NCBI GenBank assembly: GCA_003640385.1
Contig: RCAB01000217.1
Span: 1-64,000 of the forward strand
Direction: 5' to 3'
Origin: Setaria digitata
Lineage: Eukaryota > Nematoda > Chromadorea > Rhabditida > Setariidae
DNA: 64,000 nt
How positions within the stretch are numbered: position 1 is the stretch's first letter; each line of letters opens with the position of its first letter. A model generated the notes under the pieces. The model had not been told where the DNA came from, did no database searches, and saw only the letters and a program-made list of their open reading frames with translations. Below, in pieces: positions 1 to 64,000 of this stretch. The position numbers and the translations under genes were made by a program.

Positions 1-198
1 ATTGCAAAACTTTTGAATAATGATGGTAAATAAATCCATGAAAATCGTTAGTATGTAATTCAATATGATAATTTTAGCGATTTGGATATTTCTGTTCATG
101 AGTTATGATTAGTATTATCATTTGGCGCTGAAAGTTTTAACCTTTTATCATATTGCATTTTTCTTTCTTATCATAAATTTTCAGCATTTCTTTTTCAG
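1..198 (+). other. Intron of the SLCO gene at the left window edge
   Basis: AT-rich sequence with no open frame that fits the transporter. It ends in a pyrimidine-rich tract and CAG acceptor at 196-198, so it is read as the intron before the first visible exon. Confidence 0.7.
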
Positions 199-2459
199 CT
201 CTGTTTAAAGCATACGGGGAAATACTGCACTCGAAAATATTTATCGGTCTCTTAACATCTCGGACACTTGACTTATTAGCATTTCGTGGCTATATGGTTT
301 TCTTGCCAAAATATCTCGAGATGGAATTCGGTATACCACAGTACAATGTACATATAATTATGGGTTAGTTATTGATTAGTTGGGTTAAATAACTGGGAAA
401 TATCGAGACTTTGGAAAATAACGGAAAATGGATCTGCATTTTTGTCTACTGCTTGATAGAATTTATGATAACACAAAAATAAAATGTGAGATTTTCATTT
501 CGAATGCCAAATATAAGAACCAAAGATAAGTAAAAGACATTTAAGCTATTAACAATATTTGCCGAGAATTGGAAGGTATTCTTCTGCTTATTTTTTGGGC
601 AAATATGCAAAAAATGTACTCCTTTGTCCTTATTTGTTAAGCAAAATGCCGTGCTTTTTGTTCATACCATCAATTTTCAATACAACATCTATAATGGGCA
701 AAAGTTGAAATTTGTAGCAATATTTGGCATATTTGGACTTGCAATGGGTGCAGTCAGCGGTGGCCTAATTGTACGACGTCATAAGTTTAATGGCCGTACC
801 GCAGCGATCTTTATTCTGATTCTTACTTTTATCAACATTAGTCTTTTCTTCTGTGAAGCCTTTATTGGTTGCTATTCAACAGTAAGCATAATTGGTGCCA
901 ACGGTTGGTATGTTTTATCCATTCATTTACAAAAAAAAAATTGTTCTTAACCTTCGACAGTTTAAGATAAGTCCAAAACTCTTCAGACAAACTACTAACT
1001 CATTCCTACTAGTGTTACTTTTCGAAATGGAGGTGACGAGTGTGTCAAAAGACTTGCCGCATTTCATGTTATATTTAAATCAGATAAATTAAAATATTCT
1101 AGAATTTGAAAAAATTACAAATACTTTGAAATTCCATATTCAGGTCAAAAAACTATAATTACACGCAGCCATGTAATGCAAATTGTCACTGTCAATCAGC
1201 ACCATTATATCCGGTTTGTGACAAATCCGGCCAAGCTTTCTTCTCACCTTGTCATGCCGGATGTCGTGATGTATATATATTTGTTCATCTATTCATTTTC
1301 ATTTACCACTGCGTCAGCGTAAAATTTCATATTCTTTGATGATAACAGTTACTATAAAAAAAAAAAAAGACTGAAATTCTCATCCGGGTTAAAAGAAAGG
1401 CAGAAAATAAAATGTATTTTTAGGTAAAAATAATTGATGCCACAAAGCATGAATTGGAATTTTCATCGTGTGAATGCAAACCTGAAGAAGTATTATCAAG
1501 GAAAAACTGTCAGGATGGTTGCACCTCGAAAGCTCTGATTTTTATCGCCATTATTATTATCGGATCATTTGCAATTGGTAATTGCTTGGTACCGGGAATA
1601 CTCTTGCTTTTAAGGTTATCACTATTCATTTATATTGCTTTTAATACTATTTCTTTATCTGATTCCTGTGAGCATTGAACGACAAAGAAAAAATTGGAAA
1701 GTAATTATTCTAAAACATAAAAAACATAGCTCCAACTCTCTTTTTTTCTAATGAAAAATATTTATCAAGATCTAAAAGGTGAAAAAGAAGTAGAATGATC
1801 GCGAAATTGATATATTAGGGAAAAAAATTAGGAGAACGAATCTAGAAGACTTGGACAAAAATGACCTTTGCTGAGTTTTTTTTTTTTTTTTTTCTGTACG
1901 TAAAAATATCGTCATCCATGATGAATTTAGGTCAGTACCGCCAGAACACCGAAGTATTGCTCTTGGTTTACAAGGTTTTGTAATAAGCTTATTTGCAAGC
2001 TTACCATCACCCTTTATTTGGGGAATTATTGTAGATACTACATGTCTGGTTTGGAGTTATACTTGCCCAGGAATCAAGGTAATCTAGCTTTCTCCATATT
2101 ATTGTTTTAATATTTTGAATATAAATCAAGATCAATCGAAATACCGCACTCTTTTCTAACGATCTCTAACGATCCTCAAAGATCCGAATGTGTAATATGA
2201 TGTATATTAGGTGCGAAAGCTTCAGGTTACTTTCTTTTCTTCTTTTAAGGGTGCATGTGCAATTTATCAACCAGTCTTGCTACGTCGACGGCTACACTTC
2301 ACCTACGTTGCTTTTCGCTGTGCATCAGCAATATTCGACATCTATGTGGTTAAACAAGCTCGTGGCATAAGCTTTATTAATGAAGCAGATGATAACAATA
2401 AACGCCCTACCAATGTATCCGAAGTAACCGGTAAAACGATGCAAGCAACTCCTTGCTGA
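199..2459 (+). CDS. Organic anion transporter (OATP/SLCO family), 3' part
   Basis: Six exons joined in phase: 199-363, 718-907, 1144-1270, 1424-1614, 1931-2078, 2250-2459 (stop TGA). The 5' end lies off the window, so about 343 C-terminal residues are seen. Visible hallmarks are the RGYMVFLPKYLE segment of a transmembrane helix, a glycine-rich helix (AIFGIFGLAMGAVSGG), and the Kazal-like extracellular loop with its many cysteines (NYTQPCNANCHC ... CDKSGQAFFSPCHAGC) in exon 1144-1270. The loop continues in exon 1424-1614 (CECKPEE ... CQDGC). The RSVPPEHRSIALGLQ stretch and SPFIWGIIVDTTC near the end are standard for this family, whose members are plasma-membrane carriers of amphipathic organic anions. 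The tail after the last helix is short and polar (about 40 residues). Family assignment is firm; substrate and the specific paralogue cannot be told from sequence. Confidence 0.93.
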
Positions 2460-3622
2460 GGTACGGCTATATAAAAATCGGATCTATTGCAATAAACACC
2501 TCCAACTACATTATAGTTTCGCATTCGCTGCTCAAGTTAATATGTCTCGACGAAAGTCGCCAAACCCACACATCCTAGAATACAAATTACCGATTACAAA
2601 ACATCCCGTACGATATTACTATTCTGCTGATCAAAGTATTTAGAAAAATACAAATCAGCTATATCTTGTTTTTGTAATATGTTCTATGGTTAATGTATTT
2701 TACACTATGTTGAAATAAGCAACTAGCTTATAACTTGTTACATGAATTATGCACTTCTGCCATTACGTGGGATGGTATTGCTGAAAAAAAGTGTTGGTTT
2801 TGTTTCAATATAACCACTTCGATATAATAATTACAGAAATGACCCTTAAAGGAAGAATCTCGCTAGCCTAAATAAATGACAGCACTTGAGGTGCCCCCTG
2901 TAATTTACATTGAACATTCCTGAAAATTGGTATGTATTATGACGAGCATCGACAGATCTGATTCCTTCACTTTTACATTTCGAAAGCTAATTACCTCCAG
3001 ACGCACACAAAACCTTCGAAACAAACCAGTCTTAACCTTCGAAATTCAATAACCGCCCCCTACTAACGGAAAACTACTTGTCAAGTAAAACATAAAAACA
3101 CATCATTTATGGAATCCTAATAGAGAGTATACCAACATAATTAAAGAAGTTAGATTCAAAAACGCCAATTGGACAACAACAACAATATAAATAACAACTT
3201 TTCAAGGATCTAAATTCAAAATTAAGCATATCCCGCAATTTAATTTCACTGATAAAATGGTAAAAAAAAGGAAAAAAAAAAAGAAAAACTGAAGAAACTG
3301 ATCACAGAATCGAAAGCAAATAAATATTATTCGAGCAGTCTCATTTCTTCATTACTGCAGTTGGCTTTATCACATTAATTCACTTTTTCTCTGCAAAATC
3401 ACGCTTAACTAAATTTCAGTCCACTGACTGGTGCAGCATTAAGTTTCTTTTTACAGATTTACAAAATTTACAGTTTTTCAATTAAACATCCAATGCATCC
3501 TTTCATTATACAAGGACATAAATTTTTTAACAGTGCGTTAAAAACTACATCCTGGAACATATATTTCTTAAACTGGATATATTCAATCACAGGAAAATCT
3601 CAGGGAATAAATATAAAATCAC
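2460..3622. other. Convergent intergenic region (SLCO 3' / RPN2 3')
   Basis: About 1.16 kb between two convergent genes, expected to hold both 3' UTRs. There is an AATAAA about 30 bases after the SLCO stop (near 2490) and another near 2872. No coding frame with family resemblance was seen on either strand. Confidence 0.6.
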
Positions 3623-6600
3623 TTACTTTCGCCTGGCTGCGAGTAATCTCAATAAACGGTTGCCAGAAATGAATGTCACGGCACCAATTACTGATAAGTA
3701 TTTCAAAGTTTCGAACATGGTTAGTTGTATCCAGAAAACGAAATATAATCCGAATATTCCTTCAAAAAAAAAGCATGTTACAAAATCAAGAACAGCTCAT
3801 TGTTATTTTGTCTCAAGAAAAGAAAACAAAAACGTTAGCTAAGTCGTTTCAGGAAGCTTGCTGATAGTGCTTATGGCACAAAACAGAACTCTACACTCCA
3901 CTGAAAAAAGTCACGATATAAAAGATTCGGACTCCTAGCTGCAAAAGACTGTTATATCTTAATGGCCTTTACAGCGTCGTTATTTAATTAGTTATCAATC
4001 ATAGAAGGAAAATTTTCAACTTACCTACTAAACCACCATGGAAAAGCAAAACGAAGGGTGAAGCCGGCAAATTTCCGAAATTGATTCCAATACGTAACCA
4101 CTGGAAATATTTCCAAATTAACAAATTTATATGTGAATGAACTGTTTTGACAGTTTTAAAAAAGAAATCAAAAAGTCGCTAAATTACAACGATTGTGACG
4201 CACCAAAATGAGAACAATAAGCAATGGGACAACAGAAAGGAGAACAAAAATAGTCGAAACAATCCGTGGTGGCCGCTTTTCCGGTTCCCGAAACATATGC
4301 CTGATTTCCGGTGCTTTCTCATAAATGATAAGTTCTGATTTTTTGATTTTCGGAGCGGGCACTGCAGGAAGTTTCAAGTTAATGTCTACCTGAAAAGAAA
4401 GATGAATAAATAGCCAGTGCAATAAACAGTGCAATGTCAAAAGTTTTGAGTCTTCAGAAACAGTTCAGTTTTACTATAAAATATAAAATACACTTTATTT
4501 TATCTTAACAAATCATATTTATGTTCTTACCAAGTTCCAATCAAAAGGATATGAGATTGCTGCATCTCCTAATAATAATCGTACTGCATATCGGCCTGAC
4601 AAACCTTCAAAATCTTTTCCAACTTTCTCGAAATCCTAAAAACGAAACATTAGGCAAACTAAAGTCTAAATCGTTAAGAACAAAAACAAAAATATTTTCC
4701 CCATAATATATATAGGTGTAGTATATAGTATTTGTTGGGATCATAATTCGCTTAAATGATTACTAAATGCACCTCGATTAATTAATTGATTCCAAATAGT
4801 TTTTGATTAATGTAAATCACATAAAGTTCAATATAGTAAAATGGCAACTGTGAAAAAGAAATAGATTAACCATACCACGTCAAATGCGTAATTATTATTG
4901 TGGTCTGGTGTGGCAACAAATATAATTTCTTGACGAGTATTAGTGTGAACAAATGCTACGAATGCCTGGTGAATTAGTACTGCCTCACCAGTTTTAGCTT
5001 CTCTGACTTTAAATCTAATCTCCATCTTGCTGTGCACGTCGCCTTCCAGAATTTTCTCTATTTTCGAGCCTTCTTTCACTCTAAAAGAGAAAAGGTTGTC
5101 CTAATTCTCTTCGAATCAATGGAATCATTATTCTTAATAAGACATTTTTAAAATAAAGACAAACATCCAACAAGTTCTAATGCTCAGCGTTAATCAAAAA
5201 TTCGACCTATGAATCAATTCAAGCCATTTCAAAGTTCACCATAACATAAAAACCTTCCAACATCTTACATCATCTAACCAAACAATTCTTTCGATATTTT
5301 ACTACTTACGAAATAGATGATGATGGCTTCAGAAGCTCCCGATCGAAAACAGCTACAGTTACATCCTCAATTAGCACTTTTGTAAGTAATTTCACCATTA
5401 ATGATGCCCCATTTGTCCCCACCAAACGTTTATCCTGAAAAAAGAAAAAGCATAAGAATCACCGGGAAAGTCCGACTTAGAAGTGCAAAAGTAAGTCCTT
5501 TTCATCATTTCAGGTCGAAAACAGCTGAAGTTATACAATTAACAAAAAGAAACCATCACGGTATATATTCTTAAACTCTCCTCTTTGAAAATTTTAACTT
5601 CAGTAATTTTTTTTTAGAAATGAAATCTAAATAGTACCTGACTTCCGGCGGTTAAGGCGAGATTATAGAAACCACGCTTTTTGACCTTTTTAATAGATAT
5701 TTTATATAACGTGTCAGTTTTATCAGATTCAACTCTCTTCAACTGTTCTCGTACAATTCCAATTTCTTTGGAAGCGATATGTGTCGCTGCGTCCAGTATA
5801 ACTGACAGTGGTCCAACAGACTCGCCCAGTACGTTTGACACACGAATTATCAAAGGCTATAAAGAATTAGCTGTAGAATAAAGAAAAAATCCACAAAAAT
5901 TGAAGATAAGCTCAATAATTTTTATTACATCTTACAATGCAATTAGTTCCATTTTCAGCAGAGAAGGTTATGGTTTTCACATTGATACATAAAAATTTCG
6001 TGTATATGATACAATGACATTCATCATGATGATACAAAATATCTGCTAATAGAAAATCTCCAAAATGTCATCTTTGACAGAATGGTGATTAATGATTGTG
6101 AAAATAGGTTTTACAATCTCTTCCTTGAGAAAAAAAAAAAAAAAAAAAAAAAACAAACAAACAAAAGCCTTCATAGCAAAAACAGGAAATCGCTAAAAAA
6201 TAGGCTTACCTTCTCAGTATCCAATATGGACAGACTAGATGCCAGCGAAAAGACAACAGGGATTTGGAAATTGTTATTCGCAAGTTTTTTTAATGTTAGC
6301 AATAAGAGATATGCACCGCGACTCAATTGTACAGTCCTACGACTAAGCAAGTAATTTGCCAATTTCACCGCTTCATCCTAAAGAAGTGTCACACATTTCG
6401 TTTCGAATTTTCCTTCTAGAAGGTAGACAGCAGTAAAAAACATTCTTGTGTGAGCATGCTTACAGCTAGACGAAAATGGTAGGTACTTTTCACTTTGGTT
6501 AACTATAAATAAATAAAGACTAACGCTCTTCACATTTGGTGATTTGTTAACTTTATCAGCCAGACTGTAGATTCCATAAACGCCGAAAGCGGTGATTGAC

Positions 6601-8118
6601 AAGCCACCTTCTAACTACAATAAGAAAGTATTATAAAATTTACGACACATTTGAACAAAATTTTTCGTATCTGACTATTATCCTAGCTTTATATTTCTGC
6701 CATTTCTATCAGATGCAACAAGCTCATGGTACTTACATGAAGGTATTTACCGTCCACTTCATCCGCTTGACCAACTAAATCCTCAATACGTATTAAGAAC
6801 TTTTCGGCGTTATTATTGTCCAATAGTGCTGCCGCATTCAACCCATATGCAAGACTGAAAACATGATCCGACACCGTAGGGTTCAGGATTTCTCGATGTT
6901 AGCAAAGCAGTAAAAATAACATTAATTTGGTATTATTTATTCCCTAAGAAACATAAAAACTTCGAATTGTTCCAGTAACACAGCCGCATGTTTATATATT
7001 AATGGCAGAGTCGTCGAGCGAATAACTCGCTGTTAATGTCAATAATGCTCATATCGAAAAAGCAAAAACATCTTAGTAAAAATCGAAAAAAGAAAAAACC
7101 TAGAAGCGCCATCATCCTTTGCCAGTGCAGAAATTAATGCTTCGGCGAAATCATTATAGTTTACTTTCAGCTTCAATTTGTTGGCAACAGCAAGCGCAAA
7201 ATATATTTTCTGAGAAGTCGGACCATCTCTCAAAACTGCCTCAACAGTTCCCTTAGCATTCGGTACGGAAAGTTTACAATCTTTCAACGCAGCCGCAGCA
7301 TTAACCGCATGATACAATTGTCCTAATTCTTTATCATCCACTTTCTGAACTACACCACAGAGAGCCTACAAAATTTCATGCCGCTAATGGGTGCTAAGAT
7401 CAGCTCCATGTACCGTAATAAAAAAAGAACTACTACTTCTAACAAATTTAGTCTTTTGAATCAACTTTCTCAAATTCAAAAAAATAAAAATAAAAGATAA
7501 AAGAAATGGACTACTGAAACTATCTTGAAATTACTTGATTTCTGCCAGTTTCAATCGGAATACCAGCAATTTTTAAACCAGCCGCTCCATGATGTATAGC
7601 AGATAGCTCCTGGAATAAATGAAAGAAATACACAAACACAATCGGTGCCATTGAGACCAAATATTATTAGTTTGGATTTATTTGATCACAAACAGACAAT
7701 AATTTCGACTGGCAAAACATCGAAAATAAATCCTCATGACAGTCATCAGAGTAATAATTATAAGGAAGATTAATATAAGGTCAGCTTGTTCTAATTTGCA
7801 ACTTAAAAAAACCGAGCTGTTAAGTCTCAAATTTTATTACCCACCTTAACCACAAATGCAGTAGAAAGTAATGGTACAGCCACCAATAAAAGAACAAACA
7901 ACAGCTGGGTCGAAAACAAGATTAAAATTCAGATCTGAACAGACAAAAATTTGGAAAAAACGAACATTACTATCAAGAGCACTAAGAAGAACAGAATGCA
8001 GAGATTTTTGACTTCCTTCATCCAGATAAATATTCAAGAATGGTGTTGCACATTCCGCCATCAGAAGAAATAACAATAAATTGGCAAACACTATATACCA
8101 CATTTGTAACACATTCAT
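3623..8118 (-). CDS. rpn2: Ribophorin II, oligosaccharyltransferase subunit (RPN2/Swp1 family)
   Basis: Non-catalytic subunit of the ER oligosaccharyltransferase, which transfers the lipid-linked glycan to Asn in nascent proteins. Fourteen exons in transcription order: 8118-7966, 7904-7845, 7609-7535, 7365-7100, 6854-6737, 6614-6525, 6377-6210, 5856-5638, 5434-5310, 5080-4876, 4635-4531, 4389-4204, 4100-4025, 3759-3623. They join to 660 residues (human about 631). An N-terminal signal sequence (MNVLQMWYIVFANLLLFLL) precedes the luminal domain. Diagnostic motifs include HMFREPEKRPP before the first C-terminal membrane helix, then WLRIGINFGN, HGGLVGIFGLYF and MFETLKYLSVIGAVTF, matching the three-helix C-terminus of ribophorin II. 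Exon 2 (7904-7845) is the least certain: it is strongly hydrophobic and its donor-acceptor pair was chosen by phase. The gene is divergent from the pappalysin gene. Confidence 0.95.
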
Positions 8119-9498
8119 TCTGAAATTACTCAGATTTATTTAGATTCAAAATTTTCTCAATATTATTTCCAATTAAATTCTCATTAGCTACAAGAATTTA
8201 CATTTGAAACTACCCAAATTCTTAGCCCTAGATTTGTACAATAAAACCTCAAGCTTAGGCTATTTAAACCTCACTTTACATCTATTTGCTAAATCAGGAA
8301 ATTCATAGAGCACTGAAACTAAACCCCCCCTCCCCCCCTTCCACCTCCAGCTATTGTAGTAATACGTGTTGAGCCCCAAAATTTAATACAGTTCAATAGG
8401 ATCTCATTATACAATGACGCTATCTCGCAATAATTTATAGTTTGCTCAATTTTCCATTACCGCAAAAGGATCCATCAGTGTTTGACAAAATGAAGTTTCA
8501 CTCTGAAAAACTGAGCTATAAATTTCAGACTTCTATTGTTCAATTCAAAATTTACTCAATTTTTAGAGAAATTCAACTTCAGCTTGGAACTTTCGATATT
8601 ACTAAAAAAAACTAATCACTTCCTTTGTAACTATGAAACAGAAAATAAATGTTAAATTTAACTCAAATCACACCTCTTTTCTTCTCCTGCTAATAGTCCA
8701 TCTAATTATGAAACAAGATAATTAAAGAGTATTTCTGGCCATTTTTAATTCACGATGAATTTAGTCATTGAATAACAACAGAAGAATTAATCATCGAACA
8801 ATAACACATCATAGTTTGCGGAAATTTCTAGTCCAACAAAAAAGCCTCCTAAAATCACCTGTTCCACTTTTTTCTAATCAAGCGTTCAGTTTTCAACCTC
8901 TTTTACGCCCCAGCAAATTCTTAGAAGAATTGGAAAATTCCCTATCTTTAGAAATTTTTCCTTTCGGAGCAAAAAATCTCCTCTTTTTTCCTTCCATTTT
9001 TTACGAAATTTTTGGAAATTTAATGAAAGACTCGAAAATCTGAAATTCTCGTAAACTTTCAACTTTTAAATGGAAATTGAAAAAATTACACTTCATAAGC
9101 AGTTCTTGTTCAGCATAAATTAACATGACGAGTATTTTACAAGGAATAATGACATAGTATGAGAATAAATGGTATTATATAAAGATGAAAAGATATGCAA
9201 AGAAAAATTGTTTCTTTTACTAATCGTAAAACTTTTTTTTAGTGAAATTTGCTTGGCCACTGATGTCACAATTTGAAATTTGACTATTCTCAAAATGTGT
9301 TACGCAGTTGTTTCTTGATGACGGACGGACAGGTTGTCTGCCATAAGTGCTATTAACCGATGCTTTTTCAAATTTTAGATCCTTTTTTTTCATTTTTTTT
9401 TTTTTTTTTGTTCCAGTTTCTAAAATGACAGAAAGGTTGAGAAAGTGATAAGCCACTGCGAAGCATTTTCATCAGTGTTCAGTGAACAACCATCTCAT
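8119..9498. promoter_or_regulatory. Divergent upstream region shared by RPN2 and pappalysin genes
   Basis: About 1.4 kb between two head-to-head genes and so the likely site of both promoters. It is very AT-rich except for an isolated C-run at 8324-8338 (seven C, one T, seven C), which is G-rich on the RPN2 sense strand. Weak short open frames here (for example 8768-9043) show no family features and low-complexity composition. No TATA or initiator could be assigned with confidence. Confidence 0.45.
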
Positions 9499-12400
9499 AT
9501 GATCCAGTCACCTCTGCTAATATATTTTTTAATATATTATTTCGTTTCTCTTCAAGAAGCAAACGCTAGTTCCGTTACAGCTAATTCTGGTACCATTGAG
9601 GATGCAAATTCAACACTGTCAAGGTTTCTATCTATTTCCGACTAGTTTTTTTTTTTGTTTTCACCGGATTTATAATTAATGCAAAAAAATATTTGAATTT
9701 TAATTAATCCGTTAATACCTAAAAAGAATGCAACTGCTCGTGTGGAAGAGGGTTCTTCAAAAAATACAAAATGTCACAATGTGCTTTCAATGCTTTGTTA
9801 AACGAATAAATTATAATTTGTTAAGTTACAGTTAGCAGCAAGTTAGTTAGGAAGATGACTGGCATTGTGAAGGATGCCATCAGGTGCTTTTTCATTTACT
9901 AAAAATTAGTTGGATATTTTAAAATAATCATCTTCCAATATTTCTAAGGCTTCACTATCATGCATTTCCTGATGAGCCAAGTGATCACGCAGTATATTTT
10001 AATGGATCAACTGGATTACGTTTGAGTACGCCAATTTGGCAAATTCTCGCAAATAATATGCGTTTTGCTTTCACGCTGGAAATTTGGGTGCAAATTGATG
10101 GTGGACAACCGGATTCGGCAACAATAATTGGTTTACTTCCTATATCCAATCAACTTCTCTCTTTATTTTTAAACTTGGACAAATAGAGTCTATCTTTTTT
10201 TGTTTGTCTTGGTAGGTTTAATTTTCTAGAAACTTGGTAATGAGTTATATGCAGGAATCGCAATGTCATTAATCGAACCAGTTATTCATATGATTCATTG
10301 AATGTCAGAATAGAAAGCACGGTCTTAATCAGTTACTTTGGATTCAGTGTTCGGTGTTTTATCACATGATATTATCAGTGATCGTCATTTAATGATTATT
10401 CATTAATTATTTCTGTTTCTACTTTTTTTGCTATTGAACTTTATGATTGAAATTGAAGCACTTAATGATATATGTGGGAAAGAAAAAGGTACGACAACAT
10501 GGAAGATTTCAATAGAAACAGAACTTGGCGGTGAACACGGGGCCCATTTAGTGATATCATTGAGACCAGAATTATCACCTCAGTCATATCATGTCAGGTC
10601 ACTTATCATTCAATAACTTACTCGTCTGATTACTCTACCCAAAAGACTGGAATCACAGCATTTCATATGTTAGTCAATTCAGAATTAACAGCCTCCTTAA
10701 AAATTCATTTCTTCAAATTCAAATTTTAAAATAACCAGTTTCTCCCTTATCCTTTATACTTTAATGAAGACAACCTGAAAATGTAAACATATCAGTGGAC
10801 TATTTAAGAAACGGTAAACCCCATCGTCTAGGTGAATGGATTCAAATAACGGCGGCATTCGACTCACATCAGCTTTTACTTTACGTAAATGGCGCACGCG
10901 TGGGTAAATTGATACGTGAGGTAACAAATTACTACTAACTTTCTTTCTTTCTGCAATTTTGTGCAATTTTTTTTTTTTTTTTGCACATTCTCAGGTAGCT
11001 GAGATTGCACGCCGGATCAGGTTTTCAGGAGGTGCACAAAAAATGTCAAACAAATATCCAGTCTGTTTGTCTGACGGAATGTGCCATAAAAGCTTCAAGA
11101 AAATAAACAAATATTAAGAATAAAGCTTGCAGATGTAATTTGTTTTTAAATTAATAAAATATTTCCATGGCTTAACTTTCGAAATTCCATAATAAATTTT
11201 TTTTTCTTTTTCAGATCTCTAAGTCTGCAGCTTCCCAGCCATCAGTGATAATTTTTTTAATCTTTCAAACATTTGAGTTTTTTTTAGTTTGGTATTCTTT
11301 ATTCGGAAATTCGAAGTGCATGTAAAAGGTTATATTTGGCAACAGATGGCAGTGGATTTCATCGTGATGAAATAATCGGTTTTCGAGGATTTGTTAAGAA
11401 ATTACGCATAACAGATCGTTTCCTGGATCATTCACAGCTGATTCAAGGGCAATGGGAAGGAAATGCTATCGAGGAAAACTTCACAGATGTTCATCAGTGG
11501 AGACTTCTTGGTGCCAGTATTTGTTTGAATTATAATTAAAACACAATAATGAAGGAAACTTTCTCTTCTCTTGTTTTTCAGAACTTTTAATTCAAAGCTT
11601 TCATTTCAAGTTCACCCACTTATCACTATCACTGATAGCATATTTCTTGATTCCAGGAAGTGATTTGGGTATACGAAAGCAAGAAATTCCTCAGAAAGAT
11701 GCACCACGAAATATAGAAATACCACATTGTGGACAAACTGCTTGTGATAATCCAACCGTTGCAAGCAACTATTTGCATCATTGGAATTTGCATGCCATGA
11801 AGAAACTAAAATATCGTGTAGTTGTGATAAGCGATGATAACGGAAGGTTTATTCAATTTAACCAAGTCCTCTTGCGGTCTTGAATTCAGCAATATCATTT
11901 TTACTAAGCACCAAATTAATTAGATGAAGTAATTAATAGAGTGAAAAAAATTTCATTTACCATTTGAAAAAAGACATTTGAATATTTTTTTTGCAACATT
12001 TTTTTCGTGTTTTTTCTGTGATATTTATCATACTTATGTTAGGGACATGAAAATTGTATGAGAAAGGAAAAAAGATAAAATGTTACTTTTTTTTACATAT
12101 CAGAGGAATGATAATCAACATTTGCAACAATGACAATATAGTCTTTTAGTAAAATTCATAAAAATCATAAAAATTTAGAGCATTTAACTTTCTTGCGTAA
12201 TCAAACTATTAGAAGTAAGCATTAATTATTTGTAGCAACGAGAATATGAAGAAAGACTTTATCATGCGACAACATGCCGAACTTCTGAAGGCTTTCCTAC
12301 CATATAATATTACGTAAGCTTCCACTTTCACTGACGCTTCTCCGTCACGGACTACGTGATGATCGCCGTGAGTTGGCATTTCTGAATCAAAATGAATGCT

Positions 12401-15400
12401 TCAGGTGGGATCTTGAAGTGATCAATATCCGAAATACATCGTTACGACGTAAAACTATTGTATTCGGTTGTCAGTCATCGGCAATTGGTAACAAACGCTG
12501 TGATATCGAATGTCGTCATGCGATAACTGGTGATGATGGTGGTGATTGCAAAATTCAGGTAGCTTCAGCAATATTCATTTTAAACTAACTACTGTCTCTC
12601 ACCACTCATACTCATCAAACTTTTTGTGGATAGATTCCTATGATCTTACCTGGTTAGAAGTCAAGAACTTATTTAGCCCCTATGATAATACGTTCAGGAG
12701 TTGAGATATGCAGAGCACGGATCATTCGAAAGTGTTTTTCCCAACAGAAATTAAATTTTCTTCCCCCAAAAAAAAAGGAAAAATCCTTAGAAACACATCA
12801 TTTTGCTATGAAGATTTCTCCCCCTTGAAATATTTTCAACGAAATGAATTGGAGAAATTAAAATAAAATGTTCATTAACAAAATTGCTTTCCTGCACTCG
12901 AAAGAGTCAATGTGAAAAATGGATGCTTGGAAATCAGCAGTGTGACTTGGAATGTAACAATCGTGAAAATCACTGGGACAATGGTGATTGCTGCACTGAT
13001 TTTGCTCACAGTGATAATCAATTTTGCATTGATCCTACATCCATCTATAGGTGTGTTTATACATGATTCGACCGTAGTAAATTTTGCTGTTTCTGCTTCG
13101 AAGATTAACCAACTCTAAAATTGAATGGAACATCCTATGCAATGTTCCCGAAATCAACAAAAAAGCGTAATGAAATGATCGAGTCGTGCTGAACTGCACT
13201 AAGTTTTCACAGTTGTTAAAGCTATTCTTTATTCCTGGAAAAGGTAACACTTGGGAAGAAAAAAATTAAATTTAGACGTTATATCAATGTGGAAGAATAC
13301 AAAACAGCAGTTGGAATAGATAACGAAAATGGATTGACAGTTCAGTTTGGTGATTGGATCGCAAACGATCTGGTAGGATTTTCAACGTTCCCATGGGAGA
13401 AAGAAATTTACAGCAATCAAGGTGGAGTACTACTTCGTTATGACCGTTTCGGTACAACTGGACAAATCAATAACTTGATTCATGAAATTGGCCATATTCT
13501 TGGCCTCTGGCATGTCCACCATGGGATCAGTGAAGTACCATGTGGCGATCCGTGTCAGGAAAGAACACCTTCAATGACAACAGGTAACAGCTCTTTAAGT
13601 TTTCAGAAGATCTGAAGTACTTTCTTCGAAAAGTCAGACAGACTTTCACTTTTTCTGTAAAAAAAAAAAAAACTTCTTCTTTGTAGTACTGAAGACCTTT
13701 CCAGGTGACATGATAAGCGACACAAATCCAACTGTTAAGAATACAGCATGTGCCGATCCAGAAACAGTTGGCCCATGCGATGCAACTCAACAATTCAGAA
13801 ATACACCCTTTCGGAATTATATGAGTTATACAGGTGACGGGTTGACTTTATAAAACTATTCGTTACTTCAGCAATAGAGATAAATTCAATTCATGCCTAT
13901 ATAATTGTATAAAACTGATCTCGAAAAATTTCATTTCTTTCATCTCGATATCCGTAATTTTTTGCTTAGGTGACAATTGTGCCAATACATTCACTGCTCA
14001 GCAAAAAGCAAGAATGCACTGCTACATCGATTTGAAATATACAAATTGGATGGTGCGACCTGCATTATATCCAAACCACATTGCCGTTGGTCCACGAATT
14101 ATACCATGGCCCAAAGTAAACTCTAAAAGCATTAAAATTGTGAGTAATCATATCATTCTAAAATAATTACGAACTGCCGTTTTCCAATCATTTCTAACCC
14201 AATCAGGAAATAATTTTAATTTACATGTATAATACCTCCCAGAAATTGATTGGTTGTAATTGTTACTGATAATTTTTACAACTGCTTTAGATGTGGGCAA
14301 CACCGTTAAGCGGCATGAATTGTGGCCCACAACAAAAACGCGTTCGAGAAACGCACTGCACCACTGAAAGACGGATCGTACAATATGCTATCTCAGCTAG
14401 TTCATCTGAACCATTTCAGATGTCTGGATTCTGGGGTCCAGAACAAGCTACCGGTAAATGTTACATGTGTTTTTTGAAATTAGACCGATTGTGATAGTTT
14501 AAAAAAAAAAAAAAAAAAACAAATTCTACTACTGACACCGAATTATGACTATCAAAATAATCACTTTTTACTAGTTCGGAATTTCATATTGCCTACCGTC
14601 TTGTTACTAATTTATGCTACTTCTTAAATTTTCTGAAAAGTTGTTCAAATTGGTTACAGAAATCTGATAAAAGGACTCGAATACTAATTACCAACCATCT
14701 TCCAGCTCTATTTAGATTCCATTTTTTTCTTGTCCCAGTACTTTTCTGTAAGTGAATCGAAATAAAAAAAGACCTATAACTATCGATTACAGATCTTTTT
14801 TTAAAGTTTTATTCAACTGCCAAATAAAACTCACTAAATGGGGCTCATACTAATCTACACGACTGGATCCAATTTAAAGCCAAGATCTTCCAAACTCTTG
14901 GAATTCTCCATTTTTCTCAGTTCATCAACCTGTCTTTTAATTTCTTCTCGAGTTGCTTCAAGAGTCATATCAATAACTTTCATGTCATCTTCAATCATTC
15001 GTTTCGCCTGATCGGTGGTAACCTTGACAAATGTAGTAGTTCCAAAGCATATCCAATTCTTACTTTTCTGAAAAAGGTAAAGACAATATTTACGTCCATA
15101 TTTGGAGATTCATTGTAGAAGTAGCATCATATTAATGAGGACGACTAGGCACAGGCCTAAGGGTAAGGAGCTTGCCGTGTCGGCTAGCAAACTGAAATAT
15201 TTTCATCGTCCATGAAGTTCTGATCTTTATCATCCAGGTCATCGATGCTCACTTAACACTTTCGAGATGACTGTCATGTTATACTCAGCTATTACAAAAT
15301 GTTTTCGCTTAACACTAGTTAGAAAAGATTCAAAATTTAGCTGTTAATTAACCTTATTAGCGTTGTTTTTTGCCTCTTTCTGCAATTCTCGCAATGCTTC

Positions 15401-18400
15401 ACGACATTTTTGGCGTCTCTCATCCAGCTCAACCATTGCTCTTTTTCCCATAATAACACCTTGTCCCAAATTTTCCCATTCGGTCATATTATCTACTAAT
15501 TCTCTCGTCCTATCATCCAGTGATAAATTTTCCAACATTGCTTCAGCTCGTTCCACCATTTCCTTAAAACAGTCTTGCTTGTCAAGAAATCTTAGTCGGC
15601 AAGCAATCTTACCTGTCAGATACTTGTTCAGCAAATATACTTATTGGATAGTTTTATTCGTGAAGCAATATTAACTAACAAATAGTCATATTTGAAAAGC
15701 AACTCTACTATCATTCCCAAGGCTATCCTAGCAAATCAACTAACAGCAAACAAAACGAATGACGCAACAGTCAAGTATTATCGTGTTTACTGGATCGGAC
15801 GTGTTTTCTTCACACGTACGCATTCTACGGCCCGGTCATGTCTGTATCTGAATTTCTGGAACAGGCATGTGGAACAAGCTTAGATATGTGATCTTCGTAC
15901 GTTAGACTTCACGCATACCCATTGGAAATATACGCAAATTTTCTATTAGACGTGTAGCACGTGGAAATCTGAGTTCAGGACAGTCATCCTGCTATGGGTA
16001 ATCCGGTCCCATCAAACTAAAGAACTGTAAAAGACTTCAAAATTCAGTGGCTCAATGGCTTCACTCTTAATTCAAGTCTTCAAATGAGCAATAAAATCTA
16101 CAGAACAAAGTTTAATTCATGCTGTTCAATTTATTCACAAAAACTCATTTCTAAGTAAACACTTCATGTTATGAATCCTGTATTTCGTTAACCTTTAACA
16201 TTATCATTTTATTGTTGACAACTAGTAGGCGGAAATAATTTTCAAATTGCATATCATTTATAAATTAGATAATAGCAGTTCACCTTCAATCTGCCAATAA
16301 TTTATACAGTCGATAGATGATAAATGATTCGGAATTGTCAGGAGCACCGGATGCAGAAGTTTGTACGGCATCAACAAAAGCTTGGCTTCCGGATGTGCAG
16401 GATTGTGATGACGTAAGCGACAAGTGTACACTGAAATTAAGACCGGATGTTGAGACACAACTGGAAAAGCTCTCCATATGGATTGCATGGAATGCTGCCA
16501 GTGGTGTGCGATTTGTCAAAATTCTTTTTACTGACGATACCTATGATACATTTGAACAGGTTGGTAAATTATTTTAAACGAACATTATCAATGTTAACAC
16601 ACTCAGGCCCACACGAATTATCTAACTTGTTTCTTTTCGACTCAGACGATCTATTGAATTCAAACTTAATTCAAACTGTCTACATGATTTCTTTTCTTTG
16701 AACACTACACTTATTTTGTTAAAGTACAGAACTTCTTGAAACATGCCAATATTGATAGCTTTAATTAAATGATCATGATTTTTTTTGAAAATTTTACCTT
16801 CTTCGCAATTTTTGTATTGAATTTTTAAAACTCTGCTTTAGTGAAGTAACTGTAATCTTTCAGCTTTATGCACATTGCGATCAACCGTTGACTTTACGAC
16901 TTACCTCGCAAAAACGTGTCAAGGAGTTAAGTGATACGCTTTTCGTTTAATCTACAGATTCAACAAACAAACTTCTCACTCATACATATCATTTCCTCCT
17001 TTTTTTTTATAAAAAATAATTATTATTTTATTTCTTTTTTTTTGTAAATAATTATTATTTTATTTCAGGTCCAAATTAGAACTAACAATCCATTTGTGAG
17101 TATTGATGCGGTACAGTTCGTTTCATTTCCTTTAAATCCGTTATGTTCTCATTGTTTGCCGTATCGATATCGTATCTATCGCACACCGCCATTTCCGGAA
17201 GGTTTCAAAGAGACAACAAACTATCATATCATTGATAGGTAGTTCATCCTAATATTTCCAATTTTTTATATGGAAAAGCATGACGGTTCATTTTTCGACT
17301 AAGTATTGCAATCGTCTTCGGTCCGATTAGTAAGAGAAAGTTTTGTCCACCTGAGAAATGTCTGAATCGTTTCAGTCAGATAAATAGCGGAATGTTTTGT
17401 CTGCTGAAATGTAACCACAAATGTTTGTGATATCGGCAGGAAGAAAATTAATGCTGAAATGCATTAATGTGCAAATATCATTCGCTGAGTTTAGATTTTT
17501 CCTTTTTAAAATGTAAATTTCTTGTTAAACAAGAAAATTATCATTGCCGTCTCACCTTTTTTATTCTTGAATTTCAGCACAATTAAAGAAGGTGTAACTT
17601 ACACCTATTCAGTAGCAGTAGAAAGTGGAGGATTTGAAGGATTGCATTCACCGAGTACCACTTATTCCTATAACACAAATGTTTGTGGTGATGGGAAAAG
17701 AAGTATCGATGAGGAGTGCGATGATGGAAATTTGAATGATGGCGATGGTTGCTCACAGAATTGTATCGTTGAAGAAAAATTTCATTGTGTAGAAGAAAGC
17801 AAAGGTATGGTTTCAATTTGAAATTTGAGTTTAAATGATTTTTTTCCCTGAATTAAAATTAAATTAGTTAATGGAAAAAAGGAAAAGTAAAAAAACTTCG
17901 AAATATACCGGAAAGCATGGAGTATAAACCATAAAATTATTCACAAAGATAGAATGTAACAGAAAAAAAAAAACTGAATTCATCCGATTATATTATGAAA
18001 TTTTGATCATCTCTGTTTGTGCAATCGTCTGGTCAGTTTGGCGTACGGTCTCAATATAAGTTTGTCAAGAATAAATTAACTTGACGTAGAATGTTCAGAA
18101 CTAGATCAGAGTATTGTGTCGAAACTTTTCAGAATCGGCAAGTGTTTGCTATATTTACGAAGGAGACGGCCACTGTGAATCGTTCGAACGTGATGGTCAC
18201 AACAAAGACTGCAGCAGTATCAGTACATCTACAACTTATTCGCAGTATAATCCAGCAGTCGTTTACGCATATTCAACGCTGTTGCAGAAGAATTGTTCAT
18301 TGCAAATGCTTTCTTCCGCTCCTCTAACTACGGTGAAAATTTTCCTTATAAGTTAGACTTTTATGTGATTCTGATTACGTTTATCACGGCGATTGTCACT

Positions 18401-21400
18401 ACTGTTAGCCATTACGATCAAGTCCCAGTTAAACATATTTTTGTCTGTTATATTGCGCTTCCAATTGGTATAGATATGGTTCTCTATTTGGAAACAGATT
18501 CCAAGTGTATAGTGTATATTAGAAAATTATAACTAAGTAAAAATACAACCTCCTATAGTTATGTTTTTTTTTTTCTTTTTTTTTTTAACATGGTACCAAC
18601 TTGTATCAAAGTAGTGTATCAATTGTATTTGTGCTGTAGTACTAATTTGTGTTCAGGTAATTTGGCACAATTTAAATCGTTTACTGTTTATTATTACTTT
18701 AACTGTTTAAAGGGTTGTAATGTACGATCATCCGCTTGGGGTGAGTGTTCGCAACTTGCGGAAGCAGGAGAAATTTCGCTACATGCCTCATTTCCGAATG
18801 GAATCTTTCCAACCAGCATTTTGATCGGCTTTGAGACTATTTTATCAACCGGATCAAAACCGATGTTATCCATTATTGGAGTCAAGTTGCAATATGTCAA
18901 CGAAACAACTACAAGTCTGGAAGGTCACTTATCTTTTATTACCATTTATTCAAGTCTAGAATTTTTGCACTGTCAGTCTCATTCGATTAACAAACGAAAC
19001 GCATTCAGCGGTTGTACAGTTCGTTTCAGTGGAAAAGTTGTCATTAAATTCTTACTTAATTTACATATTTTTTTTCCTTCCTGCAAAGTTTGACTTTCTT
19101 TTTCTCGTTTTTCAGAACAAGGAATTCTATCATGTGCTCAAAATCCTCTGGAGGTTGCGATACCCTATGCACTTGTCGGCAAGCTGTCAGATATAAAAGC
19201 CGTTCATCTTCATATATCAAATCCTTCCCAAATTGTTATTACTGCAGTTATTTTGCGATCATTTAAAATGTTTGATTTGTTGACTCTTCAAAGTTGTGCA
19301 GGTAATACAAGTTAGAATACTTAAAAAATATCACGGCGATTTTCTGTATAAGGAAATTCCAACTTATTTTCATTGGTTCTTTAACTTTAACACGCAGAAG
19401 TCGTGCTGGTATCACTAGTATCACTCACTTATCTTTTGACAACGGATAACATTGATGTTACAGCTGAAAACAAGTATTTTGATCCGGTGGGTGGTTTTTG
19501 TGTAACGAAAGATTGCAGATCAGTGAGTCCAAGTTCCTGTAGAACATTAAATATTCCAAAATCAAGGGTTAGTACAACTTATTTCGAGATATTTCTTTCT
19601 CTTCGCCATTCTCTCAAGCATCAAAACTCTACTGTGTTTCCAAGTTTTAAGTGTTAAAAGAAACGAAGGTTTGTCTGTTTTCAATTTGCTGGATTTCCTC
19701 ATAAGAGTTTTAATAGATATTACTCCAGGTTTCCTGAGGAGTAATATTTATTGAAAGTGCTGGAGCTTATTTATTGAGGTTTTCTGAATTTTTCCAGCAT
19801 GAATGTCACGGCACGACTTGTATATATACATGTGAAGCCGGTTTTATGTTCGAAAATTCACAAAAAACTGCAACAGTACAATGTTTTAATGGTAGATGGA
19901 TAGGAAATATGAACTTAGCTTGTCAACCAATCCATTGTCCAGTTCCAAAAATTGAAAACGCTGAGCTCGATTGCCCAAACGGAACAAATTATCATGATCG
20001 TTGTACATTTCGATGTAGGAATAATGCGATGATGATTGGTATTATCTTCCTTCAAAGCAAAAAAGAAAAAGGATGCTAGAAGCTCATTCAAGTGGAATCT
20101 TTGTTAATGAAAGTTTTGATAAGTTTACAGTGGATAGAAGAAAGTTACACTAAGCTTATTAAGAATAAAACTACCGATATTTTTTCTTTCCATAGATTGA
20201 GAGAGGAAATTCTAAGATTGACTGTAGATGCAAAGAATGCTAAGAATTCTCAAAGAAATCAAAGAATCCTGATATACTTAATCATTTGAACTTAAACATT
20301 ATCGTATGAAACTGTTTCACTTGTTTACTTTTTCCATAATGGATGACAAATGAATTTTGTTAGCATGCATTTTGAGGACAAATGAATTATATAATATGCG
20401 AAGAAAATGGTTTGTGGACAATACCGGAAGCATTTTGTCAGGTAGCCAAATTTCTATCCGACCATCCCACGCAACATATATCGATGTGTCAGATTATCAG
20501 ACATACATTCTCTTCTAGTCTCATTATTGGACTACATTCTCTTTTTTTCTTGTCTCTTATTAATTACATTCTTTTTTTGTCCATTTATATTTTGTTCACT
20601 CATACAGTTTTTGCAGTTGATATCCTTTTTGTCATTCCATGCAATAAGCTATTCTATACGTAGCAGTTAAAATGGTCTGAATTTCAGGTTATTCTATTAT
20701 ACTGTAGACAGCTGAAATGGGATGAATTTCAGGTTGTCTGTACACATGATGGTTTGTTGATTCGTAATATTTCGGCTGATTCAATTAACTGCAAAGTGAA
20801 CCGCATTTATGACACACAGACCTCCTATCCGGTATCCACTGTATGCAGGCTAAATTGTCGTCGACATTATCGTGCATCACAAATGCAATCGCTGCATACT
20901 AAGTAGTATTTAAGTTTTAAATCCTTCATCGAATTTTCTTATAATCCATACAATAGTAATAGTATTTTGCAGTTATTAAGTAAATTAAATAAGTTAAAAC
21001 AGAGTTTTTCTTTCAGTACTGTATTCTCGGTAGTAAAGTAAACTGCAGAAGTTGAAAATTTGGATTTCTAATGATGGTAATAGTTTTATTTCATGTTGTG
21101 ACGACATTTCGTTGATTTCTCAAAAATAAAAACTTGAAAACCTTTTGCGCAGGATTCGTTTAGTTTGTTCGGATGATGGTGTTTGGATCGGTCCAACCTG
21201 TGTACCAATTACATGTCCTTCACCAAAAATTGTTTATATTGGATCATATGACTGCACAAACAGCTTCCAGATTGGTTCCAGTTGTCGAATCCAGTGTCCT
21301 GGAATATCTCAGGTTTTTTCAGTCTCGTTGCATAAGTTTAGTGTTATCTAGAGACTGCCATGTTCTGCTAGGTTTTGTAATTGCACCAATACGAACGTTC

Positions 21401-23162
21401 TGTTTTTGTAGAACAAGTATTCGGTATGCAAAAAAGATGGTACCTGGTCAAATCGCTTCCAGTGTCCTTCACCACGAACAAGTTGTCGTCCGCCACCAAC
21501 CATGCGAGATATTCAGTTCACTTGTCCGAGAAGGTTGACTCTCGGTGAGAAGATAACATAATGTCATAAAGTTGTGGTGTATTTATACTTATATGGGGAA
21601 TTTTATCTTGACGACAAATATGAAAGATAATTATTTAGAACAAGAAAAAATACCATTTATTGATACTGTATCTCTTCTATTTGAGCATAAGTTCGACCAT
21701 ACACTCATTCTTGAATTTCTATAACGTTAAGATAAAGTTTCAATTCTAGTTGATGTAATAATTATAGGTGCTATGTGTGCGGTGCAATGTCGCAAGAAGG
21801 GTTATGATGCAGTGCTGGAGGATAGACAAATCTTGCCAAGTGGAGAAAATTTGTTAATACTTCGTGCAGTACATAATATATCTTGCACTATTTCATCAAC
21901 ATTCTATCCAGTAGTGGATACTTTAAGCTGTGTACGTTCATGTAACAAAGTATGTTATCTTTTATTGTATTAATCTATCGAAACGAATTAACTGCCAGGA
22001 TTTTGGGCGTGAATTTTTAATTAAATTAAAAATAATTTAGGACAGTTCTAGCAGTCATTTCATCTAATTGTTTAGTTTCATATCGTTTATTTATTTTTCT
22101 TTGTACAACTCATCAGGCGAAGCATGTAACGATGTCCAGTAGCTACTTCTAAAACCGATTGGATGAATATACTATCCAAAATATCTGTGTAGAAATATCC
22201 AAAGTAAAGGATAAAGAAAACATGTAAATTGTTATTTGTTATTTAGCTTTTCCATGAAAGTGATCACTTAGACTGAATTTGATTGAACTAAGTGTCAGGT
22301 GATGTGGTCGGTCTCACTAGAACAGCTTGCAAAAAATTCTCGAGCAGAATTGGATCTCATTCATTTCTCTTCTTACTGACAGGAATTCATGGGCGACGGT
22401 TGGTGTGACTTTCAGAACAACCGCGGATACTGTGCTTGGGACGGCGGTGACTGCTGCGCCAGCACAGTACGTGGTGGACGCGTACGTCTGATGTTTCCTT
22501 CGCTGTGCACATCGATTCTCTGTCAGTGTATTGATCCGTTTGCTGTAGAAAACACGGTATCTAACAATGGTATCGATGCTTCTAGCAGGTATTTTTTTCG
22601 TTCTTTCACTAATCAACAAAAAAACGACCGTCCTGCTTCTTCTACAACCATAAAGGTCAAAGGTTATGAGAGGATGGAGAATGGTAGTTCAAATTCAAGT
22701 ACCGTACCCCTCCAAAAAACTCTGATAACCAGAATAGAGAATTTCTGTTGTTACTCTCATTCTTTTTTACTTCAAATGAAGCCATTTGCTCGAGAGAACT
22801 CAACTAAGAAGCCGGAAGGTGTTAAAACTACAGTAAGGAATGCTTACGTAACCTGTTGCAGTTTACTACGTGAGCGCAAGAGTACAATGAAACGTACAAC
22901 TCGATATCATCCGGTTTTTGATCCGCTTCTGCATCCAGCCGTAGATACTTCTTCCGCTGCATTTGCAATTTCATTAGCCGATACAGCTTTTCTTTCACGA
23001 AATGATGTACATATGGATCGAACTCGAGATTCAAATTATGAACAGCGTGTCGATAGACCAAAAAATGTACCATCGAAGAGTATCAAAAACTGGGAGACAA
23101 TTACACGTTCTGTGAAAAGTGCCTTAACAGTATATCGGCAACAATTCAATAACAAAGTTTGA
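9499..23162 (+). CDS. Pappalysin-family secreted metalloprotease (PAPP-A-like, M43B)
   Basis: Twenty-eight exons join in phase to 1774 residues: 9499-9623, 9949-10130, 10459-10597, 10770-10920, 11288-11510, 11657-11846, 12236-12313, 12405-12558, 12905-13050, 13276-13583, 13687-13833, 13970-14139, 14291-14453, 16342-16559, 16864-16944, 17069-17238, 17578-17804, 18112-18332, 18713-18923, 19116-19301, 19464-19567, 19798-20038, 20377-20441, 20733-20902, 21153-21312, 21412-21544, 21768-21949, 22383-23162. Order of parts: signal peptide (about 1-25), LamG-like domain (about 43-265), two LNR modules (about 385-445), catalytic metzincin domain with [11 protein letters not shown] at about 532-542 and Met-turn NYMSYT near 607, a Cys/Asp-rich CGDG...CDDGN module (about 915-950), sushi/CCP repeats (about 1200-1460), and a third LNR (GDGWCD...DGGDC, about 1520-1545). 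This order matches vertebrate PAPP-A, which cleaves IGF-binding proteins; the substrate here is unknown. No clear propeptide, and an extra C-terminal tail. Acceptors at 18112, 19464 and 20733 are least certain. Confidence 0.93.
14855..15559 (-). CDS. pdrg1: PDRG1-like prefoldin-type subunit, nested antisense in pappalysin intron 13
   Basis: Two exons, 15559-15353 and 15067-14855 (stop TAG), join in phase 0 to 139 residues; human PDRG1 is 133. The central helix [19 protein letters not shown] corresponds to the conserved KRQIVDLDTKRNQNREGL of PDRG1. [12 protein letters not shown] matches the beta-hairpin, followed by a second long coiled-coil helix ([15 protein letters not shown]). PDRG1 is a prefoldin-like component of the R2TP/PAQosome chaperone assembly. 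An open frame runs upstream to 15634 without an earlier ATG, so the first ATG at 15559 is taken as start. It is preceded by TTTTAAG, a plausible splice or trans-splice acceptor. The whole gene sits on the opposite strand inside a 1.9 kb intron (14454-16341) of the protease gene. Confidence 0.9.
15560..16341. other. Rest of pappalysin intron 13, upstream of the nested PDRG1 gene
   Basis: About 0.78 kb that must contain the PDRG1-like promoter if that gene is transcribed independently. 15,770-16,010 is less AT-rich than the surrounding introns. Open frames here on the + strand show no family features. The intron ends at the TTGTCAG acceptor at 16341. Confidence 0.45.
20663..20735 (+). repeat. 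Near-duplicate 28-nt splice-acceptor segment, 45 nt apart
   Basis: 20663-20690 and 20708-20735 match at 23 of 28 positions and both end in GAATTTCAGGTT, so two AG acceptors (after 20687 and 20732) lie exactly 45 nt apart. The sequence between them is open in the frame of exon 20733-20902, so either acceptor gives an in-frame protein, the upstream one adding 15 residues. Seen directly; which acceptor is used is not known. Confidence 0.75.
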
Positions 23163-24089
23163 TATCACTTTGATTTATTTCCTTCTTACGAACTTATCAA
23201 ATCAAGTTGTTTATATCTTACAAACTCTTTTCTTTGTATTTGATCTGTTCACTATATTATAAAACTTCATGATTAATCATGGCACAACAGCCATTATTAA
23301 AATCCTTATTTCTTGCTAACGAAGAATTATCGTAGAAAATATATAGAAGTATAGACATAAATATTTATATTTCATTGCGACTAAAACATAAATATGCTCT
23401 ATAATAGTTTTCGAAATAATTCTACCAGCGTAGCCTTTCCTAATACTATTTATAAAAGGTAATCTAATTTTTGGAAAAATTCCGTACAGGTTGTGAATAA
23501 TGAAAAAGGTTCAATGAATAAATCTGTATATTTTGTATGAGTAATGCGAAACATAAGGATGCAATGCAATAGATTATAAATTTGTATATGTGAAATTAGA
23601 GGTTAACCCTTCATTAACGGATTTTGAAAGTGATGTGATAGCTTCAATTGTCGAAAGTTATCCAGTGATCTCTCAGTAAACAGCAATATTACATTATGTG
23701 GTAGCAGACTTGGACAAAACAAATCAATAAATATATACCGGGAAATTCCCAACTAGTATCATACTGTCTTCTATGACATCAGTTTTCATTCATCGGTAAG
23801 AAAATGAATGCACGGGATCTTTCGCATGAAGCGGTCAGTGAAAGTGATTCTTTCCAAAACCTGTGTTATCTATATCAAGTCCGAATATGAATAATTGCAG
23901 GTGGTCCAGATAATTTTCATGTCGTCTAATTGTTAAAGTTAGTAGCTTCGGAAATTCGTAGTGTCGTTGGGTTGAGCTGGAGTAGAAGTTAAGGTACATA
24001 GTCGCGCAGTTCGAACTGGAATTTGAGATATTTTTAGGATGAGTCAAACTTAACAAGGCAAAACTGGAAAAGGAAACGGTGGTGGTACG
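23163..24089. other. Intergenic region, pappalysin 3' to ANKRD49-like 5'
   Basis: About 0.93 kb between two same-strand genes. An AATAAA at 23517-23522 is a candidate polyadenylation signal for the protease gene. No supported coding frame. The upstream region of the ankyrin gene must lie here. Confidence 0.5.
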
Positions 24090-26638
24090 ATGGTCGATTC
24101 AGAAAATGAGGAACCGATGGATCATATGCATTCCAGTGCAGGTACCACTGAATATGAAAATGATCGACCGGGATCATCCATTTCCACCACCACTTCGTCA
24201 ACATTTGGACAAAGTATGGAAAGTTTTGATGCTAATAGTGTCGCCGAAATGGAAGATATTGTGCCGTCTATTATTGATGTATGTTCTGTTTTACTTCATT
24301 TTTGTTGCACTTGTATATTTCCATTTTGATTGCATTTATTCTTTTCACTTAGCAAAATTTTCGTTTACTCTTATTTGCTTGTTTATTCACTCTTTATATC
24401 ATATTTCTATGTTCGTTTCTCGTATGGGGGTTTTTTTTTTGATTTTTAAGTTCTATATATTTTCGTAGTTAAAAATTTTCAGTTTATCTTGGAGTTCAAC
24501 AGCTCACTTAAAATTGTATTTTTCACGTAAATAAACAGCGTGGCACAGTTCACTTGAAGTTTAACGATTTCAGTTAACTCGTTAAAATTGGTTTACACTC
24601 ACAAACGAGACAGTTTTGTAGTCGCCATCTATACTTAAAAATGTTTGCCTGAGTGTGTGTGCATATTTTGCTTAACGTTTGTGCTATTTACATTATGCAC
24701 AAGTGGTTCATGCGTTATGTGTTACTGCAGAGCATGCTTCAAGATACAGTGTTTGTTGCTTCCAGTCCTATATAATGCGAGTGATGCGTTTATGTTATTC
24801 CTTTTCTAAACATAAAATGAGTGTGTGATTGGTTTAAAGCCATATTCTATTATCTTAATTTACTTGGCTTACTGGACCTGGGCAAAAGGGTCCCCTTAAA
24901 AGAAACCATATGATATTAGGCTCCTAATAAACTCATTTTAGATTTAACGCCTGTTTCATTTAGACTTCTTAGACTACTGGCAGTTTATTCGGTCACTTTC
25001 AGTATAGGAGACGAATTCTCGATTCATTATTCGTTTTTGCAGTTTGCAAGCCAGTCAAAGCTGATGGCTAATATACGTGATAATAAGCCGAACCGGAAGC
25101 TTCCATCCCGCTGGGATGATGATGACGATGATGGTATTTTAACAAAGGATATGAACGATCCAAAGGAGCAAGTGTTGACGGCAGCTGAAGATGGCAATTT
25201 AGAACCACTAAAGGATTTGATCAGTAGTGACCCTTCATTACTGTCGGTTCGACTTCGTTGTATGAGTTCCAGCTTAAGGACTAAAAAATGCTATATCTTT
25301 ATTTATTTTTACAACTCTCTTATTAAAAAGAAATCTTCAGGGATGTTGAGAGAGGGGGAAAAAGAAATGAGGAAAACAAGGAATTATGAGGATTATGAAT
25401 AATAAATTAGCAAGCCATATGTTTTAGAAATTTATCTCATTCTTCAACATTTTAAAATTTCATCAGTTTTCATGATAGTTTGCAATACTAACAACTCTTG
25501 TATGTTATTAAACATATTTCCAAGTATTTAGGAAGAACTGTGACTTTCTGGGTAACTAGTATTTTTTCTTTTTAACTTTGAAAAGAGTAAGTAAAATGTA
25601 CTAATGTGAGCACCAATTTTATGCTTTATTTCGATATCGGTAAATCTAATTAATCATAAATTCTTTAATAGGCTCGCGATGTGGATGGATACACGGCATT
25701 GCATAGAGCAGCATACAGTGGGCATACCCATGTTGTCGAATATCTTTTATCAATCGGAGCTAATCCGGAATGGAATACGAATGATGGTTGGACAGTGTTA
25801 CATTGTGCAGCGACATGGTCGATGTACGAAGTTGTAGTATTATTACTCCGTCATGGTGTTAATGTTAACAGTCGGTCGAACGGTAATCTTACACCACTAC
25901 ATCTGGCAATTACGTCGAATCAGCCGGAAGATCGTGTCCTTACAACAATTCGATATCTTCTTGAAGCGCCAGGTTTTTCCTTTCTGTTTCGTTTTACATT
26001 CTGTTGTTCAGCATAATATTAATGCTTAAAATATAATAAGGAAAAACTTTCACTGTGGATTTTTGGTTTCTGAAAAATGTGTGCACAATAACCACATGTT
26101 AACCACATGTACACATGAATTTTATTCAACTGATATAAGTTTTCATTGAATATTTTGGCTTATTGAAAGGAACAGCACTCTTAATAAGGTAACTTCATCA
26201 GTCAAATACTTCAGCTGATAATTGGGGAAAAATTATTTCAGAATAGCGCGCATTCGTTTTCATCTCTTTCATATAGTAGATTAATAGATGATTTTCATAT
26301 TTATTTCAGTTGTGTAATCGACATGTCGGATATGTACTTAGTTATATCACAGGGAAGATATATAAAGTAGATTTCGTAGAGAAATACATTGTTTACATTC
26401 ATTGTGGTGGTAAGTAATAGTTTGAATGAAAGAAGTATGTCATGGCGACATCATCGTCGTAAAAAAGGGAATCAAGTTAAGTTAGCGATTAGTTTTCGAA
26501 CTTCATAGAATGCTGTATTAGTTTTCAGGCATTGATGCTACAGCTTTATCAAATTCGGGTGATTCACCTTTACAAATCGCAGGAAGAACTTCAGCCAAAA
26601 TCACTGAAATGTTGATGCGTTACTTCAGCAAGCCGTAA
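24090..26638 (+). CDS. ankrd49: Ankyrin-repeat protein, ANKRD49-like
   Basis: Four exons (24090-24278, 25043-25246, 25672-25972, 26529-26638) join to 267 residues. The N-terminal third is acidic and serine/threonine-rich. RWDDDDDDG at about residues 89-97 is followed by a helical lead-in (EQVLTAAEDGNLEPLKDLI). Three to four ankyrin repeats follow: LLSARDVDGYTALHRAAYSG, NDGWTVLHCAATWSM, NLTPLHLAITS, and the terminal SGDSPLQIAGRTS. The ARDVDxYTxLHRAAYSGH block is close to the ANKRD49 signature, which is why I prefer this name over a generic ankyrin label. Human ANKRD49 is about 239 residues; the nematode form is longer at its N-terminus. The molecular function of the family is poorly defined; ankyrin repeats imply protein binding. 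Confidence 0.9.
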
Positions 26639-29199
26639 TAATAATTAATACATGTAATAATTAATGAGACAAGAAATTGGATTGTGTTGTGTAAGAAGAG
26701 ATCCACTTAGGTTTAAAAGGTATCATTTACGTCTTTTTTTTTTTACATTTGACATTCAAGAATTTTTTTTGTAATAGTCTCATGTATCCATCGAATTTAG
26801 TGTCACTGTGACCTCAATTAGTGGATAAGAGTGAATGCTTGAATGACTGGGATTTTTGCTCCTGTTTGAGATCTGTCAAGTTTCTATGAACTGACGATGA
26901 ACTATATACTTTACTGAATGTTCGTATATATTTTTTGCTCTGCGGTTCCCTTGAGTTAACAGTAGGGTCAGTTTGGAAATGGATTTAATAAACATTAAGT
27001 GGCTGTTAGGTAGTAAATTGATTTGTGCTGTTTATTCTTCTACTACTAATCATTACTAACCATTTTTCTTTTTTTTTTTTTTTGACATAATTCAATGAAT
27101 AGATCCAATATAATACATTTCTAATTGATAATAAAGTGATTTTCGGAAAGGCTAGCTCTTATCAGACTACCTTGTTTAATGCACTGGTTTGTTTGGTTTT
27201 TTAGATTTTTACATGATGAAGTATTTATATTTGACAGGAATGAAGTGGATATTGATGCATCGTTATGATTCCTGCATTTCAAAACATATTTGTGTTGTGT
27301 CCTTTGTTTCTTAAATCTTTACATTCGGTTTAAAAATGTCTGCCGTAAAAGTTTTTTTTCTTTCACTTGAAGCATTTGTGATCATTGTTGTAATCGGAAT
27401 TAGTCCTTAGTGAGGTTAAAGTGACTTCGATACTTTTACCTAATTACTTAATTGATCAATATTCAGTTTTTGTCCAAGAAAAATTTTTTCGTGCTTTGTT
27501 TGTTTACACTGCCCTTCTATTGTTGTCCTGTTACGAATTAATTGTAGTTATGACATCATTTAACATCAACGGAAGTTACAATAGTGTATTACGTTATGTT
27601 TAGTGAGCTCAGCTTCTTAATTTAATGACATTGCTATCATTTAGGGTTATTACTTTAAATTACCTTCAAATATCCATATATAATTTCAATTATATAACTT
27701 ATCTTTCTGTATGTCGTGCTCACTTGTCGATCTATTATTATATTCGTATTTCTGGCACATATTTAGCATTATATTTTGCTTGTCCCGAAGGGAAAAACTA
27801 TAGGAAATAAATAATCTGTACTTTTTTCTTCATTTCAAATTTTGTTTTAGTTTATTGTGAATTTATGCAGCACTATCTGTGCATTGAGTCATTGTATTTT
27901 AATTTATCTTTCTAGCCTTCTGTTTCTGTTTTAATTCTTTGTTCAATCAGAAATAAATAGTTGTTTTTCATTTATCATTCTCTATGAACCTGTAATACTG
28001 CTTAGTTATGCTGTTATAATATACATAGAACTGACCTAAATATCAATGAAAATACTGTTTAGGATATTGCGTTGAAATGCATACAAACCAAACAGGAAGG
28101 TCAATTCATTCTTGAATTTATTATTAATATTAATTACTCTGGTGCGTTCTGTTTTGCTAAGGAAATGAAGCAGGACTTCATACGGCGGAAGTTTCGGGTT
28201 GGTCAATTACGGAACTTATTAAGTTCGTGTTATGGTAAGAGAAATTACGCTTGAATTATTCATTATCTCCTGACAGATTTTTCATTCTCATTTGGAAATT
28301 TAGATTTTGTATGTTACGCCGAACAGTTTTTTACCAGCCGCTAGCCCTTTCAGTGGCCATTGCATGCTTCAGTTGGGTATTAGTTATGTTCTGGGTTAAA
28401 TGTGGCATAAGTAGCGGCACTTGAATAATTAAAATAACTTTCAGGTACCACTCTTCATTTGCTATTAATCCTTTGACATTTCTGAACGGTAAATTTAACG
28501 AAAGAGCTTGGGTTTATTGAACAATGGCTAAGGTGCTTCAGTGTTGTTTTAGTTAGAATTAGTGAGGAGCTGTACTTTATAGAAAAAGACGACTCAATTC
28601 CTAGAAGACGGAGTTTGCTATTTATCATTTGAGCTCACGTTATGCACTTATTTATGGCAGTTTTTAATTTAAATTGATGGCAGCTTCCAACTTTTTTACA
28701 GTTCCCATTATCAGTGCAGAGCGTATGTTATAGCCTATCAAATTGATCATACACTAGAGATTTATGATGCAACTTAATTAGTTTAAAAGAATCAAAATAT
28801 CCAATGTTCAAGTTTATTTAGGTCAGCAAATTGAGGCAGTTTAGTGTTTAAAATCTTGTAGAAATGAGATTGCCTAGTAATTAAGACAAATATTGTGTTT
28901 CCATCAGCTTAATTTCCGAATAATTTTTGGTCACTGTTTCGAGATCTCTATAAATCTCTATATTTTAGCAATATGGACAAGAAGACAACATATTCTGCGT
29001 AATTGATGTCCTTTCTTTACATTAAACTTGAACTGATAAAATATTATTTGGTAATTGTCAAATTCATTGCGGAGTTTTGTTTTCAGATTTATTTCCCACT
29101 AGTTAAATACTTTTTTTTAGAGAGGAAAGGGGAAGAATAAGATATAGTTTGACTGTTCAATATAAGAAAGCTGTTAAGAAATCAAATTTCTAGGCAAAT
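26639..29199. other. 2.6 kb intergenic region with no assigned gene
   Basis: An AATAAA at 26987-26992 may end the ankyrin transcript. Several short open frames occur; the best (28072-28254, 60 codons, preceded by a TTTAG acceptor-like site near 28063) resembles no family I know. The rest is AT-rich with T-runs. The last bases before 29200 are a TTTCTAG acceptor (AG at 29192-29193) six bases before the DHHC start codon, consistent with trans-splicing or a non-coding first exon. Confidence 0.5.
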
Positions 29200-31351
29200 A
29201 TGCGTTTGAAGACTTGTGGAGCTTATGAATGGGCCAATATTGGTGGTATTGTATATACATTACTACTGATCTTTGGTATATATTTTCTTATATTGTTTTA
29301 TACATGTCCTGCAACCTATCAACCTGATCAATGTGCTCGAGCGAATTGTTTCGGTATCATTATCATTTTGGAATTGCTCGTCAACTTTCTTCTGTTTATT
29401 ATCTATAGCAGGTACTTATCAATGTTAAATATTATTAACAAACTAAATCGTAAACGTTAGTATCACCAGTGCTTATTGTCAAGATTGTTAGGCTATTATT
29501 CATATATAAGTTGAAGTGTTTTTAGCGGCATTTGTGTGAGATTTTTCATAACGTTGCAGGAACATTTTCCAATAATTGTCTTTTAGCACAACCGAATCCT
29601 ATTTTAACAGTTCTCACAATAAGCGTATCAATTCATTACATAGGCTTTACCGCAAGTAAGTACTTTTTTAATATCCGATATGTGGTCGATTTCATCCCTT
29701 TTTTTAGACGTAATGATCCGCAACGATGGCTTCAAGGTGTTACAATTTTAACAAACGTAAAAGGTGCAGGTAAATACTGTTTGGAATGTAATCGAATAGC
29801 ACCACTGAGGAGTCATCATTGCAGACTGTGTAATATGTGTGTTCTGAGAAAAGACCATCACTGTTTTGTGACTGGTGCTTGTGTTGGAATTGCTAATCAG
29901 GTTAGCTAATAAAAAAAAATATTTGAGATGCGAAATTTGAGGGAATGTGAATCATCAGTATTCATTATCTCGGGTTATGGTGTATTTAAGTTATATAAAA
30001 AGTAGCAGGTTTTGGCACTTCGTAACCAAATTCATTATATCGAACGAAAATACGTTGATTAAATAAACTAAAGTTCCATGGGAAATAAGGTAAGGCCAAA
30101 TTATCGCCATCACCATTCCTATTGTTGCTTTTCTCATTATCATTAATATTATCGTATTGCTATTATGTTTTCAGTATTGCCATATTACTACATTACTTTG
30201 ATTCTTTTCCTTAAACTCATTTTCGTAATTTTGACTGAACTTTTCGCTTGTCCATTATAATACCATTTATTTCAGCGTTTTTTCATTGTATTTGTCCTCT
30301 GGGCTAGTATCGGTGGAGCCGTTGGATCGTTTTTTATTCTGATGTATTTGTTGCAATATGTAGAATCTAATATTTATCCGTTTGGTTGGTTAAAACTTCT
30401 AGCACCAGTGGCCGTTATTCGATGGATTATTTCCTATGAAATATTCACCAATACCGCTCTTTGCATTCTGTTCAGTATATGTGCAGCCACCTCCATTGTT
30501 GCCATTATTTTCTTTGGTTCACAGGTAGAAATTCATGTTTTGAGCACGACTTTATGAACTCTAGTCTTCTTTTGGTTTCTGTTTTTTAAACACACATTTC
30601 CTTCATTTTATCATACCAGCTGCATTTCTAAAATGCCCTATTAGAAAGTATAATTATTTCATGACTTTGTATGATTTTAGATGTTTTATACATTGAATGG
30701 TTATACAATGTATGATTACCACACGCTGAGCCGAAAGATTGAATTACATGGTGATGGCGAAACTTATTCAGAAAGGTATGAATTTAAAAAGATAAATGGT
30801 AGGACCTTTTGATATCGCTTTTCTTTTTTATTGCTCAACAGTATTTGCTTACTTCAAGTTCCTTAGTTTATCTTTGTACGCTTTCTTTCCTTATCTATTC
30901 TCGAACATCACATAGCAGTAACTAACTTGCATTTAGTTCTTTGAATGGATGCATCTGTAATTTTGATTCTTCCAAGATTTCAGGGTAGTTTTAGTATATC
31001 TCTTCAGTTCCAGTCATTGGCTGAAAGCCCTACTTTTTTTTGGCTTTTGAAAAGTACAAAGAACGACACCTTACTTCTTCACACCAGACTAGTCCTAGGA
31101 GAAACCAGTTATAGGTTAACGTCAGAATTTGGTCTGCTTTCAAGCGAATTCGGAATGAGGTTTTGCAAAAATCCATTGTTAAAAAAAAAAAAAAACTGTA
31201 CTACTATGCAATTAATTTGCTTTCCAGATTAAGGATGGTGTTTGGCCATTATTGGGCAGTCAATTTCATCATTCCACTGCTTTGCTTTCCGAATCAGTTG
31301 ACCGCAGATGTCGCTCGAAATTTATTTTCGTCCTACTCCAAAGATATGTAA
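29200..31351 (+). CDS. DHHC palmitoyltransferase, ZDHHC24-like
   Basis: Protein S-acyltransferase of 290 residues from five exons: 29200-29411, 29708-29900, 30276-30524, 30681-30775, 31228-31351. Two N-terminal membrane helices (about 12-35 and 47-70) are followed by the Cys-rich domain: CLECNRIAPLRSHHC, CRLCNMCVLRK, then DHHC and FVTGACVG. The DHHC cysteine is the acyl-accepting catalytic residue. Two more membrane helices follow in exon 30276-30524. The short loop between helix 2 and the Cys-rich domain, and overall length near human ZDHHC24 (284 residues), favour that subfamily. Joining exon 1 directly to 29708 restores an AGA codon; an apparent intermediate exon at 29587-29655 was rejected. 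A TTTCTAG acceptor immediately upstream suggests trans-splicing of the start exon. Confidence 0.92.
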
Positions 31352-32806
31352 GAACTCTTTAGATTTCCGCTCATCTATGGTACACAGTGATAATCACATC
31401 CTTCACATCTATTGGTTCCTCACATAAAACACTGTTGTTGCGTTGGTGTTATTTCATATTTAAGAGTTGGAAGTCTTAGATAAGTCACGTTGACGACTTA
31501 CCTGTGGTTTCTGTATGTTATTCTTCTTGAAGTTTTGATAAGAACTGTTGTAATTTATAGCCCTGGTCAGTTTTCTATTTCACTTCATCAAAAAAAAGTC
31601 TTCGTCCTCCAAAGATAAAATATTTTGTACAACTTAACATTTCTTAAAATCCTAAAAATATAAATTCGCATCTTACCATTTTCGAAGAAATTAGCATTCT
31701 GGTTCTCATTGAGGAGCTAGGACACTAGAACTTCAAGATTCAGAAATTTCAAGCATGTCTTACCTCATATGACACAAGAGACTGTAATTAGTAAAATGTA
31801 TCCTACGATTTAATAAAGTTATTGTATGACGCTGTTTTTGCAACTGTTTTTATCGGTTTGTTGTGTGATATTTTGTACATTTATTTATATTCTATGGCTT
31901 AATTTTTTGTACATGTCATTTTCATTTTTTTTCTTTTCTTCCTGCCATCAGTTTGAGGCTGCACTGATATGAGCCTTTCATCAATTTTATAACTTCATAT
32001 TACAACTGAAGAAATGATGATATTTACCACATTTCAAATAGTTATCAGTTTTATATTTGTAAAAGGAATGTATATAAAAAAGTTGATATATATATATATA
32101 TCTCAACTATATATATATATATTTATATATATANTGTTTTCGAAGTCCGTATAATTTCTTTACACCGACCAGGGCGAAAGCTCTTCCGTTTTGGAAACTC
32201 GTTCAAAGAAAAAAAAAGACGCAATTTTCTCAATTAACATCCTCCCAACAAGTGGAGTTAACTATAGGGATGGAAAAGTTGTACTAAATACACTAATGCC
32301 CTTATACAGATCACAGAAATTACGAAAGAAACACAGTAATGTATCACAGTCTTTCATATGTTCATTCAAAGTGATTTAAGGTATTCTACTAAGAGTTCCA
32401 CGTCGTGTCTTCCATCAGTACGCAAATATTTCTGCAAAAATCACGTTTTGGCAAGTATTGAAAAGTAATAGTTTGTCGAACTGTACTGAGTACTGTTTCT
32501 TTGGATGAAAGAGCGATGTAGCGGGGTCCAGTTTCCATTTTCTACATACAACTAACAAGAAGAAAAACGATTAACGACCCTTCGAGCAAATTTCAAGATG
32601 AAGAAGCGAATATAAATGATAACAACGTTTGGGAACTGGTAAATATCTTCAGCAAAATTGAAAGCATCATAAAAGTAAGTCAGAAAACTCCAATTCTATT
32701 TTTCGTACTATAGCGCTAGTTAGCACAAACATTTATTAAATGGCTTATAGCTATTGTTTTATAGCTATTTCGAAATTGGACTTTTTCAACTACATTTCCA
32801 AGGCAA
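31352..32806. other. Convergent intergenic region (DHHC 3' / iPLA2 3')
   Basis: About 1.45 kb. It holds an AATAAA at 31812-31817, a TA-rich hairpin-forming tract at 32081-32133 and the only ambiguous base of the window (N at 32134). A short open frame at 32191-32379 is basic, low in complexity and not recognised. No gene is supported here. Confidence 0.55.
32081..32134. repeat. (TA)n microsatellite with flanking inverted repeat
   Basis: A TA dinucleotide run is bracketed by AGTTGA (32081) and its complement TCAACT (ending 32109), then a second TA run ends at the N at 32134. The tract can fold on itself. The undetermined base shows that the assembly was uncertain here. Confidence 0.85.
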
Positions 32807-35061
32807 TTATATCAATATAATTATTAGTTTCGTCTGGTAAATATTTAGATTGTACATTTCACGCACCTCTGTGTCCCACAATAAGTCGAGGATTACTTCA
32901 TTGTTTCTTTCATCAAGTTCCACTTGAGATGAAAGAAGTGGCGAGAAACGGAAAAATGGAATGAACTGATCGTGAGCCCAAGAGCGTGCACGTATCACGC
33001 AAGCTCCGTTGGAAGCTGTAATCTGTAATGTGACTTCAGCATTTGTTATATTGTGTTATAGAAAGATGAATTGGAGATGACTCTTCATCAGATAGTACTT
33101 GAGATTCCCGTAATAATGGTCAGCTTTCCTCTTTCTATCTGGTGTTTCTTCATTCAACATTCACTACATCCTGTGACTGACCTTTGAACTTAGATGTAAT
33201 AATCCACACAACATCATCAGATCGTCTAGGTGAGGCCCATGGTCAGGGGCACACTGTTGAGTGCTCTCCGCAGTCTAATATTTTTGGAATGTCCCGACAT
33301 CGAAGGGTGCCGGGACTGTAGTAGGGCTTGGGATGACGACAATCGACAGCATTAAGATTTCGAACCACAAATGCGGAAGGTTTGAAGCTCTATGAAGTGG
33401 TAAATGCTCCCGAGTAAACTCTACAAACCTGAGTTTGTTAATAAAGATTTCCAAGCAAAAACCTTAGATGAAATGAAAGAAATGTCAATGCGCTAGATCT
33501 GTTTATAAACTAACTACACAGGCAGATTGTTCCAGTCAGTCTCATCGTTCCTCACTACTATTTCTCTCAATTCATAGTTATCACCAGAACAAGTTATACT
33601 ACAGCACTGGGAGTAAATATAAAATCCAGCCACCAATATGCAGTTACGTAAAACAACCTGTTTGGTATGCTGGTCAAATAAATAATACATTTTGGCCGAA
33701 TATTAATAGAAGCAAACAATGAAGAAGTAAAATAAATTCAGTAAGATAACTGATATGAAAAATTTAGTAATGGAACTACCATAATCGGGATACCGTACTT
33801 CATCAGTATTGGTAATTAATTAGTTGAACCAAAAAGCTATGAGTAAATCAAACCTGCTCGACGAGAAGATTTTTCAAATTGACTAAATCTTGAACCATAC
33901 GCACACTTTCTACAATCCCTCCGGGCACACTAAAATTCCATTTTAGGCTATTTAAGGTTTCAGGAGGTGCTTGACCAGTTCCCAATGATAAGATACAGCC
34001 AACATGCACCGTTTCTTTTTTCTGGAAAATTTTGTTACTTTCATTTAAATAAACAAAAATTCAACTTGTTTGAACCTGTTCATCAACGCAGTTTAAAAAT
34101 CCCTTAGACAAAATAGTAGCGATTCCAGTACTCCAAAATACATTATTATCCAATATCAAGACTCCTGGTTTTCCTCTCACAACATTCACTTTTGCATTAA
34201 CTCAAAATCAAATAAATGAATTTTCCAACAGTTGACCTAGCTTTTTCCTGAAACTTAAAAAGATCCAGAACAGAACTTACCGCTTTCATACAAGCCACGT
34301 TATAAGTATGTATGTCAGATAGCAGATCAAGTGTTGGATTATTTGCCATCAATCCACCATCCACAAAATTATCCTTAGGTGAGAAAAATGTTGGGGCAGC
34401 GCTGAAAAACATATAAAGAGGTCAGGTACCATTTTCATTGCTCCAGTTTTTTCCACCCAACATACGCCTAATTTCCATATTCTTCTCATCCTTCAACTGC
34501 TACTGAAGTAGGTTGGAAGAAAAATCAAACAGCCCATTTTTTTACATCAGTGTTTCATATTATATTATTAATGTACTGTTCAATTTGCCAAATTAACTAA
34601 ATAATCATCTTTTAATGTTAATATTCCCTCTGGATATATATGTAACATTCCGATAGCCAAAGCACTACATATTCTGATGATATGAACAAATAAATCTATC
34701 TGCAGGAGAAATTTTTCGGCCATGGTTCTTCTCAGTAACGGTGAAGTACATTAGAAAGGCATGGTTTTATTCAATGATGAAAAAAATCAAAGATATAATA
34801 TATAGATTGCAATTAACACATTAAAATTTACACTTCAAAGTATCCTACCTTGAATATCGCGCGCACTTCCACACTAAGTTTTCCGAAGGATCATCAAATC
34901 CCAAGGCTTCGTTTTCAGCTTTGCTCAGTGGTAAAGTATAATTGCGAAACATTTTCAGTGCAGGTGGATTTTCTCGCACATACGAAGCCGTCACACTAAC
35001 TCTAAAAACGACAAGCTACAGGAATGCAAATTTTAATGGCCTGAAAAATGTTCCAACACAA

Positions 35062-35098
<37 letters not shown>

Positions 35099-38000
35099 TA
35101 TAATTAAAAGAAATTATAAAGAAACCTGTGAATGAAGAGAATTTTCTGAAAAGAATAAAACAACAAATATACCTCTTGGGTCCCAATTGCGCCATCGTTG
35201 TTTCCTCGCCAAAATTTTTTTGTAGAATACATTCGATTATTTTGTCTGAATATGGTCGCTTACCAATAAAGAGTTCATCCTTCATGGACATATAGAGACT
35301 CTGACAACGTCTTAATGAAAATCCTACAAGGTGATCCGTTCACAAACTTTGCTTTTGGTAGAATATGAATTTGTCCGGATTTGGCATATTGTAAAGACTA
35401 TTAAGAAATTGATATGTCAAGATGTAAGAGTTAAAAATTACAAAATTACGAACTAAAATTACAGATTTTGATTTAATAAACCTTTTGCTAATCCCAGTGC
35501 GATTATTGCTCCAGCACTAGTTCCGCACAACCACTGAAAGTGCTTCATGACAGAATGACCAAGGAAGTTTTCGATATGAATCAGTGTCTAAAAGCAATCA
35601 TTTTCCAAATAGAAAAGATTGATATGTCAAGATGTAAGAGTTAAAAATTACAAAATTACGAACTAAAATTACAGATTTTGATTTTTTTTTAATAAATTAC
35701 AGATTTTGATTTAATAAACCCTTTGCATCACTCGCAAAAAAAAGATTCACCATGACCACATTGGGAAACCCACTTCAAAGAAAATTCACAGTAACAAATT
35801 ATAGTTTTTTGGTACAATTAATGGCCCACATGACAATTATATTTATTAATATTACTAATTATCTAAACAACTGGTTTCCTCATTCGATGTACCTCATGAT
35901 AAATTGTTAAATAAACCTTGCATTCCAAAGGTTAAAAATTATTTTCAGACATACCTGCAAAATTACCAAGCCTCTAATTCCGCCACCATCGAAACTTATC
36001 ACATTAATCAACTGGCTCCTATCTTTCGGTGTCATTTGATGCCGTTTTGCTAATGCCCTTTCTTGCATAAGATCGGATAGAACTTCATATTAATGAAATA
36101 ATATCAGTAATATAGAATGCAACAGAACTAAAGAATCTACAGGAGGAGACAAGAGATATTTATGTAGACTCAGAACTTAAATGAGTATAGCTAAAATTAT
36201 CCCAGAAATTTTTTCTAAATTTGAAGAAAAGATTCACAATGGCTAAATTATTCTACAAAAAGTGCACTTTTAACAAAACGTACCATTATTTAAAGGCCGG
36301 ACGACTGATGGCAAATCAACAAACAATCTTAGACACATCATAACTTCCTCGCTAAAATTCTAATGAATTTTGCAAATTAAAATATTTTCATTAAATTCAT
36401 AAGTTCACTATCCTTTATCGTTAACAGAGTATCGGATAAAATTAAATTAAAAAAAAAAAACGATCAATGCAAAGTAACAGGTTGACTGATGTAAACTATA
36501 TTTATACCTATATAACCATAGACTTACGTTGTACATATAAGTGACAGAACGGGAGTAGCATGTGTATAAAAACCGAGAGTTTAATAAAAGAAAAAAGGAA
36601 TAAAATTCATGAAGAAAATCATTTATTATATCCACTATTCTTTAATGACTGTCTCTGAACACAAAGATGAATCCCTGATAAAAATTTTTAATAAATTTTG
36701 GCAGTACGAACTTGTCTTTAGCAACATCCAAAGCTGTTGCTCCGCGGTTATTCCTCAGTTGTACTGAAGCTCCAAAGCATAGCAACAGCTTCACAAGTTT
36801 AACATTTCCACTCTACAAATAAAGTACATCCGCGAAGTTAAATAGGAAATTCGCAACTTAGTAATGCGATCTAGTCCTAGTGCATAGTAACTTTAGGCAA
36901 GAATAACTATGGCATTAAAAAAAAAAAAATCTTTCAAAGGGATCTGTAACATTTACTCGATGAACAACTAGTAATTTCAAGGCAGCAATTTAGTCACGAA
37001 ATAATTCTGAAATTATCCACTCAAGTGAAATTTCTCGGCCGCATATATTCCCACATATAGAAATCAAAAAATTAACCTTAGAAGAGAAATGTAAAGGAGT
37101 TTCCCCATCACAGTTCCCAATATTTACGTCGGCATTATAGGTAAGCAGAGCAAAACTCTGGGATATATTGTTTCGAGCTACAGAACAGTATAACGGTGTC
37201 TGACCCAAACTATTTCGAGCATTTATATTCACAGCACTGCCAAGGTCGCCCAGTATGTGGTAGAGCAACTGAAACACTACCTTCTCCCCTCAAGAGATAA
37301 TGATTGCAGGAGGCATGAGAATAGATGAGCTAAATACTTTTCTTCTTGCTTATTTTCATTTTTTTTAAAAATATTCCCCTTAGTTTCCCTATTTGCATGT
37401 CAAAAACCTTTCCGTTGAATTTAAATTCAAATGAGAAGAATCATGATATTTATTTCTTCAAGATGTTGCAAATAGTTGGAAAATAATAATCGAAGATATG
37501 GCATCAAGGCAACATGAGCAATGTGTTGTACTGACGACTTAATCGTCTAAATATTGCAAATATAACATATTTTTGATCATAAGGAAATACTTACTCTTAA
37601 TTCCAAATCTTCATGAAGTAGCATAGAAGAACCACTGATCTCCTCGATCAAGAACTGGGGAGCTCGTATTAGTAATAAATCGACTATTCTTGAAATAAAT
37701 TACCAAAAATAAAATTCAAGACATAATTTAGCCACTAAATCCAAAAAAAAGTACTAGAAATGAAAACTGTAATGAAGAAATAGTAACAGATATGAACAGT
37801 GGATTAAGATACAGGAAAATAAAAAAAAAAAGATGGTAGTGATGGAGAGATGAGGCTGACATAATTGACTAAAAAAAAAGGTAGAGAATAATTACCTCGG
37901 TAAGTCGGGTGATGGAGCAGCAGAGATCACCACAGAAGCTAAGGTACGATCCCGGAAAGGACCAGTCGAACAATTTGCATCTAGTAAGATCTCTACACAT

Positions 38001-39440
38001 TTTGCTTTACCTGAACGAATAGCAAGACAAAGCGGAGATATGCCATCCTCGTCCAATGCATCAACTGCATCAGAAAAATTCTGTGCATCTACCAATAGCT
38101 GAAGACACTAAAAGTGATGCACAAAGATGTAAGAAATATATTTATTGGTTTACAAGTAACAATTAGCAAGGCTAAAAACATACCTCTAAAATTTCCGAAC
38201 TGTTTTCGGCACTATAATGTACAGCATTTCTGGAATGACAATCTTGCTTAGCCACATCAGCTCCTAGACTTAAAAGTACTTGCACAGCTTCTAAAGCATC
38301 ATTCTTCACCGCTATATGGATTGGATAGTAACCATCAGTGGATGCTTCATTAACTATGCTAAAAAATCAATCAAATATGATAAAAGATAATGACAAAAGT
38401 AACGACAAAAATCATCATTACAGGCAAATAATCTACTTCCAGCAATATAAAAGAATAAGTCACATTCTGCTTCAGTTAACTTAATTAACTACTCCATTTT
38501 ACTTTTTTCCTAGCCATTTCTTGCAAAAAATAACAAAAGTTCTTTGAAAGTTCATTAAGGAAATCATTTAACAGTAATAATTATTGACAACTCAATTACA
38601 ATTACGTAAGACTTTGAATTTTTAAAAAATTTCAAAATATTTGTAACTATTTGTTTGAAGACATTTCATGTTTAGTTCTCAATCACTCCAGTAGTTTCCG
38701 TCCACAGTGAGATTATTATTTCTAAATGTCTTTATATTAATGAACAAAATGCAAATTCCATCTAATTTCCAAAATGCACTGCTAAATTTCACGCACTTTG
38801 GATGATCCTCGCACAAGCCTCTAATAACCTTCGGGAAGTTACAAGCAGCTGCATGATGTATGTCACTAAAATCAGGATTTTCCAGTATCGAATCTCGCAA
38901 CTGTTCCAATTCAGTTACAAACAACTTCGAATTTATTTTCTCTGAAAAGAGAGAAAGCAAAATTACAGGACAATAATTACAATAAAGAACCAAAATTTCT
39001 TTGATGCCAACATACGCCATATTTATTTGGACGACTATTCAATACAGTAAAATTATTGTACTCGCTGACTAAAAGGAGATGTAAAAGTGAGAAATAATAA
39101 AGACGAATGAATAAAATAAAATTACTTTGATAAGGTATACGAGATAGTACATGCTTCTTTAGACATAAAGTTAGAGAAAGGTTAAAATCCTAACTCACAG
39201 CTGATTATTTCGAAATCATTAACTATTACCTAGAATGTTAATAAGTAGTTTTAAGTTGTTCAGCTGATCCCTTAGCAATTCCGCTTCATCACGCCGTCGA
39301 GTACGCCAAATACTTAATGTTCGTGGCAAATAAATAATGTAGTAAGTTCCATCCTTGGGTTTATCCATGTACAACGAAAACATGAAGGAATTATCACATT
39401 TCTTGAAGGTTTTGAATTTTGAGGGATTGATACCCTCTAC
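32807..39440 (-). CDS. pla2g6: Group VI calcium-independent phospholipase A2 (PLA2G6-like)
   Basis: Hydrolyses the sn-2 ester of phospholipids. Fifteen exons in transcription order: 39440-39230, 38941-38780, 38353-38184, 38107-37896, 37688-37595, 37268-37077, 36812-36712, 36351-36284, 36082-35955, 35587-35482, 35323-35173, 35001-34849, 34401-34281, 34021-33854, 33022-32807. From the first in-frame ATG (39383) the product is 731 residues, against about 750-800 in human PLA2G6. The N-terminal half carries ankyrin repeats ([68 protein letters not shown]). The patatin-type lipase domain follows: glycine loop FDGGGIRG, nucleophile motif GTSAG (vertebrates GTSTG), SLGTG, and catalytic Asp in [12 protein letters not shown]. 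The nucleophile serine and that Asp form the dyad. The C-terminus has [15 protein letters not shown]. It lies just downstream of the FAM114A-like gene, probably in one operon; the exact start is uncertain. Confidence 0.95.
33023..33853 (-). other. Last intron of the iPLA2 gene
   Basis: Mostly AT-rich, but about 33,200-33,400 is clearly richer in G+C. On the - strand it carries a short Cys/Pro-containing open stretch of about 35 codons. I recognise neither a domain nor a repeat family in it. Confidence 0.5.
35065..35094. repeat. (TA)n microsatellite in iPLA2 intron
   Basis: Uninterrupted TA dinucleotide run of about 15 units in the intron between exons 35323-35173 and 35001-34849. Confidence 0.9.
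35409..35726. repeat. Direct repeat flanking iPLA2 exon 10
   Basis: A 66-bp segment at 35409-35474 recurs at 35619-35684 with no mismatch that I can see. Its final portion (about 31 bp, ending AATAAACC...TTTGC) recurs again at 35695-35726. The first copy runs through the splice donor of the exon encoding GTSAG (35482-35587) and a few bases into that exon, while the second copy lies in the upstream intron. This looks like a local duplication with a later T-run expansion. Confidence 0.85.
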
Positions 39441-39657
39441 CTGAATAAAATAATCACTTTTCTCACTTCCTCAGAAAAAAAAAAATCTACACTGTGAACT
39501 CCAATCTATTTACAATTCGTGATAGCTTCCCCAATTCCTGTCCATCACGCTCAAAAAAAAAAAAAAAAAAAAACTTTTCACCATCTCATAGAGACAGAAT
39601 AACCCGCGGCATTATACAACAATCCGAAGCAGTATCTGCAACTCCATACACAAATAT
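39441..39657 (-). promoter_or_regulatory. Intercistronic spacer with candidate trans-splice acceptor
   Basis: 217 bp between the FAM114A-like stop codon (39658-39660) and the first coding exon of the iPLA2 gene on the same strand. It contains a pyrimidine-rich tract, a long homopolymer (T on the sense strand, about 39552-39572) and a TTTATTCAG acceptor at 39441-39443. No upstream exon with a compatible donor and ATG was found, which fits spliced-leader addition to a downstream operon gene. Confidence 0.6.
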
Positions 39658-42600
39658 TTAACGTCGTAACAATTCAGGAAGTATTTTCAAAACAACCGGA
39701 ACCTTTTCTGATTTCGTCGAAAGAACAGCGGAAGCAGCTCGGCTACATGCATTCATCACCATCTCACAATTTTCCACTGTTGCTATATTGTGCACTTTTT
39801 TGAGGATACCAAACATATCCTGATGCTTCAAAAATTTTTTAATGCATTTCATACTTTTTTTCTTCATACTTGGACAGTTAAATCCACTAGCCAGCACTAT
39901 TTAATAAAATGAAGATTAACTGTGTGAAAGGACTTCCAACTATAGATTTATATTTCCTGCAATTCAAATAACAGACCTTAATTATATGCAAATTTGGTGC
40001 TCATCCTATAATTTGCAACGGCAGCCTCAATACAGGCAATTCTGCCCTCTATTACTATTTAAGAACAATAAATACATTTATTTGATTTAACTAAGGATAA
40101 CTGTAGATTTCGGAAATATGGAATACTTGCAGTATCACAGGCAGCAGTGGATATTTTCATTTTAAAACGGAAAATTCTTTTTTTTTTCATTTAATCAATT
40201 ATTATTTTTTCATTCTTATTCAGATCTTTATCGCTTATTTCCGGCTAAATCGAAATTAGAAACAAATTACAAATAATAATGTGAGGTATGAGATTTGAAA
40301 CTTTCACCATTGAAAAAAAGAAAAAAAAACCCAAGTAATTTATTAAATTAGATACCGAAAATTACATAATGCATACATGAAGAAGTATTAAGATATCAAT
40401 AACGGTCGTAGAAGCCGAAATGACTGCTGTACATACGAGAATGCATCACCCGCTGCTAGAAATACAGTCGTAACTAGTTCCTCTATCTGCAAAAATCAGT
40501 AAAACCAACATGCTTGAAAATTACTTTATAAACAAAATAAGTTTTTGCTCAAGAAAACTAAGAAAATTCTAAATCCCTGATTTTGCGCGATGTTTAAAAA
40601 AATTAAATTAAGTTTTTTAGTTATAACATTTAAAAATGATGAAAATGAATAAGAAAATTAACATATATAAATGTGCTTAACATGTCAACAAGTATACGCA
40701 AACAAAAGAAGAACGAATTTACAAATATAAGAATAAACATACATAGATGTAAAAGCATAGATATGAATAGTAGAAAACAAACTTCCTCAGAAGAGGTGTC
40801 CACCGCATTGATATGATGAGCAAATTGATTACTAAAAAGTGAAATTTGTCGTCCTATCAAGTCATGGAATTCTGAAAATGGTTTCTGCTTTACTGCGGTG
40901 GTTGTAATTAAGAGCAGCTGTCCCAATTTATGGATCGCCTGCACAATTTGAGCGGTAAAATCAGCCAAACATTCTGCAAATATAATACGGTTGGTCAGAA
41001 ACGGAAAAAATGGAAGCATAAGTTCAGAATCATCCAAAAACCTTAAATTTTAGTTTAAACTTTGACTAAAATGCAAATAATCCTCAAAGAACAAGCAAGA
41101 TTAGTATACTTGAAAAGAGAAGCGAAATACCTAGGAAAAGTTCGAAAATTTGATCACTACGATTGGGTAATTTTTCCAAATGCTTTTGGCATCGCTTATA
41201 AGAATCTATTAAACTCGAACCCTGAAAGAATCATCAAAATAGAATGAATCATGAAGATAAGCGTAATAAGGAGAAAGCTGAAAATCATATAACAACATTG
41301 GGTATTCTTTTCATTCAACAATATGAAGCAAACGGAAACGAGCCTCACGTTGTACGGTAGAGCGATGGCTAGCAATATTTCTTCGAAATCTTTCAGGAAA
41401 TCTTCCGGTTCATTTTCTTGATATTCTTCTAAAGTATTTGCCAAATCTTCAGCAAAAATTTCATCCACTTCTCTGAAAAATCAGACTCCGCATTCCAATT
41501 TTAAGTTCTAAAACCAAAAATTCTGGCAACTGAATAGCCATCTTCATTCATACATCAACATTTTTTCTTCGATAAATACGCCTTTCAATCATAAAAAAGA
41601 AGCACTTCGAGAAATTAAAATATAAACCATAGAGAATCCAGGTTTAAAATTTTAAGTTCAAGATCTACAAGAAAAAAGATTATATACCTTCTTTTCTGAA
41701 GTGGAATTTTCCTTAAATAATTTTTTGACAGCATTTCGAGGCCTTCAAGATGAAACATGCCGCTAAATTTTTCGAAAAAATCGATAAATGTAAGTTCGCG
41801 TTTGGTAACACAGCTAGTATCAAATGCCGTTTCTTCTGCTCGATTTTCGCGTAACTCTCGTAAAACTTCAGACAAATTTTGTCCTCTTTCCGGTTCGAAA
41901 ATGAATCGTCTTTTCTCGGAACCCTAATTTCAGATATTCTAATGTAAGAAACTAATAACCTTATAAAACTCAGTAAAAAAGCAACTGGGATATTTGTCAT
42001 TTTTCTTATATGTGCACTATTATTTAGAGATGTATATTAGGGTATAACATTCAAACCTGTTCCGGTACTGTCAGTTTTTCAAATGTTTTCTTGCCAAGTG
42101 CTTCAAGCACATCGAGGGAACTAGTCACAACATTAGCCCCCAAACCTGCGAAAAGCTTGCTGTATGACTTTATGCTGGAACTACCTGGTTCCTCTTTCTC
42201 CTGAAATATCTAACATTTTAAACAGCCTCAAAACCATGAAATGACAGAATAAATTAGTTTTTTTTTTTTTGAATTGCAGTTAGACCAGTTTTTTCTGACC
42301 CAAAAAAGATCAAGACATCAAAAATATGATGGACATGTTAGTATTTGCCTTCACAGTCACTGCTGAATTATTTGCAGACTCCTTTACCGACTGATCTTTT
42401 GCTAATTCCTCTGGTGTAGGCAGTCCAAAACCTGATCCAACAACATTGGATATGTTCGTTAAACCTTCACCTAAAAAGAAAGCACCAGAAACATGCAAAG
42501 GTTAAAGTTTAAAGTATTGAAAAATAGAAAAATTACTCCAACATGCAGGACATCACAACTTGTTATGATAGAGGCATTACTCACCAACAGCGGTAACCAC

Positions 42601-43677
42601 TTCACCAAATTCCGTCCAGTCCCAGAATGACCTGCTTATTCTCATCTCTTTAGCCTCGCATTCAGTCTGAAACATCCAAAATTCGGTATCTAACAAACTT
42701 TACAGTGATAAAATGGACTAAGTTGTTAAAATTTTCCGTTACTTAATTCAAATATTACTACCTCTGTAAAAGTTGATCTAAATCGTACATGAAATATTTA
42801 CTGACGACAAACAGCACTTCATTTGAATCATCTAGTTCTAAAACTATCAGTAGTTTAAATATAAGGATACTAATTTAACCTTTGAATCCGAATCGATAAC
42901 AGCATGATTTTCACCGTCAGATCTCTGCATTTGTGATTGTTCTTTTCCTGGATATTCCAATTCCCAATCATCCCATCCACAATAATCGACAGTGGTCTTT
43001 TCTTGAGATTCTCCAACTTTCCTTGGTATGCTAACTTTATCCAGACTAGTTGCAATCTGTGGTACACGTTTTTGTTCGAAACTTCTATCTCCACTTTTAG
43101 ATATCTTGCTACTATCAGTTCCAAATTCTTTCATTCTTCCCCCTTTAAATTCATCAATTTCGAACGATTTCTTGTTCTTCTGCGGGATTTCGTGAGATGC
43201 CCTATCACTTCCAGGTCGAGACCTCGTCTTGATTTCCATCTCACTGCACTGTGAAGTGGGGCATTCCGATATTGCAAGAACGGATCTCTGTCCAAGACGT
43301 ACGTCGCTTTCTTTCAATTCTTCACGTGGTTTTATTTTTCTTGATCCTAAATCAGAACGAAATTCACTCACTGATAAGTTATCATATCTTCTTGCCGGAA
43401 CATCTTTGCACTTTAAGGATCTCTCGAAAGGTGATAAATCTCCGAATGTTTGTTTCTCTCGGTCGGCGAGTATCGAATTTGACACTTCAGTGTTACTGCA
43501 ATATCTGAATTCCACTTCAGCGGTACCACTAAATTCATGTCCAGACATCTCTTCTCTCTCATCTCTTCTTCCATCAATCTGATTGCTCCTTAGATTAATG
43601 TTACCAGTGGGAGAGTCTTCACAGTCTGATATGCTATCAACGGCACTGTGAAATGATTCCGTATCCGAGTCGGTCAT
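39658..43677 (-). CDS. FAM114A1/A2-like protein (Noxp20 family)
   Basis: Ten exons in transcription order: 43677-42880, 42666-42585, 42470-42361, 42200-42057, 41923-41688, 41472-41349, 41221-41131, 40973-40783, 40486-40450, 39776-39658. They join to 643 residues (human FAM114A1/A2 about 500-560). The N-terminal 260 residues are acidic and charged, ending in GWDDWELEY. Then come WDWTEFGEVV, a glycine-rich stretch (EGLTNISNVVGSGFG), SSLDVLEALGKKTFE, and FHLEGLEMLS, the last nearly identical to the family's LSHLEALEMLS. The C-terminal half is helical. Vertebrate members are cytosolic and linked to Golgi/Rab2 traffic; their biochemical role is not settled. The start ATG (43677) directly follows a TTTAATTGCAG acceptor, so trans-splicing is likely. 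The first gene of a probable operon with the phospholipase. Confidence 0.87.
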
Positions 43678-44542
43678 CCTGCAATTAAACAATATTTCAG
43701 ATCACGAAAGATGTGAACATTGTCGTCATGACCGAGCACTTAACAGCGACTGATGCATATTTCAGATAAGACTTTCACTAGCAGACAGATACCATTCCGA
43801 CCTTCATAGAAACATAATTCTCCAGTCCAAAGTGAACATGTAAATTACCTCCCCTTACTAAGCTTCCTATGACAACTCCCCATAGCTCATAAATAAATTT
43901 CACATAGTAAATCCGTAGACCCGTTCACATCCCAATATCAGTAGTAGAACACGTCCGAACCGCAAAAAAAAAGTAAAGAAAAAAAAAAACTTCAGTTTCC
44001 CCTTTCAGGCCGTAAATTACTTATCGGCCAGGGAAGAGAAAGTAAATCTCATATGAATAAATGTATATTTAGTCATCACGGAATGAGTGTCATCTAAACT
44101 TATAAATGTAAAAGTCATTTACTAATAGAAATACCAATCTACAAAGACAGTGCAACAATACTAGCAGTTATTGCACATCACTTCCATAATACTACATTAT
44201 TCCACGACGAAATTCTTGCAATTCTCGTTCATACTTGTAACCACAAGAATTGCACATGTTTAATTGAACAGCTTTCCACACATCTAGTGAATTCTTCTTG
44301 AACAGACTTTTCAGCACTACGTTTGTTATTGAGTGAACATTGCTCAAATCGAAAGTGACTAGGACGAGAAAAATCTTGCTTTATTTTTAATAATTATGTT
44401 TTTCCAAAAGTTAATATATGTATTTTTTGAGGCAGATTGTACTGTTCTTACATTTAATCTCTGTGCATCTCATATCTCCTCCAAAAATACAAACAACAAT
44501 GTAACATATTTATTGAAGTTAAACTATGATCAATAAAAATGA
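43678..44542. other. Spacer between METTL9-like and FAM114A-like genes
   Basis: About 0.87 kb between same-strand genes. It ends (sense direction) at the acceptor AG at 43680-43679 just before the FAM114A start. No supported exon. The spacing is larger than a typical operon spacer, so METTL9 may or may not be co-transcribed. Confidence 0.45.
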
Positions 44543-46843
44543 CTAGAGCGAAGTGAAATCACGACTAAAAATTGAATTCTGTGAAGAGAGAGCGGAGAAA
44601 ATGCTTCCAGTAGAACTGGTGTTTTTCGGTTTCAATAAAAATACCGCATCATCAAGATGGTAAACTGGCTGAAATATTGGAATATTAGAAACTATGAATT
44701 CAGATTTTTCTTGAAAGATCTTTCAATCTAGTAAGTTTTAAACCTACAAAGATCTTAATTTTGCAAGAAAACTCATCACTTAGAAAATTACAAATAAGCC
44801 TGTAAAAATAACCAAAAGGTTAAGATCTTACCCCTCCGAAATCCCCCTCACTTAGATAAGGGAGTTTACTCCATTTGACCAGCTCAAATCCCGCTGGTTC
44901 TAGAACATCTACTACTAATGAACCAGCCTGTTCTTCAAACGTTTCGCCGTTAACCAAGATTTTAGTATCTGGGAAAAAATAGGAATGGATATCTAAAATA
45001 ACGGTCAACACTTTTACAAGTTTCAGTGTAAAATTTAATAAAACTGCTATTTCAAAGTCAGCAAATCCACAAATGAATAAAAAATTCATAGAAAAAAATT
45101 AGCCTATATGTAAAAACGTAGTTATATGGCAAGAATCGTGTTCTTAACACCTGGCTGATTTGTCCGTTCTGTCGGATGAAATTCCACATACTGATGCAGC
45201 GGTAAAACAACAGCCAGCAGTAACAAAGAATTCGAACGTAGAGTCAGAGAATGCAATTGATCTAACAACAGAGTTGGACTGTGATGACGATCTAACAGAT
45301 TAAGCGCCGAAACTAAATGATAAGTACCAGACTGATGCCACGTATCCATTGGAACAATTGTGAATCCGTACTGTTTCAAACGCCATTCCATTACCTTAAA
45401 ATGTTCAGTAACAAATAAATCATACGAATCTCTCCACTGTGAATTACCTTAACTTTTAAATAATTTCTGGTATTTTCTGTATACTATAGTTATCATCTTC
45501 CTCGCTAAAATGCACCAGTGAAATCGTCAGGTTGTTTCAAGAATCATCGACCGAATCACTGAATTCACCTTGGAAGCTTCCGTAACTGAAACGGTCCCGT
45601 ACAGTCGTGCCATTGTAGCAGTTATCCTACCATCTCCAGCACCCAAATCCAGAAGCTAAAACAATTCTTTTCCCTTTCTTCCAAACACAAGTAGGTATAA
45701 AAATAGTAAAAATAGTAGTTGAAAAAAAAAAAAAAATTAACCATCTGAGGCATACTGCAAGTTTCGCTAAGCGTATTTCAAAATGGTGGTGAATTGCGTG
45801 ACAGTGACGACTGCGGTAAAAAAAAAAAAAAAAAAACAAAATTTAATGAAGATCTTTACCTTTTTATCATATGAAACCCATTCAGGTGGAATGTCCAAGA
45901 ATTTGCGCAACTGAGTTAATGAAAAAAGATGCATGCCACCTCGACCCAGAATACCATTAATACTTGTTTTTGTTAGTGCTATTGATAACATGGAAGTAAC
46001 TAATGCATAATAGACCTTAAATTTGTACTTCTTAAAAATAATGCAAATTTTGGGAAAATAACACTAATTCTCTGAGAGACATAAAAAATTTATGAAGGAA
46101 AAGAATACAGTGGTACAAATTCTTGATTATTCTGTTACCATGGTAAGAATGGAGAAATGGATCGTAAACATAACGTGCAACACATCCAAGAAGCATTACA
46201 AAAAAAAAACACTTTGAGTTTAATTACTATACAAATAAGGAACAGAATTATTAATTACTAGATATCTGATAGAAGATATGTTATTTATCCTCCTTCCAAT
46301 CACTGGCAGAGAACGTTTTCTCCAAAGGAAGGAATTCGCCAACATATATATATATATATATTTTTTCAAAAACGTTGCTAGCCTTTCACGACAAACATCT
46401 TGCTAGGAATTCTGTGCACTCAACTTTTTTAGTTTCTTTCTCGGACAATTATAAGAGAGCAACCTAATTCAGTCGTCCGAAAAGTAAACATAAAGAATCA
46501 GTCAAAGGCAAAAAAACCTGCAAACATATTGAATTACTGGTTTCAAGAGAGTTCTGCAGAAATTTTTCCATACTGTCATCGATACAGAACTGATGAAATT
46601 TGTTCAACATATATGGAGTTATGGCAGTCCTTGAAATTAGCATCCATAATGTTACATTTTTTACCCTCTCTTTATCAAGGAATTTATAAAAAATTTAAAA
46701 TGACTTAATGTTCCAGATCTTATCGTACTCTTGATAACATACCTCTCAATACAGTACCATTCAGAATGATCAGAGGCAAGCAAACGATGGTCCATTTCTT
46801 CCTTTTCCAACAACATGCGTGTAATTCGTTGACCACGAAACAT
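44543..46843 (-). CDS. mettl9: METTL9/DREV-family protein histidine N-methyltransferase
   Basis: Seven exons in transcription order: 46843-46743, 46629-46518, 46015-45860, 45655-45569, 45394-45151, 44968-44832, 44668-44543. They join to 320 residues, close to human METTL9 (318). METTL9 adds a methyl group to the N1 position of histidine in HxH-type motifs of target proteins, using S-adenosylmethionine. Visible motifs: GILGRGGMHLFS, motif I LLDLGAGDG (cofactor binding), VTEAS at the end of strand 2, SALNLLDRHHSPTLLL, LPLHQYVE, the substrate-domain segment LPYLSEGDF, and a closing HLDDAVFLLKP. An open frame runs upstream to 46858 from a GTG; the first ATG at 46843 is used. The tail after LLKP is about 25 residues longer than the human one. 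Divergent from the TBC1D24-like gene across 3.6 kb. Confidence 0.95.
46344..46361. repeat. (TA)n microsatellite in METTL9 intron/3' of exon 2
   Basis: Nine TA units inside the intron between METTL9 exons 46629-46518 and 46015-45860. Confidence 0.85.
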
Positions 46844-49800
46844 TGCAATTGATGCCACCTTACTTATATTTCATCATAGTAAACCTAGAAATAATACAGT
46901 CAATCTGTCATCTAAGAACAGCAGCAATGATTAAGCATTAGGCAATTCAATACACTGCGGAACAAATTAAGAGTGTAATCATTCCATTTTGCAAGTTAGG
47001 ATTTTTATTTTATCAAGGGAAGTAATATTTCCAACTCATTTGAGCGTTAGGAAAGGTATATATATACATTGTACAAAACTTTCAGCTCTAATTGCAATTG
47101 TAATTGCATTTCTAGAAATTTTTAAAAATTACTCTGACCGGAGCATTGGTCTCGATAGAAACAAACTGCTAGTAATCTGAGTGAACAAAAACTTTATAAA
47201 TTCGAATTTCAATCTAAGTTGACACCAAGCAAGTTTCAAAATCGTTAATCAAATTATTAAAATCCAAATCAACACTTCAGTATATGATGCCAAATACGAC
47301 GAGCACTCGGTGCCAACTTGTAGAATTAAATAAAGTCAAATTTAGTTGATAATCAGTCAATATATCTCTAATGGAATTTATTTAACCCTATCCAAGTGGT
47401 CTGCAATGAAATGGCATGCAGAGCACGAATCACGCAATCTTCTTGATTCTACGGTGAAGCAGTCCTCTGAGAGAAGGAAGACGAACCACGATCAGCGCTA
47501 ATTAATAACGTATATCATTCATTATGAGTCACCTGATCAAGTCATAGCAATTCTGCCCCATTACCGCCACTTGAAGGATGCAGAATATTTCACTTCAGCA
47601 AATGCCCCAACTACGTGTTTTACGTGTGTGCCTATCACGTACACTATCACGAACAATGACAACACCATACATACCCATAACAAGAATCAGAGTGACGTAT
47701 GGAAGATGGTTACGCGCACGCTATTACTTCTCGACCAGTGAGTTGTTCGAACATTGATAACTTTACCACCGATGCAAAGCGTAGTCCTACGACTTGTTTC
47801 GAGAAGGCTTATCGCGTTGTTTGACGCGATGTCGCGGGGGAGTCAGTTACGGGGAGTGCTTGCTGAATGGTTTGTTTTTCCTTTCAGCTTCATTTTAACT
47901 CAGCAATTTAATGTCGTAGTTCAAAACCTAACTCAACTGGATGGATTTCTCGTCGTCATTTGTAGTTACAATTAAAAATTCAAACTGAATATTTAATTTC
48001 CATCTCTTTGATACTTTACTTCGGAGACATTCAATGAACTAATGTCTGTGGAACGGCGGGAAGATTCAGTTTAAATCCTTTGAATTAGCAGCAGACTAGA
48101 AGAGATCGTTCTATATTATGCAAGTTACTTTCAATCTCTATCACCACTTCATCACATTCTCGGCGCCATATGTGAAAGAGAGTAAGAGTTGAAGAGTGGA
48201 AACGGAATTTTGCAGTACATTTTTCCTGAAATGAGAATGAATCGTCACATTCTTCCGGTTGATTCACTCCTCCCTGATAATTTTTGATTTTTCATCCAGA
48301 AAACTTCCAGCTACCGGAATTTTGATTGATTCATTTCCTTTTTCAGTTAATGATTCATTCATTTCGAATTTTCTCCTTTCTCAAATCATTTTACAGTCTT
48401 TTTTTTTCGGTGCAAGAAATAATCGTCTGTGGCCACAACTCATTGCAACGTTTCTAAACAGAGGTCTCGTGTGAAACAACTGTTAGTTATGTGGATCTCT
48501 GGAACGGAACTTACAATGGTATCTCTTTTCCTTTCTTGCCCATAATTCGACAATATCACTTGAGATGTGTTCAACTTTTCCTCATCCAGGCTGATTAATG
48601 ATGTCGCTATGAGATATCAAATTGAAATTTTTCTTTGTTCTGTATTAACTTATTTCAGCAAATGATTACATATCAATCACTTTTCAAATTTTGCTTGTTT
48701 TTTTAAACATTTTTTTTTCAAATCGATTAAAAAAAATAGGCCTCCTTTTTTGTGAATGAGTATTAGTCATATATTTTCGACTGTTTTTAACCTTCCAAAC
48801 AATAGTACATGTTGTTAATCACAGAGGCAGGGAAAAGAGAGCTTGTATAATGATCGGTGTTTTTCAAATAGAATAGCTGAGAGCGCGACCTTTATTCATT
48901 TTTGATAAGATGATAGAATTCTGTAAGTTTGGGATGGTTGCTATTTGCTCTAAATTAGATTAATCATTCGGGATATGAAAGAGATACGGAGATAGTTCAT
49001 ACTACAACTTAATGTTGAAATGAGTTTGTAAATTTCTCAACTGTCCAACAATTTTGCTATCAAAATTAAGTCTAAAATTGGAATAACACGGGAATCTTCA
49101 ATCACCCACAAATTGATTTCATCTTGTAATGATTTGGACGAAAGAACAAAGATTAATGATTGTTGGGTATGTGAGGAAATAATAGTTTTGGGGTGGAATT
49201 TTTCCCATCAGGAAAATGATAATGATTGCTTTGTATTTCGAATATAAACGATCAATCATGTTATTGGTTAATATCTAAGCGGCTAGTTTTTGTAGTGGCA
49301 CCTTACTTTTTAGATTACTTACTATATCGATATTGTAGTAGTAATTATAATTACTGTGCTACTGTATTCCCTTTTTTAACTGGTTATAAGTGGTGAAATA
49401 TTTTCACCATTTTCTTCTTTCTTCTTTCCTTTTTTCCGTCCTTTTTTTTTTGGGAGTGGAGAGGACAGAGGAAAGAAGGGGAGAGGAAATTTATTACAGA
49501 TATATAGTCTTTTTTATGATCTATGGAAACACTAAGAATTTTTATCATTTCCTTCGTTCCTGAGTTGATCTTTTGATATGTTGATTATCAAGTGGATGAA
49601 ATCTGTAGCAAAAACGAGAAATGCCTGAAATAAATTTGTCACAGGTCAAGGGATTTCTCCTTCAAAATATGAGAAAATAGTTAAAAATAAAAGTTGGAAA
49701 ACATTACATGAAAGGGTAAGGTCATATATCACTGTGCATCATCATTGACGGGAGTAAGAACGATTGTTCGTGGTAACGACAGAAGTATGTGGTACTTGGA

Positions 49801-50461
49801 GTAGGAAGTCGAGAATGGAGCGGTTTTCACATGACCTGTAACTGTATTGATAAGCCACGCTACTACACCTGCTCTTATTGCAAATTGTCATTGGCTGAGA
49901 AGACGAAGCTGGTATGCCGATGGTATTCTGCTGCTGTATTAATGATTATGCTGGCCAAGTCACTGTGGGTTAATAAAAAAAAATGGTATTGTGATCATAT
50001 TATTTGTAAATTAGATTTAATATCAACTTTCGGCATTTTCTATTCTCTCTTTGAATTTTTGGCATTTTTTGTTGAGAATTTGAACTGCTAGCACTAGGAT
50101 ATATTTGAGAATTAGGGGATTTGAAGAAAAAAATCCAACAAATAAATGATTCAGATAAAATATAGGAAGTGGGTAAAAAGTACAAAGGATTACAGACGAG
50201 AAATAAGAAGTGAAGAGGAGGGGGAGGGTGGAATGTAACAGTAACTAAAACAAGTTAAGCCAGTTTTCCAAGTTTTTAGTTTCCAGTTTTTTCTTTCTTT
50301 TTTTTTTATCCGAAGGAAGTGTTCAGCCGAAATTTATTTACGTTGTATGTTTCATCTGCTTTTAATTTGTTCAAACATTTATTGCAGAAACCAAGCAAAT
50401 AGTGCGGGTAAAAACAAGGGTGAAGAAGGAAGAAAGCGGTGGGCAATAACAAGAACGGTGC
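46844..50461. promoter_or_regulatory. 3.6 kb divergent intergenic region, METTL9 / TBC1D24 upstream
   Basis: The largest gene-poor stretch of the window, lying between two head-to-head genes and so expected to hold both promoters and possibly non-coding 5' exons. Two open frames deserve a note: 47754-47975, whose end carries an AATG/GTTTGT donor-like junction near 47870, and 49789-50091, with a Cys-rich start (TCNCIDKP ... CSYCKL). Neither resembles a family I know. The 47,380-47,880 part is less AT-rich than the rest. T-runs and polypurine tracts near 49,440-49,490 and 50,210-50,230. Confidence 0.45.
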
Positions 50462-53400
50462 ATGTTCGGTGGTCAGATGTCGCGAGATCATCGTAGTGGC
50501 CCGGTAATGAGATCGTTTCGTCGTAGCAGCTTGGGTAACTTGTATCAGTCGTTTGTTAGACGCAAGAAATCGGCTAGTGCGATGAAAATGACAGGTAAAA
50601 AAAAAAAAGAAAAATGTTTCTTTCTTTTTTTTTTTTTTTGTAGAAAGAGAAAAAGTGATTTTCTAAGATTTTTCTGTCGGTTCTTTTTCGATTTAAACTT
50701 TTTTAAGAATTCACTTCATTTTTTCTTCTTTTTTTTTCTCGAAAAAGTGATTCATTTTCAGTTCAGTAATTGATAATAAATATAAAGTCTTACTGGTTTT
50801 TTTTTTTTTTTCACTGCTGTGAGTTTTTTATTTGTGTCGTAAAATTTTTATTCCAACTTTACCACTGACTATCCGGTTTTCAATCAACAGAAATTTATCT
50901 CACGGAGTTCTTCATGATGTGCAGTTATTTTACGTGTTTAGTATCATAATCATAATTAAAACCTTTAAATAGTATTGTTTTGCTGATATCATCAAATCTT
51001 AAGAAAACTGTATGGTGGCTTTCTTTGATCCATTCACGAGGAAATGCACTGCGTCGTATTTTAGAACACAGTGCCTTGGTATTTTTCGGCAACAAATCTT
51101 CCACATTCTAAACAATTTTTATCTCACTAATTTATGACTCACTAAAGGGGGAATGAAATAATGAAAAGCCTTAAGGGAGAGAATAAACTTTTCAGCTTTT
51201 TTGTTTCGTTTATTCACCTTCACTCTTCATTTCATTGCTTCAGCGATTCTGCTTTGCTTATTAAATAGCCTATATTGAACTTTCAAAATAAATGACGTAT
51301 TCAAGAATTGAAATTTAACACATCTTTAATAACTAAACAATGGCCAAGTTGTTTGGCGATAAGTTTGGTAGTGAATTTCACTTATAGAGGTTAGAACGTA
51401 GCAGAGAATTTATTTGTTTTTGATTTTAATTTTAATTTTTTTTTTTTTTAAATTGACCATTAGCGAAAGCATTCATTAGCTAAAGTCAAACATAAAGACT
51501 GCAAACATGCCCGAATAAGGTGTTTAATTCGTTGAATGCAACATATTATATGCATGCCTGCTGCGTCTGTAGTCTTGCTATATTCGAGGATAAATTGATA
51601 GCTCGGATGATTTTTCTGAAGATGGCTTATCTGGAATCCTGGAAATATCGCTCCTGAAAGTGGCTCTCCATGCAAATGTTAGCAAGGATTATTTTTAGCA
51701 CAAAGCTTCATCCTCATTTTCCCCATTCTCAAAATCTTGCCGTTGTCCTTGTCCATCGATCAACAAGGATCTTTGCTCATTTCAGATGCGAATACAAGTG
51801 GAACAGAGGTTAGAGATAAGGAGCAGGCAGCATTCGTTCTTATACGCGCGACATCCGCCATGACTTCGGTTCCAGATGCTGACGACGTTGAAGCTGGGCC
51901 TAGCAGCACTAAGCTTTCAGCGCCTGTACTATCCACTCCATCGGCCTTACAACGTACGGAGTCAAATACATCATTTCTCTCACGATTGAGTGGTCGATTA
52001 CGACGTTCACTCCATTTGCCTTCAAGTAAACGTGAGCAGTTTGTGAAGTTTACAGTAAGTGACGAAGTGGCGGCCGTTGGAGATTCCAAATCACTGTTGC
52101 TTCGTGAATTAAGTGGGGTAAGGTTTACGCTGTACTACGTGATTAAGGTAGCCATAAATCAAATACTACTAAAAAAAATTGCTTTGTAATTAGTAAGTTA
52201 TTCATTTAGTATTAAAAAGTTCAGTAATATCGTGAGAGATATTTTGATTGGTTTTCTTCGTCTTGGACTTTTTAAGTAATTCCAAACTAAACGAAATGAT
52301 GACGAATACTCTAGAAGTCAAACGTTAAGCAATCATCTAATGAAAGTTGATTATGACAGCGACGAAATAGCTGATATATGAAATGTTATCGTTGGCTATA
52401 TTCATACTGAGATCAGTTTCGAAAAAATGGTTGCATTGATTTCCAAGTCTTACTAGTGTTGGAGATAACAAATTATGCATGAAGTTATGGAAACATTTTA
52501 ATATACTGTTTTGCATAGGAAACATTCACGAGTTATGCGAATATCAGGATTGTTAATTACGATGAATCATACGATGGCAGCATTGAGAAAGTCCGGCAAA
52601 TCCTACAACGGAACCGATCTAATGAAGTAAGAAAATCAATGTGAATGGTGGACAAAGACCGAATACTCACTGGCTGTGATTGGTTTAATTATTCTAATTA
52701 GTTAAAGTAAATAACTGAACAGCATAAGCTTCGCGAGTTTCGATTTGTTGTTCGTTTTTTTTTTTTTACTAGAATTTGGGCGGTTGCTGTTTTCATTTTG
52801 TTTGATTGCAATCATAACCATAGCAAAGATTGAATTAGGTGTTCAGAGAAAATATTTTTGCTTGAAGACCAGTATTTAGTTGCTATTGGTTTTGTCGAAC
52901 TTTCAACACTAACACTATGGTATGTTGAATTGAACAGTGGAGCAGTTTATTGCTCTATCAAGTTTTTTTTTTTTTTTTTCCTTCATTTAAGATAAAGCGA
53001 CTGCTTCGGAAAACAAATTGGCCAGTGGGACATAAAATACGAGCTAAGTTATGGCAAGAAATCTGTAAATCTAACAATCCAGACTTTAATGGACATAAGA
53101 ATTGTTATGATTCTGAAGCTTGGGAAGAACCCGATGGTGATTTCTTTTCTTTCTCCTTTTCATTATCATTTATTCGCTAAAAAAATTTTGTAACTGAGAA
53201 TATAAGAGGAGGAATAGTCGTTATGTGTATATGGTGTTATGAATTTATGTTTAAAAAATTTTTTTTTTAAAGTTTATCATAAATTGAAGATGGTTTTCCG
53301 TTTTTTTAGAAGTTTGCTCAAATTAATTTAGGATACTTTTCACCAAAAGCTCGTTTTCTTCTCTCGTCCGATACTATACAAGATTGTTATGAATTGAATG

Positions 53401-56400
53401 GAAATGGACTAAGAGCATTGCATCGTCTTATTCGCGGCTTAGATGCTACAATTCCAACATTGAACTATGGACCTGTTAGTCTCATATGAGTTTTCATTTT
53501 CTTGAAGTTGATTTTCTAGTGTATTTGGTACATCCAGTTAGAATTTATATGCGGAAAGTTTTGAAAGTGTTCTAAAATAATATGATTAAACTAAACTCAT
53601 TTATTAGCAAAACTTCTTATAATTATAGCTCTTTTGCAGTTGGTCCAACCCATTCTTGCACTGTTTTTGCATTATATGAGTGAGGATGACGCATATGCTT
53701 GCATCTTTCGGATCCTTAAAAATCATTCATATTACATGAAAAATTCTGTTCTAGCAAGCAAAGCTGCATCGTACACACTTCTCACACTTATTAAAACTCA
53801 TAAGGTTTGCTATTCAGGTTTTTCATTCAGGTAAGAGTTACTTAGAAGTTCGAAAAGTAATGTTATTTAGTAAGATTTTCCCTTTCTGAATTTGTTATCA
53901 TTTTTGCAGTAGAGATTTTGCAAATGGAATTTCCTGCAGTGTTCGTTTCATGTGGTGACACTAATCTATAGCAGACGCACTCATGCATCATTACTTCAGG
54001 AAAAGATCCATTAAATAAAACTGTGCCGTGTAGTTCACCCAGCTTACTCATTAAGAGGGCACGTATGTCAGTAGGCTGTTGCCGATTAAAATTTTTCAGA
54101 TATATAAACCTGCTCTTACTGAGTTCTTTGTTGTGAAATTATTTTCTCTTTTTAGGGAGCGGCTTACAAAACATTGAAGAATTGGATTGGAACGTCTGAC
54201 GAAGACATTCTTGTTAAAGCCTTGCACAATTGGCCGAGATGGATATTTTGCGCTTTGCCATTTGAATTTTTAATCCGCATTATTGATTGCTACTTATATG
54301 AAGGGAACAAAATACTGATGAGGATCGCTGTCACACTGCTTAACACATGGCACAAGAATATTAAGGTAAGGTTGGTTTGTATATTTTGTTTCCGTAGACA
54401 TGTAAGTTGTAGGAGTTCATGTAAGTTCTATGATTGGTGGAAAGGTTTTATCTGAAATATTACAAATGCAGCTCAGCATAGTCAATAAGAAATGTCTCCA
54501 GATACCCGAATATTTGACCGACAAAACTTACCAGGAACGAATTGATTTATTTGCGGAAAGTATTATGCAGAGTTTAAAGTATGGAAATGTTTCTGCTTCA
54601 GCTTTGCTTGAAGCCGCTATAAGAATTCGAAATTTTAGTGGTGCGAGAATTGCTCGTTTTGAGGAGAAGTATAAGAACATGGTAATTTATTTTTCGTTAT
54701 AGATAAAGTACGAGTAAAGGGAATTAATTTTTCTTCTCCTCCACCTTGTACAGTAAGTAAAAAACAATATATATATATATATATATATTGTGGCTGGATT
54801 CAGAAGATTTGTGATGAGGGTCTGTTTTGGGAGATATCTCTTCAATTCTCGTATAGAACCAGAAGAATTAAAAAACATTGAAAATTATTATTTTTTAACT
54901 AAATAAATGATAGATATTTGAAATAGTGTTTAAAATAAAATTATGTGAAAACAGCATCATATTATTATGAAGGACGCTGCACATGTTTTTCGGATCTTCC
55001 ATGCACTGACAGCTAAAGATTCAACGATAGAATGCTCCCATCTCTTCCCATCCATATCTTTCTTTTCTTTTATTCTTATAGTAAAGAAGTACTATATTTA
55101 ATATTAATAATATTTAACTTGGTGACATAGTTTTTTTTAAGTGGCTCACGAATATTACGGTTTTCCGTCTAGCTAATTACAATATACTTTTTATACTCTT
55201 AACCCGTTTTTCTGTTTTTATTTCTTTGAGGTTTCATACTTGGATGAGGATTTCCAGATATTAGATGTTTTCAGATTTTGAAGAGAGAAGGTCCCGAGAT
55301 ACCAGCGACAGATTTAGCAGCTAGACATACAAAGCCCTTTATCTCAAGCATTGTTTCACCAGAAGTTGCTTTTGAATTAATGTGTCATTTACCAGAAAAA
55401 TGTCAGCTCAAAACTCCTGCGCTTATCTACCATCTTGGTGATGATGGAACTTCATTCCATCATTTCTGGATGAAGTGGGTTGTTATTAATACTTCATTTT
55501 CATGATTATTTAGATCGTAATAATGACTGTGGCATGTGAAGTTCCCGTATAAAACCTTAGAGTGGATCATGATAGCGCTTTTATAGAGTTGATGAAGCCG
55601 ATTCAACGTTATTGATTATCAAGACTGGTAAAGGTGAAGTTTTGGGAGCCTTCTGTGATGAGCCTTGGAAAAATCGAATGAAGACTCGTGAACGTGGGAC
55701 CGGAAAATACTTTGGTGGTGGTCTTTCATTTGTTTGGAATTTAGACAAAAATAATCAAGTGAATAAATATGGTTGGGCAGAAAAACAAGCGGAATGTTTT
55801 ATGGCTGCTCCGTATGATCCAGAGCCTACCATTTTAATGGTATGTTGTTATCTAAAGTAGATATGATTTTGGGATCAATTATAAATACTTCGATACAAGT
55901 ATTTCCCTCCATATATTTATTGTGGAGTTCCTGTTTGGAACACAATTTACTTGGAGTATGTTTCCTTCTGTCTCTTCGTGGAAATTGAATCTTCGAATTT
56001 CCAGAGAGAATAAGAAATAAAAAATTCATAGAGAACCAGTATTACTTAAAGAGTTGTTGGTTAATATATGAGCTGACTGACTCTCGAACTGTTCCAGCTT
56101 ATTATTTGAACTCATTCAGATTGATCCTGTTGGTTTTTTTCTTTTGCCATAGCTTGTTTTAATAAAATATATCAAATTCTTATGCAAAACATCTCTTAAT
56201 TTGTAGATTGGTGGAAATGCAATATATATTTTGGATGAATTAATAAAGGGTTCAAGTTTACCTAGTAATACATTTCAAAATCCAGAATTGGTGGAAGGTG
56301 GTGCATTTAAGATCGATGACATGGAGGTAATTTGATATTTTAAAAGATTACTGAATGTTTGTAAACAACACTTCAGTATAATAAGCCTTTTCCAAAATGG

Positions 56401-56533
56401 TTCCTTTTGCAAATTTGCCTCTTACGAGATTTGAATTATAATCGAGAACCAATTTGGATATTCAAAATATAAAGGGTTAAAATCAGTTAAACAAATGCTA
56501 TGAGTTTTTCAGATATTTCAAGTGTTTGATTAG
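50462..56533 (+). CDS. tbc1d24: TBC-TLDc protein, TBC1D24/Skywalker-like
   Basis: Twelve exons: 50462-50594, 51786-52117, 52519-52626, 52992-53136, 53332-53474, 53640-53804, 54156-54365, 54472-54681, 55275-55474, 55587-55839, 56207-56326, 56513-56533. They join to 679 residues; human TBC1D24 is 559. A basic/Ser-rich N-terminal extension of about 155 residues precedes the TBC domain (about 190-470: KTNWPVGHKIRAKLWQ, NGNGLRALHRLI, LNYGPLVQPILALFLHY, LPFEFLIRIIDCYLYEG). The TLDc domain follows (about 500-679: HLPEKCQLKTPALIYHLG, LLIIKTGKGEVLGAFCD, YFGGGLSFVWNL, and a final exon encoding IFQVFD). Homologues act in synaptic vesicle traffic and oxidative-stress resistance, with the TBC domain binding phosphoinositides and Rab/ARF6. 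The tiny last exon was placed from the conserved TLDc end and fits phase. TLDc is intact. Confidence 0.94.
54767..54788. repeat. (AT)n microsatellite in TBC1D24 intron
   Basis: About eleven AT units in the intron between exons 54472-54681 and 55275-55474. Confidence 0.85.
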
Positions 56534-57519
56534 GAATCGAAGTTAAAGAAAATGTCGGGAGCGAGAGTATTAAAAGGTTTTTAAAAATAATGTGGCTAAT
56601 GTATAAGAGAACAAATCCTCACTTTGTTGAATCTTTTTTTTCCAAATTGCATTTTTTGTGATTTTTTGAAGATTTTGAAATTTTGAAGTTAAAATTATTG
56701 GGTGTATGGGTGTCCCTATTTTATTGCTATTAAATGGAATTTTCTAGTGATTAATAGCAATAAGTCCTGATAGATGATGATGGATTGATGCTTTCGATAC
56801 TTCCAGTGCTAGTCATTTTCTGTTTCAGTGTTTTCAATGCACCAGCACATAAAGATTTTATCTTATTAACTGAGATGTTTTTTTGAGGCCAGATCCTTGA
56901 TATTTTTAGTCTGAACTTTGATAACTTAAATGCTTTCGTGGTATGTACGATGATCTTTTGCAACTTTATCACTAATTTGTATTTATGTATCTATTTCTAG
57001 TATTGTAATATTAAACAACTGTTGTAATATCTAGAAATCTCCATGAAATTGTAATTTCGTACAAGCTTTGAATTGACTGATAAGAAGATTCCTTATTTAT
57101 AGAAATATGTCAGTTTAAGCTTTTGCTAATGGGATTTCATTTGTCACTCAGCTGCCACGCTTCACTTCCTAATAGTGCAACTTGATCAACTGTTGTTGCA
57201 ACATAAATTGATTTATCAGCTGTTTGATGGAGCTTTTTGTCAGGAAAGAAAAGAATAAAGAAAACACATGTGATTCCGAGGTTTAAGAATTTTTTGATCT
57301 GTAGCGGTCAACAGAATGATAGAATTTTTGGAGTCATGAGAACTTTGCTTATTGAAGTACTTTGAAACATATATGCTGCTAAGTGGATGTCGATTTCCAG
57401 ATTTAAATTTTCAGTCGTCTAGCTAGAATTCACTTATGTTTTATTTAAATATCAAGGTAATTTATTGGGAACACTCCAATCATTTTAGTTATTCAGTTTT
57501 GGAGAACAGTTTTATAATA
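56534..57519. other. Intergenic region, TBC1D24-like 3' to MPDU1-like 5'
   Basis: About 1 kb between same-strand genes, AT-rich. No supported exon. A further ATG at 57436 is in frame with the MPDU1 start exon and is followed by an AAG/GTAATT donor-like site, so part of 57436-57519 could be 5' UTR or an extended N-terminus. Confidence 0.5.
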
Positions 57520-59716
57520 ATGGAGAATTTGATTCCTTCAAAAATTGATGAACTGCTGCATTTCATATTTCCAAGTCACTGTTACGAACTAATCCTCCTA
57601 AAATTTGATTTCCTTCATCGTAAGTCTTGTTATTTTCATCACATAAAATAATGCGGTGAGGGATTTCGCAGGAATCTGTCATGGGACGTTGAGTTCAACC
57701 ATTCTGTTTTAAATTTTTAAGAACTTGATAAGAGATGAAAGATCATTTCTATTTTCCTTTTTTCCTTTTTTTTTTTGGGAATTTTATTGAATATTAAATT
57801 GTTGCAAATCAGTTTAAAGTTGTACCAAGATATAACAAATTGAATTCCAAAGAAGTTGACGATGAGTAGTGAAACGAAAACATAAGAATGTCTTTAGAAG
57901 CCTGTCAAGAACGTTTTCAGTCAGAAAATTTTATGCTTAAGAATAGCCGTTTCAGAAGAATGCGCAACAATTATTATATCGCGATTGCTTGGACTTGGTT
58001 TAACTCTTGGATCACTAGTAATATTCATACCACAAATTTTAAAAATTCAATTGGCACGGTCGGGCGAGGGAATTTCATTGTTATCACAACTGCTAGGATT
58101 ATTTGCCTGTTTTGCGGTAACCTCATATAGCTATGCTAAAGGATATGTTTTCAGGTTTGTTTGTACACTTCAAATTTTCATTTTTCTTTAATGGATATAT
58201 TTGTCTGTAAGTTTGTGGTAAAAATTAGGTTCAAAAAACATTGAAAAAATGCTCTGCAGAAGTAATCCATAGGATGAGACAGGCATCACTGGTTACTGCT
58301 TTAAAATCCATTGCGTGTATTTTACGTCGTTTGATAATAGTCGATTTAGTCTTGTATGTTAGGTATTATTTCAAGTTACTGCACCGTACGTATCTTCTTT
58401 TTTTCTTTGATGTGAAGATGAACACGATATCTATTGAATTGTGAAAATGATGAAAAAATTTGGAATCCATCTAAGTCAGGGTATGTCTGAAGGGGAAATT
58501 TTCCGGATAAGAAATTATAGGTTTTAACTGGCTGAAACATGCTCCAAAATATTTGGAAAGTAAGTCCTAGAAATTATCACAATCTCAATGTGAAAAATTT
58601 GGACGAAGAGGTGGCATCATTTGCTTAAGTATCTTATAAGTGTCAATTAATGTATTTCAGTCAGTGGGGTGATTCATTTTTCGTAACAATTCAGATGATT
58701 ATAATAATCACCCAGATTTTATGGTTCTCGTCACGGCAAGCTCATGCTGCGGTATTCCTTGCATTTTGCTGGACCATTGTTTGTGCGGTAATAGGCGATT
58801 ACATTTCAGTTGAAATACTTGCACTTCTTCAGGCTGTTACTATACCGGTTACGATTGTTGCCAAAGTAAGTATTATGAAAGTGTTGATTAATTTCTGATG
58901 ACTTGCTTACCACTACTGTTGATTGTTATCTCATGTAAATTGTTATGAATAATTTGGATGTTATTGAGCACGCGCTGTGATATTTAGCATTTTAGAGAAA
59001 TCATCTCCCAATAATTAGTTTATAAGTTTAATTGAGTCACTTAGTTCATCTTTCAAGAGTTTAGTGTTATTAATGAATTTTTCTTGTTCTTTTTCTTTTC
59101 GGTTTTAATATTTCCCTGACGGAAATTGACCATCATCAGTTACATTATCGAAAATTTATTGATCCGATGCGAACAACTCAGCTATGATGTAAGGAGGCAG
59201 CGGTGTAAAACATGTGTAAAAACAGTACTGCATTACTAATCATACACTGAAGATTGTAGATTAATTACGGAGATACTATCACAGAAAAGATGCAGCCGAG
59301 TTCCATCTATTGAATAAATAGAGAATTTAGGGTGTAGTCGAGTCTTCATTGGAATGAATCCCTTTTACGTTGTAGAGATTTTTAGATAATCGCAGTGCTG
59401 AATTTAAACACTTCTAATGTGCTACTGTAATCAAGCACATATAAATCACGTTCATAATCATTTCTTTTTTAACATACTTTTACTTCAGTTCTTACAAATC
59501 CGGACCAATTACCAGCAGCAGAGGACAGGCCAGCTCTCAATGATCTCAGTATTTCTCCAGTTCGGTGGTTGCCTAGCCCGAGTATTTACTTCTCTGAAAG
59601 AAACTGGTGATCAGTTGGTTGTTACCAATTACGTTATCGCCACCTTACTAAATGGAATAATTTCTGCTCAATTTTACCTGTACTGGAGTAATATAGAGAA
59701 GAAAAGACTGGCTTGA
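57520..59716 (+). CDS. mpdu1: Mannose-P-dolichol utilization protein MPDU1, PQ-loop family
   Basis: Four exons (57520-57619, 57956-58154, 58661-58865, 59489-59716) join to 243 residues; human MPDU1 is 247. An ER multi-pass membrane protein needed for use of dolichol-P-mannose and dolichol-P-glucose in N-glycan, GPI and related pathways. Motifs: IFPSHCYELILLKFDFLH near the start, LLGLGLTLGSLVIFIPQILKI with the PQ motif of the first PQ-loop, SGEGISLLSQLLGL, LLQAVTIPVTIVAK, then RTGQLSMISVFLQFGGCLARVFTSLKET with the second repeat, and a C-terminal KKRLA. The first exon's phase 1 joins exon 57956 to give LHQEC. A competing ATG frame at 57888 is out of frame with the conserved part and was rejected. 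Confidence 0.95.
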
Positions 59717-61708
59717 GAAGCATAAATAGTATTATGGATAATCGTAAGCATTGTAATTTTTCTTACTAATTTGTTGTAGAACAGGAAAAAATGTTATAAA
59801 AGGAATATTTGACAGTCCTGCCACAATGTTCTGGAAACATGAAGCTTTGCTGCATTTTCGAAACTTGGCAATTACTTGAAAAAAAAAAAACGTGCGACAT
59901 CCAGTAGTTATTCAGGATTGTTCACTGTTTTTCAGTCAAGTTAAAATTTGCTTGAATAAGTCTGCGCAAAAAAGAAATTCTCTTAAATATCTCAGATGTT
60001 TATGCCATCTTAGATAATTTTTATCGGATTGTTCAAATGTTCAAAATTACTACATTCTCTGCACTTATAGCGCAAACTTGCTGAGTACTGTGAACATATT
60101 GGCTGCTCTGAAATGAGCTTCAGATCAATTTTTTTTTATAGACGGAGCTAACACATTATATGATATTGCCAGCGCTCCTAAAAGTGACAATTTAAAAGCT
60201 GGCATGAATAAAATTAACGATCAGATGACAATTGATATATAATAAAAGTCATTTTAATTATTGCTTTGTAATACTTGCTGTAAGTATTAGAGGGAGATTT
60301 TCGAGAACTATGCAATAATCACGAAAAGAAATTGTTAATGAAAGAGGTCATCCATGTAACAATCAAAATTAGCTATCACCTTTCAGTTCTACAGTAGTAA
60401 TAGTATGCGTATTGCTATTATGCTGCTTCATGTAGATTGCATTGCATTTTTCAGAATTTTTTATTCCTTACTAGAACTGCTGTCGCTCAAAATATATTAA
60501 ATCCTCATGGTGATGCTAGTTCCTTTTCATTCTTGTACGTCTCCATTATGAGTTTAAATCTGTCATATGAAATACACTTCGTTTTGATGCTGTCGAAATT
60601 ATTTCAACATTTTCCTGTTAGATTTAATCATCTAAATTAAAATATTGCATTATTTTCATTACTGCATCATCACCACTTATAATTACAATATTCCAAACAT
60701 TATCTCACAGATAAATTACACGGCGAAGATGCAGCACTGTCAAGAAAACTGCTAAATAATAGAATTACCAATGTCACGCATGTTACGATAAAGTGACGTA
60801 AGTTTTAGTAGTTTTTAATTCAAAGTTCTATTTCTGTTCAGATTTCTTCCGAAAAGAAAGTGGAGAAGTGGGAGAAAAGTTGAGCGATGAAAGAAGGTAT
60901 TAAACTGAATGAGTAACAGGTGTTTCAGGAAGATAGTTTGGGAGAGGGGGTAGGGAGAAATTTCAACAGAATAGAAATGACAATGTTAGGATTTTCAGTA
61001 CAGAAATTACTGGATTAGAGATACACTGTACTTAAGGGACAGTTTATGCGTGCAAAACTACAGAGTCGAGTACTATGTGCTAGGGAGAAGCAACATCTCA
61101 TCGCTAATTAATTGGCTGCAATTTAGAATGCAGTCAAGCTGTGGAAGTTTCCACATCTACAGCTACACAGACGTGTGTATGTCGCTAAAGTGGAATGGCT
61201 TCTGATTTCCACATGCAATTTCCACGACGTTTTGGTTGCATGATATGGATCTAAGCATGAAACCTTGGATACCGTAAGCGATTACGGTAGCGTAAGTCAG
61301 TGGATACGATCTCAACTTTACAAGAGATACTATTGGTCTAAATGATATGTCCGATAAGACCAATTAGTAATTCATGACTGGCCGGTGCTTTTTGTTTCAA
61401 GATCGTCTATTCTTGATGATTTTGTGGTATGTGATACGTCCAGTGTGGAATACAGTACATTGAATGTGCTTCTCGAACTTGTGAGACAGATTTTGCTGTC
61501 TAAAATGGTAGAAAAAAGCATTAGCTTTCCTAAATTGTGCAGTTAAGAAAATAAAATCACTATTGTTGGCTGCTGTCTAGAGAGGAATATTCCTGATGAT
61601 TTACTTTAATGCGTAAAAATCAGATCGAGAAAGATAAAAGTAACAAGTTTCTTTCAACTGTTTCATTTTAAAACTCCTTTTTAGGGGATTTTTGTAAATT
61701 AGCCAGCA
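59717..61708. other. 2 kb intergenic region with no assigned gene
   Basis: AT-rich, with an AATAAA at 60241-60246 as one possible end for the MPDU1 transcript. Short frames (for example 60437-60640) lack family features. A CTTTTTAG acceptor (AG at 61683-61684) stands 24 bases before the TIMM29-like start codon and may be a trans-splice site. Confidence 0.5.
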
Positions 61709-62838
61709 ATGGCATTCGTGAAACGATGGTGTTTTACGTTTGTCGACTATTGGAAAATGGTTGGAAACGATTATATGATAGTGATTGGAGATGTGCTAAA
61801 AGATATGAGGAGAAGACCGATTAGAACGATGATCAAGGTGTTGCCATTGGGTGGTGCATTTTACGCTTACAAAACTAACCCGAGTGAAAGGTATGTTTTT
61901 TATAATATCAGTTCAGGAATTGGCAAAACTTCCATCTATGTGTTTGTGTATTTTTCACGAGATTGCTGACGACTAAATCGTGATTCCTGACATATTCAAA
62001 GCACACTAGTTCGGAAGTAGGAGGAGAACTGTTTCGTTGTGAGACTTTTTCACTGTGGTTACAGATTGCGGTTATGTATAGTTTCTTGTTGCCATAGAGT
62101 GGTGCTACGTAACTGGAATCTGGTGCCGTGTAATTCATTAAGGACAAGATTCCTTTATGAAGGTTAGTAGTTGGGACAGTTCTACATTGTTATAATTCAG
62201 CAACCTTCTTGCAGGGATATGCTGAATTCACTAGTGGAAAGAAGGCAACAGATGGTGCTTGTGCCAAATTCAATACACAGTAAAAAAGCTGATGATGAAA
62301 TTGCATCGCGCACAATGTATATAGATCAAAATCGACTCAGACTTATTAATTGCATTCTGTTTTCTATTCTCATCAAACTGCCTGATGGTGATGATGTAAG
62401 GAAGTTGTTTCACTACATTTATTTTTTTCACTAGTGATGTTGCGATATTTCATTTTAAAATTAATAAATAATGAAAGAATGAAATTATGTAATAATTCCA
62501 CACGAAATGAACAACTGCCGAACGATTTTATAAAAAGAAAATGAAAGATCCATAAATTCGACTAACATTTTCGTTTCTCTCCCGATCGGAAAATAATATG
62601 ATAAAGAAAAATACATTACTTTATTTTAAGCCTGAAAACGAGCTTTCCTCACCGCTTATATTTGCAGCTCTGTCTTTATGAAAATCAAAACTCCGTTCTA
62701 AAGCGATGGTGGTGGCAGCGGTACGATGATGTCATTGATATCGGTGCCTTTGACAAATGGTTTATGCTTGGAAGAAGTTTCGAGAATTACGATGTTAACG
62801 AAAATGAATTTAATAATTCTGTCAACACAGTTGTATAA
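61709..62838 (+). CDS. timm29: TIMM29-like mitochondrial inner-membrane import subunit
   Basis: Three exons (61709-61890, 62215-62395, 62668-62838, stop TAA) join to 177 residues. TIMM29 is a metazoan subunit of the TIM22 carrier translocase. The call rests on family-style matches: RRRPIRTMIKVLPLGGAFYAY followed by TNPSERDM (human RPGRAAVYVGLLGG...LAPSEG), RLINCILFSIL, LCLYENQNSVLKRWWWQRYDDVIDIG, and FDKWFMLGRSFENYDVNENEF (human [21 protein letters not shown]). One hydrophobic segment at about 46-58 could be the membrane anchor. The product is shorter than human TIMM29 (260 residues) and lacks its C-terminal coiled-coil part; an extra exon at 63111-63285 is possible but its phase does not fit. 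Overall identity is low. Confidence 0.84.
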
Positions 62839-64000
62839 ATGTTCAACAGACGGTTCGTTAAGATCCCCGGAAAGAAAAATATATGTATATCTTGTAAAGT
62901 CATACATTCATCTGCTTTGATTTTACCTTTAACTTGCTTGAATTTTGTGTCATTCAAATATAAATTCTGTTTCAATGCAAAGTACATAGCTTTTTCTGTC
63001 ATACAAATGCTTTGATGGCACAAATATTATATGAAAAACAATGAGAAAAAGAAATTGAATTGGAGCAGTAAAAATCATTTCATAGATTGAGAACTGCTAT
63101 TTTCTTCTAGATCAGCGCATCGGAAATTAGCGCATGCTGTTACAGCACGCGAAAGATCGGTGACAGAATCTGGTGATGGCCATCGATTGGCGGCAATGGT
63201 TGCGACACTAAGTAAATTTTCCGAAATACCTGCAAAACGAACTTATATGTACTCTACTGTAACTGTACTCTACTATAACTATTGATGGTTCTTGTGATAT
63301 CTTCGAACTAAATAAAAATGAATCAGAAGATTTTTAGAATTGTCAACGCACACTTTCCATAGATTTAACTTCGACTTCTTTTTTTTTTCTTTTTTTTGGA
63401 AAATTTGGAATTTGAGGATTATCAAACTGTGGATGCAAACTAAAATTATATACATTATCCGACTTGTAAACCAAATCCAGCAATACAAGAAACCAAAAAC
63501 GTCTCGACTTTTCGCCTCTGGGTACTGGCTGTTGAAACATTGTTTTAATTCATACGTCAGTCTGATTGGCAGTGGTACCTGCGACTGGATGTAAAATTAC
63601 AGCGTTGATGTCAGTCAAAAACACTCAATCCTATCAAATTATATTACAAGGAGAAATTACATCGAGATGCGATAATGAATTCTGGTAGAAATGATAGTGC
63701 ATGTAGGCTGATATCGGCATTTTTGTGTAGCAGAGCAGCAGAATAGGCACTCATGAAATGGATGCTCATCTGCAAGAAAAAATTTTCTGGACTTTCATTT
63801 ATGCAAGTTAGGTATTGATTGTAGTGTAGGATGCGGTACTTCATGAATTATGACGAAATAAATGATTTTGGAAAGTAATTATATAACTTAATCTTTAGCA
63901 TTCTTTTTCTTACATTTTTGGCATAGGCAGTGGGGGATTTTCATATAACTGATACAGTAACTTTTATAGAGTCTTAAGTTAAAAAAAAGATGTACAGATG
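62839..64000. other. Right edge: TIMM29 3' flank with an orphan open stretch
   Basis: After a TTCTTCTAG acceptor (AG at about 63109-63110) a frame stays open for about 57 codons to a TGA at 63283-63285. An AATAAA follows at 63311-63316. Its content (KLAHAVTARERSV, GDGHRLAAMVATLSKF) looks coding-like, but I recognise no family and no matching upstream donor. The remaining 0.7 kb to the window end shows nothing I can support. Confidence 0.4.

What the first reader, a model, noticed from the sequence alone, without database searches (positions are those of the whole stretch)
9499..23162. Full-architecture pappalysin (PAPP-A-like) protease in a nematode genome
Seen: signal peptide, LamG, two LNRs, [11 protein letters not shown] zinc site, Met-turn, CGDG module, sushi repeats and a C-terminal LNR, in the same order as vertebrate PAPP-A. 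Known: vertebrate pappalysins cut IGF-binding proteins and so raise IGF availability. Inference: nematodes have insulin-like peptides but no well-known IGFBP, so this protease must have another substrate, or, in a parasite, could act on host binding proteins. Either would be new biology.
Basis: partly seen in the sequence, partly recalled or inferred. Interest (0 to 1): 0.75.

Follow-up and report, generated by a model that had tools for sequence, protein, structure and literature searches.

The report
Filarial worm relative of human PAPP-A
This is a complete worm version of the animal protease PAPP-A, which in vertebrates frees growth factors from their carrier proteins; relatives are already recorded in parasitic and free-living worms and across animals, so the gene is real but its presence is not new.

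Summary
Window 9499-23162 (+) encodes one pappalysin of about 1630 residues in 28 exons: signal-peptide-like start, LamG, LNR1-2, [11 protein letters not shown] zinc site, Met-turn, CGDG module, five sushi modules by cysteine pattern, LNR3. It matches solved pappalysin-1 over most of its length (E 9e-208) and pappalysin-2 in two long stretches. The window is Setaria digitata or very near it. The 'new biology' claim is weak. Nematode pappalysins with PAPP-A's length and architecture are in print and in databases, Panagrellus (free-living, by recall) included. Eight nematode sequences group together on a tree, as vertical descent gives. New details: the filarioid models listed are fragments, and the two deposited Setaria halves abut at an intron holding a putative antisense gene, most likely an annotation artefact. 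The cysteine that ties PAPP-A to stanniocalcin-2 and proMBP is in 6 of 6 vertebrate and 0 of 27 other chosen rows. One conserved exon has no GT donor here. Most likely a secreted zinc protease cutting a few extracellular proteins, perhaps in insulin-like signalling; substrate unknown. Ordinary; modest annotation value.

The parts
9499..9623 (+). exon 1: start codon and hydrophobic signal-peptide-like stretch
   Evidence: relatives P0085 and P0087 have a matching start; signal peptide judged by eye
9949..11510 (+). exons 2-5 (9949-10130, 10459-10597, 10809-10920, 11288-11510): laminin-G-like domain
   Evidence: Laminin_G_3 above cut-off; boundaries set by filarioid relatives
11657..12313 (+). 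exons 6-7 (11657-11846, 12236-12313): start of the proteolytic domain
12405..13050 (+). exons 8-9 (12405-12558, 12905-13050): LNR1 and LNR2
   Evidence: Notch, two stretches; aligned block
13276..13583 (+). exon 10: catalytic core with [11 protein letters not shown]
   Evidence: zinc ligands and Glu identical in 33 of 33 aligned rows
13705..14453 (+). exons 11-13 (13705-13833, 13970-14139, 14291-14453): Met-turn NYMSY and start of the middle domains
14454..16341 (+). large intron at which the deposited Setaria gene models are cut in two
14855..15640 (-). putative nested antisense gene (two open pieces, 15344-15640 and 14855-15109); PDRG1/prefoldin-like by recall only
   Evidence: open frames; Pfam and PDB give nothing convincing
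16342..17238 (+). exons 14-15 (16342-16559, 17069-17238): middle domains
16864..16926 (+). conserved 21-codon exon followed by TT instead of GT; left out of the model
   Evidence: a narrow pattern finds the segment in filarioids, other nematodes and other animals; sequence shown; one match in the assembly
17578..17804 (+). exon 16: CGDG module (DUF4215)
   Evidence: DUF4215 above cut-off
18133..19301 (+). exons 17-19 (18133-18332, 18713-18923, 19116-19301): middle domains
19464..21949 (+). exons 20-26 (19464-19567, 19798-20038, 20377-20441, 20733-20902, 21153-21312, 21412-21544, 21768-21949): dimer cysteine and sushi modules 1-5
   Evidence: Sushi, four stretches; all CCP1-5 cysteine positions kept
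22383..23162 (+). exons 27-28 (22383-22588, 22862-23162): LNR3 and C-terminal tail to the stop codon

Best explanation
A single nematode gene encodes an orthologue of the animal pappalysins, inherited vertically within animals. Shown by sequence: complete domain order, zinc-binding and Met-turn residues, three LNRs, most disulfide cysteines and the dimer cysteine. Inferred: it is secreted, dimerises, and uses its LNR and C-terminal parts as exosites to cut one or a few extracellular proteins. The Asp in the S1' position suggests cleavage before a basic residue. The most likely job is internal to the worm: releasing or trimming an insulin-like-peptide binding protein or another matrix or growth-factor regulator. 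It cannot form the vertebrate type of disulfide with STC2 or proMBP at that site, because the cysteine is absent. The deposited split into two genes is an annotation artefact at a large intron.
For: Pappalysin-2 and pappalysin-1 are the top solved structures. Zinc ligands, Glu and Met are identical in 33 of 33 rows; the S1' Asp is present in the window. 76 of 80 PAPP-A cysteine positions are kept, with the dimer cysteine 1130 (numbering from PMC9780223). Eight nematode rows separate from 25 others with SH-aLRT 100. In the genome the N-half gives 13 exon-wise matches, 13 of 13 at this locus (the C-half was not searched). The Setaria halves meet at residue 707: the N-half ends by reading into the intron and the C-half starts by reading out of it. 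The joined stretch is contiguous, by eye, in 30 of the 32 relatives aligned.
Against: No transcript was available. The missing GT donor at 16927 would drop 21 residues including the partner of a conserved disulfide, so this copy might be impaired, use an unusual splice, or hold a sequence error. Two residues that PMC9780223 names as touching the IGFBP anchor, Asn683 and His781, are Asp and Phe in the window. Thelazia's model has an insert at the 707 junction and Panagrolaimus's lacks the stretch. No filarioid protein listed, which admit full-length ones, is full-length. Substrate and site of action are untested.
Confidence: 0.75

Rival explanations
1. The gene has really split in filarioids: an N-half (LamG-LNR-M43) and a C-half (middle domains-sushi-LNR3) are separate genes with the antisense gene between them.
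For: The filarioid proteins listed are one half or a piece of one: 8 of 11 rows (whose length limits exclude full-length proteins) and 6 of the 120 rows listed; one search lists 3 filarioid rows of 82, none full-length.
Against: The break lies inside a conserved stretch. Three N-halves (Setaria, Onchocerca, Dirofilaria) end at residue 707 with different read-through tails; four of six C-halves begin to match at residues 699-707 after unrelated residues; by eye none of the six has a clear signal peptide. Donor and acceptor are intact and in frame. The other N-halves end at 553-554 (three) or 683 and 697 (Brugia), and two C-halves start at 713 and 761, as fragmentary predictions do.
Confidence: 0.06
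2. A secreted parasite effector that cuts host IGF-binding proteins and alters host IGF signalling.
For: Architecture, zinc site and S1' Asp are shared with IGFBP-cutting PAPP-A.
Against: Panagrellus, free-living by recall, has a full-length orthologue; the tree fits vertical descent; two IGFBP-anchor contact residues differ; nothing here shows release into a host.
Confidence: 0.06
3. A decaying gene in this species or individual, because a conserved exon lacks its GT donor.
For: The donor reads TT after the conserved exon end; one match in the assembly; the exon carries the partner cysteine of a disulfide.
Against: No internal stop in 28 exons; skipping that exon keeps frame; one base can be a sequencing error; five filarioid relatives keep the segment.
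Confidence: 0.08

Closest known systems
Vertebrate PAPP-A (pappalysin-1) and PAPP-A2 (pappalysin-2)
   Same: Domain order, zinc motif, Met-turn, three LNRs, five CCPs and 76 of 80 cysteine positions
   Different: About 31-38 percent identity; no Cys652 for STC2/proMBP; different residues at two IGFBP-anchor positions
Nematode pappalysins (Thelazia, Trichinella, Trichuris, Panagrellus, Panagrolaimus)
   Same: Full-length orthologues that group with the window
   Different: 62 percent (Thelazia) to about 35 percent (others) identity
Split filarioid models, including Setaria digitata P0083 and P0094
   Same: 655 of 667 and 916 of 921 aligned residues identical to the model
   Different: Deposited as two proteins; some exons chosen differently
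Unicellular pappalysins (mirolysin, ulilysin)
   Same: Catalytic domain match, E 2.5e-08 to 3.7e-04
   Different: Short proteins with matches confined to the catalytic domain

Membership tests
Metazoan pappalysin (M43B, PAPP-A type) | M43 catalytic domain with HEXXHXXGXXH and Met-turn | tested here: met
   Peptidase_M43 28.5 bits, cut-off 23; residues identical in 33 of 33 rows
Metazoan pappalysin (M43B, PAPP-A type) | N-terminal LamG and two LNRs inside the proteolytic domain | tested here: met
Metazoan pappalysin (M43B, PAPP-A type) | Middle domains, CCP1-5 and C-terminal LNR3 | tested here: met
   Sushi four stretches; CCP and LNR3 cysteine positions kept
Metazoan pappalysin (M43B, PAPP-A type) | Phylogenetic placement among animal pappalysins | tested here: met
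   33 chosen rows, quick method, nematodes split from the rest with SH-aLRT 100; no outgroup, midpoint root
Metazoan pappalysin (M43B, PAPP-A type) | One continuous transcript | not testable with these tools
   no RNA data; frame and splice sites agree
IGFBP-cleaving, STC2-regulated PAPP-A | Cys652 for disulfide with STC2/proMBP | tested here: not met
   Phe in the window; Cys in 6 of 6 vertebrate and 0 of 27 other rows, 3 of them gaps
IGFBP-cleaving, STC2-regulated PAPP-A | Cleavage of an IGF-binding protein | not testable with these tools
   needs an assay
IGFBP-cleaving, STC2-regulated PAPP-A | Genome also holds STC and IGFBP genes | tested here: inconclusive
   STC: no match, but no control rang, and a paper passage says STCs occur in nematodes (PMC12819173); IGFBP: one match at 22.3 bits, cut-off 28

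The most novel reading that the evidence does not exclude
A filarial worm releases a full pappalysin that cuts host IGF-binding proteins while escaping the covalent control by STC2 and proMBP, because the attachment cysteine is absent. This would be an ancient housekeeping enzyme turned on the host.
Probability: 0.05. Interest if true: 0.65.

Novelty: already known. Interest (0 to 1): 0.22.

Why it matters
The result corrects a likely annotation error: the filarioid pappalysin is very probably one gene, not two. It also gives a testable evolutionary point: the STC2/proMBP attachment cysteine is seen only in the vertebrate rows examined, while the enzyme itself is listed from Trichoplax to nematodes. 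A free-living nematode with this enzyme would be a simple place to look for the ancestral substrate.

Tried and rejected
Led nowhere: a plasmid search with the catalytic exon (no match); Pfam M43 against the genome (nothing, probably because exons split the domain); stanniocalcin in the genome (uninformative because no control rang); insulin family (three matches below cut-off); a search on split gene models (listing only); identity of the nested gene (nothing convincing). Papers on pappalysin-1 inhibitors (family I63) in nematodes (PMC4578762, PMC10866927, passages) concern inhibitors, not this enzyme.

Corrected: one search used one numbering offset, so its rows after human position 755 are wrong. 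still misplaced 781, 798 and 801 and gave 74 of 80 cysteines; one search puts 798 and 801 right and gives 76 of 80, with the turtle reference at 80 of 80. One search held a one-base error at the end of exon 27, corrected.

Rejected: exon 10995-11060, since six of eight other models read (Thelazia and seven filarioids) join the flanking exons directly, while the deposited Setaria model keeps it; the retained intron in the last exon; exon starts 10489 and 10770. Gain from the host was rejected on the tree.

Full report
What was checked. The finding claims one PAPP-A-like gene at 9499-23162. A splice-aware scan gave 25 exons and 1662 residues; three exons missed by that scan were added by frame, giving 28 exons and 1748 residues. 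Relatives then corrected the model: one exon dropped, one intron added, three edges moved. The refined model has 28 exons and 1630 residues with no internal stop.

What it is. The 1748-residue model hits pappalysin-2 (E 3.4e-210, two stretches) and pappalysin-1 (E 9e-208, residues 51-1547) among solved structures; further matches are decay-accelerating factor and factor H for the sushi part and mirolysin and ulilysin for the catalytic part (22 distinct sequences). Pfam finds LamG, LNR, M43, Sushi and DUF4215. In an alignment of 33 rows that I chose (the window and 32 of the 207 proteins held) the zinc ligands, catalytic Glu and Met-turn Met are identical in all rows. PAPP-A cysteine numbering was taken from PMC9780223 Table 1 (passages) and mapped through a turtle PAPP-A, which has Cys at 80 of 80 positions. 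The window keeps 76 of 80, including the dimer cysteine 1130 and all CCP and LNR3 positions. Not kept are 520 (unpaired in human), 630, 652 and 755; 755 lies in the exon I left out.

Whose genome. Two deposited proteins named Setaria digitata, P0083 and P0094, match the model at 655 of 667 and 916 of 921 aligned residues, so the window is S. digitata or very close to it. The N-half matches only this locus in the 75.6 Mb assembly (13 of 13 matches); the C-half was not searched.

Is it new? No. PMC6949598 (passages) says potential orthologues in nematodes and other animals share PAPP-A's length and multi-domain structure. PMC3050887 (passage) tabulates Brugia malayi A8PP49, 'pregnancy-associated plasma protein E', with a 14-residue motif two residues off the window's [14 protein letters not shown]. 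The homologue search (82 proteins) lists full-length proteins from seven non-filarioid nematode records: Thelazia, two Trichinella, two Trichuris, Panagrellus and Panagrolaimus. It also lists, grouping by recall, molluscs, annelids, arthropods, echinoderms, chordates, cnidarians and Trichoplax. No Caenorhabditis name is visible in that list, but many rows are unnamed or truncated and the search needs shared words, so absence is not shown. The tree of 33 rows, quick method and midpoint root, separates the eight nematodes from the rest (SH-aLRT 100), with the window next to Thelazia and Trichinella next to Trichuris. It had no outgroup, three forks are open, and some deeper placements, such as cnidarians among deuterostomes, are not credible. 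Still, it fits vertical descent and not a gain from a host. Paper searches for pappalysin with nematode, filarial, helminth and Trichinella returned 12, 2, 8 and 2 papers. In those listings and the passages I opened I saw no functional study of a nematode pappalysin; several listed papers I did not open.

One gene or two. admit full-length proteins and list 3 filarioid rows of 82 and 6 of 120 shown (209 found), none full-length. One search, whose length limits exclude full-length ones, lists 8 filarioid rows of 11. The two Setaria models meet at model residue 707, the intron 14454-16341. P0083 ends in 12 residues read from that intron; P0094 begins with residues read from its 3' end. The Onchocerca and Dirofilaria N-halves stop at the same residue with different tails; three others stop at 553-554 and the two Brugia ones at 683 and 697. 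Four of six C-halves begin to match at 699-707, the others at 713 and 761. A putative antisense gene lies in this intron. I take the split as an artefact; true fission is kept as a rival.

Regulation. PAPP-A Cys652 (Cys732 in precursor numbering; PMC9780223 and PMC9579167, passages) bonds to STC2 and to proMBP. It is Cys in 6 of 6 vertebrate rows and in 0 of 27 others, 3 of those being gaps; the stretch is poorly conserved, so some alignment doubt remains. The S1' Asp (D641 in precursor numbering) is Asp in the window and Thelazia but Gly or Glu in the other six nematode rows, so cleavage preference may differ among nematodes. The IGFBP-anchor contacts Asn683 and His781 are Asp and Phe in the window; 781 also varies among vertebrates.

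A flaw worth noting. The exon 16864-16926, whose segment a narrow pattern finds in filarioids, other nematodes and other animals, is followed here by TT, not GT. It carries the partner of a conserved disulfide (human C673-C755). The stretch has one match in the assembly. Sequencing error, unusual splicing, in-frame skipping or decay cannot be told apart here.

How it most likely works (inference). A secreted, probably dimeric zinc protease binds a specific extracellular substrate through LNR and C-terminal exosites and cuts it, as vertebrate PAPP-A does with IGFBPs. In nematodes the substrate is unknown. Because a free-living species has the gene, an internal role, plausibly in insulin-like signalling, is more likely than a host-directed one.

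Noticed in passing
window 16864-16926: Conserved 21-codon exon whose donor reads TT; absent from my model and from the deposited Setaria protein P0094.
   Followed up: partly
window 14855-15640 (-): Putative antisense gene nested in the large intron; looks PDRG1/prefoldin-like by recall, without convincing support from Pfam or PDB.
   Followed up: partly
window from about 24090 (+): A gene with ankyrin-like repeats lies directly downstream; the Dirofilaria record P0078 runs from the pappalysin C-half into a similar protein, so gene order seems shared and that record is probably a fusion of two genes.
   Followed up: no
P0089, P0090, P0096 (Brugia): Brugia models lack several stretches that Wuchereria keeps; annotation fault or gene decay, not resolved.
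   Followed up: no
L001 (G000:C565:12627-12767): Sub-threshold IGFBP-domain match in the same genome, a lead for a possible binding protein; my reading of the locus did not resolve it.
   Followed up: partly
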